Assembly: GCF_020991275.1 (NCBI RefSeq)
Contig: NZ_JAJLQY010000001.1
Coordinates: 868,001-932,000, forward strand
Origin: Actinocorallia sp. API 0066
GTDB taxonomy: Bacteria; Actinomycetota; Actinomycetes; Streptosporangiales; Streptosporangiaceae
Direction of reading: 5' to 3'
DNA: 64,000 nucleotides
The translations under genes were made by a program, and so were the position numbers. The notes under the pieces are model-generated. The model was not told the origin of the DNA. It saw nothing but the letters and a program-made list of their open reading frames with translations, and did not search any database. Each line of letters begins with the position of its first letter. Position 1 is the first letter of the stretch. Below, one piece after another: positions 1 through 64,000 of the stretch.

Positions 1-88
1 TCCAGCGGCGCGGGGTGCGACGGTGCGAGTGGGACACGCTCATACCGAAGCCGGGGCCCTTGCCGCACACTTCGCAGTTGGCAGCCAC
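1..88 (-). CDS. rpmB: Large ribosomal subunit protein bL28 (partial)
   Basis: The reverse strand reads [20 protein letters not shown] and then an Arg-rich SHRRTPRRW, the N-terminus of bacterial L28 with the first CxxC pair of the zinc-binding form. It starts at GTG (88-86) and runs off the window edge, so only 29 codons are visible. It is a structural protein of the 50S subunit. It diverges from the FakA-like kinase gene; the 279 bp between them must hold both promoters, but I could not pick a convincing -35/-10 pair. Next to a FakA/YloV homologue and recG this is the rpmB-yloV-recG arrangement known from Gram-positives. Confidence 0.93.
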
Positions 89-367
89 GGTAACTCCAAA
101 CAGTCGAGAACTCGGGCACCCCAGGCGGATTCCAGCCGGGGCGCTCACACGGAAAAGGTCCCCGCGCAGGGGGACGCTCGGAACAGGGTAGCGGAACCCG
201 CCGCTGGTAGGCGAATCGAGGCCGGGTCCGGTTCCGGCGAGGCCGTCGGGTCTGTTGGGGAATGCCGGAATCGCCGGTTCGACACTACGCTCTGGGAGGC
301 GGGCGTCGCGCGGCGTCCGCGCTCAGCCCTCCCCGGGGAGACCCGGAAAAGTCGGGAAAGGGGTCTC

Positions 368-1987
368 GTGCGCGACACCCTGGACGCCCCCGCCGTGCGC
401 CGCTGGGCGCGCCTCGCCGCCGACGCGCTCGGCAGGTCGCGGACCGAGATCGACGCGCTCAACGTCTTCCCGGTGCCCGACGGGGACACCGGCACCAACC
501 TGCACCTCACCGTGCTCGCGGCGGCCGAGGCCGTCGAGGAGCTCGCCGCGTCCGCGCCGCTGGAGGAGGTCTGGCGCACGCTCGGTAGGGCCGCGCTGGT
601 CGGCGCGCGCGGCAACTCGGGGGTGATCGTGAGCCAGGTGCTGTGCGGGCTCGCCGAGACGCTCGGGCCGCGCTCCGCCGCGACCGGCGCCGACCTCGCC
701 GAGGGGCTGGAGCGCGCGGCGGGGCTGGCGCGCGGCGCGGTGTCCCGGCCGGTCGAGGGCACGATCCTCACCGTGCTCCAGGCGGCCGCCGCCGCGGCTG
801 TGCGGCCCGAGGCGCCGTTCCCGCCGCGCGACCCCGCTCCGGGCGCCGAACTCGCCGAGACGGTCCGGGCGGCCGTCAGGGGGGCGCGCAGGGCGCTGCG
901 GGAGACGCCGGGCGGCCTGCCGGTGCTCGCCGAGCACGGTGTGGTGGACGCGGGCGGCGCGGGCCTGTGCGTCCTGCTGGACGCGCTCGCCGCGGTGATC
1001 ACCGAGGAGTACCCCGAGCGGTGGGAGGTGCCCGCCCGCACCGAGCCGAGGGCGTCCCTGAACCTGCCGAAGCAGCGGGTCGAGGACCCCGGCTACGAGG
1101 TGATGTACCTGCTGGAGGCGGAGGACACCGTCATCCCGGCGCTGCGTGAGTCACTCGACGCGCTGGGCGACTCCCTGGTCGTGGTGGGCGGCGACGGCCT
1201 GTGGAACGTCCACGTCCACGTGGACGACGCGGGCGCGGCCATCGAGGCGGGCCTCGCGGCCGGAAAGACCAGGCGTATCCGCGTCACCTATCTCGCCGTC
1301 GATTCCGGACGGCCGAAGCCGCCCTGCACAGGGCGCGGCGTGGTGGCGGTGACGGCGGCGGACGGGCTCGCCGCGCTGTTCGAGGAGGCGGGGGCGACGG
1401 TGGTGCGCCGCCCGTCCGGCGGGATGCCGCATCTGGCGGTGCTCGTGGAGGCGATCCTCGCGGCGGGCGACGAGGTCGCCGTGTTGCCCAACGAGCCGGA
1501 GGTGCTGGCGCTCGCCGAGGCGGCGGCGGTGCGGGCCCGCGAGAGCGGCGTGCGCATCTCGGTGGTGCCGACCAAGGCGTCGGTGCAGGGCCTGGCGGCG
1601 CTCGCGGTGCACGACCCCCTGCGGCACTTCCGCGACGACGTGATCGCGATGACGGGCACGGCACTGGCCACGCGCTTCGGTGGACTGCGCGTGGCCAGTG
1701 GGGAGGCGATGACGACGGTGGGGTTCTGCCGCGAGGGTGATGTGCTCGGCCTCATCGAGGGCGACGTCGCGTTGATCGGCGATGACCTGGAGGACGTCGC
1801 GTGGCGGGTGCTCTCCCGCATGCTCTCCGGGGGCGGCGAGGTGGTCACCGTGGTCACCGGGGCCGGGGTGCCCGACGGGTTCGCCGCCGGGATCGCCGGG
1901 AGGTTGCGGGCCCTACGGCCCGACGTGGAGGTGACGTTCTACGACGGCGGCCAGGTGCTGTACCCGGTGCTCCTCGGCGTCGAGTGA
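368..1987 (+). CDS. DAK2/DegV-type kinase, FakA (YloV)-like
   Basis: A 539-aa cytosolic protein. The N-terminal DhaL (DAK2) domain shows the nucleotide/Mg loop VFPVPDGDTGTN at about residues 33-44 and the RGNSGVIVSQ stretch. The C-terminal half resembles the FakA middle and C-terminal domains, and the length matches the usual ~550 aa of FakA/YloV. In Firmicutes FakA phosphorylates fatty acids presented by a FakB (DegV) protein; the partner and substrate here are not shown. I chose GTG at 368 because homologues begin just before the helix that precedes the DGDTGTN loop, and GAAAGGGG lies upstream. The frame stays open upstream of 368 but has no homologous content. Its 3' end overlaps the convergent gene 1939-2289. 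Confidence 0.85.
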   Translation: MRDTLDAPAVRRWARLAADALGRSRTEIDALNVFPVPDGDTGTNLHLTVLAAAEAVEELAASAPLEEVWRTLGRAALVGARGNSGVIVSQVLCGLAETLGPRSAATGADLAEGLERAAGLARGAVSRPVEGTILTVLQAAAAAAVRPEAPFPPRDPAPGAELAETVRAAVRGARRALRETPGGLPVLAEHGVVDAGGAGLCVLLDALAAVITEEYPERWEVPARTEPRASLNLPKQRVEDPGYEVMYLLEAEDTVIPALRESLDALGDSLVVVGGDGLWNVHVHVDDAGAAIEAGLAAGKTRRIRVTYLAVDSGRPKPPCTGRGVVAVTAADGLAALFEEAGATVVRRPSGGMPHLAVLVEAILAAGDEVAVLPNEPEVLALAEAAAVRARESGVRISVVPTKASVQGLAALAVHDPLRHFRDDVIAMTGTALATRFGGLRVASGEAMTTVGFCREGDVLGLIEGDVALIGDDLEDVAWRVLSRMLSGGGEVVTVVTGAGVPDGFAAGIAGRLRALRPDVEVTFYDGGQVLYPVLLGVE

Positions 1988-2289
1988 GCGGGCACGCCCA
2001 GGCTCTGGCAGACGCTGGCGGTGGCCTGGTCGAGGTCGCCGACGGCCGCGATGCGCTCGCCCCAGGGCCACCAGAGCGCCTCGTCTTCGAGGACGATCTC
2101 TTCGGCGGCGCCGGGGGCGGCGGGGTTGCTGACGTGCAGCGCGGGCGGCCGTCCGATGGGCTGCTCGAGCCGGGCGCGCAGGCCGTGCGGGACGAGCCTG
2201 TCGGCCAGCGAGCTGAGGAGGCCGATGTGGCTGCGCTCAAGGGTGGGGGTGGCGGTCAGAGTGACCATGGTGGTGACGCTCCACTTCAT
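1939..2289 (-). CDS. Conserved hypothetical protein
   Basis: A 116-aa protein starting MKWSVTTMVTLTATPTLE, containing LVPHGLRARL, LHVSNPAAPGAAEE and ALWWPWGERIA. It looks like a real actinobacterial hypothetical: balanced composition, no low complexity, with a conserved-looking WWPW/HVSNP core. I know no function. It has no transmembrane segment or signal peptide. It converges on the FakA-like gene with a 49-bp 3' overlap and diverges from recG. The start is uncertain: an in-frame ATG at 2319 has AAAGGGGG almost touching it, whereas 2289 fits the protein better but lacks a clear ribosome binding site. Confidence 0.6.
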   Translation of the reverse strand: MKWSVTTMVTLTATPTLERSHIGLLSSLADRLVPHGLRARLEQPIGRPPALHVSNPAAPGAAEEIVLEDEALWWPWGERIAAVGDLDQATASVCQSLGVPAHSTPRSTGYSTWPPS

Positions 2290-2482
2290 TGTGGGTGATC
2301 TAAAGCACCCTTCTAGCATGTCCCCCTTTTACCGTTTTGGGCAAGCCGATTCCCCTGATCTTTACCTTTCCGCGTTCCGGCGGTGACGCCCCTGACCAGG
2401 CATTACCCGCACCCGCCTGGGCGCTGCCCGCCGATCTCCACCTTCGGGACGCCCGCGCGCGGCGGCCCTTCCATCGGCTGTA

Positions 2483-4675
2483 ATGGTCGGTGTGACCCTC
2501 GCAGACGACCTGAGGAAGACCGTCGGCGACAAGACCGCCAAGGTGCTCAAAAGCAAGTGGGACATGGCCACGGTCGGCGACCTGCTGCGCCACTATCCGC
2601 GCAGGTACGTGCGGCATGGCGAGCTCACCGACCTCGCCTCGCTCACCGAGGGCGAGGACGTGACCGTCGTCGGCAGGGTGGTCGACTCCCGGCAGCGCAA
2701 GATAACCAAACGTCCTTTCCAGCTCCTCGAAGTGACCGTGGAGGACGCCACAGGGCGCCGGATCAGCCTGACGTTCTTCGGGACCGGCGTGCACAAGGCG
2801 GCAGCCGACCTCCAGTCCGGCGTGCTCGCGATGATCGCCGGACGGGTCGGCCTCTACCGGGGCAAGGTCCAGCTCACCCACCCCGACTACGAGGTGATCC
2901 CGGGCAGGGCGACCGCCGAGACCGTCGAGGAGTACGCGGCGCGGCCGATCCCGATCTACCCGGCCACCAAGGACCTGCCGTCCTGGAAGATCAAGAAGGC
3001 GGTGGAGTACGCGCTCGGCCCCGGACTCGACCTCGCCGACCCGATGCCCGCCTCCGTGCTCGGGCGGCGCGGCCTCGTCCCGCTGGGCGCCGCGCTGGAG
3101 GGCATCCACCGGCCCAAGGACGACGACGAGCTGAGGGCGGCCCGCAAGCGGCTCAAGTGGGACGAGGCGTTCTACGTCCAGCTCGCCCTGGCGCTGCGCC
3201 GGGAGGCCGCCGCCGACCTGCCCGCCACGCCGCGTCCCGACCGCGCCGACGGGCTGCGCGCCGCCTTCGACGCCGCGCTCCCGTTCACCCTCACCGACGG
3301 GCAGGTCGAGGTGGGCGCGGAGATCTCCGCCGACCTCGCGCGCGCGCATCCGATGCACCGCCTCCTCCAGGGCGACGTGGGCGCGGGCAAGACCGTCGTC
3401 GCGCTGCGCGCGATGCTCCAGGTCGTCGACAACGGCGGCCAGGCCGCGCTGCTCGCGCCCACCGAGGTCCTCGCGCAGCAGCACTACAGGTCCATCCTGA
3501 GCCTGCTCGGGCCGCTCGCCAGGGCGGGCCAGCTGGACGGCGTCGAGGGCGCTACCCGGGTGGCGCTGCTGACGGGCTCGCAGGGCGCCAAGGCGAAGCG
3601 AGCCGCCTTGCTGGAGGCCGCCTCCGGGGGCGCGGGGATCGTCGTGGGCACGCACGCGCTGATCCAGGAGCACGTCCAGTTCGCCGACCTCGGCCTCATC
3701 GTGGTGGACGAGCAGCACAGGTTCGGCGTCGAGCAGCGCGACGCGCTGCGCGAGAAGGTCGCCGGGGGCCGTCCGCACGTGCTCGTGATGACGGCGACGC
3801 CGATCCCGCGCACGGTCGCGATGACCGTCTTCGGCGACCTGGACACCTCCGTCCTCGCCCAGTTGCCCGCCGGACGGGCCGCCGTCGCCACCCACGTGGT
3901 GCCGCCGGAGAAGCCGGCGTTCCTGGCGCGGGCGTGGCAGCGGATCCGGGAGGAGGCGGCGGAGGGCCGTCAGGCGTACATCGTGTGCCCGCGCATCGGC
4001 GACGACGCCGGAGGCAGGGCGGGGGAGGAGGAAGACCTCCCGCGTGAGGAGGGCGAGGCCCGTCCTCCGCTCGCCGTGATGGAGCTGCTTCCGCTGCTGG
4101 AGGGCGAACTCCTCCGGGGCCTGCGCATCGACGTCCTGCACGGCCGGATGCACCCCGACGACAAGGACGCGGCGATGCGGAGGTTCGCGGCGGGGGAGAC
4201 CGACGTGCTGCTCGCCACCACCGTCGTCGAGGTCGGTGTGGACGTCCCCAACGCCACGGTGATGATGATCATGGACGCCGACCGCTTCGGTGTCTCCCAG
4301 CTGCACCAGCTGCGCGGCCGGGTGGGCCGTGGCGGGCTGCCGGGCCTGTGCCTCCTCGTCACCGACGTCCCCGCCGACGCGCCCGCGCGCGCACGGCTGG
4401 AGGCGGTGGCCTCGACGTCGGACGGCTTCGAGCTCTCCCGGCTCGACCTTGAGCAGCGCAGGGAGGGCGACATCCTGGGGGCCGCCCAGTCCGGCACCCG
4501 CTCGACGCTGCGCCTCCTGACGCTCCAGTACGACGAGCCCGTGATCTCGAACGCCCGTAAGGAGGCGTCCCGGCTTCTGGCGGAGGATCCCGGCCTCGCC
4601 GGGCACCCGGAGGTGCGGGCCGCGCTGGAGGAGTTCCTCACCGAGGATCGGGCGGACTACCTCGACAAGGCATGA
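2483..4675 (+). CDS. recG: ATP-dependent DNA helicase RecG
   Basis: A 730-aa superfamily 2 helicase that regresses stalled forks and branch-migrates Holliday junctions. An N-terminal OB/wedge domain (about residues 50-150) precedes the helicase core: Walker A QGDVGAGKT near 297-304, DEQHRFG (motif II), MTATPIPRT (motif III), then the C-terminal helicase lobe with ATTVVEVGVDVPNA and QLRGRVGRG. The length is normal for RecG. ATG at 2483 is followed by the usual short helix; GTG at 2492 is an alternative. It stands alone, with a convergent hypothetical upstream and a 224-bp gap before the HEAT-repeat gene. Confidence 0.97.
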   Translation: MVGVTLADDLRKTVGDKTAKVLKSKWDMATVGDLLRHYPRRYVRHGELTDLASLTEGEDVTVVGRVVDSRQRKITKRPFQLLEVTVEDATGRRISLTFFGTGVHKAAADLQSGVLAMIAGRVGLYRGKVQLTHPDYEVIPGRATAETVEEYAARPIPIYPATKDLPSWKIKKAVEYALGPGLDLADPMPASVLGRRGLVPLGAALEGIHRPKDDDELRAARKRLKWDEAFYVQLALALRREAAADLPATPRPDRADGLRAAFDAALPFTLTDGQVEVGAEISADLARAHPMHRLLQGDVGAGKTVVALRAMLQVVDNGGQAALLAPTEVLAQQHYRSILSLLGPLARAGQLDGVEGATRVALLTGSQGAKAKRAALLEAASGGAGIVVGTHALIQEHVQFADLGLIVVDEQHRFGVEQRDALREKVAGGRPHVLVMTATPIPRTVAMTVFGDLDTSVLAQLPAGRAAVATHVVPPEKPAFLARAWQRIREEAAEGRQAYIVCPRIGDDAGGRAGEEEDLPREEGEARPPLAVMELLPLLEGELLRGLRIDVLHGRMHPDDKDAAMRRFAAGETDVLLATTVVEVGVDVPNATVMMIMDADRFGVSQLHQLRGRVGRGGLPGLCLLVTDVPADAPARARLEAVASTSDGFELSRLDLEQRREGDILGAAQSGTRSTLRLLTLQYDEPVISNARKEASRLLAEDPGLAGHPEVRAALEEFLTEDRADYLDKA

Positions 4676-4899
4676 ACAGCGGGACAAGTCGCCTGACAAC
4701 CCGGGTGAAGTGATCTCCACGAGGCATTGCCTACTAAATAGGTTGACTTAATGGGAGAAGTGGGCGACCATCTTTTCCATGACCGCTGCACTCCTGGTCG
4801 GCCGTCCGCACGTCGATCTGCGACGCCAGGCGAGCTGCCTGTGTCGCCCTTGCCGCTGACCCCGCGCACCGGCCACGACGCACCCGACTGGAGAAGAGC

Positions 4900-5727
4900 A
4901 TGTCCGACCTCAGCTTGCTGGAGGAGTACCTCCGCGACCCCGACCCCCGAGTCCGCCGCGCCGCCGTCGAGATCCTCGCCGAGACCGCGCCCGGCGGCTC
5001 CGGTGACGCCCTCGCCTGGGCGCTCGCCGACGAGGACCCCGACGTCCGCGCCAGCGCCGCGCTGGCCCTGGCCACGCTACGCCCGCCCGTCGGCGAGGAC
5101 GGCGTCGCCGCCCTGCGCCTGGCGGCCGCGCGCGGCGCCGACCCGCTCGTGCGGGGCACCGCCGAAGCCCACCTGCGCGTCCTCGTGGACGCGCACCGCT
5201 CCCTGTACGCCCAGGGCCTGGCCGACGACGAGCCCCAGATCCGCGCTCAGGCCGTGCTGGCGCTGACCGCGCTGCGGGCCGCCGACGCCGTCCGCGAGGC
5301 CGCCGACGACCCCGCCAGGGACGTGCGCGTCGCGGTCGCGGACGGGCTGGCCAGGCTCGGCACCGCCGACGGCCTCGACCAGCTCCTGGACGACCACGAC
5401 CCGGTCGTCAGGCTCGCCGCGCTGGACGCCGTCGCGGCGCTCGGCGTGCCCGGCGAGCTGGTGCCGCGCGTGCTGCGGTCCCTCTCGCACGCGGGCTGGC
5501 AGGTGCGCAAGCGCGCCGCCCGGGTCCTGGCCGGAGCCTCCGCCGCCGACGCCGCGGCGCCCCTGTCGGTGGCGCTGCGCGACCCGGTCGTGGACGTGCG
5601 GCGCGAGGCCGTCGCGTCGCTCGAACAGTGGGCGTCGCGCGAGCCCGGCGTGCTCGCCGCGCTCACCGAGGCGCTCGCCGACCCCGACCCGGGCGTCCGC
5701 ACCCAGGTGCGCTGGGCGCTGGCCTGA
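4900..5727 (+). CDS. HEAT-repeat protein
   Basis: A 275-aa soluble protein made almost wholly of helical HEAT-like repeats. The recurring unit is DxDPxVRxxAxxxLA, seen as DPDPRVRRAAVEILAE, DEDPDVRASAALALAT, DPARDVRVAVADGLAR, DHDPVVRLAALDAVAA and finally DPDPGVRTQVRWALA at the C-terminus. Such proteins are usually scaffolds; no enzymatic motif is visible and no partner is indicated by context. GGAGAAGAGC lies immediately before ATG 4900. It is followed after 30 bp by rsmD and may be cotranscribed with it. Confidence 0.85.
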   Translation: MSDLSLLEEYLRDPDPRVRRAAVEILAETAPGGSGDALAWALADEDPDVRASAALALATLRPPVGEDGVAALRLAAARGADPLVRGTAEAHLRVLVDAHRSLYAQGLADDEPQIRAQAVLALTALRAADAVREAADDPARDVRVAVADGLARLGTADGLDQLLDDHDPVVRLAALDAVAALGVPGELVPRVLRSLSHAGWQVRKRAARVLAGASAADAAAPLSVALRDPVVDVRREAVASLEQWASREPGVLAALTEALADPDPGVRTQVRWALA

Positions 5728-5757
5728 CCCCGCCCGCCGGGGCGGGAGAATGGCCCC

Positions 5758-6327
5758 ATGACGAGGGTGATCGCCGGAACGGCCGGAGGCAGGAGGCTCG
5801 CGACCCCCGAGGGGCGCGACACCCGGCCCACCAGCGACAGGGCGAGGGAGGGCCTGTTCTCCACGGCGCAGGCCCTCCTCGGCTCCCTGAGCGGCGTCCG
5901 GGCGGCCGACCTCTACGCCGGATCCGGCGCGGTCGGCCTTGAGGCGCTGTCACGCGGGGCGTCCCACGCGCTGCTCGTGGAGTCACACCCGCGCGCGGCC
6001 AAGGTGATCCGCGCGAACATCGAAGCGCTCGGCCTGCCCGGCGCCCGCCTGGTGACGGACAAGGTGGAACGCCTCCTGCGGACGGCCCCCGACGAGCCGT
6101 ACGACTTCGTCTTCGCCGACCCGCCTTACGCCGTCCCGGACGCGACGGTCGTTGCGGTCCTGGAGGCGCTGCGCGACAACGGGTGGCTCGCCGACGGCGC
6201 CCTCGTGGCGGTCGAACGGGCCAGCAGGGGCGCCGCACCGGCGTGGCCCGAGGGCTATGTGCCCGAGCGGGAGCGCCGTTACGGCGAGGCCGTCTTCCAC
6301 TACGCGTCTTACGAGCGGTCCGCGTAG
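5758..6327 (+). CDS. rsmD: 16S rRNA (guanine966-N2)-methyltransferase RsmD
   Basis: A 189-aa class I SAM methyltransferase. It begins MTRVIAGTAGGRRLATP and TRPTSDRAREGLFS, both typical of RsmD. The SAM-binding motif I is DLYAGSGAVGLEALSRGA at about residues 45-62, and the N-methylation motif IV is FADPPYA near residue 120. It methylates N2 of G966 in 16S rRNA during 30S assembly. The length is normal. It commonly neighbours coaD; here a penicillin-binding protein gene lies between the two. Confidence 0.93.
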   Translation: MTRVIAGTAGGRRLATPEGRDTRPTSDRAREGLFSTAQALLGSLSGVRAADLYAGSGAVGLEALSRGASHALLVESHPRAAKVIRANIEALGLPGARLVTDKVERLLRTAPDEPYDFVFADPPYAVPDATVVAVLEALRDNGWLADGALVAVERASRGAAPAWPEGYVPERERRYGEAVFHYASYERSA

Positions 6328-6374
6328 GTCGCCTTTCCCGTCGCTTTCCCCGCCGCCGGTTAGCGTCGGCGGGT

Positions 6375-7796
6375 GTGAACGTCCAGCTCAGGCGGACCGC
6401 TGTCGTCGCGCTCACGATGATCATCGCGATCATGGTGAACGTCACGTGGATCATGGGCTTCCAGGCCGACGGACTCCGCGACGACCCGCGCAACGCCCGC
6501 CAGTTCAACCGGCAGTACGAGCGGGACAGGGGCGCGATCCTCGCCGGGGACCTCAGGGTCGCCTACTCCGCGCCCAACCGCGACGGGAAGACGTTCGACA
6601 GGCACTACCGCGAAGGCGAGGTCTTCGCTCCCGTCACCGGCTATCTCGGCGCCTTCAGCAAGACGGGCCTGGAGTCCGCGATGAACGGCGTCCTGGACGG
6701 CACCGATGGGCGGGTCTCCGTACGCGGCCTGGTGGACTGGCTCACCGGCGAGCTGCCCAAGGGCGCCGACGTGCATACGACGATCGTGCCGAGGGCGCAG
6801 CGCGTCGCCTACCGGGAGCTGGCCGCGAGCACCACCCTCCAGGCCGCCGCCGTCGCGGTGAACGCCAGGACGGGCGCCATCGAGGTGATGGCCTCCTATC
6901 CGTCCTTCGACCCCGAGGACGTCGCCACGCGCGACATCGCCGCCGCCGGTAATGCACTCCAGCGCCTTGAGGGCGCCGCAGGCAACCCCCTGCTCAACAA
7001 GGCGACCCGTGAGCTGTACCCGCCCGGCTCGTCCTTCAAGATCGTGACGGCCGCCGCCGCGCTCGCCGACGGCATCGCCGAGGACGGCACCGTGCCGGCG
7101 GGCGCCTCCTACCGGCTGCCCGGGACGAACACCGTCATCGGCAACAGCCATGACTCCGGCGGCTGCGGCCTGCCGAGGACGACGCTCGTGAACGCGTTCG
7201 CCCAGTCCTGCAACACCACGTTCGCCGAGATCGGCGCCGAAGAGGTCGGCAACGCGGGGATGCGGGAGCGGTCGGCGGCCTTCGGCTACGGGGAGCGCTG
7301 GGAGTACGCGCCCGGCCTCAGGGCCGTCGCCAGCGCCTTCCCCGACACCGACGCCGCCCAGACGGCCCTCGCCTCCTACGGGCAGGGCCAGAACGTCGCC
7401 ACGGTCCTCCAGATGGCGCTCGTGGCCGCCGCAGTGGCCAACGGCGGCGACCTCATGCGCCCCCGCCTCGTCCAGAAGGTGACGCTGCGGGGCTCGACCC
7501 TGGAGGAGACCGAGCCGTCACGGTTCGGAAAGGCGGTCTCGGCGGCGCACGCCGCGCGGCTCGGAGAGATGATGGAAGCGGTGGTCAGCACGGGGACGGC
7601 CACCAATCTCCGGGGCAGGGAGGTGGCGGGCAAGACGGGCACCGCCGACGTGGACGGCGGCGCCCACAATGACCGGTGGTTCGTCGGCTACTCGACCTCC
7701 GGCCCCCACGCCATCGCCGTGATGACCCAGGGCGCCGGGTTCGGGGGGAGCGTCGCGGGGCCGATCATGGCGGCGATCGCGGACGCGCTCCGCTGA
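6375..7796 (+). CDS. Penicillin-binding transpeptidase (class B-like, PbpA type)
   Basis: A 473-aa membrane-anchored D,D-transpeptidase that cross-links peptidoglycan. One N-terminal anchor (TAVVALTMIIAIMVNVTWIM, about residues 7-26) is followed by an extracellular region. The three catalytic motifs are present: SxxK in YPPGSSFKIV, SxN in AQSCNTTF, and KTG in VAGKTGTADV. The length and lack of a glycosyltransferase domain fit the actinobacterial PbpA group (~490 aa). GTG 6375 (VNVQLRRTAVV) was chosen because it opens just before the anchor; the longer upstream reading frame overlaps rsmD and is Arg-rich. No rodA or pkn gene is adjacent, unlike the mycobacterial pbpA locus. Confidence 0.9.
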   Translation: MNVQLRRTAVVALTMIIAIMVNVTWIMGFQADGLRDDPRNARQFNRQYERDRGAILAGDLRVAYSAPNRDGKTFDRHYREGEVFAPVTGYLGAFSKTGLESAMNGVLDGTDGRVSVRGLVDWLTGELPKGADVHTTIVPRAQRVAYRELAASTTLQAAAVAVNARTGAIEVMASYPSFDPEDVATRDIAAAGNALQRLEGAAGNPLLNKATRELYPPGSSFKIVTAAAALADGIAEDGTVPAGASYRLPGTNTVIGNSHDSGGCGLPRTTLVNAFAQSCNTTFAEIGAEEVGNAGMRERSAAFGYGERWEYAPGLRAVASAFPDTDAAQTALASYGQGQNVATVLQMALVAAAVANGGDLMRPRLVQKVTLRGSTLEETEPSRFGKAVSAAHAARLGEMMEAVVSTGTATNLRGREVAGKTGTADVDGGAHNDRWFVGYSTSGPHAIAVMTQGAGFGGSVAGPIMAAIADALR

Positions 7797-7865
7797 TCGT
7801 CGCCCCGGTTCCGGCTGGAGACGGCCGGTTTGGTACCTTCGCGCCGTCCGCACCGAAAGGATTTG

Positions 7866-8351
7866 ATGGTCGTGCGCCGAGTCGTCTGTCCGGGCTCCTT
7901 CGACCCGGTGACCAATGGTCATCTGGACATCGTCAGCCGTGCCTCGCGCCTCTATGACGAGGTCGTGGTCATGGTGTCGATCAACCTGGCCAAGAAGGGC
8001 CTGTTCTCCATCGAGGAGCGCCTCGACATGATCCGCGAGGTCACCCGCTTCCTCGGCAACGTCAAGGTCGACTCGTTCCGCGGCCTGACCGTCGACTACT
8101 GCAAGCAGCACGACATCCCTGTGATCGTCCGCGGCCTGCGCGCGGTGACGGACTACGACTACGAGCTCCAGATCGCCCAGATGAACAACCGCATGTCGGG
8201 CGTGGAGACCCTCTTCATGGCGACGAGCCCGGAGTACGCCTTCCTGTCCTCCAGCCTCATGAAGGAGGTCGTGCGCTGGGGCGGCGACGTGTCCGGCCTC
8301 GTGCCCGAACTCGTGCACGACCGCCTGATCCAGCGCCTCAAGGACGCCTGA
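7866..8351 (+). CDS. coaD: Phosphopantetheine adenylyltransferase CoaD
   Basis: A 161-aa cytosolic enzyme joining ATP and 4'-phosphopantetheine to give dephospho-CoA, the penultimate step of CoA synthesis. The nucleotidyltransferase signature CPGSFDPVTNGHLDI (TxGH-type motif) is at residues 8-22, followed by VRGLRAVTDYDYELQIAQMN and the C-terminal FLSSSLMKEV. The length is typical. AAAGGA sits 4 nt before ATG 7866. A structured repeat (8361-8448) lies immediately downstream and probably ends the transcript. Confidence 0.97.
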   Translation: MVVRRVVCPGSFDPVTNGHLDIVSRASRLYDEVVVMVSINLAKKGLFSIEERLDMIREVTRFLGNVKVDSFRGLTVDYCKQHDIPVIVRGLRAVTDYDYELQIAQMNNRMSGVETLFMATSPEYAFLSSSLMKEVVRWGGDVSGLVPELVHDRLIQRLKDA

Positions 8352-8360
8352 ACCTGCCAG

Positions 8361-8448
8361 CCCCCGGCCAGGTCAACACAGCGCGCCGGGGGCGCTCCCG
8401 ACGAAGTCGGGCCCGCAAAAGCGCCCCCGGCCAGGAAAACACAGCGCG
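8361..8448. repeat. 25-bp direct repeats enclosing a nested hairpin
   Basis: Two copies of CCCCCGGCCAGGnnAACACAGCGCG (8361-8385 and 8424-8448, differing only at the two n positions) are 63 bp apart. The hairpin 8386-8430 sits between and partly inside them. The motif AACACAGCG recurs at 33442-33450, again beside a nested hairpin. Confidence 0.8.
8386..8430 (+). terminator. Nested-hairpin repeat / putative terminator after coaD
   Basis: An 11-bp perfect outer stem, CCGGGGGCGCT (8386-8396) with AGCGCCCCCGG (8420-8430), encloses the hairpin CCCGAC-GAA-GTCGGG followed by CCCGCAAA. The same inner hairpin and CnCGCAA tail occur at 36093-36114 inside a different outer stem. There is no U-tract. Its position after coaD suggests transcription termination or 3'-end protection. 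Confidence 0.6.
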
Positions 8449-8597
8449 TCCAGCGGCTGAGCACCCGCCGAGTTGGGGTGCGCGCCCCGGCTTCGGTATC
8501 CTTGTCCATCGGCCATGCCTGACGTGGCGATCCAACCGTGCACACTTGTGTTCTTCCGGCGCCTCGACGCGTCCGGACGAGCCCTGAAGGGGGAGCC

Positions 8598-9158
8598 CTG
8601 TCCAGCCTCGATCCCAAGGCGCCGCTCGTCGTAGACACCAGGACGCTCGGCCGCCGCCCGGGATCGATGAAGGAACAGCGGTTCACCGCCCCGGCGCCGG
8701 CGGGTCTCGGCGTCGAAATGGTCGGCGTTCCCAAGGACGCCGAGATCGAAGTCGACTCACGGCTCGAATCGGTGATGGAGGGCGTGCTCGTCTCGGGCAC
8801 GGCGCTCTTGCCCATCCAGGGCGAGTGCGCGCGCTGCCTGGACGACATCTCCTTCACCCTGGAGGTGGAGTTCCAGGAACTCTTCGTCTACGACGACACC
8901 CGCTCAGCGGCGGGCGCCGACGAAGACGAACACCGTCTTGACGGGGATCTCCTCGATCTGGAGCCGGTGCTCCGGGACGCGGTGGTGCTCGCACTGCCGC
9001 TGTCCCCCCTGTGCCAGGACGACTGTCCCGGCCTCTGCGCGGAGTGCGGCGCCCGGTTGGCCGATGTCGGCCCCGGGCACACGCATGACGTCGCCGACCC
9101 CCGGTGGGCGGCACTGCAGGGCCTTGCCGAACAACGAGAAGAAAGCCAGGAGGGCTGA
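8598..9158 (+). CDS. YceD family (DUF177) protein, probable CTG start
   Basis: A 186-aa protein of the DUF177/YceD family, almost always encoded just before rpmF and thought to act in 23S rRNA/ribosome maturation. Visible are PLVVDTRTLGRRPGSM near the N-terminus, RLESVMEGVLVSGTA, the Cys pair GECARCLDDI, and a C-terminal metal-type CQDDCPGLCAECGARL. Family proteins begin only a few residues before LDPKAPLVVD. The only codon there is CTG at 8598, with AAGGGGGAG placed ideally upstream. The alternative in-frame GTG at 8538 has no ribosome binding site and would add 20 unmatched residues. rpmF follows after 3 bp. Confidence 0.85.
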   Translation: MSSLDPKAPLVVDTRTLGRRPGSMKEQRFTAPAPAGLGVEMVGVPKDAEIEVDSRLESVMEGVLVSGTALLPIQGECARCLDDISFTLEVEFQELFVYDDTRSAAGADEDEHRLDGDLLDLEPVLRDAVVLALPLSPLCQDDCPGLCAECGARLADVGPGHTHDVADPRWAALQGLAEQREESQEG

Positions 9159-9161
9159 CAA

Positions 9162-9338
9162 GTGGCCGTCCCGAAGCGGAAGAAGTCCCGCAGCAACACC
9201 CGGCACCGCCGGTCGCAGTGGAAGGCGACCCCGGTCGCCCTGGTCGAGTGCCCGCAGTGCCGTGACCAGAAGCTGCCCCACGTGGCCTGCTCCAACTGCG
9301 GTACCTACAACAGGCGGCAGGTCGTCGAGACGGCCTAG
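9162..9338 (+). CDS. rpmF: Large ribosomal subunit protein bL32
   Basis: A 58-aa basic protein, MAVPKRKKSRSNTRHRRSQW at the N-terminus, then a zinc ribbon CPQC-(x16)-CSNCG and the end NRRQVVETA. It is a 50S subunit protein. It starts at GTG 9162, preceded by CCAGGAGGGC, and is tightly coupled to yceD. This is the four-cysteine zinc-binding (C+) form. The 264 bp to rnc contain no gene that I can support; neither plsX nor fab genes follow, unlike many other bacteria. Confidence 0.96.
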   Translation: MAVPKRKKSRSNTRHRRSQWKATPVALVECPQCRDQKLPHVACSNCGTYNRRQVVETA

Positions 9339-9602
9339 CCAACGCCGTAAGACCTGAACCCGGGGGCCGGTTCCGCGCGTAGCAGCGTGGGGACCGTCCC
9401 CCGGCGTCGTAGAGGGCGCGACCTCCTCCCTGGCCCCACGGGGCGTGGGGAGGCCGTCCGAGGCCACCTGAGGCCGTGGTGCACGCCGGACCGTTCGTTC
9501 GGCGTCCGGCGCGCACCTCGCTCTCCGGAGGGTCCTCCCAGGACGTGACGGCTCCCGCCCTCAACACACCGGCCCACGGGCCCGACCATGTGAGGAGCTG
9601 GA

Positions 9603-10328
9603 ATGACCGTCCCCGCCTCGGCGCTTGAGGAGCGGATCGCGCTGCGTCTCGATCCCGCGCTTTTGGAACGCGCCCTTACGCACCGTTCCTACGCCTACGA
9701 GAACGGCGGGCTGCCCACCAACGAGCGCCTGGAGTTCCTCGGCGACTCGGTGCTCGGCCTCGTCGTCACCGACACCCTGTACCGGGGGCACCCCGACCTG
9801 CCCGAGGGGCAGCTGGCCAAGCTGCGCGCGGCGGTGGTCAACATGAAGGCGCTCGCGGGCGTCGCCCGGGGCCTTGACCTCGGCGCGCACATCCGGCTCG
9901 GCAGGGGCGAGGAGGGCACCGGGGGCCGCGACAAGTCCTCGATCCTCGCCGACACGCTGGAGGCGCTCATCGGCTGCGTCTACCTGGACCGCGGCCTGGA
10001 CGAGGCGTCGGCGTTGGTGCACCGGCTGTTCGACGGCCTGATCGCCAGCTCGGCGAAGCTCGGCGCCGGCCTCGACTGGAAGACCTCGCTTCAGGAGCTG
10101 ACCGCCGACGAGGGGCTCGGCGTGCCCGAGTACCACGTGGACGAGAGCGGCCCCGACCACCAGAAGACGTTCCGCGCGTCCGTCCGGGTGGGCGGTCGTG
10201 CCTACGGGCAGGGCGAGGGCCGCAGCAAGAAGGACGCCGAGCAGAAGGCCGCGGAAGCCGCCTGGACGGAGATCCGCGCGGGCCTGGACGCGGCGGCGGC
10301 GGAGGCCGCGCGGGGCGGCGATGCCTGA
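9603..10328 (+). CDS. rnc: Ribonuclease III
   Basis: A 241-aa double-strand-specific endoribonuclease for rRNA and mRNA processing. The RNase III signature [17 protein letters not shown] (about residues 40-56) supplies the catalytic Glu/Asp cluster, with [13 protein letters not shown] as the second acidic site. A C-terminal dsRNA-binding domain follows ([10 protein letters not shown] ... [21 protein letters not shown]). ATG 9603 has GGAGCTGGA directly upstream. The last 8 bp overlap the start of mutM, implying translational coupling. Confidence 0.97.
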
Positions 10329-11208
10329 GCTGCCCGAGGTCGAGGTCGTCAGGCGCGGCCTCGCCGACTGGGTGGCGGGCCGCACCGTCTCGACGGTGGA
10401 GGTGCTGCACCCCCGGGCGGTGCGCAGGCACGTGCCCGGGGGCGGGGACTTCTCCGCCCGCCTGGCCGGGGTCACCCTGGGCGAGCCAAGGAGACGCGGC
10501 AAGTACCTGTGGCTGCCTTACGGGGACGGCGCGGTGCTCGCCCATCTGGGCATGAGCGGGCAGCTCCTGGTGGGTGAGGCTTCCGCGCCGGGGCAGAAGC
10601 ACCTGCGGGTCCGTTTCACCTTCACCGACACGGGGCCGTCCGGCGGCACCGACCTGCGGTTCGTCGACCAGCGGACGTTCGGGCACCTGATGGTCTGCCC
10701 GCTCGTCCCCGACCCGCACGGCGGCGACGCCCCGGTGCCGGACGTGATCGCGCACATCGCGCCCGACCCGTTCGAGCCCGCCTTCGACGACACGGTGTTC
10801 CTGCGCGCGCTGAAACGCAAACAGACGGGCGTCAAACGGGCACTTCTCGACCAGTCTCTGATCAGCGGGGTCGGCAACATCTACGCCGATGAGGCACTGT
10901 GGCTGGCGAGGCTGCACGGGGAGCGTCCCACCTCCGGGCTCACCCGGCCGAAGGCGGCGCTGCTGCTGTCGTCCGTCCGGGAGGTGATGGGGGCGGCGCT
11001 CCAGGCGGGCGGGACGTCCTTCGACAGCCTCTACGTGAACGTCAACGGCGAAAGCGGCTACTTCGAGCGCTCCCTGAACGCGTACGGGCGCGGTGACCTG
11101 CCGTGCGCGCGCTGCGGGACGCCGATCCGCAGGGAGGTCTTCATGAACCGGTCGTCCTACAGCTGCCCGCGCTGCCAGCCCAGGCCGCGCGCCGCGAGGG
11201 CCTCCTGA
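10321..11208 (+). CDS. mutM: Formamidopyrimidine-DNA glycosylase MutM (Fpg)
   Basis: A 295-aa bifunctional glycosylase/AP lyase that removes 8-oxoG and formamidopyrimidines. The catalytic N-terminus [13 protein letters not shown] is intact once the initiator Met is cleaved. The Lys/His region, H2TH segment ([18 protein letters not shown]) and C-terminal zinc finger [11 protein letters not shown]...CPRCQ are all present. ATG 10321 overlaps the end of rnc by 8 bp and the gene ends in TGATG shared with acyP, so rnc-mutM-acyP behave as one operon. Confidence 0.97.
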
Positions 11209-11501
11209 TGGCCGCCCAGGGCGACGCCGAGGCCGTCCGGCTGACGGTGTGGGTGCGCGGGCTCGTCCAGGGCGTGGGCTTCCGCTGGTGGACGCGGGCG
11301 CGGGCGCTGGAGCTCGGCCTCGTCGGCTCCGCCTCGAACCTGCGGGACGGCAGGGTGGAAGTGGTCGCGGAGGGCTCCCGCGCCGCGTGTGAGCGGCTGC
11401 TCGAACTGCTGCGCTCGGGGGACACGCCGGGCCGTGTTGACGGAGTTACCGAGCGGTGGGATGCGGCGCGGGGTAACGTTGTGGGTTTCGTGGAAAGGTG
11501 A
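11208..11501 (+). CDS. acyP: Acylphosphatase
   Basis: A 97-aa protein hydrolysing carboxyl-phosphate bonds of acylphosphates. The signature [18 protein letters not shown] (residues ~14-31) holds the phosphate-binding Arg, and [16 protein letters not shown] supplies the catalytic Asn. The size is that of the standalone enzyme. ATG 11208 overlaps the mutM stop (TGATG). In many actinobacteria acyP lies between mutM and smc, as here. Confidence 0.94.
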
Positions 11502-11594
11502 CGGACTGGCAATCCGCCGCAGACCTGCTAAACTCTTTACGACAGGGTTGTTACGGGTCTGTGACGTGCGACTTGACCGGCGTCACGGGTAGTG

Positions 11595-11629
11595 CAACTC
11601 TAGTTGAGTTGATAACCGCTGCCTACTAT
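11595..11629 (+). promoter_or_regulatory. Palindrome and promoter-like region before the 60-aa gene
   Basis: CAACTC-TAGTT-GAGTTG (11595-11611) is a perfect 6-bp inverted repeat. A TACTAT -10-like hexamer lies at 11624-11629, about 50 bp before the 60-aa gene. No good -35 stands at the right spacing; TAGTTG inside the palindrome is the best candidate (17 bp). I infer an operator covering the -35 region. Confidence 0.4.
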
Positions 11630-11679
11630 CGAGTGCAGTGTGATCTCTGCTGGTTACTCAGCGTGGAGGACCCTCAATC

Positions 11680-11862
11680 ATGGCGAAGGCTCTACTCGGC
11701 CACGTCGGCGGTCCCGACCCCCGGATGGTCGCGGAGATGCGACGTCTCCAGCGGCGGGTACGGGACCTGGAAGCCGAACTCGTTCGGCTCCAGGAAGAGA
11801 ACGAGGCACTCGCCTCTTCCGAGGCTGTGCACTCCGTCGACCGCGAGCCCGTGCTCACCTGA
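11680..11862 (+). CDS. Small conserved coiled-coil protein
   Basis: A 60-aa protein, MAKALLGHVGGPDPRMVAEM then a coiled-coil heptad run RRLQRRVRDLEAELVRLQEENEAL. I recognise the N-terminus as widely conserved in actinobacteria, where a closely similar small protein is encoded near smc; its function is unknown to me. GGAGGACCCTC precedes ATG 11680. No membrane segment or signal is present. The gene is monocistronic, with a palindrome at its promoter and another between it and smc. Confidence 0.75.
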   Translation: MAKALLGHVGGPDPRMVAEMRRLQRRVRDLEAELVRLQEENEALASSEAVHSVDREPVLT

Positions 11863-11881
11863 AGCCGGGCGGTACCCGGGG

Positions 11882-12000
11882 CATATCGGACCAAGATATG
11901 GTTCGCATACGGTCACTTCCCGGGTACGGACAGACAGGGACGTCGATGACAATGGCGTCCCTTTTGTCATTTCTGGGGTTTTCGTCACGGCTGTGGAAAA
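11882..12000. promoter_or_regulatory. Palindrome and DnaA-box-like site upstream of smc
   Basis: CATATC-GGACCAA-GATATG (11882-11900) is a perfect 6-bp inverted repeat in the 255-bp gap before smc. At 11992-12000 TGTGGAAAA is the reverse of TTTTCCACA, one mismatch from the DnaA box TTATCCACA. Both are sequence matches only; binding is unproven. Confidence 0.35.
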
Positions 12001-12117
12001 CCCCGGTGGGACTCGTTCGCCGGTGGCACGATGGAGAGGCCCCGCACCGGGGCTAAGCTGCGTTGTTCACCCCCGGCCACGGCCGGGATCCCGAGCCGTG
12101 AGGGGGACCATCCGCGC

Positions 12118-15100
12118 GTGTATCTCAAGAGCCTCACCCTGCGCGGGTTCAAGTCCTTCGCCTCCTCCACCACCCTGAAGTTCGAGCCGGGCATCACCTG
12201 TGTGGTCGGCCCCAACGGATCGGGCAAGTCCAACGTCGTCGACGCCCTCGCCTGGGTGATGGGCGAGCAGGGCGCCAAGTCGCTGCGCGGCGGCAAGATG
12301 GAGGACGTCATCTTCGCGGGCACGGCCAACCGCGCCCCGCTGGGCCGCGCCGAGGTCGTGCTGACCATCGACAACTCCGACGGCGCCCTCCCGATCGACT
12401 ACTCCGAGGTGACGATCAGCCGGCTGATGTTCCGGTCGGGCTCCAGCGAGTACTCGATCAACGGCGACGGCTGCCGCCTGCTCGACGTCCAGGAGCTGCT
12501 CTCCGACTCCGGCATCGGCCGCGAGATGCACGTCATCATCGGCCAGGGCCAGCTCGACCAGGTGCTCAACGCGGGCGCCGAGGGGCGGCGCGCGATCGTC
12601 GAGGAGGCGGCGGGCGTCCTGAAGCACCGCAAGCGCAAGGAGAAGGCGCTGCGGAAGCTCGACGCGATGCAGGCGAACCTCACCCGCGTGCAGGACCTCA
12701 CCGCCGAGCTGCGCCGCCAGCTCAAGCCGCTCGGCAAGCAGGCCGAGATCGCCCGCCGCGCCGCCGTCATCCAGGCCGAGCTGCGCGACGCCAGGCTCAG
12801 GCTGCTCGCCGACGACCTCGTCACGCTCGCCACCAGGCTGGAGCGCGAGGCCGCCGACGAGGAGGCGGTGCGCCGCCGCCGCGCCGAGGTCGAGGCCGCG
12901 CTCGCCACGGCCCAGGCCCGCGAGGAGGAGCTGGACGCCGAGGCCGCGCGCGAGGCGCCGGTGCTCGCCGCCGCGCAGGAGACGTGGTTCCAGCTCTCGT
13001 CGCTGAAGGAGCGGCTGCGCGGCGTCGCCGACCTCGCCGCCGAACGGCACAGGGGAGCCACCGGCTTCCAGGCCGAGGAGCGCTTCGGCCGCGACCCCGA
13101 GGAGCTGGAGCGTGAGGCCGAGGAGGTCCGCGCCCAGGAGGAGGTGCTGTCCGAGCGGCTCGAAGAGGCGCGCGGCGCCCTTGAGGAGGCGGTCGCCGAG
13201 CGGGCGGGCGCCGAATCCGCGCTGGCCGCCGAGGACCGCAGGGTCCAGCAGCTCGTCAGGGCCGCCGCCGAGCGGCGCGAGTCGCTGGCCCGGCGGCGCG
13301 CCGCCGTCGAGTCGCTGCGCTCCCGGCTGCAGGCCGCCGGCGCCGAGATCGGCCGCCTCACCGAGGCGCGGCTCGCCGCCGAGGACCGCGCGGAGGCGGC
13401 GCGGGCCGAAGCCGAGGCGTTCCAGGTTGAGGCGCGGGTCGATCCGGCGCTGGCCGCCGAACTCCAGGCCGTGGAAGAGGCGCTCGCGCGGGCCAAGGAG
13501 GCGGCCGCGCAGGCCCGCGCCGCCGTGGACGGGCCGCAGCGGGCGCTCAAGGCGGCCCGCGAGGAGGTCGGCTCCGCCCGCGCCGCCGACCAGCGCGCCC
13601 AGCGCGAGGTCACCGCGCTGCGCGCCCGGATCGAGGCGCTGGAGCTGGGGCTCGGCTCGGCCGCCGACGGGGGGGAGGCGCTGCTGTCCTCGGGTCTGCC
13701 CGGGGTGGCGGGCACCCTGGCCTCGGTGCTGACCGTCCGTCCGGGCGCTGAGACGGCCGTGGCGGCCGTCCTGGGCACGCTGGCCGAGGCCGTCACCGTG
13801 ACGTCGCTGGAGGCCGCGGCGGCGGCGCTGGGCTTCCTGGGCGAGCGCGAGGCCGCCGCGGGGCTCGTCATCGGGGCGGCGCCCAAGGTGCCGGGGCCGG
13901 GCGTGCCCAGCCCCGAGGGCGCGGTCTGGGCGAGCGAGCTCGTCGGCGTGCCGGACACCCTGCGGCCCGCCCTGGACGCGCTGCTGGACGGCGTCGTTGT
14001 GGTCGAGGACGTCGCCGCGGCCGAGAGGGTCGTCGCGCGGGCGCCCGCGCTCAGGGCGGTGACGCGTGACGGCGTCCTGCTGGGCGCGCACTGGGCACAG
14101 GCCGCAGGCACCGGCGGGCAGGGCCCGCTGCAGATGCGGGCCACGCTGGACGAGGCGGTGGCCGCCCTGGCGGGCACCGAGGAGGACGCGGAGCTGGCGG
14201 GCGCGGGCCTGGACGCCGCCATCGAGGCCGAGGCCGAGGCACAGGCCGCCGTAGAGGAGGCGCAGACGCGCTCGGCCGCCGCCCAGTCGGCGGTGGGCCA
14301 GGCCCAGAGCGCCCTGGACACGGTGCGGGCCGCACTGCGCGAGGCCGACGCCGCCGCCGCGCAGGAGGCACGCCAGGAAGCCAGGCTCCAGGCCGCCGCG
14401 CACGCCGCGCTCCAGGAGGCCGAACGCCTCGCCGACAACGTGCGCGCCGCCGAGGAGAACCGGGACACCACCGCCGAGCGGCTCGCCGAGCTCGAAGAGC
14501 GGTACGAGGCCGAGGAGTCCGCCGAGCCCGAGGAGGAGCCGGAAACCGAGATCCGCGAGGAACTCGCCGAACGGGTCGCCGAACTGCGCGGCACCGAGAT
14601 GGAGGCACGCCTGGCCGTCCGCACCGCCGAGGAGCGCGCCGGGGCCCTGGCGGGCCGCGCCGACGCGTTGGAGCGGCAGGCCGAGGCGGAGCGGCGCGAG
14701 CGCGTCCAGGCCGTCGAGCGCAGGCGGCGGCGCGAGGAGCGCGCGCGGGTGGCCCTCGCCGTCCGGGACGGCGCGCTGCGGGCGCTCGCGCGGATCGAGG
14801 AGTCCCTGGCCGTCGCGGTCGCCGAGCGGGAGGAGGCCGAGCGGCGCAGGGCGGCCCGCGAGGAGGAGCTGAAGGTCGTCCGCGCCCGGGTGCGCGAGTA
14901 CGCGACCCAGCTGGAGCGGCTCGTGAACGTCGTGCACGGCAGCGAGGTGGCGCGCGCGGAGCAGCGGCTCCGCCTTGAGCAGCTCCAGGAGCGGGCGCTG
15001 GAGGAGTACGGCATGGAGGTCGAGGGCCTCATCGCCGAGTACGGTCCCGACCAGCCCGTCCCCCCGCAGGACCCCGAGGCGCTGTCCGAGCCGTTCGACC

Positions 15101-15759
15101 GGGCCGTCCAGGAGAAGCGGGCGAAGGCCGCCGAACGGCAGATGGCGCAGCTCGGCCGGGTCAACCCGCTCGCGCTCGAGGAGTTCGCCGCGCTGGAGGA
15201 ACGCCACGCCTTCCTCACCTCGCAACTGGAGGACCTCAGGAAGACCCGCAAGGATCTTTTCGACATCGTGAAGGACGTCGACCAGCGGGTACAGGAGGTG
15301 TTCGCCGCCGCCTACGCCGACACCGCCGAGCACTTCTCCGGGATCTTCGGACGGCTGTTCCCCGGCGGCGAGGGCTCGCTTTCCCTCACCGACCCCGAGG
15401 ACATGCTCACCACCGGCATCGAGGTCGCCGCCCGGCCGCCCGGCAAGAAGGTCAAGCGGCTGTCGCTGCTCTCAGGCGGCGAACGCTCCCTGGTGGCGAT
15501 CGCGTTCCTCGTCGCGGTGTTCAAGGCGCGGCCCAGCCCCTTCTACGTGCTGGACGAGGTCGAGGCCGCCCTGGACGACACCAACACCCAGCGGCTCATC
15601 GGCGTCTTCGAGGAGCTGCGTGAGTCGTCCCAGCTCATCATCATCACGCACCAGAAGCGGACCATGGAGGGCGCGGACGCCCTCTACGGCGTCAGCATGC
15701 GCGGCGACGGCGTCTCCCAGGTGATCAGCCAGCGGCTCCGCGAGGCCGAACCGGCCTGA
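12118..15759 (+). CDS. smc: Chromosome segregation ATPase SMC
   Basis: A 1213-aa condensin subunit that organises and segregates the chromosome. The N-terminal ABC half has VYLKSLTLRGFKSFASST and Walker A GPNGSGKSN (about residue 35). Two long coiled-coil arms flank a hinge (about 520-660, with GLPGVAGTLASVLTV). The C-terminal half carries LSLLSGGERSL (ABC signature) and Walker B FYVLDEVEAALDD. The length is normal. GTG 12118 gives the canonical YLKxLxLxGFKSF opening; the frame is open upstream but the extra residues are not SMC-like. The coding strand is extremely Glu/Ala/Arg-rich through the arms. Confidence 0.98.
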   Translation: MYLKSLTLRGFKSFASSTTLKFEPGITCVVGPNGSGKSNVVDALAWVMGEQGAKSLRGGKMEDVIFAGTANRAPLGRAEVVLTIDNSDGALPIDYSEVTISRLMFRSGSSEYSINGDGCRLLDVQELLSDSGIGREMHVIIGQGQLDQVLNAGAEGRRAIVEEAAGVLKHRKRKEKALRKLDAMQANLTRVQDLTAELRRQLKPLGKQAEIARRAAVIQAELRDARLRLLADDLVTLATRLEREAADEEAVRRRRAEVEAALATAQAREEELDAEAAREAPVLAAAQETWFQLSSLKERLRGVADLAAERHRGATGFQAEERFGRDPEELEREAEEVRAQEEVLSERLEEARGALEEAVAERAGAESALAAEDRRVQQLVRAAAERRESLARRRAAVESLRSRLQAAGAEIGRLTEARLAAEDRAEAARAEAEAFQVEARVDPALAAELQAVEEALARAKEAAAQARAAVDGPQRALKAAREEVGSARAADQRAQREVTALRARIEALELGLGSAADGGEALLSSGLPGVAGTLASVLTVRPGAETAVAAVLGTLAEAVTVTSLEAAAAALGFLGEREAAAGLVIGAAPKVPGPGVPSPEGAVWASELVGVPDTLRPALDALLDGVVVVEDVAAAERVVARAPALRAVTRDGVLLGAHWAQAAGTGGQGPLQMRATLDEAVAALAGTEEDAELAGAGLDAAIEAEAEAQAAVEEAQTRSAAAQSAVGQAQSALDTVRAALREADAAAAQEARQEARLQAAAHAALQEAERLADNVRAAEENRDTTAERLAELEERYEAEESAEPEEEPETEIREELAERVAELRGTEMEARLAVRTAEERAGALAGRADALERQAEAERRERVQAVERRRRREERARVALAVRDGALRALARIEESLAVAVAEREEAERRRAAREEELKVVRARVREYATQLERLVNVVHGSEVARAEQRLRLEQLQERALEEYGMEVEGLIAEYGPDQPVPPQDPEALSEPFDRAVQEKRAKAAERQMAQLGRVNPLALEEFAALEERHAFLTSQLEDLRKTRKDLFDIVKDVDQRVQEVFAAAYADTAEHFSGIFGRLFPGGEGSLSLTDPEDMLTTGIEVAARPPGKKVKRLSLLSGGERSLVAIAFLVAVFKARPSPFYVLDEVEAALDDTNTQRLIGVFEELRESSQLIIITHQKRTMEGADALYGVSMRGDGVSQVISQRLREAEPA

Positions 15760-15790
15760 CCGGCCCCGGGCGTGCGAGACTGGACGCGCT

Positions 15791-16933
15791 ATGGAATATC
15801 TGATTCTCGGTATCGCGCTGCTCGTGGTCATCGCGGTCGGCGGGACGGTTGCCCTGCTCCGGTCCCGGTCGAGCGCCCCGACGATCGAGGCGCCGCCGCA
15901 ACCGCCGCAGGTCACCGAGCCGTCGGGCGCAGGTGAGGAGCACGAGGGCGGAGCCGTCGCCACCGCCCCGCCGCCCGTCGAGGCGCGGCCCGCGCCCGAG
16001 ATCGAGGTGCCGCCGCCGTCCGCGGGCCGCCTCCAGCGGCTGCGCGCCCGCCTGGCCAGGTCGCAGGGCACGCTCGGGCAGGGGCTGCTGAACCTCCTGT
16101 CGCGCGACACGCTCACCGACGACGACTGGGACGAGATCGAGGAGATCCTCATCACCGCCGACGTCGGCGTCGTCCCGTCCCGGCTGATCGTCGACGAGCT
16201 GCGCACCCAGGTCAAGGTGCAGGGCAAGCGCTCGCCTGACGAGGTCAAGGCGATGCTGCGTGAGCAACTTCTCGCCCAAATCGGCACCGATCTGCCGCGC
16301 GGCCTCAAGGTGGACAGGCACGGCAACCACCCGGCCGTCCTCATGGTCGTCGGCGTCAACGGCACCGGCAAGACGACGACGACGGGCAAGCTCGCCCGCG
16401 TCCTGGTCGGCGACGGCAAGCACGTCGTGCTGGGCGCGGCCGACACGTTCCGGGCCGCCGCGGCCGAGCAGCTCGCCACCTGGGGCGAGCGGGTCGGCGC
16501 GGTGACCGTCCGGGGCCCCGAGGGCTCCGACCCCGCCAGCGTGGCCTTTGAGGCCGTCAAGGAGGGCATCGCGGAGCAGGCCGACACCGTCATCGTCGAC
16601 ACCGCGGGGCGGCTGCACACCAAGGTCGGGCTGATGGACGAGCTCGGCAAGGTCAAGCGGGTGATCGAGAAGCAGGCGACGGTCGACGAGGTGCTCCTCG
16701 TCCTGGACGCCACCACCGGCCAGAACGGCCTCACCCAGGCCCGGGTGTTCGCGGAGGTCGTCAACATCACCGGCATCGCGCTGACCAAGCTGGACGGCAC
16801 CGCCAAGGGCGGCATCGTCATCGCGGTCCAGCGCGAGCTGGGCGTGCCGGTGAAGCTCGTCGGGCTCGGCGAGGGCCCCGACGACCTCGCCCCGTTCGAC
16901 CCCGAGGCGTTCGTCGACGCGATCCTCGGCTAG
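15791..16933 (+). CDS. ftsY: Signal recognition particle receptor FtsY
   Basis: A 380-aa SRP-receptor GTPase that docks ribosome-Ffh complexes at the membrane. Unlike E. coli FtsY it opens with a transmembrane segment (ILGIALLVVIAVGGTVALL, residues 4-22), as is usual in actinobacteria, followed by a Pro/Glu-rich linker (about 28-75). The NG domain has GVNGTGKTTTTGK, DTFRAAAAEQL, DTAGRLH, and TKLDGTAKGG. It follows smc by 31 bp, the common smc-ftsY pairing. Its partner ffh is also in this window (31824-33368). Confidence 0.97.
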   Translation: MEYLILGIALLVVIAVGGTVALLRSRSSAPTIEAPPQPPQVTEPSGAGEEHEGGAVATAPPPVEARPAPEIEVPPPSAGRLQRLRARLARSQGTLGQGLLNLLSRDTLTDDDWDEIEEILITADVGVVPSRLIVDELRTQVKVQGKRSPDEVKAMLREQLLAQIGTDLPRGLKVDRHGNHPAVLMVVGVNGTGKTTTTGKLARVLVGDGKHVVLGAADTFRAAAAEQLATWGERVGAVTVRGPEGSDPASVAFEAVKEGIAEQADTVIVDTAGRLHTKVGLMDELGKVKRVIEKQATVDEVLLVLDATTGQNGLTQARVFAEVVNITGIALTKLDGTAKGGIVIAVQRELGVPVKLVGLGEGPDDLAPFDPEAFVDAILG

Positions 16934-17050
16934 CCGGAACCGGAGCGGCCTTGGCCGAATCCAGGCCGTCTGCGGGATCCGGCTTGGAACGATCCCTCTC
17001 GATCTGTGCTTCTGTGAGGAGATAGGCACGAACCCGTACAGATCGGGGGG

Positions 17051-17737
17051 ATGGAAGTGTCAACACCGACCAGGCGCCCGCACGGCGCTACGTCCGCGGG
17101 GGGAGAGGCCGCTCCGGGCGGCGCGCAGAGCGGCTCGGCCACCCAGACATCCGGCGCGCAGGGTATGCAGACGGCGGGCGAAAGGCCCATGATGCCGATG
17201 CTCTCGCCGGAGCAACGCATCACGTCGACGGCGTCGAAGGCGTCGGCGATCTCGGCGGGGGTGCTGATCCTCGGCACCCTGTTGCCGTGGCTCAGCGTCA
17301 CCTTCTTCAGCGCGGCCACGCTGAGCGGCGTGCGCCTGTGGGAGGGCAAGATCGCCCTGATCCTCGCCTTCCTGGCCGGTGCGATGGCACTGACCGCGGC
17401 GGTGACCGACGGCAACCGGCGCGCCATGCTCATGGGCTCCGCGATCTGCGGCGCCCTGGCGTTCATCGCCTGCGTCGTCTTCGCGTTCAGGTTCAACAAC
17501 GCGCTGGACATCCCGCCCGTCCTGGGCGGCAGCGAGGCCGTGGCGCTCGCTGACGCGGGCATCGGCCTCGACGCTGGCTGGTACCTGTCGATAGCCGCGA
17601 GCATCGCGCTCGTCGGCTTCGCCCTGTGGGGCGCGATGGCGCACAAGCAACAACAACACGTCCCCGGCATGGAATGGGTAGAACCGGGCACCCCCGGCAC
17701 CCACACCACCGGCGGCGGCGCCCACCGCCAGCCCTGA
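17051..17737 (+). CDS. Four-TM membrane protein, unknown
   Basis: A 228-aa protein with a ~65-residue Gly/Thr/Ser-rich cytoplasmic-type N-terminus, then four predicted membrane segments (ISAGVLILGTLLPWLSVTF; IALILAFLAGAMALTAAV; MLMGSAICGALAFIACVV; YLSIAASIALVGFALWGAM) and a short polar tail. I recognise no family. ATG 17051 directly abuts GGGGGG; GTG at 17057 would have better spacing and is a reasonable alternative start. An 8-bp inverted repeat (CGATCTGT/ACAGATCG, 17000-17045) flanks the upstream region. It ends at a bidirectional terminator shared with the convergent secreted protein gene. Confidence 0.7.
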   Translation: MEVSTPTRRPHGATSAGGEAAPGGAQSGSATQTSGAQGMQTAGERPMMPMLSPEQRITSTASKASAISAGVLILGTLLPWLSVTFFSAATLSGVRLWEGKIALILAFLAGAMALTAAVTDGNRRAMLMGSAICGALAFIACVVFAFRFNNALDIPPVLGGSEAVALADAGIGLDAGWYLSIAASIALVGFALWGAMAHKQQQHVPGMEWVEPGTPGTHTTGGGAHRQP

Positions 17738-17762
17738 CCACCACCAACACCACCAACACCAA

Positions 17763-17786
17763 GGGGACCGGCCTACACCGGTCCCC
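17763..17786. terminator. Bidirectional terminator hairpin
   Basis: GGGGACCGG-cctaca-CCGGTCCCC is a perfect 9-bp stem with a 6-nt loop between two convergent genes (stops at 17737 and 17806). It has no long U-tract on either side. Confidence 0.75.
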
Positions 17787-17805
17787 TATCCGTGCCTCGT
17801 CAGGA

Positions 17806-18438
17806 TCAACGCTTGACGCAGATCTTGATCCTCGGGTCGAAGGCGTCGTTGGCACCCTTCAGGTAAGCCGTGGTGCGGACGTGGGTGGCGAGACACAACG
17901 GCCTGGTCTTTCCAGGGTAGGCAACGTAGGTCGCGCGGCCCGTGAACGCGGCGACGTGGCTCTCGGCGAACTGCGTGTAGACCTTACGCTTCGTCATGTC
18001 GGTTGACGTGAGCCGGAGCACCTTGCGTGAGCCGCACTCCACGGTCACCGCGGTCCCGATCGTCCAGGGGAAGGAGACACTCGCGTCTGCCTTGAGGTCG
18101 CACTTGGTTTCGTACCAGTTCTGCTGCATGTGCATGCCGGAGAGCTTGGTGGCCTTGCCCTTGGTGCACTTGGTGAGTCCTCTCACCCGCATGGTGGGCT
18201 CGACGAGTCGGACGTCGTAGTAGAACTTGCCCGACTTGCCGTGACTCCGGATCTTGAAGGTGACGTTGCCCGAGATGGAGATGCGGATACAGCGCTTCAG
18301 TCCGAACGAGTACTGCTGCACGGAGGCCGAGTAGCTGCGCCCGTAGGTCATCGGTGCGGCGGCGGCGGGTGTCGCGACGAGCGGTGCGAGCAACGCGATG
18401 GCCGCAGCGATGATCACGAATCGGGGACGTGTGCTCAA
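17806..18438 (-). CDS. Unknown secreted protein, TTG start
   Basis: A 210-aa exported protein. It has an N-terminal signal peptide (STRPRFVIIAAAIALLAPLV then ATPAAAA, cleavage near residue 27) and a mature region rich in basic residues and Ser/Thr with five Cys (including RCIRISI, TKCTKGK, TKCDLKAD and a C-terminal KICVKR). I recognise no family; the alternating-hydrophobic pattern suggests beta structure. TTG at 18438 was chosen because AGGAG stands 7 nt upstream and it opens directly into the signal peptide. It diverges from amtB and shares the intergenic region that holds a GlnR box, so nitrogen control is possible but unproven. Confidence 0.65.
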   Translation of the reverse strand: MSTRPRFVIIAAAIALLAPLVATPAAAAPMTYGRSYSASVQQYSFGLKRCIRISISGNVTFKIRSHGKSGKFYYDVRLVEPTMRVRGLTKCTKGKATKLSGMHMQQNWYETKCDLKADASVSFPWTIGTAVTVECGSRKVLRLTSTDMTKRKVYTQFAESHVAAFTGRATYVAYPGKTRPLCLATHVRTTAYLKGANDAFDPRIKICVKR

Positions 18439-18623
18439 GGTCTGCTCCTGTGGTCTCGGGGACGTGCAGGGCGAAAGTTGCAGGTGTGGGCAGTAGACCA
18501 CGGAGCTTCCGGCTGGCCAAGATGTCGAGTTTGGCATGTTATGGACATCTGGTACCTGGCCACTTGCCGCGCTTTGGACCGGTGCGAGGGGGGAAACACT
18601 TGCGAAACATCGTGTTCGTATGT

Positions 18624-18661
18624 TTCACACGTCGGAAACATCGGTGCCGTTCGGGTGAAAC
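18624..18661 (+). promoter_or_regulatory. GlnR box upstream of amtB
   Basis: TTCAC-n6-GAAAC (a-site, 18624-18639) is followed after 6 nt by GCCGT-n6-GAAAC (b-site, 18646-18661). The two GAAAC half-sites are exactly 22 bp apart, matching the Streptomyces GlnR consensus gTnAC-n6-GaAAC repeated with n6. A third GAAAC lies at 18604. It sits 60 bp before amtB, consistent with GlnR activation under nitrogen limitation. Confidence 0.8.
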
Positions 18662-18720
18662 CGCCGAGGAAGAGTCTTCTGGGCGAACGGAAACCCGCAC
18701 TAGGAGGGGCGCTCTTCCTG

Positions 18721-20360
<1,640 letters not shown>

Positions 20361-20392
20361 GGCGGGGCTGTCGGGTTCGGGGGAGAGCGCGA

Positions 20393-20423
20393 GGGGCGTT
20401 CCGGAGCACATCCGGAACGCCCC
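20393..20423 (+). terminator. Hairpin between glnK and glnD
   Basis: GGGGCGTTCCGG-agcacat-CCGGAACGCCCC is a perfect 12-bp stem followed by TTACTCT. Within an operon it probably acts as a partial terminator, lowering glnD relative to amtB-glnK. Confidence 0.75.
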
Positions 20424-20448
20424 TTACTCTGTGCGTGAGAGGTGAGAT

Positions 20449-22710
20449 GTGCTGAGTTTCGCGACGGAACGGGCCGCGCGGGTGGCCGAGCTCGACGAGT
20501 GGCTCGCCGACCTGGTGGGGGACACCGAGGGGGTGGCGCTCGTCGCGGTGGGCAGTCTCGGCCGTCGCGACCTGACGCCCGGCGGGGACCTCGACCTCGT
20601 GCTGGTGCACGAGGGCCGTGAGGACGTCGCCGAACTCGCCGAGAAGATCTGGTACCCGGTCTGGGACCGGGGCCTCAAACTCGACCATTCGGTCAGAACG
20701 GTGGCCGAGGCGCGGGCGGTGGCCGCCGAGGACCTCAAGGCCGTCCTGGGCCTGCTGTACGGACGCTGCCTGGCGGGGGACGGGAGGCTCGCCGACGAGG
20801 TGCGCTCCAAGGTGCTCGCCGACTGGCGCGCGTCCGCCAAGACGAGGCTGCCTGAACTGCGCGACCTGACCGTCGAGCGGTGGGATCACCTTGGCGAGCT
20901 GGCCTTCCTCCTCGAAGGCGACGTGAAGGACGCCCGTGGAGGGCTCCGTGACGTGCACGTCATGCAGGCCGTCGTCGCTACCTGGGCCGTCCCGGAGCCG
21001 TCGCCCAGGGTGCGGGCCGCCTACGACACGCTTCTGGAGATCCGTCACGCGCTGCACAAGCGGACCGGCCGCGCCGCCGACCGCCTCCTGCTCCAGGAGC
21101 AGGACGGCGTGGCGGAGGAGCTGGGGCTGGCCGACGGCTTCGAGCTGCTGGGCGCCGTCGCGGGAGCCGCCCGGACGATCTCCTACGCGGCCGACACGGT
21201 GTGGCGGAACGTCGAGCGGTTCTGTGCCCCGCCGGCCCGCAGAGAGCGCCGTCCGATCGCCGACGGCCTCGTGGAGTACCAGGGCGAGGTCGTGCTCGCC
21301 CGGGGCGCCGACCTGACCGACCCGTCCATGCCGCTGCGCGCCGCCGCCGCGTCCGCGCACGCGGGACTGCCGCTGGCGCCCGCGACGCTGGACCAGCTCG
21401 CCAGGTCGTTCAGGGGCCTGCCGGTGCCGTGGCCGGAGGCGGCGCGGACGGCGCTGGTCTCCCTGCTGGGCGCGGGTGCCGCCGCCATCCCCGTGTGGGA
21501 GGGGCTGGACCAGGCGGGCCTCGTGGTGCGGATGATCCCCGACTGGACGCGGGTGCGGAACCGGCCGCAGCGCAACGCCGTCCACAAGTGGACGGTCGAC
21601 CGGCACCTGATGGAGGCCGCCGCGGGGGCCGCCGCCAGGACCCGTGACGTCTCCCGGCCGGACCTGCTGCTTGTCGGAGCGTTCCTCCACGACATCGGCA
21701 AGGACGGCTCGGGCAGGGACCATTCGGAGGCGGGCGCGGAGTACACCAGGGAGATCGCCGCCTATCTCGGCTTCCCTTCCGAGGACGTCGAGGTGCTGGA
21801 GGCCGTTGTCCTGCACCATCTCCTGCTGCCCGACACCGCCACCCGCCGCGACCTCGACGATCCCCTGACCATCGAGACCGTCGTCAAGGCCGTGAAGACG
21901 CCGCTGGTGCTGGAGCTGCTGCACGCCATCGCCGTGGTGGACGCGGGCGCGACGGGGCCCGCCGCGTGGGGCGGCTGGAAGGCGCGGCTGATCGACGAGC
22001 TCGTCCGGCGCACCGCCGCCGCGCTGCGCGGGGACGAGCCGCCGCGCACGCCCGCGCCGTCGTCGGCCCAGCTCGCGCTGGCCAGGCACGACGGTGTCGC
22101 GGTGCGGGTGAGCAGCACCGCCGTCCGGGGCACCTGGGCGCGGCACACCGGCGGCGCGCTGAGCGTCACGATCGTCGCGTGGGACCGGCCTGGGCTGCTC
22201 TGGCAGGCCGCGGGTGTGCTCGCCCTGCACCGGCTCGTCCTGCGCACCGCGCGGACGTTCTCGCACGGTGACGTCGGGGGCGGCAACGCCGTCATCGAGT
22301 TCACCGCGCAGCCGGAGTTCGGCAGCCCGCCCGAGCCCGCCTCGATCGAAGCCGATCTGCGGCGTGCCCTGGCCGGACGCCTTGACGTCGCGGACAGGCT
22401 GGAGAAGCGGGCCAGGTCGGTGCGGACGCGTCCAGGCGTGCCCGTGGCGCCGCCGAAGGTGACGTTCGTGGAGGAGGCGTCGAGCACGGCGACCGTGGTC
22501 GAGGTGCGCGCACACGACCGTCCAGGGCTGCTGTGGCGGATCGGCCGGATCCTGGGTGACTGCGGCCTGCACATCCGCGCCGCCAAGATCGACACGCTCG
22601 GTTCGGAGGTCGTCGACGTGTTCTATGTCGTCGGCCACGACGGACGCCCTGTGACGGACCCGGTCCTGCTCGCCGAGATCGAAGAGGACATCGTCGAGGC
22701 CCTGAGCTGA
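20449..22710 (+). CDS. glnD: PII uridylyl/adenylyltransferase GlnD
   Basis: A 753-aa bifunctional sensor that modifies and demodifies GlnK according to glutamine. Domains in order: nucleotidyltransferase with VGSLGRRDLTPGGDLDLVLVH (about residues 30-50), a helical linker, an HD hydrolase domain with LVGAFLHDIGKDGSGRDHSEAG (about 405-430), and two C-terminal ACT domains (VAWDRPGLLWQAAGVLA; EVRAHDRPGLLWRIGRIL). It is somewhat shorter than the E. coli enzyme, as in other actinobacteria. It starts at GTG 20449 (GAGAGGTGAGAT upstream); the ATG two bases earlier hits a stop at its third codon. Confidence 0.96.
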   Translation: MLSFATERAARVAELDEWLADLVGDTEGVALVAVGSLGRRDLTPGGDLDLVLVHEGREDVAELAEKIWYPVWDRGLKLDHSVRTVAEARAVAAEDLKAVLGLLYGRCLAGDGRLADEVRSKVLADWRASAKTRLPELRDLTVERWDHLGELAFLLEGDVKDARGGLRDVHVMQAVVATWAVPEPSPRVRAAYDTLLEIRHALHKRTGRAADRLLLQEQDGVAEELGLADGFELLGAVAGAARTISYAADTVWRNVERFCAPPARRERRPIADGLVEYQGEVVLARGADLTDPSMPLRAAAASAHAGLPLAPATLDQLARSFRGLPVPWPEAARTALVSLLGAGAAAIPVWEGLDQAGLVVRMIPDWTRVRNRPQRNAVHKWTVDRHLMEAAAGAAARTRDVSRPDLLLVGAFLHDIGKDGSGRDHSEAGAEYTREIAAYLGFPSEDVEVLEAVVLHHLLLPDTATRRDLDDPLTIETVVKAVKTPLVLELLHAIAVVDAGATGPAAWGGWKARLIDELVRRTAAALRGDEPPRTPAPSSAQLALARHDGVAVRVSSTAVRGTWARHTGGALSVTIVAWDRPGLLWQAAGVLALHRLVLRTARTFSHGDVGGGNAVIEFTAQPEFGSPPEPASIEADLRRALAGRLDVADRLEKRARSVRTRPGVPVAPPKVTFVEEASSTATVVEVRAHDRPGLLWRIGRILGDCGLHIRAAKIDTLGSEVVDVFYVVGHDGRPVTDPVLLAEIEEDIVEALS

Positions 22711-22721
22711 ACGGCGGGTGG

Positions 22722-22749
22722 ACGGGAGCCGAGGGGACGGGGCTCCCGT
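22722..22749 (+). terminator. Terminator hairpin after glnD
   Basis: ACGGGAGCC-(10 nt)-GGCTCCCGT is a perfect 9-bp stem starting 12 bp after the glnD stop. It separates the nitrogen operon from the Pst-like cluster. Confidence 0.65.
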
Positions 22750-22966
22750 GGCCCCCGCGTGGTCGGGACGGACGGGGCTGAGACGGGCCGACGCCGGATG
22801 ATGTTCGCTGTGGTCTGCGTTGTTTGCAGGCTTTTTACCAAACGAGCCGCAGATGGACATGTGATCGGATGCCGCCCGTTCGTCTGGCGGCCCCAGGGTA
22901 AACCTCCGCGAGCCAAGCGGTTCGCCGGCGGCGATATGGCCGCCGAAGCATCTTCGCGGAGGAAGA

Positions 22967-23995
22967 ATGCTCAAGAAGATGGTCCTCAGCGTGGCGGTCG
23001 CCATGCTGGCCGTCTCGGTCGTCCAGGCTCCGGCGAGCGCCGACCCGGGCTTCACCCCGTCCAGGACCGACTTTGTCGGGGTGGGTTCGGACACCACCCA
23101 GGACGTGGTGAACGCGCTCGCCGCCGCGTACAACAAGCGGAAGCCGGCCAACCGGCTCGCCAGCTTCAACGCGACCGGCTCGGCGACCTTCACGCCGAAG
23201 GCGGGCCTGCCCAAGCGCGCGCGTGTTGTCGGTTCCAGCAACGGCATCAAGGCGCTGCAGGCCGACACCGAGGGCGCCTACGACTTCGCCCGCTCCTCGC
23301 GCGCGAAGAAGACCGACGGCACCGAGGCCACGCTCACCTTCTACGCCTTCGCGCAGGACGGCGTCACCTGGGCGGTGAACTACAACAGCTTCGCGCCCAA
23401 GAACCTGAAGAAGTCGCAGCTCGCGAACATCTTCAAGTGCTCCTCCTCGGCCCGTTACTGGGACCAGGTCGGCGGCAAGAAGAACGGCAAGAAGCGCGTC
23501 GCCATCAGGCCGTGGCTGCCGCAGGCCGGCTCCGGCACCCGCTCGTTCTTCCTCGGCGCGATCGGCCTGACCGACGCCCAGGTCGGCTCCTGCGTCAACC
23601 AGAAGGCCAGCAACATCGAGAACGACGGCAAGAAGGTCGGCACCAACCGCGCCGTCATCGCGCCGTTCTCCATCGGCCAGTGGGTCGCCCAGGCGATCTA
23701 CGGCAAGAACGACCGCCACGGCAAGCTCGTCCTGGGCAGGATCGCGGGTGTCTCGCCGACCACCGGCAAGATCACGATCTCCAAGAAGGGCGCTGTCAAG
23801 GGCAAGAACATCCGCCTGAACGCCTCTGACTTCCCGCGCCAGCACCTGCGCCTCGTCTACAACGTGGTCCGCAACGAGGAGGCCGCCAAGTTCGAGCCGA
23901 TCTTCGGCCAGACCGGCTACCTGTGCGACCAGACCAAGATCATCCGTGCCTACGGCTTCGAGCCGATCGGCGGCGGCTGCGGCGCCATCTCCTGA
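22967..23995 (+). CDS. Secreted PstS-like substrate-binding protein 1
   Basis: A 342-aa exported protein, first of a Pst-like cluster. A signal peptide (LKKMVLSVAVAMLAVSVVQA then PASADPG) shows no lipobox, so it is released or wall-associated. The mature protein has the periplasmic-binding fold signatures FVGVGSDTTQDVVNALAAAY near the N-terminus and the anion-binding loop PQAGSGTRSFFLGAIGL near residue 185. This matches the actinobacterial PstS-like substrate-binding family; the ligand could be phosphate or another oxyanion. GGAGGAAGA lies upstream of ATG 22967. A 15-bp hairpin separates it from pstC, which should raise its level over the membrane genes. Confidence 0.8.
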   Translation: MLKKMVLSVAVAMLAVSVVQAPASADPGFTPSRTDFVGVGSDTTQDVVNALAAAYNKRKPANRLASFNATGSATFTPKAGLPKRARVVGSSNGIKALQADTEGAYDFARSSRAKKTDGTEATLTFYAFAQDGVTWAVNYNSFAPKNLKKSQLANIFKCSSSARYWDQVGGKKNGKKRVAIRPWLPQAGSGTRSFFLGAIGLTDAQVGSCVNQKASNIENDGKKVGTNRAVIAPFSIGQWVAQAIYGKNDRHGKLVLGRIAGVSPTTGKITISKKGAVKGKNIRLNASDFPRQHLRLVYNVVRNEEAAKFEPIFGQTGYLCDQTKIIRAYGFEPIGGGCGAIS

Positions 23996-24018
23996 CGCCC
24001 TGACCTCTCGCACAACGA

Positions 24019-24054
24019 GCCGAAGGCGACCGGCACCGTCCGGTCGCCTTCGGC
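24019..24054 (+). terminator. Intra-cluster hairpin after PstS-like 1
   Basis: GCCGAAGGCGACCGG-caccgt-CCGGTCGCCTTCGGC is a perfect 15-bp stem, 24 bp after the stop of the first binding-protein gene and 29 bp before pstC. It is likely a partial terminator or 3'-end stabiliser giving excess binding protein over permease. Confidence 0.75.
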
Positions 24055-24082
24055 CCCTGTCCTCATCAGAACGGCTACCACG

Positions 24083-25087
24083 ATGAGCATGGCCCCCCCG
24101 GTCGCTCCGGGCACCGAGCCCGCGGCGCAGCGGCGGCGCGTCGTCACCGCGCGGTTCGCGCCGGTGGACGTCGCCTTCCGGACCGCCGTGCGCGGCTCCG
24201 GCGTGACCCTCCTGGTCATCCTCGGCTTCATCGGCCTCTTCCTGGCCCTGCGCGGCTTCTCCGCGCTCAACACGGCCGGATACCACTTCTTCGGCACCGA
24301 GTCCTGGGACCCGGAGCAGCACGACTTCGGCATCGCCGCGGTGCTGCCCGGCACCATCGCGATCGCGCTGACGGCGCTGGCGGTGGGCGTGCCCGTCGCG
24401 GTGCTCGCCGCGCTCTACATCAGCGAGTACGCGGCGCCGGGCATGCGCCGCGCGCTCATCTCCCTCGTCGACCTGATGGCCGCTATCCCGTCGATCCTCT
24501 ACGGGCTCTGGGGGGTGACGTTCCTGCAGCCGCGCCTGATCGGAGTCTCGCGCTGGCTGTCGGACCATGCCTCTTTCATCCCGTTCTTCCGGGTGGACAC
24601 CGACCACGCCGACCCCGGCTCCTACACCTCCTCGCACTTCATCGCGGGCATCGTCGTCGCGATGATGGTGATCCCGATCTGCTGCTCGCTGTCGCGCGAG
24701 GTGTTCTCCCAGGCTCCGCAGGCAGAGCGGGAGGCCGCCTACGCGCTCGGCTCGACCCGCTGGGGGATGATCCGCACGGTGGTCCTGCCCTTCGGGCGCG
24801 GCGGCGTCATCGGCGCGGCGATGCTCTCGCTCGGCCGCGCGCTGGGGGAGACCATCGCGGTCGTCCTCATCATCTCCCCGGACTTCCGGGCCACCCTCCA
24901 CATCCTCGAAGGCGGCGGGAACTCGATCTCCGCCCTCATCGCGCTGCGTTACGCCGACTCCAGCGACTTCGGCCTGTCGGCCCTCATGGCCGCCGGACTC
25001 GTGCTGTTCGCGCTGACACTCGTCATCAACTTCTTCGCCGCCATGATCATCAACCGCAGCCGTTCCGGCGCTTCGACCGAGGCCTGA
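24083..25087 (+). CDS. pstC: Phosphate-type ABC permease PstC
   Basis: A 334-aa inner-membrane permease with six predicted helices after a ~35-residue cytoplasmic N-terminus. The coupling-helix (EAA) motif EREAAYALGSTRWGMIRTVVLP (about residues 216-237) and ALGETIAVVLIIS are typical of PstC. It pairs with PstA and is driven by PstB, the ATPase 6 kb downstream. A second ATG (24089) is possible. Two bases separate it from pstA, so they are surely cotranscribed. Confidence 0.93.
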   Translation: MSMAPPVAPGTEPAAQRRRVVTARFAPVDVAFRTAVRGSGVTLLVILGFIGLFLALRGFSALNTAGYHFFGTESWDPEQHDFGIAAVLPGTIAIALTALAVGVPVAVLAALYISEYAAPGMRRALISLVDLMAAIPSILYGLWGVTFLQPRLIGVSRWLSDHASFIPFFRVDTDHADPGSYTSSHFIAGIVVAMMVIPICCSLSREVFSQAPQAEREAAYALGSTRWGMIRTVVLPFGRGGVIGAAMLSLGRALGETIAVVLIISPDFRATLHILEGGGNSISALIALRYADSSDFGLSALMAAGLVLFALTLVINFFAAMIINRSRSGASTEA

Positions 25088-25089
25088 CC

Positions 25090-26298
25090 ATGACCATCGC
25101 CGACCAGCGCACCGACCCGTCCGCCGCCGAGGCGCCGCCGACGACGCGCGGCCGCTTCCGACCGGGAGGGGCCGTCCGCGAGGACCGCTACGCCCTCGTC
25201 GGGGCCGCCGCGGCGAGCCTCGCCCTGGTGTGGATCCTCTTCACCAGGCTGCTGCCGTTCACCGGCGCGCTCGGCTTCGCCGTGTGCTGGTACGGGGCCT
25301 TCCTCGTCCTGTACACGCTCGTCGTGACGCACGAGCACGGACGGCTCGCGGCCCTCGACCGCCTCGTCAGCGTGCTCGTGCACAGCGCGGGCGTGCTCAC
25401 CGTCACCGTCATCGCGGCGATCCTCGGGTTCACCGTGCTGCGCGGCGCCCAGGCGTTCGCGCACTCCAACTTCTTCACCCAGACGATGTCGGACACCGGC
25501 GCGCTCGACCCGCTGACCAGCGGCGGCGTGCTGCACGCCGTCGTCGGCTCGCTGATCCAGCTCGGCATCGGCGTCGCCATCGCGGTGCCGCTCGGCATCG
25601 CGACCGCCCTGTTCCTCGTGGAGGTCGGCGGGCGGCTGACCCGTCCCGTGCGGCTCATCGTCGACACGATGAGCGCGCTCCCGTCCGTCCTCGCGGGGCT
25701 CTTTGTGCTCGCCGCGTTCATCCTGACGTTCGGATTCCAGAAGTCGGGCCTGGCCGCCGCGCTGGCCATCGCGATCATGATGGTGCCGATCGTCACGCGG
25801 GCGTCGGAGGTCGTGCTGCGGCTGGTGCCCGGCGGGCTGCGCGAGGCCGCCTACGCGCTGGGCGCCGGACAGTGGCAGGTCGTGTGGCGGGTGGTGCTGC
25901 CGACGGCGCGGTCCGGCCTCGCGACCGGCGTCGTGCTGGCGATGGCGCGCGGCGTGGGGGAGACGGCCCCGGTCCTGCTGACGGCCGGGTTCGCGCGCGG
26001 CATGAACGCCGACCCCTTCTCGGGGAACATGACCAACCTTCCCCTCTACATCTACACCTACGTGAAGTTCCCGCAGCCGGACATGGTGTCGCGGGCGTTC
26101 GGGGCGGCGCTGGTCCTCGCGCTCGTTGTGCTCGTGCTCTTCACCGTCGCGCGCCTGCTGGGGGGTGCGGCGCCCGGGCAGATGACGCGCCGCGCCCGCC
26201 GCAGGCTCGCGAAGGCGGACCGCGCCGCCGCCCAGGCCCCCGTCCCCGCGCCGTCCGGGGACCTTCCCCTCGCACCCGACAAGGAGACGTCCGCATGA
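25090..26298 (+). CDS. pstA: Phosphate-type ABC permease PstA
   Basis: A 402-aa permease, longer than a typical ~300-aa PstA. It has an extra N-terminal region with two or three added helices (LVGAAAASLALVWILFTRL; LGFAVCWYGAFLVLYTLVV) before the conserved BPD domain. The EAA loop LREAAYALGAGQWQVVWRVVLP and RGVGETAPVLLTAGF are PstA-like. A C-terminal Ala/Pro-rich tail of ~40 residues follows the last helix. It overlaps the next gene by 4 bp (ATGA). Confidence 0.92.
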   Translation: MTIADQRTDPSAAEAPPTTRGRFRPGGAVREDRYALVGAAAASLALVWILFTRLLPFTGALGFAVCWYGAFLVLYTLVVTHEHGRLAALDRLVSVLVHSAGVLTVTVIAAILGFTVLRGAQAFAHSNFFTQTMSDTGALDPLTSGGVLHAVVGSLIQLGIGVAIAVPLGIATALFLVEVGGRLTRPVRLIVDTMSALPSVLAGLFVLAAFILTFGFQKSGLAAALAIAIMMVPIVTRASEVVLRLVPGGLREAAYALGAGQWQVVWRVVLPTARSGLATGVVLAMARGVGETAPVLLTAGFARGMNADPFSGNMTNLPLYIYTYVKFPQPDMVSRAFGAALVLALVVLVLFTVARLLGGAAPGQMTRRARRRLAKADRAAAQAPVPAPSGDLPLAPDKETSA

Positions 26299-27776
26299 GC
26301 GCTCGACGTCTGGGGGCGCTCGTCCTGGCGTCCCTGCTCGCCCTCCCGTGCGCGCGGCCGGCCGCCGCCGCGGACTTCGTGCCGGTGACCGGCAGCGGCT
26401 CGACCTGGAGCCAGGTCGCGCTCGACCAGTGGGCGGCGGCGGTGAAGAAGAACGGCATCACCGTCAACTACACCGGCTCGGGCTCGACCGCGGGCCGCAC
26501 CGACTTCCGCAGCGCCCAGGTCGACTTCGCCGTCTCGGAGATCCCGTTCCAGTTGCGTCCTGAGGACGGCAGCCCGCCCGAGGTGAGCAAGCGCGACTAC
26601 GCCTACATGCCGATCGTCGCGGGCGGCACCGCCTTCATGTACCACCTCACCAAGAACGGCAAGCGGGTGGAGAACCTGCGGCTGTCCGGCGAGACCATCA
26701 CCAGGATCTTCACCGGGAAGATCACCAACTGGAGCGATCCGGCGATCACCAAGGACATGAACGGCGTCCAGATGCCGAACCGGAAGATCACCCCGGTGAC
26801 GCGCTCGGACGGCTCGGGCACCACCGCGCAGTTCTCGCTGTGGATGGACGGCCAGTACCCCGACCTGTGGCGGCCGTTCTTCAAGAAGAAGGGCCTGACC
26901 TCGTACTATCCGACGCTTCCGGGTGGCAAGCAGCAGAACGGCTCCAACGGTGTCGCCGCCTACGTGGCGGCCAGCTACGGCGAAGGCGCCATCACCTACG
27001 TGGAGTACGCCTACGCGCGCAACGCGGGCTACCCGGTGGTCAAGGTGAAGAACAAGTCCGGCTACTTCACGCTGCCGACGGCCTCCAACGTCGCCGTCGC
27101 GCTCACCAAGGCCGAGATCAACGCGGACCTGACGCAGAAGCTCGAAGGCGTCTACAACAGCGCCGACAAGCGCGCCTATCCGCTGTCGAGCTACTCCTAC
27201 ATGATCATCCCGACGTCGACGCAGGCGCCCTTCACCAACGAGAAGGGCCAGACGCTCTCGACGTTCATCGACTACTTCCTGTGCGCGGGCCAGCAGAAGG
27301 CGCCGGAGCTGGGGTACTCGCCGCTGCCCAAGAACCTGGTCGAGGCCGCCTACAAGCAGATGAACCGGATTCCCGGCCACATCACCGCAGGCACCGACCT
27401 TTCCCGGTGCAAGAACCCCACGTTCGAGGGCGGTAAGAACGTGCTGCTGGAGACCGCGCCGCAGCCCGAGGCGTGCGACGAGGAGGGCAAGATCCCCTGC
27501 GGCGAGCCGGGCGCGGGCACCAGCGCCTCCGCGCCGCCCGGGGCGACGGCGGCGCCCACCGCGGACGCCACCACGCCCGCCGTCGCCGCCGGGGACGCCC
27601 CGGTGGTCGCCGCGGGCAGCACCGCCTTCGCCGAACCGGTCGAGGTGGCGGCGCAGAGCGGGACGGCGCTCGTCGCCGGCGCCGTCGCCACGGCGGTGCT
27701 GCTGGGCGCGCTCATGCTGCCGCCCGTCCTCACCGCCTACGCCCGTCGTCGGCGGCGTGCCGGAGGTGCCCGATGA
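26295..27776 (+). CDS. PstS-like binding protein 2 with C-terminal membrane anchor
   Basis: A 493-aa extracytoplasmic protein. After a signal peptide ([20 protein letters not shown]) comes a PstS fold: GSGSTWSQVALDQW, NYTGSGSTAGRTDFRS, VDFAVSEIPF, and the anion loop TRSDGSGTTAQFSLWM (about residue 177). Where E. coli PstS has Asp56 (SDAP), this protein reads SEIP. From about residue 400 an Ala/Pro/Thr linker leads to a C-terminal helix (LVAGAVATAVLLGALMLPPV) and Arg-rich tail, so it is tethered rather than lipid-anchored. No LPXTG-like motif precedes that helix. It starts at ATG 26295 overlapping pstA. Confidence 0.85.
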   Translation: MSARRLGALVLASLLALPCARPAAAADFVPVTGSGSTWSQVALDQWAAAVKKNGITVNYTGSGSTAGRTDFRSAQVDFAVSEIPFQLRPEDGSPPEVSKRDYAYMPIVAGGTAFMYHLTKNGKRVENLRLSGETITRIFTGKITNWSDPAITKDMNGVQMPNRKITPVTRSDGSGTTAQFSLWMDGQYPDLWRPFFKKKGLTSYYPTLPGGKQQNGSNGVAAYVAASYGEGAITYVEYAYARNAGYPVVKVKNKSGYFTLPTASNVAVALTKAEINADLTQKLEGVYNSADKRAYPLSSYSYMIIPTSTQAPFTNEKGQTLSTFIDYFLCAGQQKAPELGYSPLPKNLVEAAYKQMNRIPGHITAGTDLSRCKNPTFEGGKNVLLETAPQPEACDEEGKIPCGEPGAGTSASAPPGATAAPTADATTPAVAAGDAPVVAAGSTAFAEPVEVAAQSGTALVAGAVATAVLLGALMLPPVLTAYARRRRRAGGAR

Positions 27777-30031
27777 CGCGCCGGACAGGGGCCGTCCTGG
27801 CCGCCGTCGTCGTCCTGGCGTTCGGCGCGACCGCCGCCGCCGACCCGAAGACCATCGAGACCGCGACGGCGACACCGACCGCGACACCGTCCGCGACCGC
27901 CACCCCGAGCCCGTCCGCGTCGCCGTCGACGGACCCGGACGGCCCGGACGACCCGGACACCCCGGCGGAACCCACCGACCCGACCGACCCGGACGGCCCC
28001 GCCAAGCCCGAGTACCCGGGCAACACCAAGGGCAAGGTGACGCTCGACCAGTCCACCGACCTGGTCAACCAGGTCATCCGGGTGAGCTGGCGGGGGTTCA
28101 CGCCGAGCTCCGACGCGTTCCTCAGCGACAGCACCACCCACGTCGTACGCGTCTACCAGTGCCGGGGGCAGCGGCCCGAGACCGTCGCCGACTGCTACGG
28201 CTCCGGCGCCTTCACCTACCCGGACAAGCCCAAGGGCGGCGGCGTGCTGCCGGACGGGCCGACCAACGCGGTCACCGCGCTGACCGCGTCGAACGGGCGC
28301 GGCTACGCCGACATCGAGGTGCGCACCATCGCCGAGTCGGCGAGCCTCGCCTGCGACGCCGTCGACGACTGCTCGATCGTCGTCATCCCCAACGACGGCG
28401 ACCCGACCCGGCCGACCCTGGCGGGCCAGCTCGCCACCCAGGCCTACCTCGACTCCGACTGGGCCTGGGCCAACCGGATCGTCGCGCCGATCGGCTTCGC
28501 GGCCACCGCGGCGACCTGCGCGCTGGAGGACGCCGACTTCCGCATCACCGGCTCCCCCCAGGCCAAACGGCTCGTCGAACGGTGGCAGCCGGGGCTGTGC
28601 ACCTCCAAGGCGGACCTGGACGTCGACTACACCTCGCTCGGCGAGCCGCTGGCGAGGTCCAGTTTCCAGACGAACGGCACCGACGTCGCCCTGACGACCC
28701 GGCCCGAGGACACCGCGCCGTCCCGCGCGTTCGACTACGCGCCGGTCGGTATCTCCGGCATAGCCGTCGCCTACCGCGTCGACGACGCCGACACCGGCAA
28801 GCCGATCACCGGGATCAAGCTGACGCCGCGCCTGGTCGCCAAGCTCCTCACCACGTCCTACTCGATGAACGCCGCGTGCGGTCCCGGCGTGAAGGACTGC
28901 AACAAGGCGACCGACGGCAACCCGCAAGACATCTTCCAGGATCCGGAGTTCCTCAGGCTCAACGGCGAGGAGCGCTCCTGGCCGAGCATGGCGTGGCCGA
29001 CCGTCGTCTCCGGCGACAACGACCTCACCTACGAGCTGACCCGCTGGCTCGCGGCCGACCCGGAGGCCGCGGCCTTCCTCAAGGGCGCCAAGGCACCCGG
29101 CGGGATGACGGTGAACCGGAACTTCAAGGGCGCGGAGTTCCCGACGAGCGCGTTCGTGTCCCGCGACCCCGACAAGCGGTTCGTGCACGGGTTCATCCCG
29201 GTGTTCGGCCTGTCCGACGTCGCCCGCTACCTCGTGACGAACCGGGACAACAGTGAGAACTACGTCAAGGACCAGTACGGCAACTACGTGAAGACCGGGC
29301 CCTACGCCATCGGCAACCGCGGGCTGTTCGCCGTCGTCTCCACCTCCGACGCGCAGGCGCTGCGGTTCTCCTCCGCCCGGCTGCGCAACGCGGCGGGCAA
29401 GTACGTGGCGCCGACCGACGCGTCGATGACGGCGATGCTCAAGCACCTCAAGACCAACACCGACGGCGTCACCCAACTGCCCGACTACACCGCGAAGGAC
29501 CCGAAGGCGTACCCGCTGACGCACGTCCAGTACGCCGAGGTGCCCACGAACGGGGTCGAGGCGGCGAAGGCGAGCAAGATCGCGGCCTTCCTTGAGCACG
29601 CGGCCGGTCCCGGCCAGAAGGCGGGCATCAAACCCGGCACCCGGCCCGTCGGCTACGTGCCCCTGACGGCGGCGATGCGGGCGCAGACGAAGAAGGCCGC
29701 CAAGAACGTCCTCGCGCAGAAGGGCACGATCCCCGAGCCGCCGGGGGCCGCCGCGCCCGACGCCCCGGCGGAGCCCGACGCGCCGGAGCCCGTCACGCTG
29801 CCCGCGATCCAGGCGGGCGCGCCCGCGCCCATGGGCGGACGCCTGTCGGCCGACGCGGCGGCGCTGCTCGGCTGGCTGCTGCCCGCGCTGCTCGGCACCG
29901 GCATCGGCGCGGTGCTGCTCGGCCCGATCCTGTACGCGGCGGGCCGGTTCGGTCTCGCCGTCCCGGCGCTGCCGTCGCCCAGGCTGCCGCACGTGAGCCC
30001 GCGGGGCGCTGGAAGGAGGCGCAAGCCGTGA
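27773..30031 (+). CDS. Large PstS-like protein 3 with C-terminal membrane anchor
   Basis: A 752-aa exported protein. A signal peptide ending near TAAADPK is followed by a Thr/Ser/Pro-Asp linker (about residues 30-85), an N-terminal beta-rich domain with a Cys pair (VYQCRGQRP...VADCYGSG), then a binding-protein-like domain with APVGISGIAVAYRVDD and LTPRLVAKLLTTSYSM, phrases shared with actinobacterial PstS-like proteins. The C-terminus has a Pro/Ala linker, one helix (LGWLLPALLGTGIGAVLLGPIL) and a basic tail. No sorting motif is visible. It overlaps both neighbours by 4 bp. The ligand is unknown, and it may be a co-receptor rather than a transporter feeder. Confidence 0.75.
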   Translation: MTRRTGAVLAAVVVLAFGATAAADPKTIETATATPTATPSATATPSPSASPSTDPDGPDDPDTPAEPTDPTDPDGPAKPEYPGNTKGKVTLDQSTDLVNQVIRVSWRGFTPSSDAFLSDSTTHVVRVYQCRGQRPETVADCYGSGAFTYPDKPKGGGVLPDGPTNAVTALTASNGRGYADIEVRTIAESASLACDAVDDCSIVVIPNDGDPTRPTLAGQLATQAYLDSDWAWANRIVAPIGFAATAATCALEDADFRITGSPQAKRLVERWQPGLCTSKADLDVDYTSLGEPLARSSFQTNGTDVALTTRPEDTAPSRAFDYAPVGISGIAVAYRVDDADTGKPITGIKLTPRLVAKLLTTSYSMNAACGPGVKDCNKATDGNPQDIFQDPEFLRLNGEERSWPSMAWPTVVSGDNDLTYELTRWLAADPEAAAFLKGAKAPGGMTVNRNFKGAEFPTSAFVSRDPDKRFVHGFIPVFGLSDVARYLVTNRDNSENYVKDQYGNYVKTGPYAIGNRGLFAVVSTSDAQALRFSSARLRNAAGKYVAPTDASMTAMLKHLKTNTDGVTQLPDYTAKDPKAYPLTHVQYAEVPTNGVEAAKASKIAAFLEHAAGPGQKAGIKPGTRPVGYVPLTAAMRAQTKKAAKNVLAQKGTIPEPPGAAAPDAPAEPDAPEPVTLPAIQAGAPAPMGGRLSADAAALLGWLLPALLGTGIGAVLLGPILYAAGRFGLAVPALPSPRLPHVSPRGAGRRRKP

Positions 30032-30924
30032 CCGCCGTCGAAGAACTGCCCGTGGCGGAGACACCGAAGGAAACGCCGAAGGAGACGGCCGCGCCTACGC
30101 CGCCGCCCGCGAGCACCAACCTGCCGCTGCGCGCGGCGGGCGTGGCCCTCGGTCTGCTCGGTGTGTTCGTGCTCGGTTTCCTCGCCTACCTCGCGGTGCT
30201 CTCACCGCTCCAGCACGACCGCGACCAGATCACCCGCTACGCCGACTTCCGGAAGGAACTCGCCGAGGGCACCGCGCCCGTGGCCCCGCCGATCGCGGCC
30301 GGGAAGTCGGTCGCGATCCTGGAGATCCCCCGGCTCGGGCTGCGTGAGGTCGTCGTGGAGGGCACGACCTCCGCCGACCTCACGCACGGCCCCGGCCACC
30401 GCCGCGACACCCCGTTGCCCGGCCAGCCGGGCATCAGCGTGATCCTCGGCCGGGCGGGCGCGTACGGCGGCCCGTTCGGCGACCTGGGCAAACTGCACAC
30501 CGGTGACGTCATCACGGTGATCACCGGCCAGGGCCTCGCGTCCTACACCGTCAGCGGCACCGGGCCGTCGATCCTGCCGCCGGTCCCCGGGTCGTCCACG
30601 CTGGTGCTGGTGACCGCGGACAGCGGTGTCGCGCCGCGCGGGGAGGCCCTGGTGACGGCCCGGCTCACCAGCCAGCCCGTCGCGGGGAACTCCGCGGAGG
30701 CGCCGCGGATCCACCGGTCCGAGGTCGGCCTCAGCGGCGACCTCGGCGCGCTCGTCCCGCTGCTGCTGTGGGCCGAGGCGCTCCTCCTCGCGGTCGGGCT
30801 TACGACCTTCTCCTATCTGCGCTGGTCGAAGTGGCCCACCTACGTCATCTCCTCGCCCGTCCTGTTGGCGGTGCTCTGGAACATCTACGAGAGCCTCGCC
30901 CGGCTCCTCCCCAACACGCTGTGA
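30028..30924 (+). CDS. Sortase-fold membrane protein lacking catalytic Cys and His
   Basis: A 298-aa protein: cytoplasmic Pro/Thr-rich N-terminus, one membrane segment ([20 protein letters not shown], about 42-61), an extracellular sortase-like domain (about 95-215), then two C-terminal helices ([36 protein letters not shown]). Sortase landmarks are clear: [52 protein letters not shown]. At the catalytic His position, where sortases read AGHR, it has LGRA; at the TLxTC position it reads LVLVTADSG, so Cys is Ala. [11 protein letters not shown] may retain the Arg. I infer a non-enzymatic scaffold or sensor. It is coupled (GTGA) to its neighbours in the Pst-like cluster. Confidence 0.75.
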
Positions 30925-31778
30925 AACTGGACGTGCATGACATGACCGACATGACTGACAACACGGTGATCGACAAGGTGCTGAACGCGGGTGCCGCCGC
31001 GCCGCGCGCCGGGAGCGGACTCGTCGCCACCGACGTGTCCGCCTGGTTCGGCGAGCGCAAGGTGCTCGACCGGGTCAACCTCACGATGGAACCCGGCAGG
31101 GTGACCGCGCTGATCGGCCCGTCGGGCTGCGGCAAGTCCACCTTCCTCCGGATACTCAACCGGATGCACGAGATGATCCCGTCGGCGTCGCTCGCGGGCG
31201 AGGTCGCCCTGGACGGCGCGGACATCTACGCGCAGGAACGCCGCATCACCGAGGTGCGCCGCCGCATCGGCATGGTCTTCCAGAAGCCCAACCCGTTCCC
31301 CACGATGTCGATCTACGACAACGTGACGTCCGGGCTGAAGCTCTCCGGGATGAGGGTCGCCGACAAGGACGCGCTCGTCGAGCAGTGCCTGCGCCGCGCG
31401 GGACTGTGGAAGGAGGTCGAGAAGCGGCTGCGCGCCCCCGGCGGCGCGCTGTCCGGCGGCCAGCAGCAGCGCCTGTGCATCGCGCGGTCCCTCGCGGTCG
31501 CGCCCGAGGTGCTGCTCATGGACGAGCCGTGCTCGGCCCTCGACCCCACCTCCACCCGCCGGATCGAGGAGACGATCGGCGAACTCGCCTCCGAGGTCAC
31601 GATCGTCATCGTCACCCACAACATGCAGCAGGCGCAGCGCGTGTCCGACACCTGCGCGTTCTTTCTCGCCGAACAGGACACTCCCGGGCGTATCGTGGAA
31701 TCGGGCACCACGTCGGAGATCTTCGACAGCCCGGCGGACCCCCGCACCGCCGACTACGTCAACGGCCGCTTCGGATAG
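30921..31778 (+). CDS. pstB: Phosphate-type ABC transporter ATPase PstB
   Basis: A 285-aa ATP-binding subunit energising PstC/PstA. Walker A is [12 protein letters not shown] (about residue 63), the PstB hallmark [21 protein letters not shown] is intact, the ABC signature is [15 protein letters not shown], Walker [13 protein letters not shown], and the switch His is in [13 protein letters not shown] 30921 overlaps the sortase-like gene stop (GTGA), matching the coupling seen at each preceding junction; ATG 30942 is an alternative. No phoU follows; ffh is next, 45 bp on. Confidence 0.93.
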
Positions 31779-31823
31779 GTAGGCTGTTCGCATTCCTTTT
31801 CCCGCGTCACGCTAGGACGGACC

Positions 31824-33368
31824 GTGTTCGAGAATCTCTCCGATCGGCTGACTTCGGTCTTCACGAACCTGCGCGGCAAGGGCAGGTTGTCGGAGTCCGA
31901 CATCAACGCCACCGCGCGGGAGATCCGGGTCGCGCTCCTGGAGGCGGACGTCGCGCTGCCCGTGGTCAAGGAGTTCGTCGAGAGCGTCAAGGAGCGGGCG
32001 CGCGGCGCCGAGGTCGCCAAGGCGCTGAACCCGGCGCAGCAGGTCGTCAAGATCGTCAACGAGGAGCTCATCGAGATCCTCGGCGGCGAGACGCGCAGGA
32101 TCCGCTTCGCGAAGACGGCGCCGACCGTCATCATGCTCGCGGGCCTGCAGGGCGCCGGTAAGACGACGCTGGCGGGCAAGCTCGCGCGCTGGCTGAAGGA
32201 GGAGGGCCACACGCCCCTCCTGGTGGCCGCCGACCTGCAGCGCCCCAACGCCGTCCAGCAGCTCCAGGTGATGGGCGAGCGGGCCGGGGTGCCGGTCTTC
32301 GCGCCCGAGCCCGGCAACGGCGTGGGCGACCCGGTGCGCGTCGCGCAGTCCTCGATCGCCGAGGCCAAGCGCGCCCTGCACGACGTCGTCATCATCGACA
32401 CCGCGGGCCGCCTGGGCATCGACCAGGAGATGATGCGGCAGGCCATCGACATCCGGCGGCACACCCAGCCGGACGAGGTCCTGTTCGTGGTGGACGCGAT
32501 GGTCGGCCAGGACGCGGTGAACACCGCGCAGGCGTTCATGGACGGCGTCGGCTTTGACGGCGTCGTGCTCACCAAGCTCGACGGCGACGCCCGCGGCGGC
32601 GCGGCCCTGTCGATCCGGCAGCTCACCGGACGTCCCATCATGTTCGCCTCGACCGGGGAGAAGCTCGAGGACTTCGACGTCTTCCACCCGGACCGCATGG
32701 CGGGCCGCATCCTGGACATGGGCGACATCCTCACCCTCATCGAGCAGGCCCAGCGCCAGTTCGACGAGGAGGAGGCGAGCCGGATGGCCGGGAAGCTGGC
32801 CGCCGGCGAGGACTTCACGCTGGACGACTTCCTCCAGCAGATGATGATGATCCAGAAGATGGGCCCGATCGGGAACCTTCTGGGCATGCTGCCCGGCATG
32901 GGCCAGATGCGGCAGCAGATCGACCAGATCGACGACCGCGACCTGGATCGGGTCGCCGCGATCATCCGCTCGATGACGCCGGGCGAGCGCGCCGAACCGA
33001 AGATCATCAACGGTTCGCGCCGCTCCCGCATCGCCAGGGGCTCGGGCACCACCGTCGGCGAGGTCAACTCGCTCGTCACCCGCTTCTTCCAGGCCCAGAA
33101 GATGATGAAGGCGATGGCCGGCGGCATGGGCATCCCCGGCATGCCGGGCACCCGCCGCAAGGCCGTCAAGCAGACCAGGCCCAAGAAGGGCAAGCAGCGC
33201 TCCGGCGACCCGCGCAAGCGCGCCCTGGGCGGCCCCCCCAGGCCCGCCGAGCCCCAGCCCGGCGCCCTCCCCCCCGCCTTCGGCGGCGGCCTCCCCACCC
33301 AACTCCCCCCCGGCTTCGAAATGCCCGACCTCGGCAACCTGGGCCACAACAAAAAGGACAAGGACTGA
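31824..33368 (+). CDS. ffh: Signal recognition particle protein Ffh
   Basis: A 514-aa SRP GTPase that binds signal sequences on ribosomes and docks at FtsY. The N/G domain has VIMLAGLQGAGKTTLAGKLA, DTAGRLGIDQEMM and TKLDGDARGGAAL. The M domain is Met-rich (QQMMMIQKMGPIGNLLGMLP and further), with the SRP-RNA-binding RRSRIARGSGTTVGEVN. A Pro/Gly/Lys-rich tail of ~60 residues follows. It starts at GTG 31824. A structured intergenic element lies between it and rpsP. Confidence 0.98.
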   Translation: MFENLSDRLTSVFTNLRGKGRLSESDINATAREIRVALLEADVALPVVKEFVESVKERARGAEVAKALNPAQQVVKIVNEELIEILGGETRRIRFAKTAPTVIMLAGLQGAGKTTLAGKLARWLKEEGHTPLLVAADLQRPNAVQQLQVMGERAGVPVFAPEPGNGVGDPVRVAQSSIAEAKRALHDVVIIDTAGRLGIDQEMMRQAIDIRRHTQPDEVLFVVDAMVGQDAVNTAQAFMDGVGFDGVVLTKLDGDARGGAALSIRQLTGRPIMFASTGEKLEDFDVFHPDRMAGRILDMGDILTLIEQAQRQFDEEEASRMAGKLAAGEDFTLDDFLQQMMMIQKMGPIGNLLGMLPGMGQMRQQIDQIDDRDLDRVAAIIRSMTPGERAEPKIINGSRRSRIARGSGTTVGEVNSLVTRFFQAQKMMKAMAGGMGIPGMPGTRRKAVKQTRPKKGKQRSGDPRKRALGGPPRPAEPQPGALPPAFGGGLPTQLPPGFEMPDLGNLGHNKKDKD

Positions 33369-33401
33369 CCAGCCGGTTCCAGGGAGCGCCGCCAGGCGCG
33401 G

Positions 33402-33457
33402 CCCGCCACCCGATCCCGGAGCGGCGGAGCCGCGACCATCGAACACAGCGTGGCGGG
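33402..33457 (+). repeat. Nested hairpin after ffh
   Basis: An outer inverted repeat, CCCGCCAC (33402-33409) with GTGGCGGG (33450-33457), encloses the perfect hairpin GCGGC-GGA-GCCGC (33421-33433) and the motif AACACAGCG (33442-33450) also found twice near 8.4 kb. A separate small hairpin GCGCC-gcca-GGCGC lies at 33386-33399. Confidence 0.5.
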
Positions 33458-33620
33458 GCTGACCAGTCTTCTGGGTCTGGCAGAATGGGCGGCTGGAAAC
33501 CCGGTACGTGAGGCGCCCTCTCTCGCCCTGACGCCCGGAGTCCATTCGAACGTACGCCGCGCTGGTCCCCACCCTTGCGGTGGTCGTTCGCCAGTTACCG
33601 AAACCGGAGTTACCACACCC

Positions 33621-34052
33621 GTGGCAGTCAAGATCAAGCTCAAGCGCCTCGGCAAGATCCGCGGCGCCCAGTACCGCATCGTCGTCGCCGACGCCCGTAC
33701 CAAGCGTGACGGTCGTGCGATCGAGGAGATCGGCAAGTACCACCCGAAGGAGGAGCCCTCGCTGATCGAGGTGAACTCCGAGCGGGTCCAGTACTGGCTG
33801 GGCGTCGGCGCGCAGCCGACCGAGTCGGTGGCGAAGCTGTTCAAGATCACTGGCGACTGGCAGAAGTTCAAGGGCCTGCCGGGCGCCGAGGGCACGCTGA
33901 AGACCGCCGAGCCCAAGACCGACAAGGGTGAGCTGTTCGCCGCCGCCGCCAAGGACGCCGCGAACCTCGACGGTGGCGCCGCCACCACCCCCAAGGCCAA
34001 GAAGAAGGCCGAGGCCAAGGACGCCGACACCGAAGCCCCGAGCGAGGACTAA
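33621..34052 (+). CDS. rpsP: Small ribosomal subunit protein bS16
   Basis: A 143-aa 30S protein. The conserved core is [38 protein letters not shown] and YHPKEEP, with [17 protein letters not shown]. It is longer than the E. coli protein (82 aa) through a Lys/Ala-rich C-terminal extension of ~55 residues, common in actinobacteria. GTG 33621 is chosen because it opens directly at the conserved VKIKL strand. The KH-domain gene begins at the very next base after its stop. Confidence 0.96.
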
Positions 34053-34295
34053 GTGCTCGAAGAAGCGCTCGAGCATCTGGTCCGCGGCATCGTCGATCAC
34101 CCCGACGAGGTTCAGGTGGGCGCCAAGCGGATCCGCGGTGGCCGGGTCCTGGAGGTGCGCGTGCATCCTGAGGACCTCGGCAAGGTCATCGGCCGGAGCG
34201 GGCGTACCGCCAAGGCTCTCCGTACGGTGATGGGCGCCCTGTCGGGCGGCCGTTACGTGCGGGTCGACCTGCTCGACGTGAACGAGGTCCGCTGA
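34053..34295 (+). CDS. khpA: KH-domain RNA-binding protein KhpA
   Basis: An 80-aa single KH domain protein. It reads MLEEALEHLVRGIVDHPDEV, then the GxxG loop in VIGRSGRTAKALRTVM (about residues 45-60). KhpA proteins bind RNA, often with KhpB, and influence ribosome and cell-division genes. It starts at GTG 34053, immediately after the rpsP stop, and rimM follows after 3 bp: the conserved rpsP-khpA-rimM-trmD-rplS operon. Confidence 0.93.
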   Translation: MLEEALEHLVRGIVDHPDEVQVGAKRIRGGRVLEVRVHPEDLGKVIGRSGRTAKALRTVMGALSGGRYVRVDLLDVNEVR

Positions 34296-34298
34296 CCT

Positions 34299-34799
34299 GT
34301 GCAGCTGGTAGTGGGCCGCATCGGCAAGCCGCACGGGATCCGGGGCGACGTCACGGTCGACGTCCGCACCGACGACGTCGACGCCCGGTTCGCGCCGGGC
34401 ACGGCGCTCGTCACGGATCCCGTGTCGGCCGGTCCGCTGACGGTTTCTTCCGCCAAATGGCACAGCGGCCGCCTCATCGTCCGTTTTGAGGGTGTCGCCG
34501 ACCGGAACCGCGCGGAGGAGTTGCGCGGTATCTGGCTGGTGATCGACTCCTCCGAGATCGTCCCGTCGGCCGATCCCGACGACTTCCACGACCAGCAGCT
34601 CATCGGGCTGAGGGTCGTCACCACGTCCGGCGAGGAGATCGGCACGGTCGCCGACATCCTGCACCACGCGCAGGAGCTCGTGGTGGTGGACACCCCGACC
34701 GGTGAGCGGTATGTCCCGTTCGTCGCGGCGCTCGTCCCCGAGGTGGACCTGGCCGGCGGGCGGATGGTCGTGGACCCGCCCGGCGGGCTCTTCGACTAG
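34299..34799 (+). CDS. rimM: Ribosome maturation factor RimM
   Basis: A 166-aa 30S assembly factor binding uS19. The N-terminal RimM domain starts MQLVVGRIGKPHGIRGDVTV; the C-terminal PRC barrel has DDFHDQQLIGLRVVTTSGEEIG and ends VDLAGGRMVVDPPGGLFD. The length is typical. GTG 34299 lies 3 bp after khpA. trmD follows by 13 bp. Confidence 0.96.
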   Translation: MQLVVGRIGKPHGIRGDVTVDVRTDDVDARFAPGTALVTDPVSAGPLTVSSAKWHSGRLIVRFEGVADRNRAEELRGIWLVIDSSEIVPSADPDDFHDQQLIGLRVVTTSGEEIGTVADILHHAQELVVVDTPTGERYVPFVAALVPEVDLAGGRMVVDPPGGLFD

Positions 34800-34812
34800 C
34801 CCCCCGGAACCC

Positions 34813-35589
34813 ATGCGCTTCGACGTCATCACGATCTTCCCCGAGTACTTCTCGCCCCTGTCCGCCTCCCTTCTGGGGAAGGCCGCTGACAAGGGGCTGC
34901 TTTCGTTCGGCGTGCACGATCTGCGTGACTGGGCGTATGACAGGCACCGCACCGTGGACGACACCCCTTACGGGGGCGGCCCCGGCATGGTCATGAAGCC
35001 CGGCCCCTGGGGTGAGGCCCTGGACGACGTCCTGACGCCGGAGAGCCGACTGGTGGTGCCGACCCCGTCAGGCAGGCCGTTCACTCAGGCCGTCGCGGGT
35101 GAACTGGCCACCGCGTCCCACCTTGTGTTCGCGTGTGGACGGTACGAGGGCATCGATTCGCGCGTCATGGCCCACTACCGGGACGTCGTGCCGGTCGAGG
35201 AACTCAGCATCGGCGACTACGTCCTGGCGGGCGGGGAGGTCGCCGTCCTGGTGATGGTCGAGGCCGTCTCCCGGCTTGTCCCCGGAGTCCTGGGCAACGC
35301 CGAGTCCGTCTCGGACGACTCCTTCGCTCCCGGCCGTATGGAGACCCTCGTGGAGGGGCCCGTCTACACCAAGCCGCCTGTGTGGCGCGGCTTGGACGTC
35401 CCTGCGGTGCTGAAGTCCGGGCACCACGGGAGGATCGCGCGCTGGCGGCGCGACGAGGCCCTCCGTAGGACGGCCGAGTCGCGTCCCGACCTGCTGGCGC
35501 GGATGGACCCCGAGTCGCTCGACAAGCACGACAGGGCGGTCCTGGACACGATCGATTTGGAGCGCCACCCGGGGGATGTGGCAGACTAG
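34813..35589 (+). CDS. trmD: tRNA (guanine37-N1)-methyltransferase TrmD
   Basis: A 258-aa SPOUT methyltransferase adding m1G37 to tRNAs to prevent frameshifting. It begins [16 protein letters not shown]; the trefoil knot shows [18 protein letters not shown] and [37 protein letters not shown] is the conserved substrate loop. The length is normal. ATG 34813 stands directly before the conserved RFDVxTxFP strand. A 103-bp gap separates it from rplS. Confidence 0.97.
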
Positions 35590-35692
35590 TGCGGTCGCGC
35601 GCCTTCGCGCGAGCAGCCATATCCCCGCACCTGACGCCCCCATCTCCGCTTCCTGGGGCCTCTCCGGTCCGGGCCAGTCAGCAAGGACAGCC

Positions 35693-36046
35693 ATGCACAC
35701 CCTGATCCAGGAGATCGAGAAGGCCGCGCTGCGGTCGGACCTTCCGGAGTTCCGCCCCGGCGACACCGTCAAGGTGCACGTGCGGATCACCGAGGGCAAG
35801 GTCAGCCGTATCCAGCTCTTCGAGGGCGTCGTGATCCGTCGTCAGGGCGGCGGCGCGCGGGAGACCTTCACCGTCCGCAAGGTCAGCAAGGGCGGCTACG
35901 GCGTCGAGCGGACCTTCCCGCTCAACCTGCCCGCCATCGAGAAGCTCGAGGTCACCATCCGCGGTGACGTGCGGCGCGCCAAGCTCTACTACCTGCGCAA
36001 CCTGCGCGGTAAGGCCGCCCGCATCAAGGAGAAGCGCGACTTCTAG
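35693..36046 (+). CDS. rplS: Large ribosomal subunit protein bL19
   Basis: A 117-aa 50S protein at the 30S interface. [20 protein letters not shown] is followed by [20 protein letters not shown] and [20 protein letters not shown]; it ends [18 protein letters not shown]. It begins at ATG 35693 with AAGGACAG just upstream. It closes the rpsP operon and is followed by the 18-bp-stem structured repeat at 36075-36132. Confidence 0.97.
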
Positions 36047-36074
36047 TCGACGCCCCCACGCCTTTTCCACGCCC

Positions 36075-36132
36075 GGCCCGGGGTCGGCCGCTCCCGACGA
36101 AGTCGGGCTCGCAAAGCGGTCGGCCCCGGGCC
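36075..36132 (+). terminator. Nested-hairpin repeat / terminator after rplS
   Basis: An 18-bp outer stem (36075-36092 with 36115-36132; 16 Watson-Crick and 2 G-U pairs) surrounds CCCGAC-GAA-GTCGGG plus CTCGCAA. The inner part is nearly identical to that at 8397-8419 after coaD, while the outer stem differs in sequence. It lies 28 bp after the rplS stop, before lepB. Confidence 0.65.
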
Positions 36133-36252
36133 GTAGCAATGCAGCCCGTGTTCTTCGCGGGGCGGGCGTTCGGCGTTCTTGGCCCGTCCCTGACCCGGTC
36201 ATGGCACCGGCGCGCGGACCCGTCCGGCGCGCGGCGCTAGGCTCGACCCCTG

Positions 36253-37146
36253 ATGAGCGACGAAGAACCAGGGCCGACCGCGTCCGGGGAGGAGCGAAGG
36301 CCGGTGCGTTCCGACACCGACGGCGTCACCGCAGGCGAAGGCGAGGAGACCGAGGGGTCCGAGGCCCCCGCCGAGGAGAGGAGGCGCGGCGCCTTCTGGA
36401 AGGAGCTGCCCGTCCTCATCGGCGTGGCGCTCGTCCTCGCGCTGGTGATCAAGACGTTCGTCGTCCAGGCGTTCTACATCCCCTCGGCGTCGATGGAGTC
36501 CACCCTCCAGATCGGCGACCGGGTGCTGGTCAACAAGCTCGTCTACAAGACGCGGCCGGTCGCGCGCGGCGACATCGTCGTCTTCAACGGCCTCGACAGC
36601 TGGGACCCCGAGGTGCAGGTCGCCGAGCCCGCCAACCCCGTCCAGCGGGCGCTGCGGGCCGTGGGGACGGCGTTCGGCGTCGTCCCGGGGGAGAAGGACT
36701 ACATCAAGCGCGTCGTCGGGATCCCCGGCGACCACGTGGTGTGCTGCGACGCCCAGACAGGGCGGATCACCATCAACGGGACGCCGCTGGACGAAAGCGC
36801 CTACCTGTACCGGGATCCCGGCTCGGGGGAGCAGAACGCGCCGTCCACGCAGAAGTTCGACGTCGTCGTGCCGCCCGGAAGGCTGTGGGTCATGGGCGAC
36901 CACCGGAAGGTGTCCTGGGATTCGCGCGGGCACCAGGCCGATCCCGGCAGCGGCACCATCCCGGTGAGCAGCGTCATCGGACGCGCGTTCGTCGTCGTCT
37001 GGCCGGTGAGCCACTGGCAGATCCTTGGAATCCCGTCCGCCTATGCGCGGATGAGCGGCACGTCGGCGGCCCCGGCGGGCCCGTCCGGCGGCGGGGTCGC
37101 GGCCGTGGCCGCGCTGCCCTTCCTGCTGCCGCTCAGGCGGTTCTGA
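36253..37146 (+). CDS. lepB: Type I signal peptidase LepB
   Basis: A 297-aa membrane serine protease cleaving Sec/Tat signal peptides. A ~50-residue acidic cytoplasmic N-terminus precedes one membrane helix (LPVLIGVALVLALVIKTFVV, about 53-72). The catalytic Ser is in FYIPSASMESTL and the general-base Lys in DYIKRVVGIPGD; box E is VMGDHRKVSWDSR. A second hydrophobic C-terminal stretch (GGGVAAVAALPFLLPL) may anchor the tail. ATG 36253 begins MSDEEPGP. This is one of the usual actinobacterial lepB positions after rplS. Confidence 0.95.
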   Translation: MSDEEPGPTASGEERRPVRSDTDGVTAGEGEETEGSEAPAEERRRGAFWKELPVLIGVALVLALVIKTFVVQAFYIPSASMESTLQIGDRVLVNKLVYKTRPVARGDIVVFNGLDSWDPEVQVAEPANPVQRALRAVGTAFGVVPGEKDYIKRVVGIPGDHVVCCDAQTGRITINGTPLDESAYLYRDPGSGEQNAPSTQKFDVVVPPGRLWVMGDHRKVSWDSRGHQADPGSGTIPVSSVIGRAFVVVWPVSHWQILGIPSAYARMSGTSAAPAGPSGGGVAAVAALPFLLPLRRF

Positions 37147-37254
37147 GCGGGCGTCGCGGGCTTTCCGGTCCCGTGACCCGATCCACACCGCACGATGCGG
37201 GGGATCTCGCCGGGCATTGGGTGGATGTCCCCCGGTGGGCGTAAGGTTCCGGGT

Positions 37255-37287
37255 ATGTACAGGCTCGACATCCGGTACCGCTCGTGA
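37255..37287 (+). CDS. Possible 10-codon leader peptide before rnhB
   Basis: ATG at 37255 reads MYRLDIRYRS and stops at TGA 37285-37287, which overlaps the rnhB GTG start as GTGA. GTAAGG lies upstream. It may serve only to couple translation into rnhB; I have no other evidence that it is made. Confidence 0.3.
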   Translation: MYRLDIRYRS

Positions 37288-38000
37288 TCACGGGACTACG
37301 GCGGCCGCTGCGGTTCACGCCGCGTCGCGACGCCGGGATGTACGGCTACGAGAGGGCGCTGGCGCACGGCGGGTTCACCCGGGTCGCGGGGGTCGACGAG
37401 GCGGGGCGCGGGGCCTGCGCGGGGCCCCTTGTCGTCGCCGCGGTGATCCTCGACGGCCTGCGGGTGCCGGGCCTCGCGGACTCCAAACTGCTGACGGCGG
37501 CGCGCCGGGAAGCCCTCTACGAGGAGATCACCGCTCGGGCCGTGTGGTCGGCGCTCGTGATTTCGACCGCCGAGGTCGACCGGACGGGAGTACACGCCAG
37601 CAACGTCACGGGAATGCGCCGTGCCCTGAAGGCGCTGCCCACTCCGCCGTCCTACGTGCTGAGCGACGGGTTCGGCGTGCCGGGCCTGGAGGTGCCCAGC
37701 CTTCGCGTGATCAAGGGCGACCGCGCGGTGGCGTGCATAGCGGCGGCGTCCGTCGTCGCGAAGGTGACAAGGGACCGGATCATGGAGGGGCTGCACGAGG
37801 TGTACCCCGCATACGGGTTCGACGAGCACAAGGGCTACGGCACGCCGGAGCACATGGCCGCGCTCACCGCGCACGGGCCCTGCCCGGAGCACCGCTTCTC
37901 CTTCGTCAACGTCCGCGCGCGTGCCGCGGGCGGCTCGGGAGTGGTCGCGCTCCCGACCATGGTGAACAATGAGCTGATGGGAGGAGAAGATGAGCGCTGA
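37284..38000 (+). CDS. rnhB: Ribonuclease HII
   Basis: A 238-aa enzyme removing ribonucleotides from DNA. The metal-binding DEAGRG motif is in VAGVDEAGRGACAGPLVVAA (about residues 34-53), with VLSDGFGVPGL and SVVAKVTRDRIM. The C-terminus contains YGFDEHKGYGTPEHMAAL. GTG 37284 is favoured by the overlapping 10-codon ORF upstream; ATG 37338 (MYGYERAL) would still retain the whole catalytic domain. It overlaps the DUF2469 gene by 11 bp. Confidence 0.93.
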   Translation: MITGLRRPLRFTPRRDAGMYGYERALAHGGFTRVAGVDEAGRGACAGPLVVAAVILDGLRVPGLADSKLLTAARREALYEEITARAVWSALVISTAEVDRTGVHASNVTGMRRALKALPTPPSYVLSDGFGVPGLEVPSLRVIKGDRAVACIAAASVVAKVTRDRIMEGLHEVYPAYGFDEHKGYGTPEHMAALTAHGPCPEHRFSFVNVRARAAGGSGVVALPTMVNNELMGGEDER

Positions 38001-38298
38001 GGACCTGGAGAAATACGAGACCGAGATGGAGCTGCAGCTCTATCGCGAATACCGTGACGTCGTCGGCCTGTTCACGTACGTGGTGGAGACGGAGCGCAGG
38101 TTCTACCTGACCAACACGGTGGACCTCCAGGTGCGGGCGCTTGAGGGCGGCGAGGTGTACTTCGAGGTGACGATGCAGGACGCGTGGGTCTGGGACATGT
38201 ACCGGCCTGCCCGCTTCGTCAAGAACGTCCGGGTCGTCACGTTCCATGATGTGAATGTCGAGGAACTCGCCAAACCGGATCTTCAGCTGCCGAACTGA
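37990..38298 (+). CDS. DUF2469 family protein
   Basis: A 102-aa acidic protein: MSAEDLEKYETEMELQLYRE, YRDVVGLFTYVVETERRFYL, then VYFEVTMQDAWVWDMYRPAR and a C-terminal VVTFHDVNVEELAKPDLQL. This is the DUF2469 family, nearly universal and confined to Actinomycetota, usually between rnhB and yraN as here. Its function is not established. GGAGGAGAAG precedes ATG 37990, inside the end of rnhB, so the two are translationally coupled. Confidence 0.94.
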   Translation: MSAEDLEKYETEMELQLYREYRDVVGLFTYVVETERRFYLTNTVDLQVRALEGGEVYFEVTMQDAWVWDMYRPARFVKNVRVVTFHDVNVEELAKPDLQLPN

Positions 38299-38372
38299 CC
38301 GGTCGCTCTTCTCCCTTTTGCACTTTTCTCGGTTTTTGCCGTGGCGGGCCGCCGTGCCCGGCGCGAAGAAAG

Positions 38373-38381
38373 TTATCCACA
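38373..38381 (+). promoter_or_regulatory. Consensus DnaA box upstream of yraN
   Basis: TTATCCACA is an exact match to the DnaA box consensus, 65 bp before the yraN start in a 148-bp intergenic gap. A reverse-oriented copy lies at 50133-50141. It is a motif match only. Confidence 0.5.
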
Positions 38382-38446
38382 GAATTTAGTTCGGGGGATT
38401 TTGTCGGTCGGGGTCGGGTGCAGTGTGAGGCCCGGAGGTGATCGGC

Positions 38447-38803
38447 ATGAACGCCAACCACGAACTGGGCCGGCGCGGTGAGGACGCGGCGGCCGCCTAC
38501 CTGCGGAGCCTCGGCTGGCGGGTGCTCGCCCGGAACTGGCGCTGCCCCGAGGGCGAACTCGACATCGTCGCGCACGACGGGCGCCGCCATGTCTTCTGCG
38601 AGGTCAAGACGCGCACCAGCGTCGCCTTCGGGCATCCCGCCGAGGCCGTCACACCGGCCAAGGCCCGCCGTTTAAGGCGTCTGGCACTGCGCTGGGCTCG
38701 GGAGCACGGGGTCAGGCCCGACCGGATCCGGATCGACCTGCTCGGCCTGATCGGCGGGCGCGGCCCCGGCTTCACCGTCGACCACCGGCGGGAGGTGGCG
38801 TGA
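38447..38803 (+). CDS. yraN: YraN family (UPF0102) putative endonuclease
   Basis: A 118-aa protein with a PD-(D/E)xK-like nuclease fold: ANHELGRRGEDAAAAYLRSL, GWRVLARNWRCPEGELDIVA and HVFCEVKTRTSVAFGHP give the E-x(n)-D-x(n)-ExK motif. The family sits beside comM and dprA and is thought to act on DNA, without proven function. ATG 38447 is chosen because GGAGGTGATC, a ten-base match to the anti-SD, ends just upstream; the in-frame GTG at 38438 lies inside that site. Its stop overlaps the comM start (TGATG). Confidence 0.92.
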   Translation: MNANHELGRRGEDAAAAYLRSLGWRVLARNWRCPEGELDIVAHDGRRHVFCEVKTRTSVAFGHPAEAVTPAKARRLRRLALRWAREHGVRPDRIRIDLLGLIGGRGPGFTVDHRREVA

Positions 38804-39834
38804 TGACGCTCGCCCGCACCCGGTCCACGGGGCTGGTCGGGGTCCGCGGGTACCTCGTCGACGTCGAGGCGGCGATCACCAGCGGCACCCCGGGCCTGCA
38901 CCTGGTCGGCCTGCCCGACACCGCGCTCAGCGAGGCCCGCGATCGCGTCCGCGCCGCGATCATGCACTCGGGCGAGGAATGGCCGGTCCGGCACGTCACC
39001 GTCGCGCTCGGCCCGGCCGGGCTGCCCAAGTCCGGCGCCTCGTTCGACGTGGCGATCGCGGTGGCGATCCTCGCCGCGGCCGGGGTGCTGCCCGCGTCCG
39101 TCTGCGCGGAGCCGGTGATGATCGGCGAACTCGGGCTCGACGGCGGGGTCCGTCCCGTGCCGGGCGTGCTGCCCGCCGTCCTCGGGGCCGCCGAGGCGGG
39201 GGTGCGCACGGTCGTGGTGCCGCGCGCGAACCGGCCGGAGGCGGAGCTCGTCCCCGGGATCAAGGTCGTCGCGGTCGGCACGCTGCGGGCGCTGCTGTGC
39301 GAGCTGCGCGGCGAGCCGCCGCCGCTGGAGCCCGAGCCGGACGATGAGCCGCCGAGGCCGCCGCTGCCCGGGGAGCCGTCACGCGGGCGGCGCGGCGCGC
39401 TCGACCTCGCCGACGTGCGGGGGCAGGCCGAGGCGCGGCGCGCGCTGGAGATCAGCGCGGCGGGCGGCCACCACCTGTTCCTCGCCGGCCCGCCCGGCTG
39501 CGGCAAGACCATGCTGGCCGAGCGGCTGCCCGGCCTGCTGCCCCCGCTGGACAGGCAGACGGCGCTGGAGGCCACCGCGATCCACTCGGTGGCGGGCACC
39601 CTGCCGCCCGGCCAGCCCCTCATCGACCGTGCCCCGTTCCACGCCCCGCACCACAGCGCGTCCCGCTCCGCCATCGTCGGCGGCGGTTCGGGCCGCCGGG
39701 TCCGCCCCGGCGCCGTCAGCCTCGCGCACGGCGGCGTGCTGTTCGTCGACGACCCCAGGGATCAAGTTTTACACACTGTGGGAGTCCTACAAGGTCACAG
39801 GCCCCGCATGGGCCCTGTGTATAGGTATGCATGA
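38803..39834 (+). pseudogene. comM: comM, 5' part (interrupted by integrative element)
   Basis: This is the N-terminal part of the ComM/YifB AAA+ helicase (Mg-chelatase-like), which promotes branch migration during natural transformation. The N-terminal Lon-protease-like domain (VDVEAAITSGTPGLHLVGLP, LPKSGASFDVAIAVAIL) and Walker A AGPPGCGKTMLAERLPGLLP are intact. Native sequence ends at the GACGA core (39748-39752), the Asp-Glu codons of Walker B (GVLFVDE); it then runs ~27 codons into the element and stops at 39832. Left plus right parts total 1,551 bp, exactly 517 codons in frame, so precise excision would restore a 516-aa protein. GGGAGGTGG precedes ATG 38803. Confidence 0.93.
39741..39774 (+). 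other. attL of the comM element
   Basis: This is chromosomal GTTCGTC, then the shared core GACGA (39748-39752), then the element arm CCAGGGATCAAGTTTTACAC (39755-39774). The arm is the inverted partner of the attR-side arm. The crossover is predicted at the GA of 39751-39752. Confidence 0.75.
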
Positions 39835-40311
39835 GGGCCTGAGAGCCCCTGTAGGCCCTGCTGAGCGGACCGGAGACCGGAGCGCGGGTCACGCACAGGC
39901 CCGCACTGTGTGCGTGCCTCTGAGCCCTGCTGAGGGTGGGGTGAACGTGTGTCGGCACGAAGGATGCGGAAGCACTCCCCGGTGCCCCGTGCTGCTCTGT
40001 GGCTGAGGGTGTGACGTGATGAGGGGCGCGGAACGAAGCGCGCATTGGCGCATGGAATGGAACGTGTACGGACCTGGGGTAATAACCCTTCGGACCTCCT
40101 TTTGTCCCCGCCGGGGGTACTCTTCTTTAGGTCGGTATGGAATTGGGAGTTTTGGACGTCCGATAATCCCCCCAAATACCTATAGGGGGTATTTTCGCCC
40201 TGCCCTCAGCTTATCGTTATTCCTGAACGGGAATATTCAAGCTAAGCGTTGACCCTGCCTGCACGGTGGCCTTAACTTGTTTACGGATCACCGATCTAGC
40301 GGGAGGCAGGT
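39755..40311. other. Non-coding left end of the element
   Basis: These 557 bp hold no gene that I can support. Structures seen: the attP arm (39755-39774), a CACAGG...CCTGTG hairpin (39796-39819), AAATACC...GGTATTT (around 40172-40193), the operator-like palindrome 40218-40235 and the promoter 40249-40278. The open frames crossing it are out of step with any known protein. Confidence 0.6.
40218..40278 (+). promoter_or_regulatory. Operator palindrome and promoter of the element's left operon
   Basis: TATTCC-TGAACG-GGAATA (40218-40235) is a perfect 6-bp inverted repeat just upstream of TTGACC (40249-40254). With an 18-bp spacer, TAACTT (40273-40278) fits the actinobacterial TAnnnT -10. The 72-aa gene starts 33 bp later. 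The palindrome is a likely site for the element's own XRE regulator. Confidence 0.55.
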
Positions 40312-40530
40312 ATGGAGCTCGGAGAAATCATCGCGGGCGGTACATGTAGTGCCGGAGATGACGACTGCGCGAACAACGATTGCCCGACCGTCGCGCTTGT
40401 TCCGGGAGAGCCGGAAATGATTGACGTTCAGGGATATCACCAGCCGGGAATCTCAACCCCTCCGGGGGAGATTGTTGCCCGCATTCCCAAGTCAGTTCTC
40501 CTGGAGGCTGCCCGTGTTCTTGGCAGATGA
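40312..40530 (+). CDS. Small Cys-containing element protein (72 aa)
   Basis: A 72-aa protein MELGEIIAGGTCSAGDDDCA with three N-terminal Cys (residues 12, 19, 24) followed by CPTVALVPGEPEMIDVQGY and a C-terminal GEIVARIPKSVLLEAARVLG. I recognise the CPTV...VQGY...IPxxxLxEAAR layout from small actinobacterial proteins encoded with XRE/DUF5753 and DUF6879 genes; no function is known. GGGAGGCAGGT precedes ATG 40312. The next gene starts inside its end. Confidence 0.75.
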   Translation: MELGEIIAGGTCSAGDDDCANNDCPTVALVPGEPEMIDVQGYHQPGISTPPGEIVARIPKSVLLEAARVLGR

Positions 40531-41026
40531 TGAATGGCAAGAGTACTTCGGCACTTTCAAGCGCTATGCATGGCGCTTGGAACTTCACCCGGTCTACACG
40601 ATGCCGCATGAGGAAGAAGCCCTAGCACAGTTCAGGGAGGGCTACCGACTTCCCGAGGACTATGTATCGGGCTGGGCAAAAAAGGTGAGCAGCTACGTCG
40701 CTTCTGGCAGGTCGATTGGCAGGGTTCATATAGTACGCCAGCCCCTGTCGGAATACCTGCAATTTGAGTTCGATTACTACCGGGGCCATGCAAGAGCAGG
40801 CGAGGATATTCGGATTCTCGATCTGACCGGCAAGGACGATCCCGGATTGCCGGATCATGACTTCTACCTCTTCGATGATGAAGCAGTCGTGAGAATGCTC
40901 TACCGGCCCGATGGAACGCAGATCGGGCGGGAACTTGTAGAGAACCCAGACATTGAAAGCTACTTGCGTTACCGGGATATCGCCCTTGACGGGGCTATCC
41001 CCTTTAGGGAGTACTGGCAAGGCTAG
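40514..41026 (+). CDS. DUF6879 family protein
   Basis: A 170-aa acidic soluble protein. It opens VFLADDEWQEYFGTFKRYAW and contains SIGRVHIVRQPLSEYLQFEF, YRGHARAGEDIRILDL, and the characteristic LPDHDFYLFDDEAVVRMLY, ending AIPFREYWQG. This is the DUF6879 family, typically found beside an HTH/DUF5753 regulator in actinobacteria; its function is unknown. GTG 40514 has GGAGG at the right spacing inside the previous gene (17-bp overlap). It ends exactly where the regulator begins. Confidence 0.8.
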   Translation: MFLADDEWQEYFGTFKRYAWRLELHPVYTMPHEEEALAQFREGYRLPEDYVSGWAKKVSSYVASGRSIGRVHIVRQPLSEYLQFEFDYYRGHARAGEDIRILDLTGKDDPGLPDHDFYLFDDEAVVRMLYRPDGTQIGRELVENPDIESYLRYRDIALDGAIPFREYWQG

Positions 41027-41947
41027 GTGCTAGAACCAGAAGAACTAGGTCGAAACAGAGACGACCTAGCAAAGACACTACGAGAATTGCGCAAGGCGAA
41101 GGGTTGTACCGGCCAACGCCTTGCTTCTCTGTGTGCAATGAGCCAGAGCAAGATTTCGAAGATTGAAACGGGGAAGGCTGTACCCACAGCCGTTGATGTA
41201 GAGCGCATATTGCGGGCGCTAGACGCTCCGCAATCTGTCATTGAGGAAGTTACCGAACTAGCGAAGCTTGCCAATACCGAGTTTCAGGATGTCCGCTCTC
41301 TGTGGCGAAAGGGCCTGGAGAAGAAGCAGCATGAGCTAGTCGGTCTTGAAAAGACCTCGAAGGTCTTTCGTTTCTTCCTGCCAGTGATGATTACCGGCCT
41401 ACTGGCGACGCCGGAATATATCCGCGCAAGCCTTGCCCATGTTCCGGGGGATGCTTCTAAGGCGATAGCCAAGAAGCTAGAGCGTCAGGCAATCCTGTAT
41501 AACGCTTCTAAGAGCTTTACGTTCATCCTCACAGAGGCCGCTGTCAGGTGGGCGCTCTGCTCACCCCCGGAAATGGCTATGCAGATTGACCGGCTGGCCT
41601 CTCTGTCACTCATGGCGAATATCAGGATCGGCGTTATCCCTCTTGGTACTCAGTCCCACATGGGGCCTCTCAACACCTTCACCGTCTATGACTCTTCTCT
41701 GGCCACGGCTGAGAACTTCAATGGCGCGCTCATGATGCGCGACCCCAGGGACGTTGAGTTTCACCTCAACCTGTTCGCCCTCTATGAGGAGCTTGCCGTG
41801 TTCGGGGATGAAGCTAGAGGACATCTGAGCACATGGGCTACGGCCTACCGACAGGGCTCTTTATGCGAGTACGGGAATAATCCTGGCCTCTCAGCACAGC
41901 CCACCCGTAGCTTAGGGGCATGGAGAGAAAACACCTTGAGGAGCTGA
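41027..41947 (+). CDS. XRE-family regulator with DUF5753 domain
   Basis: A 306-aa protein. The N-terminal HTH_3/XRE domain is DLAKTLRELRKAKGCTGQRL, ASLCAMSQSKISKIETGKAV (residues ~13-52). The C-terminal DUF5753 region shows FRFFLPVMITGLLATPEYIR, ERQAILYNASKSFTFILTEA and MGPLNTFTVYDSS. Such regulators are very common in actinobacterial genomes and elements, usually with a DUF397 or DUF6879 partner. It starts at GTG 41027 right after the DUF6879 stop. It is the best candidate repressor or activator for the palindrome at 40218. Confidence 0.88.
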   Translation: MLEPEELGRNRDDLAKTLRELRKAKGCTGQRLASLCAMSQSKISKIETGKAVPTAVDVERILRALDAPQSVIEEVTELAKLANTEFQDVRSLWRKGLEKKQHELVGLEKTSKVFRFFLPVMITGLLATPEYIRASLAHVPGDASKAIAKKLERQAILYNASKSFTFILTEAAVRWALCSPPEMAMQIDRLASLSLMANIRIGVIPLGTQSHMGPLNTFTVYDSSLATAENFNGALMMRDPRDVEFHLNLFALYEELAVFGDEARGHLSTWATAYRQGSLCEYGNNPGLSAQPTRSLGAWRENTLRS

Positions 41948-42180
41948 GGAAGGCTCTTGAAGGCAAGGGCCTTGAGTCGGACCTCATCGAAGGTCCCAAC
42001 GTCGTATTCCTGAGGATTGGCCACAGGAACCCTGAGCAACGGCCAGAGGCTGTCACCTGCCGAGAGGCAGAAGGAGAGCTGTTCTTCGTCGGCTCTTTTG
42101 GCTCTCTCATTGCTCCGGTGCGGCATATTGAATCGGCAGCGGAGCGGATCGCTTATCTTGTGTCGCCTGGGAGGCTGTAG
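41920..42180 (+). CDS. Hypothetical element protein (86 aa)
   Basis: An 86-aa protein, MERKHLEELRKALEGKGLES, with AVTCREAEGELFFVGSFGSL and a C-terminal HIESAAERIAYLVSPGRL. I recognise no family. Composition is balanced and charge-rich, so it is likely real. ATG 41920 lies 28 bp inside the regulator gene. It could be a candidate recombination directionality factor on size alone; nothing else supports that. Confidence 0.55.
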   Translation: MERKHLEELRKALEGKGLESDLIEGPNVVFLRIGHRNPEQRPEAVTCREAEGELFFVGSFGSLIAPVRHIESAAERIAYLVSPGRL

Positions 42181-42182
42181 CC

Positions 42183-42419
42183 GTGATTCAGCTTGCCGAG
42201 AGGATCGCAGCGGGAAAGCAAGCAGCCCGAGAGCTTGAAGCTAAATGGCCGGGGTGGATCATCCTCTTCGGGGACTATCATCGTGTCTTCTGGGCCTGTG
42301 CGTGCTGGATACCCACGGAGGCAGTGAATATCACTGCCGAAAATCCCCAGGACCTAGAGCGGGTCATGAGAGCTGTAGAAGCCCGCCACCCTAAGCGGAT
42401 AGCTTGGGTGCGCCGATGA
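42183..42419 (+). CDS. Hypothetical element protein (78 aa)
   Basis: A 78-aa protein from GTG 42183: MIQLAERIAAGKQAARELEA, then WPGWIILFGDYHRVFWACAC and a C-terminal DLERVMRAVEARHPKRIAWV. The WPGW...W core resembles small proteins encoded behind XRE/DUF5753 genes in other actinobacteria; its role is unknown. Two bases separate it from the previous gene and it overlaps the next (ATGA). Confidence 0.55.
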   Translation: MIQLAERIAAGKQAARELEAKWPGWIILFGDYHRVFWACACWIPTEAVNITAENPQDLERVMRAVEARHPKRIAWVRR

Positions 42420-42694
42420 ATAAGCCAGACCTCGACAAGGCAGTGGAGAAGGCGAAGAAGTCGTTCTTTGACCTCTTTGGCCTCATGATGGCCTACGAGT
42501 TGGATTTCAAGATACTTACGCTCTTGCTCGAATGGCCTACGCCAGTAGCGGCGGCCTACAAGCAATGGGCAGCCGACACAAACGCGGTAGCGCGCATCCT
42601 CGCGGCCCGTGATGGTGTCGAGGATGGCGACAAGCTCTCTGAGGCAGACAGAGCCCGCTACACCGTGCGGGCCTGGGAGCTGATCGAGTCCTAG
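42416..42694 (+). CDS. Hypothetical element protein (92 aa)
   Basis: A 92-aa helical protein, MNKPDLDKAVEKAKKSFFDL, FGLMMAYELDFKILTLLLEW and a C-terminal DKLSEADRARYTVRAWELIE. No family is recognised. ATG 42416 overlaps the preceding stop as ATGA; an in-frame GTG at 42404 is possible. It is the last gene of the left-to-right operon, and the winged-helix gene converges on it from the right. Confidence 0.55.
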   Translation: MNKPDLDKAVEKAKKSFFDLFGLMMAYELDFKILTLLLEWPTPVAAAYKQWAADTNAVARILAARDGVEDGDKLSEADRARYTVRAWELIES

Positions 42695-42781
42695 GGGCTC
42701 TCAGCGGCCCGGTGGGGGCCTGAGTCGCCAAGAGGCATGGATGGGTGCGCCTGTGGCTCTCTCAGGCCCCATGAGGGGCGT

Positions 42782-43954
42782 CTAGGCGGCTTGAAGCCGC
42801 ACCATGCGGGTCATGTGCTTCTCCCAGCGTCGGCCTAGGTCGTCGGGCTCTCTGGCACGCCAGGAGAGAAAGGCAGTAGCCGCTTCAAACGCGGCAATCC
42901 TGGCTTCATCCTCTTCGGAAGTAGGGGCTATCGGCTCAGGCCGGTTGAAGATCTCAGGGAACCAGTCTTCACCCGACACAGCGAATGTGGAGGGCTGATC
43001 GCGCTTGGCCCAAAACTCTCTGTCGGCCTTGTATTCGGCCTCTCTGCGCTCTCGGGTACCGGAGACGCCCAAGCTCTCGGCAATACCGTCTAGCGCCTCC
43101 TGAGAGGCTTCTAGAACCCAGTACTTCACAGGCCGACCGTCGGCCTTCTCAGCTAGGCCGACCTCGACCAGCTTCTCTAGGGCAATGCGGCAGGCATTGT
43201 CACTGAGACCGGTCATCTCCCGTGCCTGTCTCACAGACACGTAAGCCTCACTCTGTAGGGCTACCCACAGACGGCCAGAGGTTGCCCCCAGGGCACCTCT
43301 GGTGAACACATCATGTGCCAGTACCTCAGTCTCTCTCTCACTAACGTTACATATAACCCCTACGGGGTAAAGGTCATATGTACCAGTAATGAGAGAAGGA
43401 GAGACAATCTCGTACTCAGGGGGAGATACCTTCTCCCCCTTCTTCTTGAGCCAACCCGCCTTATCTAGGCGGGTCCTAGCCCTACTCACTGCCATGGTGC
43501 TGAGCCCTGTCCGCAAAGACAGGGTTCGCACATCAAGCCTAGGTGTGTATATACCCCTCTCGATACCGATATCGAGGTAGGCAAACATGACAAGGCGTTC
43601 GGCGTTGCCGCCACGCCCAGCCCATTTATGGGCCTGTGCTAGCTCATATGTTTTCGACAGCCGATCCCGGATGTCCTCTGGTGTGGCCATCGGTGGGTGG
43701 TCTTCAACCCGCTTGAGAGCAGAGTGATACTTGTCCCTCAAGTACTTGCGTGCCTTGCTGTCTAGCCAACCGTTGGAAGCAATCCCGCCCCTATTGGCGG
43801 GATCGAGCATCTCGGTTTCGTAGACCTCATACGGGATGCCTGCATTGCAGAAGTGGATGGCTAGCCGGTAGTGCGTCGTGTCGGCTCTCTCGACACGTGT
43901 GTTCGTGCCGTCCCTCAGAAGCTCCCAGGCTTCTGGGCTGAGTCGTTCAAGCAT
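42782..43954 (-). CDS. Winged-helix protein, possible element replication/maintenance protein
   Basis: A 390-aa protein. The N-terminal part (THYRLAIHFCNAGIPYEVYE, DPANRGGIASNGWLDSKARK, YLRDKYHSALKRVEDHP) resembles the C-terminal helical region of plasmid/phage primase-type proteins. Two helix-turn-helix stretches follow: DVRTLSLRTGLSTMAVSRAR TRLDKAG (about 142-168) and SVRQAREMTGLSDNACRIAL EKLVEVGL (about 236-263). This layout fits a replication initiator-like or regulatory protein, but no catalytic motif is visible. ATG 43954 has GAGGGA upstream. It lies downstream of the integrase, behind a terminator, on the same strand. Confidence 0.6.
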   Translation of the reverse strand: MLERLSPEAWELLRDGTNTRVERADTTHYRLAIHFCNAGIPYEVYETEMLDPANRGGIASNGWLDSKARKYLRDKYHSALKRVEDHPPMATPEDIRDRLSKTYELAQAHKWAGRGGNAERLVMFAYLDIGIERGIYTPRLDVRTLSLRTGLSTMAVSRARTRLDKAGWLKKKGEKVSPPEYEIVSPSLITGTYDLYPVGVICNVSERETEVLAHDVFTRGALGATSGRLWVALQSEAYVSVRQAREMTGLSDNACRIALEKLVEVGLAEKADGRPVKYWVLEASQEALDGIAESLGVSGTRERREAEYKADREFWAKRDQPSTFAVSGEDWFPEIFNRPEPIAPTSEEDEARIAAFEAATAFLSWRAREPDDLGRRWEKHMTRMVRLQAA

Positions 43955-43977
43955 GGGGTTCCCTCTCTGGATACGCC

Positions 43978-44008
43978 AAAAGGCCCCCAGCTTTGGGCTG
44001 AGGGCCTT
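43978..44008 (-). terminator. Intrinsic terminator after the integrase gene
   Basis: On the minus strand AAGGCCCTCAGC-ccaaa-GCTGGGGGCCTT forms a 12-bp stem with one G-U pair, followed by TT. It ends the integrase transcript before the winged-helix gene. Confidence 0.8.
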
Positions 44009-44033
44009 CTAGGGGTGTTGGGGATCGGTTTGG

Positions 44034-45707
44034 CTAGGCGGCCTGGGGTTGTGTGGCGAGACCGTAGATGCGGCTCAGGTCGCCGAACCTGGCGGCGAAT
44101 GCGGGCTCTGCCTTACGTGCGTTGTCCTCAGGCGTGATGTCGCACAGATGCACAGTCTTCCCGAGGAAGGAAGTCGAGACGGCGAACGTAGCGCCGCTAG
44201 AGATCTCCTCAAAGTTGGGTGTGTCTTCCTCAACGATGACCTTTCCGGGCCATCGCAGAACTCGGATCTCGATTCCGGCTTGCCGGTAAAAGCTGCCCTT
44301 CTCCCATTCGCTCAAGCCAGCCCAGAAGTCGGCGAATGTTTCGCCTGTGCTGATGATTTCTGTGCGGCTCGGAACTTGGGGGAGCGCTTCAAGCTTGATG
44401 CGCTGTTCTGCAAGCTTCTGGATTCGTGCGCTGTACTCCTCAGCGCCTCCGGAGTATCTGTAGTCCCCCCGGTCCTTCTCTGCTCGGACTTCGTCCATGG
44501 TCTGGCGGATCTGCTCAAGGCGTTCGGTGTGGTCCTCGCCCTTGATAAAGACGGTCGTCTTGCGCTCAAGCTTGCCGAACATTCCCAAGAGAAGGGTCTC
44601 TAGCGCGTTCTCAAGGTAGTCGGCCTTGACCGAAGCATTGCCACACTTCGCGGAGGTCGCACCGACCGACGAGCATCGGTAATACATGCTCCTGCTCTTG
44701 GTGCGGTACATGGCCGCGCCGCATACTGCGCAGAAAGCCACCTGGCGAAGGGGGGCACCTCCGGTCCTGTGGTGAGTCTTGCCGGAGCTGTTCTTGCTGA
44801 GCTGCTCCTGTAGGGCGTCCCATTCCTGCTTGGTGATGAGGGGTTCGGCACGCTGAATCGGCATACCGTCGTCACCGACGATTACCTTGCGGGGAATCTT
44901 TTTCTTTGCTCCGGTCTCGTCTACCTCATCCCTGACGTACTCGGACCCTTCGGCTTCGTACTGGCCAAGCAGTGCCTTGGACTTGAGCATCTTTAGGAGG
45001 TTGCCTACGCGCCAGAGGCCACCCTTGGGTTCCTTGCCCTGACGAATTCTCTGGGCATCGCTTGAGACTGGAATCTTGCGTTCGTTGAGGTCCCGCACGA
45101 TCGAGTTTGCAGACTCACCCTTGAGCATGCGCGAAATGATGTCGCGCATGACCGCTGCTGTTTCGGGGTCGTGCTCAAGCTCCCAGTGGTCTACAGCCTT
45201 GACGGCCCTGTACCCGTAGGGGACGTTGCCACCACGCCAGTTACCGGCCTTGATATTGCGGTCGTACGCGTCCCTCACACGCTCTTTGATGACCTCGCCT
45301 TCATACTCAGCGAAGGCGGCAAGGACCATGGCAACCATGCGCCCCGCTGGCGTGCCGAGATCGAACGACTCTTCAACAGTGACAATCCGGATCTTGTGCT
45401 TCTTGGCCCACTCCAGGAGGTCGCAGAAGTCCTTCATCTTTCGGGAGAGGCGATCAAGCTTCCACGCAACGATGACGTCATAGTCATCGGGCCGGTTCAG
45501 CCATTCCCTGAATTCTGGCCTCTCCCAGGGGCCTGCTGTGATGGCAGAGACATCAAGGTCTTCCGCGATGCCGATCACATCGGCGTCGTGCAGGTCAGCC
45601 CATTTGCTGATCTTGTTCTTCTGGCGCTCAGGGCTAGAGGTGGTGTCGGTCAGGTTGGAGAGTCGGACGACTCCCAGGACACGCGGACGCCTGGTCGGCT
45701 TGCTCAT
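44034..45707 (-). CDS. Large serine recombinase (integrase)
   Basis: A 557-aa site-specific recombinase. The N-terminal resolvase domain has LGVVRLSNLTDTTSSPERQ, with the nucleophilic Ser in the TSSPERQ region, and IVAWKLDRLSRKMKDF. The Recombinase domain (NVPYGYRAVKAVDHWELEHD onward) is followed by a zinc ribbon CAVCGAAMYRTKSRSMYYRC ...KCGN (about 327-360) and a coiled coil (QIRQTMDEVRAEKDRGDYRY). It catalyses attP x attB integration into comM and, with a directionality factor, excision. GGGAG stands 6 nt before ATG 45707. It lies 156 bp from attR, the usual integrase-att arrangement. Confidence 0.96.
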   Translation of the reverse strand: MSKPTRRPRVLGVVRLSNLTDTTSSPERQKNKISKWADLHDADVIGIAEDLDVSAITAGPWERPEFREWLNRPDDYDVIVAWKLDRLSRKMKDFCDLLEWAKKHKIRIVTVEESFDLGTPAGRMVAMVLAAFAEYEGEVIKERVRDAYDRNIKAGNWRGGNVPYGYRAVKAVDHWELEHDPETAAVMRDIISRMLKGESANSIVRDLNERKIPVSSDAQRIRQGKEPKGGLWRVGNLLKMLKSKALLGQYEAEGSEYVRDEVDETGAKKKIPRKVIVGDDGMPIQRAEPLITKQEWDALQEQLSKNSSGKTHHRTGGAPLRQVAFCAVCGAAMYRTKSRSMYYRCSSVGATSAKCGNASVKADYLENALETLLLGMFGKLERKTTVFIKGEDHTERLEQIRQTMDEVRAEKDRGDYRYSGGAEEYSARIQKLAEQRIKLEALPQVPSRTEIISTGETFADFWAGLSEWEKGSFYRQAGIEIRVLRWPGKVIVEEDTPNFEEISSGATFAVSTSFLGKTVHLCDITPEDNARKAEPAFAARFGDLSRIYGLATQPQAA

Positions 45708-45741
45708 AGATGGCTCCCAGTCACGACCCCCGGAGGGGCCT

Positions 45742-45788
45742 CAGTCAGTGAGCGGGACCCCGAAGGGTCTCGGCGCTCAAAATGACTG
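45742..45788. other. Long interrupted hairpin upstream of the integrase
   Basis: CAGTCA, GAGCG, GGACCC pair in order with GGGTCT, CGCTC, TGACTG around a CGAA loop, giving 17 pairs (one G-U) with small internal loops. It lies between the integrase start and attR and could insulate the integrase promoter from comM-directed transcription. Confidence 0.55.
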
Positions 45789-45843
45789 GGGTGGACTCAC
45801 CAAGCAGGGTGCGTTTGCCCTGCTCAGAGGCCCAGAGGGCTTG

Positions 45844-45875
45844 GTGTAACTCTGGCTCCCTGGACGAAGCACCCG
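45844..45875 (+). other. attR of the comM element
   Basis: The element arm GTGTAACTCTGGCTCCCTGG (45844-45863) ends at the core GACGA (45863-45867), followed by comM AGCACCCG. Joined to the left arm it recreates an attP dyad with 16 of 20 positions symmetric around ACGACC. Confidence 0.75.
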
Positions 45876-46468
45876 AGTTCGCTCTCGGGGTGCTGGATTC
45901 GATGCGCCAGCCGATGGAGCAGGGCGAGGTCAGCATCGACCGCACCGAGGTCACGATCCGTTTTCCGGCCCTGTTCACCCTGGTCATGGCCGCCAACCCC
46001 TGTCCCTGCGCCGCAGCGAAGGTGATCCAATGCCGCTGTTCTCCCGCCGTCCGGGCCCGCTACCTGTCCCGGATCTCCGGCCCGCTCCTCGACCGCGTCG
46101 ATCTCAAGCTCTCGCTGGCTCCGGCCACCCGCGCCGAACTCCGCTACGACCTGGAGAACGCCGAGTCCACCGCCGAGGTGGCGGCCCGCGTCCTGGAGGC
46201 GCGCGAACGCTCCCTGAAACGTATGGCCGGCCTGCCCTGGCGCAGCAACAGCGAGGTCCCCGGCCCGGAACTCCGCCGCCTCTTCCCCCCGCCCCCCGAG
46301 TCCCTCCTCCCCCTGGAAGCCGCCCTCCAGTCCGGCACCCTCAGCGCCCGAGGCATGGACCGAGCCCTCCGCACCGCCTGGACCCTCGCCGACCTCTCCT
46401 CCCGAGACACCCCCGCCCCCTGGGACACCGCCGAAGCCCTAGCCCTATGGCAAGGCCACCCCACCTAA
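45868..46468 (+). pseudogene. comM: comM, 3' part
   Basis: Native comM resumes at AGCACCCGAG (APEFALGVLDSMRQPMEQGE) right after the core and runs uninterrupted to the stop at 46468. It keeps the segments after Walker B: VMAANPCPCAAA (sensor region with the Cys cluster CPC...CRC), YLSRISGPLLDRVDLKL (Arg finger region) and the C-terminal helical domain. An ATG inside the element at 45782 is in frame with it and would add about 27 element-encoded residues before Walker B DEAPEF, so a C-terminal polypeptide could be made. Without Walker A it cannot bind ATP alone. Confidence 0.92.
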
Positions 46469-46943
46469 CCCACCCCCCATCCCCACAAACAGATCGGACC
46501 CCAGATGAACCGTCCGCAGCCGACCCACCCCGCCGCGCCACGCTGCCCCGGCGGCCACCCGACGCGACGCGCACCAACCGAGTCCGCCGACCCGCCAGTT
46601 CACGAAGCGACAATCACTCTCAATCGAGGGCAGGCCAGCCCCAATAGGCAGATTGGAACTCATATGAGACGTACGCGCCTAGCCTGCTCCGACGCGTCGA
46701 GCCATGCGGGCAGCCACCCGACGCGACCCAGACCAAGCGCGGCCACCCGCCCGCGTCCACGCGAGCGGGAGCCCGTCCGATCCGCCACGCCGCAGCGGCC
46801 CTCGCGCCCCCGGTGCCACCTGATGCGCCCACCCAGACGAACAAGTCACCGCCGGTCCGGCCCGCGAGCCACCGCACGGTCGACCACGGCCCCACGGTTA
46901 GGGCGACGCGGGCTCATCCCGACATCGCCCACCGCTGACCGGG

Positions 46944-46983
46944 CGTCTCGCTGACGACGGCCATACCCGTCGTCAGCGAGACG
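46944..46983. terminator. 17-bp perfect hairpin, possible comM terminator
   Basis: CGTCTCGCTGACGACGG-ccatac-CCGTCGTCAGCGAGACG forms a perfect 17-bp stem with a 6-nt loop. There is no U-tract on either strand. It lies 475 bp after the comM stop, near where the strand composition changes from C-rich to G-rich. Confidence 0.6.
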
Positions 46984-47163
46984 GCCAACGGTGCCCCCGG
47001 CTCACCGAGCGGATCACGGTCCGCCGAGGCCCGTTCACTCGGCCGCCTTCGGTCCCGGCGCTACAACTCGAACGACGCGGCCCCGGCCGCCGAGCCCACC
47101 AGCCGATGAGCCTCCTCGGGCGACGTGCCATTCAGCAGAGCCACGACCTGTCGTCAAGGACGC

Positions 47164-47343
47164 GGGCGGCTACTGCCTGAGGGCACGGGCTGGGCGGCAC
47201 GTCGGCCGGTGGCCCGGCGCCTTCGGGGGCGCGGCCAGACGGTGCGCGTGGTCGGGCGGCTACTGGCTGAGGGCGCGGGCTGGGCGGCACGTCGGTCGGT
47301 GGCCCGGCGCCTTCGGGGACGTGGCCAGACGGTGCGCGTGGTC
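47164..47343. repeat. 90-bp tandem duplication
   Basis: The unit beginning GGGCGGCTACTG (47164-47253) is repeated at 47254-47343 with about five substitutions, and a partial third copy (TCGGTGGCCCGGCGCCTTCG) appears near 47500. The 90-bp period is a multiple of three, so frames stay open through it, but substitutions do not favour any one frame. Confidence 0.8.
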
Positions 47344-48051
47344 GGGCGGTTGCTTCCGAAGGGCCGGGCACAGGCCCTGGATGTGGGCAGAAGGCCGCGG
47401 CTCGGCGTGGGTGGCCTCTGTGCGCTGTCTCGGAGGACGGCGCGGATTGCTGGACTTGTCCAGGGTGCTGCTGCGGGACGTGGGCTGGGCGACTTCGTCG
47501 GTCGGTGGCCCGGCGCCTTCGGGGACGTGGCCAGACGGGGTGTGTGGCTGGGCTGGCAGGTCGCGGAGCGGCTGGCCCAGGTGCGGCGTCGGGTGGTCGG
47601 GCGTCGCGGCGCGCGTGGTCGGGCAGCATGGCCTGGGCGCCGCGACCGGGGGACGCGCCTCGGGCGGTGTGGTTGCTCGGCGACATTGTGGTGTCGGGGG
47701 CACGGCTCGGCTGGGGCGGCGTTCGGCTCGGGGGGCGTGGTGCTGGTCGCTGGGATCGCTCGGCGGTGGTCTGGTCTTCGGGGCGCGCTTGTCTGGCGAG
47801 GGCTTGGCGTGGTGTTGGGCGAGCGGGGCGGGCGGCTACTCGGGCCGCGATGGCACCGCGCCAGCGGGACGTGATCGGGGCGGGTGGTCGGATCGTGGGC
47901 GGGTCACGGCTCGTCTGGTCGGGGCCTTGCTGTACGGCCTTGGGTGTGACGTTGGGGCTTTTTGGGAGGGGTGGTGCTGCGGGGGTGTGGGGGCGGTAGG
48001 TGGGGTCGGGGCTTACGGGATTTATGGGACTTGCGGGAGGAGTGGGAACTG

Positions 48052-49218
48052 ATGGGAGGGGTTAGTGGGATGGATGGGGAGAGGGTGGCTCGGGTTTGGT
48101 TGAGTGGGGTGGGGGAGCCGGGGGATGTGGGGGTTTGGCGGTTGGTGGAGAAGGTGGGGGCGGTGGAGGCTATGGCGGCGGTGCAGCGCGGGAGGGTGCC
48201 TCGGGAGGTGGGGGTGACGGAGAAGAGGTTGGCTGGGCTGCGGATGCGGGCCGGGGCGTTTGACCTGGAGGGGGCGCTGTTCATCTGTGCGCAGTTCGGG
48301 GGGCGGGTGCTGGTGCCCGGGGACGCGGAGTGGCCTACGACGCTGGGGCATCTTGGGGAGGCGGCGCCGCTGCTGCTGTGGGTGCGGGGGCGGGCGGACC
48401 TGCGGGCGGTGTGCCTGCGGTCGGTGGCGATCGTGGGGGCTCGGGCGGCCACGCCCTATGGGACGCGGGTCGCGGCGGACCTTGGCGCGGAGTTGGCGGA
48501 CCGGGGGTGGACGGTGGTCAGCGGGGGCGCGCTCGGCGTCGACGGGGCCGCGCACCGGGGTGCCCTCGCCGCGGACGGGACGACGGTCGCGGTGCTGGCC
48601 AGCGGCGTTGACGTCGCCTATCCGCCGCGGCACGAGGCGATGTTCGACGAGATCGCCGCGACCGGGCTGCTGGTGAGCGAGTGGCCGCCGACGGCGCACC
48701 CGACGCGGCCGCGGTTCCTCGTGCGGAACCGGGTGATCGCCGCGCTGACGAAAGGCACCGTCGTTGTTGAGGCAGACCTGCGCAGCGGCGCCCTCAACAC
48801 CGCGCGGCACGCCCGTGACCTCGGCCGCCATCTGATGGCGGTGCCGGGGCCCGTCACGTCGCTGATGTCGCGCGGCTGCCACGACCTGCTGCGCGCCGCC
48901 CCGCCGCACACCCGCCTCGTCACCTGCGCGGAGGACGTCATCGAGGAGGTCGGCGCGATCGGTGAGGGACTGGACCGGCCCGACGGCAGGCCGGTCCTCC
49001 CGCGCGACCACCTGGACCCCGACTCCCGCGCCGTCCTGGAGGCCGTCCCCGCCACGCCGCGCGGCGCCCCCGCCGAAGCCATCGCCGCCGCAGCCTCCGT
49101 CGACCTCCCCACCACCCGAAGCCGCCTCGCCCTCCTGGCCGCCACCGGCTTCGTCGACCGAACCCGAACCGGCTGGCGCCTCCGCACCCCCCACACCCCA
49201 CCCACCCCCGACCCCTAA
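48052..49218 (+). CDS. dprA: DNA-processing protein DprA
   Basis: A 388-aa RecA loader that protects incoming ssDNA during transformation and acts in recombination. The Rossmann core shows SVAIVGARAATPYGTRVAAD, VSGGALGVDGAAHRGAL, LASGVDVAYPPRHEAMFDEI, FLVRNRVIAALTKGTVVVEA and SGALNTARHARDLGR; a C-terminal winged-helix-like domain follows (LDPDSRAVLEAVPATPRGAP). ATG 48052 has GGGAGGAG ~10 nt upstream; ATG 48070 is an alternative. The first 200 bp are strikingly G-rich and the last 150 bp C-rich, unlike housekeeping neighbours. It is normally in one operon with comM, which here is broken. Confidence 0.95.
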   Translation: MGGVSGMDGERVARVWLSGVGEPGDVGVWRLVEKVGAVEAMAAVQRGRVPREVGVTEKRLAGLRMRAGAFDLEGALFICAQFGGRVLVPGDAEWPTTLGHLGEAAPLLLWVRGRADLRAVCLRSVAIVGARAATPYGTRVAADLGAELADRGWTVVSGGALGVDGAAHRGALAADGTTVAVLASGVDVAYPPRHEAMFDEIAATGLLVSEWPPTAHPTRPRFLVRNRVIAALTKGTVVVEADLRSGALNTARHARDLGRHLMAVPGPVTSLMSRGCHDLLRAAPPHTRLVTCAEDVIEEVGAIGEGLDRPDGRPVLPRDHLDPDSRAVLEAVPATPRGAPAEAIAAAASVDLPTTRSRLALLAATGFVDRTRTGWRLRTPHTPPTPDP

Positions 49219-49256
49219 CCCCACCACCCACCCCCTGACCCCACCCACCAACCAGC

Positions 49257-49456
49257 GCCCGCCCCGGGCCTACCGGCCTGCGCCCGCCCTGGGCCCACCG
49301 GCCTGTGCCCGCGCTGGGCTTACTGGCCTGTGCCCGCGCTGGGCTTACTGGCCTGTGCCTGCGCTGGGTCTACCGGCCTGTGCCCGCGGCGGGCTTGCTG
49401 GCCTGTGCCTGCGCTGGGTCTACCGGTCAGTGCCCGCGCTGGGTTTGCCGGTCAGT
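49257..49456. repeat. Eight-copy 25-bp minisatellite
   Basis: Eight contiguous 25-bp units, consensus GCCCGCGCTGGGCTTACTGG + CCTGT, run from 49257 to 49456 with no spacers. Units 3 and 4 are identical; outer units carry substitutions, and the last two end CAGT instead of CTGT. Each unit has a small dyad GCCC-GCGCT-GGGC. It lies between the convergent dprA and M23 genes, overlapping the 3' end of the latter by 5 bp. Confidence 0.92.
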
Positions 49457-50081
49457 GGGGTTCTTGGGCGGGTGGGGGTGGGGTTGGGGTGGGGAGGAGG
49501 ATGACGGGGGGTGGGGTGGGGAGGAGGCGGGGGTCCAGGTAGGTGGGGGTGGGGGGCTGGTTGAGGAGGAGGCCCCAGTGGAGGCAGGGGGTGGGTGGGC
49601 AGTGGGTGGGGGCGGGGGAGAGGAGGGCGATGGGGTGGTTGGCGGGGACGGTGGTGCCTTTTGGGAGGAGGGGGGTGACGGGTTCGTAGGTGGTTCGGTA
49701 GGGGCCGTGGGTGAGGGTGAGGACGCCTCGGGTGGCTACCGGGCTGGCGTGGGTGATGGTGCCTGGGGCGGGAGAGAGGATTACGGAGCCTGCGGGGGCT
49801 TGGAGGTCGATGCCTCGGTGGCCCGGGAGCCAGTCGACATCGGGTGGGGCGAAGGGGCGGGCGATCTTGAACGGGGGATCGAGCGGCCAGCGGGCTGGCG
49901 AAGGGAGAGGAGGGAAGCCGGGGGCGGCTTCGGCCCTTGAGGTGGAGGTGAGTGCGGCTTGCGGAGGGGTGGGGAGGGCTTGGGTGAGATGGGCGATTGC
50001 TGAGTGGGGAGTGGGCTTGGGAGGGAAGGGGGTGGTGGCTTGGAGGGAGAGGAGGATGAGGATGAGGTGGGTTGTGGTCAT
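49452..50081 (-). CDS. Secreted M23-family metallopeptidase
   Basis: A 209-aa exported LytM-type protein. A short signal-like N-terminus ([19 protein letters not shown]) precedes a Pro/Ala-rich linker and the M23 domain (about 75-170): [20 protein letters not shown] has the HxxxD zinc ligands, and PCLHWGLLL has the third zinc His. At the catalytic HxH motif the first His is Cys (CLH), so activity may be altered or lost. It ends in a Pro-rich tail. A family member opposite rpsB is conserved in actinobacteria. Base composition is extreme, the coding strand being nearly C-only in places. It diverges from rpsB. Confidence 0.82.
49465..49570 (+). other. G-quadruplex-prone tract
   Basis: The + strand carries repeated G-runs, for example GGGCGGGTGGGGGTGGGG then GGTTGGGGTGGGG, and again near 49506-49530 and 49550-49570. 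They satisfy four-run G4 rules several times. This is the template strand of the M23 gene. Confidence 0.6.
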
Positions 50082-50132
50082 GGGGTTACTCTGCGGGACG
50101 GGTTGGGGGTCGCGGGGGGCCGAACGGGGTTC

Positions 50133-50141
50133 TGTGGATAA
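50133..50141 (-). promoter_or_regulatory. Consensus DnaA box between M23 and rpsB genes
   Basis: TGTGGATAA is the exact reverse complement of TTATCCACA. It lies 52 bp upstream of the M23 gene start and 225 bp before rpsB. The rest of this 284-bp gap is the long rpsB leader, in which I identify no known riboregulator. Confidence 0.5.
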
Positions 50142-50365
50142 CTCCGGAAAGGGCTTCGATTCGGTGTCGGGGGGTGCGTTCCCCTAAACTGGGGGAACGG
50201 GCGGGTGAACTGTGTCTGTGGCACGGGGAAGTCGGCCGAATTCTCAGCGTCCGTCAGCCGCTTCGGCGGGGCGCGTCTCCCAGGTCCACGGCTCGGCGAG
50301 TGCCGGGCGGTGGCGGGACGCGTCCGGGCGTGACAGGCAAACCGAAACGTAGAAGGAGTACGGGT

Positions 50366-51265
50366 ATGGCTCCCGTCGTCACCATGCGCCAGCTTCTGGA
50401 GAGCGGCGTTCACTTCGGCCACCAGACACGCCGGTGGAACCCGAAGATGAAGCGCTTCATCCTCACCGAGCGCAACGGCATCTACATCATCGACCTCCAG
50501 CAGTCGCTGGCCCACATCGACCGCGCCTACGAGTTCATCAAGGCGACCGTGGCCCACGGCGGCACCATCCTGTTCGTCGGCACCAAGAAGCAGGCCCAGG
50601 AGGCCATCGCCGAGCAGGCCACCCGGGTCGGGATGCCGTACGTCAACCAGCGCTGGCTGGGCGGCATGCTCACCAACTTCTCCACCGTGCACAAGCGCCT
50701 CCAGCGCCTCAAGGAGCTCGAGCTCCTCGACTTCGACGACGTCGCCGGCTCCGGCATGACGAAGAAGGAGCTGCTGGGCCTCCGCCGGGAGAAGGACAAG
50801 CTGGAGAAGACGCTCGGCGGTATCCGCGACATGGCGAAGGTCCCCTCCGCCGTGTGGATCGTGGACACCAAGAAGGAGCACATCGCGATCAACGAGGCCA
50901 AGAAGCTCGGCATCCCGGTCGTCGCGATCCTCGACACCAACTGCGACCCGGACGAGGTCGACTACCCGATCCCGGGCAACGACGACGCGATCCGCGCCGT
51001 CAGCATCCTGACCCGTGTCGTCGCCGACGCCGCCGCCGACGGTCTGCTCGCCCGCTCCGGCGGGGGTTCGGACAAGGCCGTCGAGGTCGCCGAGCCGCTC
51101 GCCGAGTGGGAGCGCGAGCTGCTCGAGGGCAAGAAGGACGACGAGTCGGCCGCCGCCGCTCCGGCCGCCGAGGCCGCGCCCGAGGAGGCCGCCCCCGAGG
51201 CTCCCGCCGCTGAGGCCGCCGAGGTCGCCGAGGTCGCGGAGCCCGAGGCTCCGGCCGCCGAGTAA
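50366..51265 (+). CDS. rpsB: Small ribosomal subunit protein uS2
   Basis: A 299-aa 30S protein. [20 protein letters not shown] and [12 protein letters not shown] open the protein; [32 protein letters not shown] and [20 protein letters not shown] are S2 signatures. The C-terminus is extended by ~60 Ala/Glu-rich residues. AGAAGGAG stands 8 nt before ATG 50366. It is the first gene of the rpsB-tsf unit. Confidence 0.98.
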
Positions 51266-51302
51266 GTCCTCCTCCCCGACGACGACAGAGAGAGTCATCA
51301 CC

Positions 51303-52139
51303 ATGGCGAACTTCACCGCCGCCGACGTCAAGCGGCTCCGTGAGCTCACCGGCTCCGGCATGATGGACTGTAAGAACGCGCTGACCGAGTCCGAGGGCGA
51401 CTTCGAGAGGGCGGTCGAGATCCTGCGTCTCAAGGGCGCCAAGGACGTGGGCAAGCGCGCCGAGCGCACCGCCGGCAACGGCCTGGTGGCCGAGTACTTC
51501 CAGGGCTCCGGTGACGGCACCCTGCTGGAGCTCAACTGCGAGACGGACTTCGTGGCCAAGCTGGAGTCCTTTGTGGCTCTCGCCGACAAGATCACGAAGT
51601 TCGCGGCCGAGTCGGGCGCCGCTGACGTCCCGGCCCTGCTGGGCGCCGAGATCGAGCCGGGCAAGACCGTCCAGGCCCTGATCGAGGAGAACTCCGCGAC
51701 GATCGGTGAGAAGCTGGAGCTGCGCCGCTTCGCGCACTTCACCGGCCCGTACGTGGCCAGCTACCTGCACAAGTCGGACCCGCAGCTCCCGCCGACCACC
51801 GGCGTGCTGGTCCAGCTCTCGGCCGAGAACGCGGACCTGGCCAAGGACGTCGCGCAGCAGATCGCCGCGATGGCGCCGAAGTACCTCTCCTTCGACGAGA
51901 TCCCGGCCGACGTGATCGAGAAGGAGCGGGCCCTGGCCGAGACCAAGACCCGCGAGGAGGGCAAGCCCGAGGCCGCGATCGCCAAGATCGTCGAGGGCCG
52001 CGTCAACTCCTACCTGAGCGACTTCGTCCTGCTCAAGCAGGCGTTCGTGAAGGACAACAAGAAGACCATCGCCAAGCTCCTCGACGAGGCCGGCGTCAAG
52101 GTCGAGCGGTTCGTGCGGTTCAAGGTCGGCCAGGCGTAA
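51303..52139 (+). CDS. tsf: Elongation factor Ts
   Basis: A 278-aa nucleotide-exchange factor for EF-Tu. It begins [20 protein letters not shown] (UBA-type N-terminal domain) and [38 protein letters not shown] is the dimerisation-core signature. AGAGAGAGTC-type purines precede ATG 51303, 37 bp after rpsB. A terminator hairpin follows at 52164. Confidence 0.98.
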
Positions 52140-52163
52140 GCCACCGACGGTACCGCCCCCGTC

Positions 52164-52199
52164 ACGGTCCGCGCCGCCCCGCCGGTGGACGCGGACCGT
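52164..52199 (+). terminator. Terminator hairpin after tsf
   Basis: ACGGTCCGCG-(16 nt)-CGCGGACCGT is a perfect 10-bp stem 24 bp after the tsf stop. No U-tract is present. Confidence 0.6.
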
Positions 52200-52215
52200 T
52201 GATGGGAGAAACTGA

Positions 52216-53019
<804 letters not shown>

Positions 53020-53035
53020 GACGGGAGCCACAGCA

Positions 53036-53593
53036 GTGATCGACGAGATCCTCTTCGAAGCCGAGGAGAAGATGGACAAGGCGGTGTCGGTCGCCAAGGA
53101 CGACTTCGCCGGGATCCGGACGGGCCGGGTCACCCCCGCGATGTTCAACAAGATCATGGTGGAGTACTACGGCGCCCTCACCCCGGTGAACCAGCTCGCC
53201 TCCTTCCACCTCCCCGAGCCGCGCATGGTCGTCATCCAGCCGTTCGACAAGGGTTCGATGGCGGCGATCGAGAAGGCGATCCGCAACAGCGACCTGGGGG
53301 TGAACCCGGGCAACGACGGGTCGATCATCCGGGTGATCTTCCCTGAGCTGTCCGAGGAGCGCCGCAGGGAGTTCATCAAGATCGCCGGGAGCAAGGCCGA
53401 GGACGCGCGGATCTCGATCCGCAACATCCGCCGGAAGGCGAACGAGACCCTCAACAAGCTCGTCAAGGACGGCGAGGCGGGCGAGGACGAGGTTCGGCGT
53501 GCCGAGAAGGAGCTCGACGAGTCCACGAAGCGTTATGTGGCCTCGATCGACGCGATGCTTGAGCACAAGAAGGCAGAACTCCTCGAAGTCTGA
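53036..53593 (+). CDS. frr: Ribosome-recycling factor
   Basis: A 185-aa factor that, with EF-G, splits post-termination ribosomes. [20 protein letters not shown] opens a triple-helix bundle; [40 protein letters not shown] and [20 protein letters not shown] are family signatures. It starts at GTG 53036 (GGGAGCCACAGCA upstream). The stop overlaps the cdsA start (TGATG). Confidence 0.98.
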
Positions 53594-54432
53594 TGACACG
53601 GACCGTGGAGCCCACAACAAAGCGCAATCCGGGACGTAACGTACCGGTCGCCGTGGGGGTCGGGGCCGGGCTCGGTGCCCTGGTCCTGGCCTCCCTGTAC
53701 ACGGCGCGCGAATCGTTTCTTGTGGTCCTGCTGGTGTTCGGCGGGATCGCGCTGCGCGAGCTGACCGGCGCGTTCCGGTCCAGGGACATCAACGTCCCGC
53801 TGTTCCCGGTGGCGTTGGGCGGCGCGGCGATGCTGCCCGCCGCCTACTACCGGGGTCCCGGCGGGATGGTGGTGACGCTCGCTCTGACCGTCCTGGTCAC
53901 GCTGATCTGGCGGATGAAGGACGGCGCCGACGGGTATGTGCGGGACACCACGGCGGCGGTGTTCACGATGGTGTACCTGCCGTTCCTCGTGGGCTTCGCC
54001 CTGCTCATGCTGGCCCATCCCGACGGGCCGGACCGCATCACGGTGTTCATCGCGGTGACGGTGGCCAGTGACATCGGCGGCTTTTTCGTCGGCGCCTATC
54101 TGGGCAAGCACAAGATCGCCCCGCTGATCAGCCCGAAGAAGACGTGGGAGGGTTTTGCGGGTTCGGCGTTCACCTGCATGCTGGTCGGCGCGCTGCTGTT
54201 GATGTGGCGGTTGGACGGCCACTGGTGGCAGGGCGTCATCCTTGGCGCCTGTGTGGTGCTCACCGCGACGCTCGGCGATCTTGTGGAGTCGATGATCAAG
54301 CGGGATCTGGGCATCAAGGACCTCGGCACGCTGCTGCCGGGCCACGGCGGTGTGATGGACCGGCTGGACTCGCTGCTGGTGACGGTTCCGGTGGCCTGGA
54401 TCCTGTTCGAGTCGTTCGAGTGGCTGGGATGA
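53593..54432 (+). CDS. cdsA: Phosphatidate cytidylyltransferase CdsA
   Basis: A 279-aa integral membrane enzyme making CDP-diacylglycerol. There are about seven hydrophobic helices ([50 protein letters not shown] and others). The C-terminal signature [20 protein letters not shown] and DRLDSLL is intact. ATG 53593 overlaps the frr stop; the gene overlaps rlmN by 4 bp (ATGA). Confidence 0.96.
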
Positions 54433-55637
54433 GCGACACTGGGGGAATGTCCGCACAGGTAGCGCCCTCCCCGAAGGAAGATCCCGAAGCCGCGAACCTC
54501 GATCCCGAGGCGCAGCGGCAGGCGGTCGCGCCGCGCCGTCCCGGTCAGCTGATCTTCGCCGGGCCGCGCCGTGCCAAGCCGCCCCGCCATCTGGCGGACC
54601 TGACGGTGGCGGAGCGGCGTGAGGCCGTCGCGGCGCTGGGGGAGAAGCCGTTCCGGGCGGATCAGTTGTCCCGGCACTACTTCGACCGTCTCGTGTCGGA
54701 CCCTTCGGAGATGCCGGACCTGTCGCAGAAGCTGCGGGACAAGCTCGTCCCCGAACTCCTTCCGCACCTCCTGACGCCCGTGCGCGATCTCGCCTGTGAC
54801 GGCGGGAACACCCACAAGACGGTCTGGCGCGCCTTCGACGGCGTGCTGTTCGAGTCGGTCCTCATGCGCTACCCGGACCGGGTCACCATGTGCGTCTCCT
54901 CCCAGGCCGGATGCGGGATGAACTGCCCGTTCTGCGCCACCGGGCAGGCAGGGCTCACCCGCAACCTGTCGACCGCCGAGATCGTCGAGCAGGTCGCGGC
55001 GGGCCAGCGCGCGCTGAACCGCGGCGAGGTCGCGGGCGGCCCCGGACGGGTCAGCAACATCGTCTTCATGGGCATGGGCGAGCCCCTGGCCAACTACAAG
55101 GCGGTGCTCGGCGCCGTGCACCGGATCACCGAGCCGTCCCCGGCGGGCCTGGGCATCTCCCAGCGCGGCGTGACGGTCTCCACGGTCGGCCTGGTGCCCG
55201 CGATCCACAAACTCACCGAGGAGGGCCTCTCGGTGCGTCTGGCGGTCTCCCTGCACGCCCCCGACGACGAACTGCGCGACACCCTCGTGCCGATCAACAC
55301 CCGGTGGAAGGTCCGTGAGGTCCTGGACGCCGCCTGGAGCTATGCCCGCAGATCCGGACGAAGGGTGTCGATCGAGTACGCCCTCATCAAGGACATCAAC
55401 GACCACGCCTGGCGCGCGGATCTCCTCGGGAAGCTCTTGAAAGGCAAGCTCGTACACGTCAATCTGATCCCGTTGAATCCGACACCGGGGTCGAAGTGGA
55501 CGGCGTCGCGGCCGGCGGACGAGCGCGAGTTCGTCCGGCGGCTGCAGGCGCACGGCGTGGCCGTGACCGTCCGCGACACCCGGGGCCGGGAGATCGACGG
55601 CGCCTGCGGCCAGCTCGCCGCGGCGACCCAGAGCTGA
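54429..55637 (+). CDS. rlmN: Dual-specificity RNA methyltransferase RlmN
   Basis: A 402-aa radical SAM enzyme methylating C2 of A2503 in 23S rRNA and A37 of some tRNAs. The FeS motif CxxxCxxC is in [49 protein letters not shown] and [14 protein letters not shown] follow, with the C-terminal Cys near DGACGQLA that forms the methyl-Cys/thioether partner. About 60 extra N-terminal residues precede the conserved domain. ATG 54429 overlaps cdsA; ATG 54447 is an alternative start. Confidence 0.95.
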
Positions 55638-55657
55638 CGCATCCAAGGAGTGTCCCG

Positions 55658-56443
55658 GTGGCCCGCTTCCCCCGCGCGCTGCGCGGCTACTTCGCCAGCG
55701 AGGTGGACGCGCTGATCGTCAGGATCGAGGGCACCCTCGGCGTCCATGACGAGCCGGCGCCGCCGATCACGTCGGCCGAGCTGCGGGAGACGAGGCTCGG
55801 CGTCGTGCTGCACGGGTACGACCGGCGCGCGGTGGACGCGGCGCTGCTGGAGTACGTCAGGCAGTTGGAGCACCGGGAGCGCGGCGAGGCCGACCCCTAC
55901 GTGGAGACTGTCTCGGGGCAGCTCCCCTGGCTGATCCGCTGGGTGGAGGACGCCCAGTTCCCGATCACCAGGGTGCGGGCCGCCTATGACGAGCGCGAGG
56001 TGGACGCCTTCCTTGACCGTGTCCTCGCGGGCCTGAGAGGCGAGGGGCCCGCCGTCTCCGGGCAGGCCGTGCGGGAGGCCGTCTTCGGCGGTGTGTTCTT
56101 CCAGCCCGGCTACGCCGAGCCTGATGTGGACCGCTTCCTCGACGAGCTCGCCGCCGCCCTGGACCACCTCCAGCCCGCCCGTGCCACCCCGACCCCCTGG
56201 TCTCCGCCGCCCGCCTCGCCTCCGCCCCCGGCCCCTGAGGCGCCCGTCGCGGAGCCCCCGGCCGTCGTGGCGAAGGCAGAGCCCGCCGCGCCGCCCGAGC
56301 GGCCGGACGTCCCGGCCCCGGCCGTCTCCCTGGAGAAGCCCAGGACGGCGTCGGAGGAGTCCCAGGAGAGGGCGAGCGGCGCCCTCACCACCGCGTTGGA
56401 GTCCGAGGCGCGCGACGTCCCCTCGCCGCGTGGCGGTGTCTAG
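55658..56443 (+). CDS. DivIVA-like repeat protein
   Basis: A 261-aa soluble protein. Three DivIVA-like motifs of the form F-x-x-x-Gly/Ala-Tyr-x-x-x-x-VDxFLxxL recur: RLGVVLHGYDRRAVDAALLE, ITRVRAAYDEREVDAFLDRV and GGVFFQPGYAEPDVDRFLDE. The C-terminal ~80 residues are Pro/Ala/Glu-rich and disordered. DivIVA-type proteins mark curved membrane and growth poles; this one lacks a long coiled coil, so its role is uncertain. GTG 55658 has AAGGAG upstream. Confidence 0.75.
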   Translation: MARFPRALRGYFASEVDALIVRIEGTLGVHDEPAPPITSAELRETRLGVVLHGYDRRAVDAALLEYVRQLEHRERGEADPYVETVSGQLPWLIRWVEDAQFPITRVRAAYDEREVDAFLDRVLAGLRGEGPAVSGQAVREAVFGGVFFQPGYAEPDVDRFLDELAAALDHLQPARATPTPWSPPPASPPPPAPEAPVAEPPAVVAKAEPAAPPERPDVPAPAVSLEKPRTASEESQERASGALTTALESEARDVPSPRGGV

Positions 56444-56452
56444 GCTGGGGGC

Positions 56453-56872
56453 ATGGTGGAGTGCGTGTTCTGCGGGATCGTGGCGGGGGATGTGGCCGCG
56501 CGGGTGGTGGCGGACGGCGACGAGGGTGTGGCGTTCCTCGACGCGCGGCCGGTGTTCAAGGGGCACGTGCTGGTGGTGCCCAGGGGGCACGTGGAGACGT
56601 TGACGGACCTGCCCGTGGACGAGGTGGGCGGGTTCTTCCGGTTCGTCCAGCGGGTGGCGGGGGGCGTTGAGCGGGGTCTTGCGGCGGGCGGGACGTTTGT
56701 GGCGATGAACAACCGGATCAGCCAGAGCGTGCCGCACCTGCACGTGCACGTGGTGCCGCGCAACCGGAAGGACGGGCTGCGCGGCTTCTTCTGGCCACGG
56801 CACAAGTACGCCTCGGACGCGGAGGCGGCCGAGTACGCGGAACGGATCAGGAAGGCCCTGGCGGACGGCTGA
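56453..56872 (+). CDS. HIT-family protein
   Basis: A 139-aa histidine-triad nucleotide hydrolase/transferase. VECVFCGIVAGDVAARVVAD gives the zinc-like CxxC, DARPVFKGHVLVVPRGHVET the substrate strand, and SVPHLHVHVVPR the catalytic HxHxH triad (about residue 97). Likely substrates are dinucleoside polyphosphates or AMP-lysine-type phosphoramidates; none is shown. ATG 56453 is 9 bp after the DivIVA-like gene. It converges on the Lrp gene. Confidence 0.92.
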   Translation: MVECVFCGIVAGDVAARVVADGDEGVAFLDARPVFKGHVLVVPRGHVETLTDLPVDEVGGFFRFVQRVAGGVERGLAAGGTFVAMNNRISQSVPHLHVHVVPRNRKDGLRGFFWPRHKYASDAEAAEYAERIRKALADG

Positions 56873-56879
56873 GGGCGCG

Positions 56880-57350
56880 TTAGCGGGTGCCCCAGGAGTA
56901 CGTCTGCTTGCGCAGCTTCAGGTAGACGAACGTCTCGGTGCTCAGCACGGACGGCACCGCGCGGACCCGGCCGAGGATCTCCAGGAGCTGTTCGTCGGTC
57001 TCCGCGACGAGTTCGATCATGAGGTCGAAGGATCCGGCGGTGATCACCACGTAGTCGATCTCGGGCATCGCGGCGAGGTCGTCGGCGACCCGGTTGAGGT
57101 CGCCCTCGCACTTGACGCCGATCATCACCTGCCGGTTGAAGCCGAGCATCAGGGGGTCGGTGACGCCGACGATCTGCATGACGCCCGTGTCGAGCAGCCG
57201 TTGGACGCGCTGCCGTACGGCGGCCTCGGACAGCCCGACGGCTTTTCCGATGGCCGCGTAGGAGCGCCTGCCGTCCTGTTGGAGCTGTTCGATGATCTGC
57301 TTGGAGATCGCGTCGAGCTGGACGCGGCCTGGGCGTGGGGGCTCGCTCAT
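56880..57350 (-). CDS. Lrp/AsnC-family transcriptional regulator
   Basis: A 156-aa regulator. The N-terminal winged HTH is VQLDAISKQIIEQLQQDGRR SYAAIGKAVGLSEAAVRQRV (residues ~10-50); the C-terminal RAM (ACT-like) domain holds GVTDPLMLGFNRQVMIGVKC and IDYVVITAGSFDLMIELVAE. It diverges from the aldehyde dehydrogenase/pot operon and probably controls it in response to an amino acid or amine. ATG 57350 is preferred: GGGGAGGA sits 8 nt upstream, while the ATG at 57359 overlaps that site. Confidence 0.93.
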   Translation of the reverse strand: MSEPPRPGRVQLDAISKQIIEQLQQDGRRSYAAIGKAVGLSEAAVRQRVQRLLDTGVMQIVGVTDPLMLGFNRQVMIGVKCEGDLNRVADDLAAMPEIDYVVITAGSFDLMIELVAETDEQLLEILGRVRAVPSVLSTETFVYLKLRKQTYSWGTR

Positions 57351-57464
57351 GTGGTCCATCCTCCCCGTTCGCCAAGGTGACGCACGCCGCATAGCCTCTG
57401 GGCACACCGCCGCAAGGGTGCGGCGGGACGGCGTGAACCATACATCCAACCCGGTTCGACAAGC

Positions 57465-57500
57465 GATTCCGTTGGGAAACCCGATTGTAACAACGGAATC
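57465..57500. promoter_or_regulatory. Inverted repeat, likely Lrp operator
   Basis: GATTCCGTTG (57465-57474) and CAACGGAATC (57491-57500) form a perfect 10-bp inverted repeat with a 16-bp spacer, in the Lrp/aldehyde dehydrogenase divergent region. A TATGCT -10-like hexamer lies at 57516-57521, so the right arm would cover the -35 of the dehydrogenase promoter. Confidence 0.65.
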
Positions 57501-57564
57501 CCTTGTAGCCGGGGTTATGCTCTGCGAAAGTCAAGCGACACGGGACACCTGGTGGAGGTCGAAG

Positions 57565-59001
57565 ATGACCGGCAAGGCGCAACTGCGCAACTTTGTGAAC
57601 GGGGAGTACGTGGAGCCGGCGGACGGCGCCTACTCCGACGTCGTCGACCCGAGCACGGGTGAGGTGTACGCGCAGGCTCCCGTCTCGGGCACGGCCGATC
57701 TGGACGCGGCGTACGCGGCGGCGGCCAAGGCGTTCGAGGGCTGGCGGGACGCCACGCCCAAGGAGCGGAGCCTTGCCCTGCTGAAGATCGCGGACGCGGT
57801 CGAGGCGCGCGGCGAGGAGATCGCCAGGGCCGAGGTGAGGAACACCGGCAAGCCGTACCAGCTCACCGTGGACGAGGAAATCGGCCCCATGGTGGACAAC
57901 ATCCGGTTCTTCGCGGGCGCCGCCCGGGTGCTGGAGGGCCGCTCGTCCGGCGAGTACCTGGCCGACCACACCTCGTCGATCCGGCGCGAGCCGATCGGTG
58001 TCGTCGGGCAGGTCGCGCCGTGGAACTACCCGATGATGATGGCGGTGTGGAAGTTCGCCCCGGCGATCGCGGCGGGCAACGCGGTCGTGCTGAAGCCGTC
58101 CGACACCACGCCGGTCTCGACGCTGCTGCTGGCGGAGATCGCAGCCGAGTTCCTGCCTCCGGGCGTGCTCAACGTCGTCACGGGCGACCGTGAGACGGGC
58201 AAGGCGCTTGTGGAGCACCCGACGCCGCAGATGGTCTCGATCACCGGTTCGGTGCGCGCGGGCAAGGAGGTGGCCGCGTCGGCCGCCCGCGACCTCAAGC
58301 GGGTCCACCTGGAGCTGGGCGGCAAGGCCCCGGTCGTCGTGTTCGACGACGCCGACATCGCCGCGGCCGCCGAGGGCATCGCCGGGTCCGGCCTGTTCAA
58401 CGCGGGCCAGGACTGCACGGCCGCGACCCGCATCCTCGTCTCCGAGCGCATCGCCACCGACTTCACCGCCGCGCTGGCGGAGGCCGCCGCCGGCCTGAAG
58501 ACGGCGGGCCCGGACGACCCGGACGCCTACTTCGGCCCGGTCAACAACGCGAACCAGCTCGCGCGCGTCAAGGGCTTCCTGGACCGGGTGCCGGGCCACG
58601 CGACGGTCGAGACGGGCGGCGCCCAGGTCGGCGACCGGGGCTACTTCTTCGCCCCGACGGTCATCTCCGGCCTGCGCCAGGACGACGAGCACGTCCAGGA
58701 GGAGATCTTCGGCCCGGTGATGACGGTCCAGTCGTTCTCGGACGAGGACGAGGCGGTCCGGTGGGCGAACGGCGTCCAGTACGGCCTGTCGTCGAGCGTC
58801 TGGACGAACGACCACGGCCGGGCGATGCGGATGACCCGCCGCCTGGACTTCGGCGTGGTCTGGGTGAACACGCACATCCCGTTCGTCTCGGAGATGCCGC
58901 ACGGCGGCTTCAAGCACTCCGGCTACGGCAAGGACCTCTCGATGTACGGATTTGAGGACTACACCCGGATCAAGCACGTCATGCACTACATCGGCCGGTA
59001 A
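57565..59001 (+). CDS. Aldehyde dehydrogenase, gamma-aminobutyraldehyde type
   Basis: A 478-aa NAD(P)-dependent dehydrogenase. VGQVAPWNYPMMMAVWKFAP and KPSDTTPVS bind the cofactor; the general-base Glu is in HLELGGKAP and the nucleophilic Cys in NAGQDCTAATR (about residue 278). RRLDFGVVWVNTHIPFVSEM and GGFKHSGYGKDLSMYGFEDY are near the C-terminus. Its closest look is to gamma-aminobutyraldehyde dehydrogenases (PatD type), which convert 4-aminobutanal to GABA; the neighbouring polyamine transporter and amine oxidase agree. GGAGGTC lies 5 nt before ATG 57565. Confidence 0.9.
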   Translation: MTGKAQLRNFVNGEYVEPADGAYSDVVDPSTGEVYAQAPVSGTADLDAAYAAAAKAFEGWRDATPKERSLALLKIADAVEARGEEIARAEVRNTGKPYQLTVDEEIGPMVDNIRFFAGAARVLEGRSSGEYLADHTSSIRREPIGVVGQVAPWNYPMMMAVWKFAPAIAAGNAVVLKPSDTTPVSTLLLAEIAAEFLPPGVLNVVTGDRETGKALVEHPTPQMVSITGSVRAGKEVAASAARDLKRVHLELGGKAPVVVFDDADIAAAAEGIAGSGLFNAGQDCTAATRILVSERIATDFTAALAEAAAGLKTAGPDDPDAYFGPVNNANQLARVKGFLDRVPGHATVETGGAQVGDRGYFFAPTVISGLRQDDEHVQEEIFGPVMTVQSFSDEDEAVRWANGVQYGLSSSVWTNDHGRAMRMTRRLDFGVVWVNTHIPFVSEMPHGGFKHSGYGKDLSMYGFEDYTRIKHVMHYIGR

Positions 59002-59156
59002 CAAAAGTCGGATATAAACCGTTCCGTCCGCGTCGCTCCCGGTGGCGCGGACGGGCCGGGACCCCCAGGCTCCCCCCACGACTCCAGCCCCCGCACGACC
59101 CCCGCACACCGGAGGCGGCCCCCCGCCTCCCGCGCACGACCCCCCGAAGGACAAAA

Positions 59157-60266
59157 ATGACGGAGAACCAGGTCGTTCTTCCCGCCATCGAGCTGGTGAG
59201 CCTCGTCAAGGAGTTCACCGCGCACGGCGAGACCGTCCAGGCGGTCAAGGGCGTGGACCTGCGCATCGGGGAAGGCGAGTTCTTCTCCCTGCTCGGCCCC
59301 TCCGGCTGCGGCAAGACGACGACGATGCGGATGATCGCCGGGTTCGACGAGCCCACCTCGGGCGAGGTCCACCTGCACGGCGAGAACGTGACGGGCGTGC
59401 CGCCGAACAGGCGCGACGTGAACATGGTGTTCCAGTCCTACGCGCTGTTCCCGCACATGAGCGTCGCCGAGAACGTCGCGTTCGGCCTGCGCCGCAAGGG
59501 CGTCGCCAAGGACGAGGTGACCCGCCGCGTCGGTGAGATCCTGGAGATCGTCGGGCTGGGCGGGCGTGAGAAACGCCGTCCCGGCGAGCTGTCCGGCGGC
59601 CAGCAGCAGCGGGTGGCGCTCGCGCGCGCGCTGGTGAACAACCCGCGCGCGCTCCTCCTGGACGAGCCTTTGGCCGCCCTCGACCTCAAGCTCCGGCAGA
59701 CGATGCAGGTCGAGCTGAAACGCATCCAGCGCGAGGTCGGCATCACGTTCGTGTTCGTCACGCACGACCAGGGCGAGGCCCTCACCATGTCGGACCGGAT
59801 CGCGGTCATGAACGACGGGCGGGTCGAGCAGCTCGGGTCGCCGCGCGAGATCTACGAGCACCCGGCGTCCAAGTTCGTCGCCGGGTTCATCGGGACGTCG
59901 AACCTGCTGTCGGGCACGGTCACCGAGCTGCGCGACGGCGCCGCCGTCATCGGGCTGGGCGGCGACGAGCGGATCGTGGTGCCGGCCCGGACGACGAAGG
60001 TCGGCTCCGAGCTGGAGCTGACGGTCCGCCCGGAGAAGATCGACATGCGGACCGAGGAGCCGGACGGCGGCCGCAGCAGGGTGCGCGGCACCGTCACCGA
60101 GGTGATCTACCTCGGGACCAGCACCAACTACAACGTCCGCACCTCAACCGGGGCTGAAGTAGTCGTATTCACCCAGAACGCCTCAAACGCCAACGACATC
60201 GCCGTACGGGGGGACAGCGTCTGGCTGTCGTGGGAACCGCGGCACTCCTACGCGATCGGAGCCTGA
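59157..60266 (+). CDS. potA: Spermidine/putrescine ABC transporter ATPase PotA
   Basis: A 369-aa ATP-binding subunit. Walker A is GPSGCGKTTTMRMI (about residue 44), the ABC signature [15 protein letters not shown], Walker B LLLDEPLAALDLKL, switch His VFVTHDQGEA, and a C-terminal TOBE domain (about 290-365) with GTVTEVIYLGTSTNYNV. AAGGACAAAA precedes ATG 59157. It heads potA-potD-potB-potC, with potD placed second rather than last as in E. coli. Confidence 0.93.
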   Translation: MTENQVVLPAIELVSLVKEFTAHGETVQAVKGVDLRIGEGEFFSLLGPSGCGKTTTMRMIAGFDEPTSGEVHLHGENVTGVPPNRRDVNMVFQSYALFPHMSVAENVAFGLRRKGVAKDEVTRRVGEILEIVGLGGREKRRPGELSGGQQQRVALARALVNNPRALLLDEPLAALDLKLRQTMQVELKRIQREVGITFVFVTHDQGEALTMSDRIAVMNDGRVEQLGSPREIYEHPASKFVAGFIGTSNLLSGTVTELRDGAAVIGLGGDERIVVPARTTKVGSELELTVRPEKIDMRTEEPDGGRSRVRGTVTEVIYLGTSTNYNVRTSTGAEVVVFTQNASNANDIAVRGDSVWLSWEPRHSYAIGA

Positions 60267-60271
60267 ACCAC

Positions 60272-61483
60272 ATGAACGAGATCAATCCCCTCCTGCGCCG
60301 CGGCCTCACCCAGCGCCGGGACTTCCTGAAGCTGATGGGCCTGGGCGTCGTCGGCATGGCCGCCGCCGCGTGCGGGGTCGAGGGCCAGGGCGGCAAGCAG
60401 AACGTCACCCAGTCCGAGGTCGAGAAGTACTGGGCGGGCAAGGCGAAGAACGGCAGGCTGAACTGGGCCAACTGGGTCGGCTACATGGAGGACGACCGGG
60501 CGACCCTCAAGGGCTTCACCGCCAAGACCGGCATCGAGGTGACCTACAAGGAGGTCATCAACGAGAACGCCGAGTGGTTCGGGAAGATCGACGCCCCGCT
60601 GCGCGCAGGGCAGTCCATCGGCTTCGACATGATGGTGATGACCAACGGCCTCCAGTTGGAGCAGGCGCGCCAGCTCGGCTACCTCGTGCCGCTCGACCAC
60701 TCCAAGCTGCCGAACTTCGCGGCGAACGTGGACCCGGCGCTGAAGGACCCGTCCTACGACCCGGGCAACACCTTCACCGTTCCCTACACCTCGGGCATCA
60801 CGGGCATCGCGTACAACACCAAGTACGTGAAGGAGCCCATCACCAAGTGGGCCGATCTGCTGAACCCGAAGTACAAGGGCAAGATCGGCATGATGGGCGA
60901 CTCGCAGGAGCTCGGCAACGTCGGCCTGTTCCTCATCGGCGTGGACCCGGAGAAGTCCACCCCCGACGACTGGAGGAAGGCCGCCGACAAGCTCCGCGAG
61001 CAGCGTCCGCTCGTGCGCAAGTACTACACGCAGGACTACATCGAGGCCGTCACCAAGGGCGACGTGTGGATCACCATGGCGTGGTCCGGCGACGTGTTCA
61101 GCCTGGCCGGCCCCGAGGTCAGGTTCGCGATCCCCGAAGAGGGCGGCACCCTCTGGACGGACAACCTGTGCATCCCGTCCACCGCCGAGAACCCGGTGGA
61201 CGCGCTGGAGCTGATGAACTACCTGTACGACCCGCGCGTCAACGCGACGCTGACGGAGTTCATCAACTACATCACGCCCGTCCCGTCCGCGAAGGGCTTC
61301 ATCGTCGAGGACGCGGCAGCCGCCAAGGGTGAGGACAAGGAGCTGCTGGAGTCGCTGGTCACCAGCCCGCTGGTGTTCCCGACCGCCGCGGACATGGCGA
61401 AGCTGCGCAGGTACCGGACCCTCACGCAGGAGGAGAAGGAGATCTACCAGAGCGTCTTCACCCCGGTTCCGCAGGGCTCGTAG
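60272..61483 (+). CDS. potD: Polyamine-binding lipoprotein PotD
   Basis: A 403-aa extracytoplasmic solute-binding protein. The signal has a Tat-like twin Arg (TQRRDFLKLMGLGVVGM) and a lipobox ending AAAAC (Cys about residue 34), so it should be exported folded and lipid-anchored. WANWVGYMEDDRATLKGF, IGFDMMVMTNGLQLEQAR, YTSGITGIAYNTKYV and TMAWSGDVFSL resemble PotD/PotF polyamine-binding proteins. ATG 60272 lies 5 bp after potA. Confidence 0.92.
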   Translation: MNEINPLLRRGLTQRRDFLKLMGLGVVGMAAAACGVEGQGGKQNVTQSEVEKYWAGKAKNGRLNWANWVGYMEDDRATLKGFTAKTGIEVTYKEVINENAEWFGKIDAPLRAGQSIGFDMMVMTNGLQLEQARQLGYLVPLDHSKLPNFAANVDPALKDPSYDPGNTFTVPYTSGITGIAYNTKYVKEPITKWADLLNPKYKGKIGMMGDSQELGNVGLFLIGVDPEKSTPDDWRKAADKLREQRPLVRKYYTQDYIEAVTKGDVWITMAWSGDVFSLAGPEVRFAIPEEGGTLWTDNLCIPSTAENPVDALELMNYLYDPRVNATLTEFINYITPVPSAKGFIVEDAAAAKGEDKELLESLVTSPLVFPTAADMAKLRRYRTLTQEEKEIYQSVFTPVPQGS

Positions 61484-61484
61484 C

Positions 61485-62339
61485 GTGCGCCGCCGCCTGA
61501 CCCCCTACCTCCTGATCCTGCCCGGAGGTCTCTGGCTCACCGCGTTCTTCGCGGTGCCGCTGATCATGATGCTGTCCTTCTCCCTGATGGAGGGCAACCT
61601 GATCGACGGCTTCGCGTTCACGTTCCACTGGCAGAACTACACCGAGGGCCTCTCGACGTACGGCGACAAGTTCGTCCGGTCCCTCTGGTACGGGCTGCTG
61701 GCGACGGTCGCGTGCATCCTGATCGCCTACCCGGCCGCGTACTGGATCGCCTTCAAGGCGGGTCGTAACAAGTCCACGTACCTGTTCCTGCTGCTCCTGC
61801 CGTTCTTCGTGTCGTTCATCCTGCGCACGGTCTCCTGGAAGTTCGTGCTGGCCGACGACGGCATCTTCCTCGGGACGTTCAAGGACTGGGGCCTGCTCAA
61901 CGAGGACTTCCACGTCCTCGGCACCACCTTCGCGGTGGTCGCGGGCCTCGCCTACAACTTCCTGCCGTTCATGGTGCTGCCGATCTACGTCGCGTTGGAA
62001 CGTGTCGACGCGCGGCTCCTGGAGGCGGCCCGCGACCTGTACGCCTCGCGCGTCCAGACGTTCCTGCGGGTGGTGCTCCCGCTGTCGCTGCCCGGCGTGT
62101 TCGCGGGCGTCGTCATGACGTTCATCCCCGCGTCGGCCGACTACGTCAACGCCGACGTGCTGGGCGGCAGCGGCAACGTGATGATCGGCAACGTCATCTA
62201 CCTGGAGTACTTCAACAACAGCAACTACCCGACGGCCTCCGCCCTGTCGTTCACGCTGATGGGCGCGCTGCTCGTCGGCATCTTCCTGTACGCGCGGCTG
62301 CTGGGCACGAAGGACGTCCTGGAGGCGGCGGGCCGATGA
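61485..62339 (+). CDS. potB: Polyamine ABC permease PotB
   Basis: A 284-aa inner-membrane permease with six predicted helices (PYLLILPGGLWLTAFFAVPL first). The coupling loop is LLEAARDLYASRVQTFLRVV LPLSLPG (about 183-209), and FVPASADYVN-type FIPASADYVNADVLGG is typical of PotB. GTG 61485 starts one base after the potD stop. It overlaps potC by 4 bp (ATGA). Confidence 0.93.
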   Translation: MRRRLTPYLLILPGGLWLTAFFAVPLIMMLSFSLMEGNLIDGFAFTFHWQNYTEGLSTYGDKFVRSLWYGLLATVACILIAYPAAYWIAFKAGRNKSTYLFLLLLPFFVSFILRTVSWKFVLADDGIFLGTFKDWGLLNEDFHVLGTTFAVVAGLAYNFLPFMVLPIYVALERVDARLLEAARDLYASRVQTFLRVVLPLSLPGVFAGVVMTFIPASADYVNADVLGGSGNVMIGNVIYLEYFNNSNYPTASALSFTLMGALLVGIFLYARLLGTKDVLEAAGR

Positions 62340-63121
62340 AACTCCTCAAGGGGCGCCTCCTCCACGCCTACACGCTGCTGCTCGTCGCGTGGCTCGTGCT
62401 GCCGATCGCGGTGATGATCGCGTTCGGCTTCAACGACACGTCCTCCAAGCAGAACTTCGTCTGGGAGGGCTTCACCTTCGAGTGGTACGCCCGCCTGTTC
62501 GAGAAGGAGGACCTGACCAGGGCGCTGGTCAACTCACTCCTGATCGCCCTGCTCAGCACGGTGGTCACCACGGTCATCGGGACCATGGTCGGGCTCGCGC
62601 TCGGCAGGTTCCGGTTCCGCGGCCAGGGCACGTCCAACTTTGTGCTCTTCGCCGCGATCTCGACGCCCGAACTCGTCATGGGCTCCTCGCTCCTGGCGAT
62701 GTTCGTGCAGCTCAACACCCCGCGCGGGTTCGTCACGATCCTGCTGGCGCACGTGATGTTCTCCATCGCGTTCGTCGCGGTGACGGTGCGCGCGCGGGTC
62801 GTCGGCCTCGACCCCTCCCTGGAGGAGGCCGCGGCCGACCTCGGGGCCTCCGGCTGGACGACGTTCCGGCTGGTCACCCTGCCGATGATCATGCCGGGCG
62901 TGATGGCCGGGGCGATGCTCGCCTTCGCCCTGTCCGTCGACGACTTCGTGATCACCAATTTCACCAGCGGGTCCACCGTGACGTTCCCGCTGTGGGTGTG
63001 GAGTTCCACAAGAACGGGGACGCCACCCCAGGTCAACGTGATGGGCACGTTGATCTTCGCGGTCGGTGTGCTGGTCGCGCTCTACAACCTCTGGTCGGCG
63101 CGCCGCCGCAGAACCACCTGA
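62336..63121 (+). CDS. potC: Polyamine ABC permease PotC
   Basis: A 261-aa permease, six helices. FGFNDTSSKQNFVWEGFTFE WYARLF follows the first helix as in PotC; the EAA loop is LEEAAADLGASGWTTFRLVT LPMIMPG and SVDDFVITNFTSG is conserved. ATG 62336 overlaps potB. An interrupted hairpin lies between it and the oxidoreductase gene. Confidence 0.93.
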   Translation: MKLLKGRLLHAYTLLLVAWLVLPIAVMIAFGFNDTSSKQNFVWEGFTFEWYARLFEKEDLTRALVNSLLIALLSTVVTTVIGTMVGLALGRFRFRGQGTSNFVLFAAISTPELVMGSSLLAMFVQLNTPRGFVTILLAHVMFSIAFVAVTVRARVVGLDPSLEEAAADLGASGWTTFRLVTLPMIMPGVMAGAMLAFALSVDDFVITNFTSGSTVTFPLWVWSSTRTGTPPQVNVMGTLIFAVGVLVALYNLWSARRRRTT

Positions 63122-63137
63122 GACGTGACCCTAGTCG

Positions 63138-63179
63138 CGGCCGGGGAAGCCCCGTCTGAAAGCGGACGGGCCCCGGCCG
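63138..63179 (+). terminator. Nested hairpin between potC and the oxidoreductase gene
   Basis: An outer 9-bp stem CGGCCGGGG/CCCCGGCCG (63138-63146, 63171-63179) encloses CCCGTC-tgaaagcg-GACGGG. It has the same stem-within-stem design as the elements after coaD and rplS but different sequence. Probably a partial terminator. Confidence 0.55.
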
Positions 63180-63209
63180 ACGGCCCAGGGGGCACAGGAG
63201 AAGGGACAT

Positions 63210-64000
63210 GTGAATGCGTTGAAGGCTCTGGCGCAGGCCGAGCCGACTCCGTACTGGCTTGAAGACCCGGCTCGACCCGAGCCCCTCCCGTCGCTGGTGG
63301 AGACGACCACCTGCGACCTGGCCGTGATCGGCGGCGGTTACACGGGACTGTGGACCGCCCTCATGGCCAAGGAGCGCGATCCGTCCCTGGACGTGGTCGT
63401 CGTCGAGGCCGACCGCGTGGGTGGCGCGGCCTCCGGACGCAACGGCGGTTTCTGCGCCGCGTCCCTCACGCACGGCCTGTGGAACGGCATGGCCCGCTGG
63501 CCGGGCCAGATCGCCGAGCTGGAACGGCTCGGCAAGGAGAACCTGCAGGAGATCGCCGACACCGTCGCCAGGTACGGCATCGACTGCGACTTCGAGTTCA
63601 CCGGCGAACTGCACGTCGCCACCGAGCAGTGGCAGCTCGCCGATCTCGCCGAGGAGGCCGAGCACGGCGCCCGCCTCGGCCACGACGTGCGGCTGCTGGA
63701 CCGCGAGGCCGTCCGCGCCGAAGTCGACTCGCCCACCTACCTCGGCGGCCTCTGGGACCGCGACGGCGCGGCGATGCTGCACCCCGCCAAACTCGCCTGG
63801 GGGCTGCGCGAGGCGTGTGTGGCGCTCGGCGTCCGGATCTACGAGCACACGCCCGTCACGGCGCTCCAGGAGGCGCGCGCGGGCCTGTGGCTGCGCACCC
63901 CCTACGGCGGGGTGCGGGCGGGCCGGGTGGCGCTCGGCACCGGCGTGTTCCCGCCTCTGCTGAAGCGGCTCAAGCACTACCTGGTGCCCGTCTACGACTA
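63210..64000 (+). CDS. FAD-dependent amine oxidoreductase (partial)
   Basis: This gene is open to the window end, with 263 codons visible. The N-terminal FAD-binding DAO fold is CDLAVIGGGYTGLWTALMAK (about residues 35-54) and VVVEADRVGGAASGRNGGFC; the SGRNGG and later HPAKLAWGLREACVALGVRI segments match PuuB-type gamma-glutamylputrescine or related amine oxidases. As the last visible gene of the Lrp-controlled polyamine operon it would oxidise the imported amine to the aldehyde used by the dehydrogenase at 57565. GTG 63210 has AGGAGAAGGGA upstream. Confidence 0.88.
   Translation, partial: MNALKALAQAEPTPYWLEDPARPEPLPSLVETTTCDLAVIGGGYTGLWTALMAKERDPSLDVVVVEADRVGGAASGRNGGFCAASLTHGLWNGMARWPGQIAELERLGKENLQEIADTVARYGIDCDFEFTGELHVATEQWQLADLAEEAEHGARLGHDVRLLDREAVRAEVDSPTYLGGLWDRDGAAMLHPAKLAWGLREACVALGVRIYEHTPVTALQEARAGLWLRTPYGGVRAGRVALGTGVFPPLLKRLKHYLVPVYD

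Follow-up and report, generated by a model that had tools for sequence, protein, structure and literature searches.

The comM gene of Actinocorallia sp. API 0066 is interrupted within the Walker B motif by an element of about 6 kb (6,115 bp) that encodes a large serine recombinase (LSR) of 557 amino acids. Coordinates refer to the window, the stretch of 64,000 nucleotides that was analyzed; in the survey described below this genome is G000. In the explanation that we favor, the attP site of the element recombined with an attB site formed by the Walker B Asp-Glu codons of the only comM gene of the host, with the crossover at GA, bases 1 and 2 of the Glu317 codon. This codon pair would have been reached independently by several LSR lineages and by other recombinases, and ComM is split. 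We assign this explanation as a whole a probability of about 0.9.

Serine integrases recombine attP with attB without host factors, and excision needs a directionality factor. The DNA arms of LSR sites tolerate many substitutions, whereas the two central bases must match exactly. Two central bases on positions 1 and 2 of the codon for an invariant catalytic residue would give a site that remains matched in all hosts, regardless of codon preference. Unrelated elements apparently recur at one spot because the two exact-match letters cannot change without breaking the protein.

The element and its junctions

Joining the flanks without the element restores a single open frame of 516 amino acids, in which Walker A lies at residue 229 and GVLFVDEAPEF occupies residues 311-321. 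The 5′ part of comM (38803-39752, plus strand) runs from codon 1 to the first two bases of codon 317, includes the Walker A sequence GPPGCGKT and ends in G-V-L-F-V-D. The 3′ part (45866-46468, plus strand) starts at Glu317 with E-A-P-E-F, includes the stop codon and is readable from an ATG at 45782 as a 228-aa fusion. The split point is thus exactly at the Asp316-Glu317 codons, and the restored frame confirms the earlier note, which had placed the insertion in the Walker B Asp-Glu codons of an AAA+ ATPase. The core common to both junctions is GACGA, i.e., the Asp316 codon and the first two bases of Glu317, present in attL at 39748-39752 and in attR at 45863-45867. The protein has the domains of the ComM/YifB family: a ChlI-type N-terminal domain (PF13541), Mg_chelatase (PF01078) in two pieces covering profile positions 1-114 and 112-205, and Mg_chelatase_C (PF13335). 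The Mg_chelatase domain is broken at profile position 112-114 of 207. A search of the host genome with the N-terminal half found no second comM, only two other places that match at 34-36% identity, limited to residues 13-166 and 73-144.

The LSR gene (44034-45707, minus strand) adjoins the right junction and starts 156 bp from the attR core. Its product combines an N-terminal Resolvase catalytic domain (PF00239, 1.2e-29), a Recombinase domain (PF07508, 1.3e-15) and a zinc ribbon (Zn_ribbon_recom, PF13408, 2e-10) in one long protein, as expected for the LSR class. Its gene also lies beside an attP that forms an imperfect inverted repeat around a dinucleotide in common with attB. The integrase-distal arm of attP, identified by sequence comparison, is at 39753-39790, and the integrase-proximal arm (GGTGTAA...) is at 45823-45862.

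On the plus strand between these arms lie genes for a 72-aa protein (40312-40530), a DUF6879 protein (40514-41026; PF21806, 1.4e-52), a helix-turn-helix regulator with DUF5753 (41027-41947), and proteins of 86 (41920-42180), 78 (42183-42419) and 96 aa (42404-42694). They are followed on the minus strand by a gene for a winged-helix protein of 390 aa (42782-43954). The four small proteins gave no Pfam match; the 86-aa protein has a 31% identical counterpart in the G157 element discussed below. A scan of eight element proteins revealed neither a tyrosine recombinase nor a transposase, which separates the element from the Tn6022/Tsy (TnsF) group, and no structural, packaging, relaxase or transfer gene that would indicate a prophage or conjugative element. 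Neither was a directionality factor recognized among these eight by Pfam.

The crossover dinucleotide

To locate the crossover, the element ends were joined to give attP, which was examined for dyad symmetry. The best centre was GACG|A, with 17 of 30 arm positions matched against 13 for the next centre; 38 of 2000 shuffled sequences reached 17/30 at any centre. Because this dyad is centred between G and A, the sequence places the crossover at GA 39751-39752, with which the Glu317 codon starts, and not at the whole of GACGA. A test in the reading frame gave the same answer, GA of Glu317 scoring 16/26 and the next common dinucleotide 12. The core GACGA(A) proposed earlier is therefore right as the common stretch, but only its last two bases are the crossover. 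Symmetry of the comM sequence itself was rejected as the determinant, since the best attB centre is at the start of GAC, 4 bases off the attP centre.

Among integrases that use this site, the closest to that of G000 (54% identity) is found in genome G157 (L097; G157:C1:5095501-5105000). Its element is homologous and of about 6 kb, and also uses GA of Glu317, but lies in comM in the opposite orientation. The 72-aa protein, the DUF6879 protein and the regulator are 46, 47 and 58% identical between the two elements. The attP arms of the G157 element have the same position relative to the integrase as in G000, the distal arms sharing TTTACACACTGTGGGA, while the core is inverted. Since the central dinucleotide of an LSR sets the orientation of insertion, arms in place with an inverted core and a reversed element are what is expected. 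The pair is a natural case of an inverted attP core accompanied by an oppositely oriented element.

Conservation of the attachment site

Conservation was examined in an alignment of 55 of the 56 fetched comM loci, all near full length (L061 was left out because it is short); these are the best-scoring matches and are biased toward near kin. Residues D316 and E317 are invariant in all 55. The Asp316 codon is GAC in 49 and GAT in 6, and the Glu317 codon starts with GA in every locus. The surrounding 40-bp site has an identity to this strain of 0.735, rank 282 of 1500 windows (median 0.672, maximum 0.860 at Walker A). By consensus conservation it is at the 84.6th percentile within comM, and its central 20 bp are at the 98.2nd. 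Overall, conservation of the 40-bp site is moderate (81st-85th percentile) and is exceeded by Walker A and by the regions from codons 255 and 34. The attB of the G157 integrase matches that of G000 at only 25 of 42 bases.

The earlier note had also held that the site is preserved in nearly every actinobacterium, and had suggested a comM nucleotide alignment as the check, with poor conservation of the 40-bp site counting against it. In the 55 aligned loci the claim holds for the Asp and Glu codons, and the result for the 40-bp stretch speaks against it.

comM insertions across the class

We searched 383 different genomes of the class (samples of 140 and 138 with 10 in common, then 13 and 102 new genomes) and found at least 23 comM insertions in 22 genomes. 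These counts are lower bounds, as partial or interrupted copies were left out when they lay at a contig end or when no second half was located (e.g., G003, G025, G030, G047, G107, G108, G113, G163, G212, G310 and G350). At least 10 insertions are at codons 315-317 (G000, G056, G110, G157, G204, G261, G268, G312, G340 and G370), at least seven at codon 83 (G005, G149, G160, G328, G331, G334 and G381; the position in G331 derives solely from match coordinates on two contigs) and at least two at codon 309 (G083 and G154). Single insertions are at codons 221 (G318), 232 (G340, the second element of that gene), 358 (G372) and about 490 (G061). Walker A, despite its better conservation, has a single insertion among those counted. 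Repeating the search in a Streptomycetaceae-like sample around G110 (the 102 new genomes) added ten insertions, of which three are at Walker B and four at codon 83; none was found in the 13 new genomes around G268.

Two arrangements deserve description. G340 (L131, L132; G340:C24:63501-87500) has two elements in one comM gene, an LSR element at GG of Gly232 in Walker A and another at GA of Glu317. In G268 (L103, L104), comM halves with matching att junctions lie on one strand, separated by about 229 kb, which reflects either an insert of very large size or a subsequent rearrangement.

Different recombinases at the same codon pair

Of eight elements tested, six (G000, G157, G204, G268, G370 and the Walker B element of G340, termed G340b) have their best dyad centre, out of 53, on GA of Glu317. 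The scores out of 30 were 17, 13, 15, 19, 18 and 16, respectively, and were equaled by 38, 1209, 721, 2, 17 and 110 of 2000 shuffles. The dyads of G157 and G204 are thus weak when taken singly, although both peak at offset 0. The two remaining elements differ: G261 is centred on AT of codon 315 (14/30), and G056, a remnant without a recombinase gene, lacks a GA dyad (8/30), its halves having just GA in common.

The six elements with the identical GA belong to two LSR lineages, and the recombinase of G000 is only about 23% identical to those of G204 and G268 over 270-320 aligned residues. A single clade of Walker B LSRs was rejected both in a tree of 20 rows with five of them (p-AU 2.7e-44) and in a tree of 33 rows with seven (p-AU 0.0057), where at least four changes are needed. 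Since the LSRs in the trees were partly picked for sitting in comM, the trees demonstrate non-monophyly and not the frequency of target change. The label of another target means only that no comM lay within about 1.5 kb; 12 rows with this label were taken for the larger tree, of which ten were long enough to enter.

The G110 and G312 elements (L100, L130) join comM at the neighboring Asp316 codon and carry a pair of tyrosine recombinases, of 397 aa and 860-870 aa in a row, and have inverted end arms on either side of a 6-bp spacer. In all, Walker B is used by at least three LSR lineages and this tyrosine-recombinase pair. Tree and domain content show that several LSR lineages and other recombinases arrived at this codon pair independently.

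Relatives of the G000 LSR also occur outside comM: in G006 and G043 the elements are in other genes and comM is intact. The G043 insertion (L155, L035) splits an aldo/keto reductase gene, and immediately inside the junction lies an intact copy with 87% identity to the split gene, which might be a replacement supplied by the element.

Codon phase of the crossover

For phase scoring, the dinucleotide had to be common to the N and C sides in register with the gene, and the best attP dyad was taken. The set comprised 15 valid LSR cases of 21 rows, the window and two non-comM insertions, 18 in total. Outside it were G056 (no recombinase), G110, G312 and G318 (tyrosine-type), G372 (type unassigned), and G061 and G331, which have no usable second junction. 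In all 18 insertions, which represent seven sites in three genes, codon positions 1 and 2 hold the best crossover, mostly in codons for invariant residues. In comM these are GA of E317 (six, including the window), CT of codon 83 (six), CA of H309 (two), GG of G232 (one) and AT of codon 315 (one, G261). Relative to the top candidate in any other phase, the margin was 2 in G157 and G261 and 4 or more in the other 16 insertions. Both non-comM insertions, scored as a test, agreed. In the aldo/keto reductase gene of G043 the centre is AC of a Thr codon (18/26, against 5 in the best other phase), and in an epimerase-like gene of G006 it is TC of a Ser codon (20/26, against 11).

Dinucleotides that are at least 95% conserved in comM make up 25% of those on codon positions 1-2, and 1.9 and 0.8% of those in the other phases. 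Those at E317, H309 and G232 are 100% conserved, against 80% at codon 83 and 22% for AT at codon 315. It seems that LSR crossovers keep their two exact-match bases away from the wobble position. A crossover on positions 1 and 2 cannot be unmatched by a synonymous change, and only rarely can with six-codon amino acids. We lean toward a codon-phase rule for LSRs that insert in coding genes, by which the crossover dinucleotide falls on positions 1-2, usually of an invariant residue, with Walker B being reached repeatedly because a suitable dinucleotide lies within its strongly conserved 20-bp core.

That this pattern is due to chance appears improbable, although several observations speak for it. 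There are only seven sites in three genes, which under equal phases corresponds to about 1 in 2187, and sites that share a gene or LSR clade are not fully independent. The idea arose after the Walker B and codon-309 junctions had been viewed, and the margin is small for G157 and G261. Moreover, the best, though poor, centres of two unscored elements are in other phases. The G056 remnant is centred on positions 3-1 (10/26, with 7/26 for GA of E317), and G372 on TG at positions 2-3 (11/26 against 10 and 9). No LSR was present in the pieces of G372 that were examined, and the two proteins scanned gave no Pfam match; if it is an LSR element, it is a counter-case to the rule. G318, considered as another counter-example, was dismissed because it carries a tyrosine integrase. 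Against chance stand the margins of at least 4 in the other 16 insertions and the fit of G006 and G043, which were scored after the idea had been noted, with one junction of each known earlier.

If the rule is true, attB sites, their phase and host range could become predictable for thousands of unmapped LSRs. If it is general, it would aid in locating attB, which is hard to call for serine integrases, and in choosing integration sites for a broad range of hosts.

Consequences for ComM

The N-terminal half retains D316 and continues V-D-D-P, and the C-terminal half reads S-L-D-E-A-P-E-F across the junction, because attP supplies CTG ahead of GACGA and L-D-E is thereby regained. The earlier description, complete inactivation with Walker A only in the N-terminal part and Walker B only in the other, is therefore inexact as to the motifs. 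Loss of ComM function is nonetheless very likely, since the protein is in two pieces. The split would remove the ATPase, presumably lowering the recombination of heterologous transforming DNA for as long as the element stays in place, and the element may gain an advantage from this. Excision with a directionality factor would restore comM. The host genome retains a ComEC-family gene, so part of the uptake machinery may exist.

Two sets of repeats were observed downstream of comM. Two adjoining 90-bp copies, 94% identical, lie at 47163-47342, with a third copy (60%) at 47459, and a tandem array with a 25-bp period lies at 49252-49476, downstream of a gene that we take to be DprA-like.

Alternative explanations

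The choice of site could have other causes. The Walker B codons might be used simply as the longest stretch of conserved DNA in comM, as the earlier note saw it, and the high rank of the central 20 bp agrees with this. We consider it unlikely, since several 40-bp regions of the gene are better conserved, Walker A among them, and since seven insertions are at codon 83, where conservation of the 40-bp window (centred on codon 84) reaches no more than the 58th percentile. The modest rank of the 40-bp attB and the single hit in the better conserved Walker A also count against our own explanation, as do the AT centre of G261, the missing GA dyad of the G056 remnant and the weakness of the G157 and G204 dyads taken singly. 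Descent from one ancestral Walker B LSR that spread and diverged, so that recurrence reflects inheritance and not convergence, would account for the kin pairs G000/G157, G370/G340b and G204/G268. It is very improbable as a general account, because LSRs with other targets stand between the Walker B LSRs in the trees, which reject a single clade, and because the tyrosine-recombinase elements of G110 and G312 join at the adjacent codon.

A more serious contender, to which we give slightly less than even odds, is selection on the effect: elements that break comM would be kept for blocking their own removal by natural transformation, and any inactivating site would do. This was proposed for Acinetobacter comM in a 2024 study that discusses comM inactivation as a means by which elements reduce transformation (PMC11472951), and it fits the enrichment of competence genes among LSR targets (PMC10083194), the retained ComEC-family gene and the spread of insertions over codons 83, 221, 232, 309, 315-317, 358 and about 490. 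It leaves unexplained why 10 of the 23 counted insertions are in three codons, and why six of the LSR elements have GA in common. Selection on the effect is, however, compatible with recombination at GA of Glu317 as the basis of site choice, and the two do not exclude each other.

Comparison with known systems

The closest relative of the whole LSR with a solved structure is PDB 9iu2, a 500-aa molecule named 'Integrase' (residues 9-479, E 1.9e-64). The phiC31 integrase is likewise an LSR that breaks a coding gene, although the gene is different and the LSR distant. If TT is taken as the core of the phiC31 attB, it corresponds to AA of a Lys codon, positions 1-2, in four Streptomycetaceae pirin genes (L169-L172) of eight pirin loci searched with a loose pattern. 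The target is the pirin homologue SCO3798, and in pseudo-attB sites of phiBT1 the core dinucleotide alone is fully conserved (PMC5937489).

The layout of the G110 and G312 elements looks like that of Tsy or Tn554. Literature searches for chelatase or YifB together with serine integrases found no paper, and two mycobacterial prophage papers do not mention comM or chelatase in their main text. Searches of the main text of open-licence papers yielded no publication on the GA step common to LSRs or on the codon-phase pattern, and the latter may be new.

That comM is a favorite LSR target and that Walker B is a transposon anchor is already published (Durrant et al., 2022; Faure et al., 2023). In the LSR survey, 12.4% of the predicted site-specific integrases targeted a comM-type gene, and competence genes were enriched; the gene is the same as here, and the part of that paper used here does not state the position within the gene or the codon phase (PMC10083194). 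AjTn6022 and ZooTsy are directed to the comM Walker B by TnsF, as tested in E. coli, with a 10-bp region being required, and the idea of Walker B as a natural conserved anchor stems from that work (PMC10293859). Whereas Tn6022 and Tsy combine a Tn7-like transposase or tyrosine recombinases with the TnsF selector, the element described here uses an LSR in an actinobacterium. The present results tie the two published facts to one base-pair step in Actinomycetes that is used by unrelated recombinases, and offer a testable reason for it, namely that the exact-match bases are placed where the genetic code forbids silent change.
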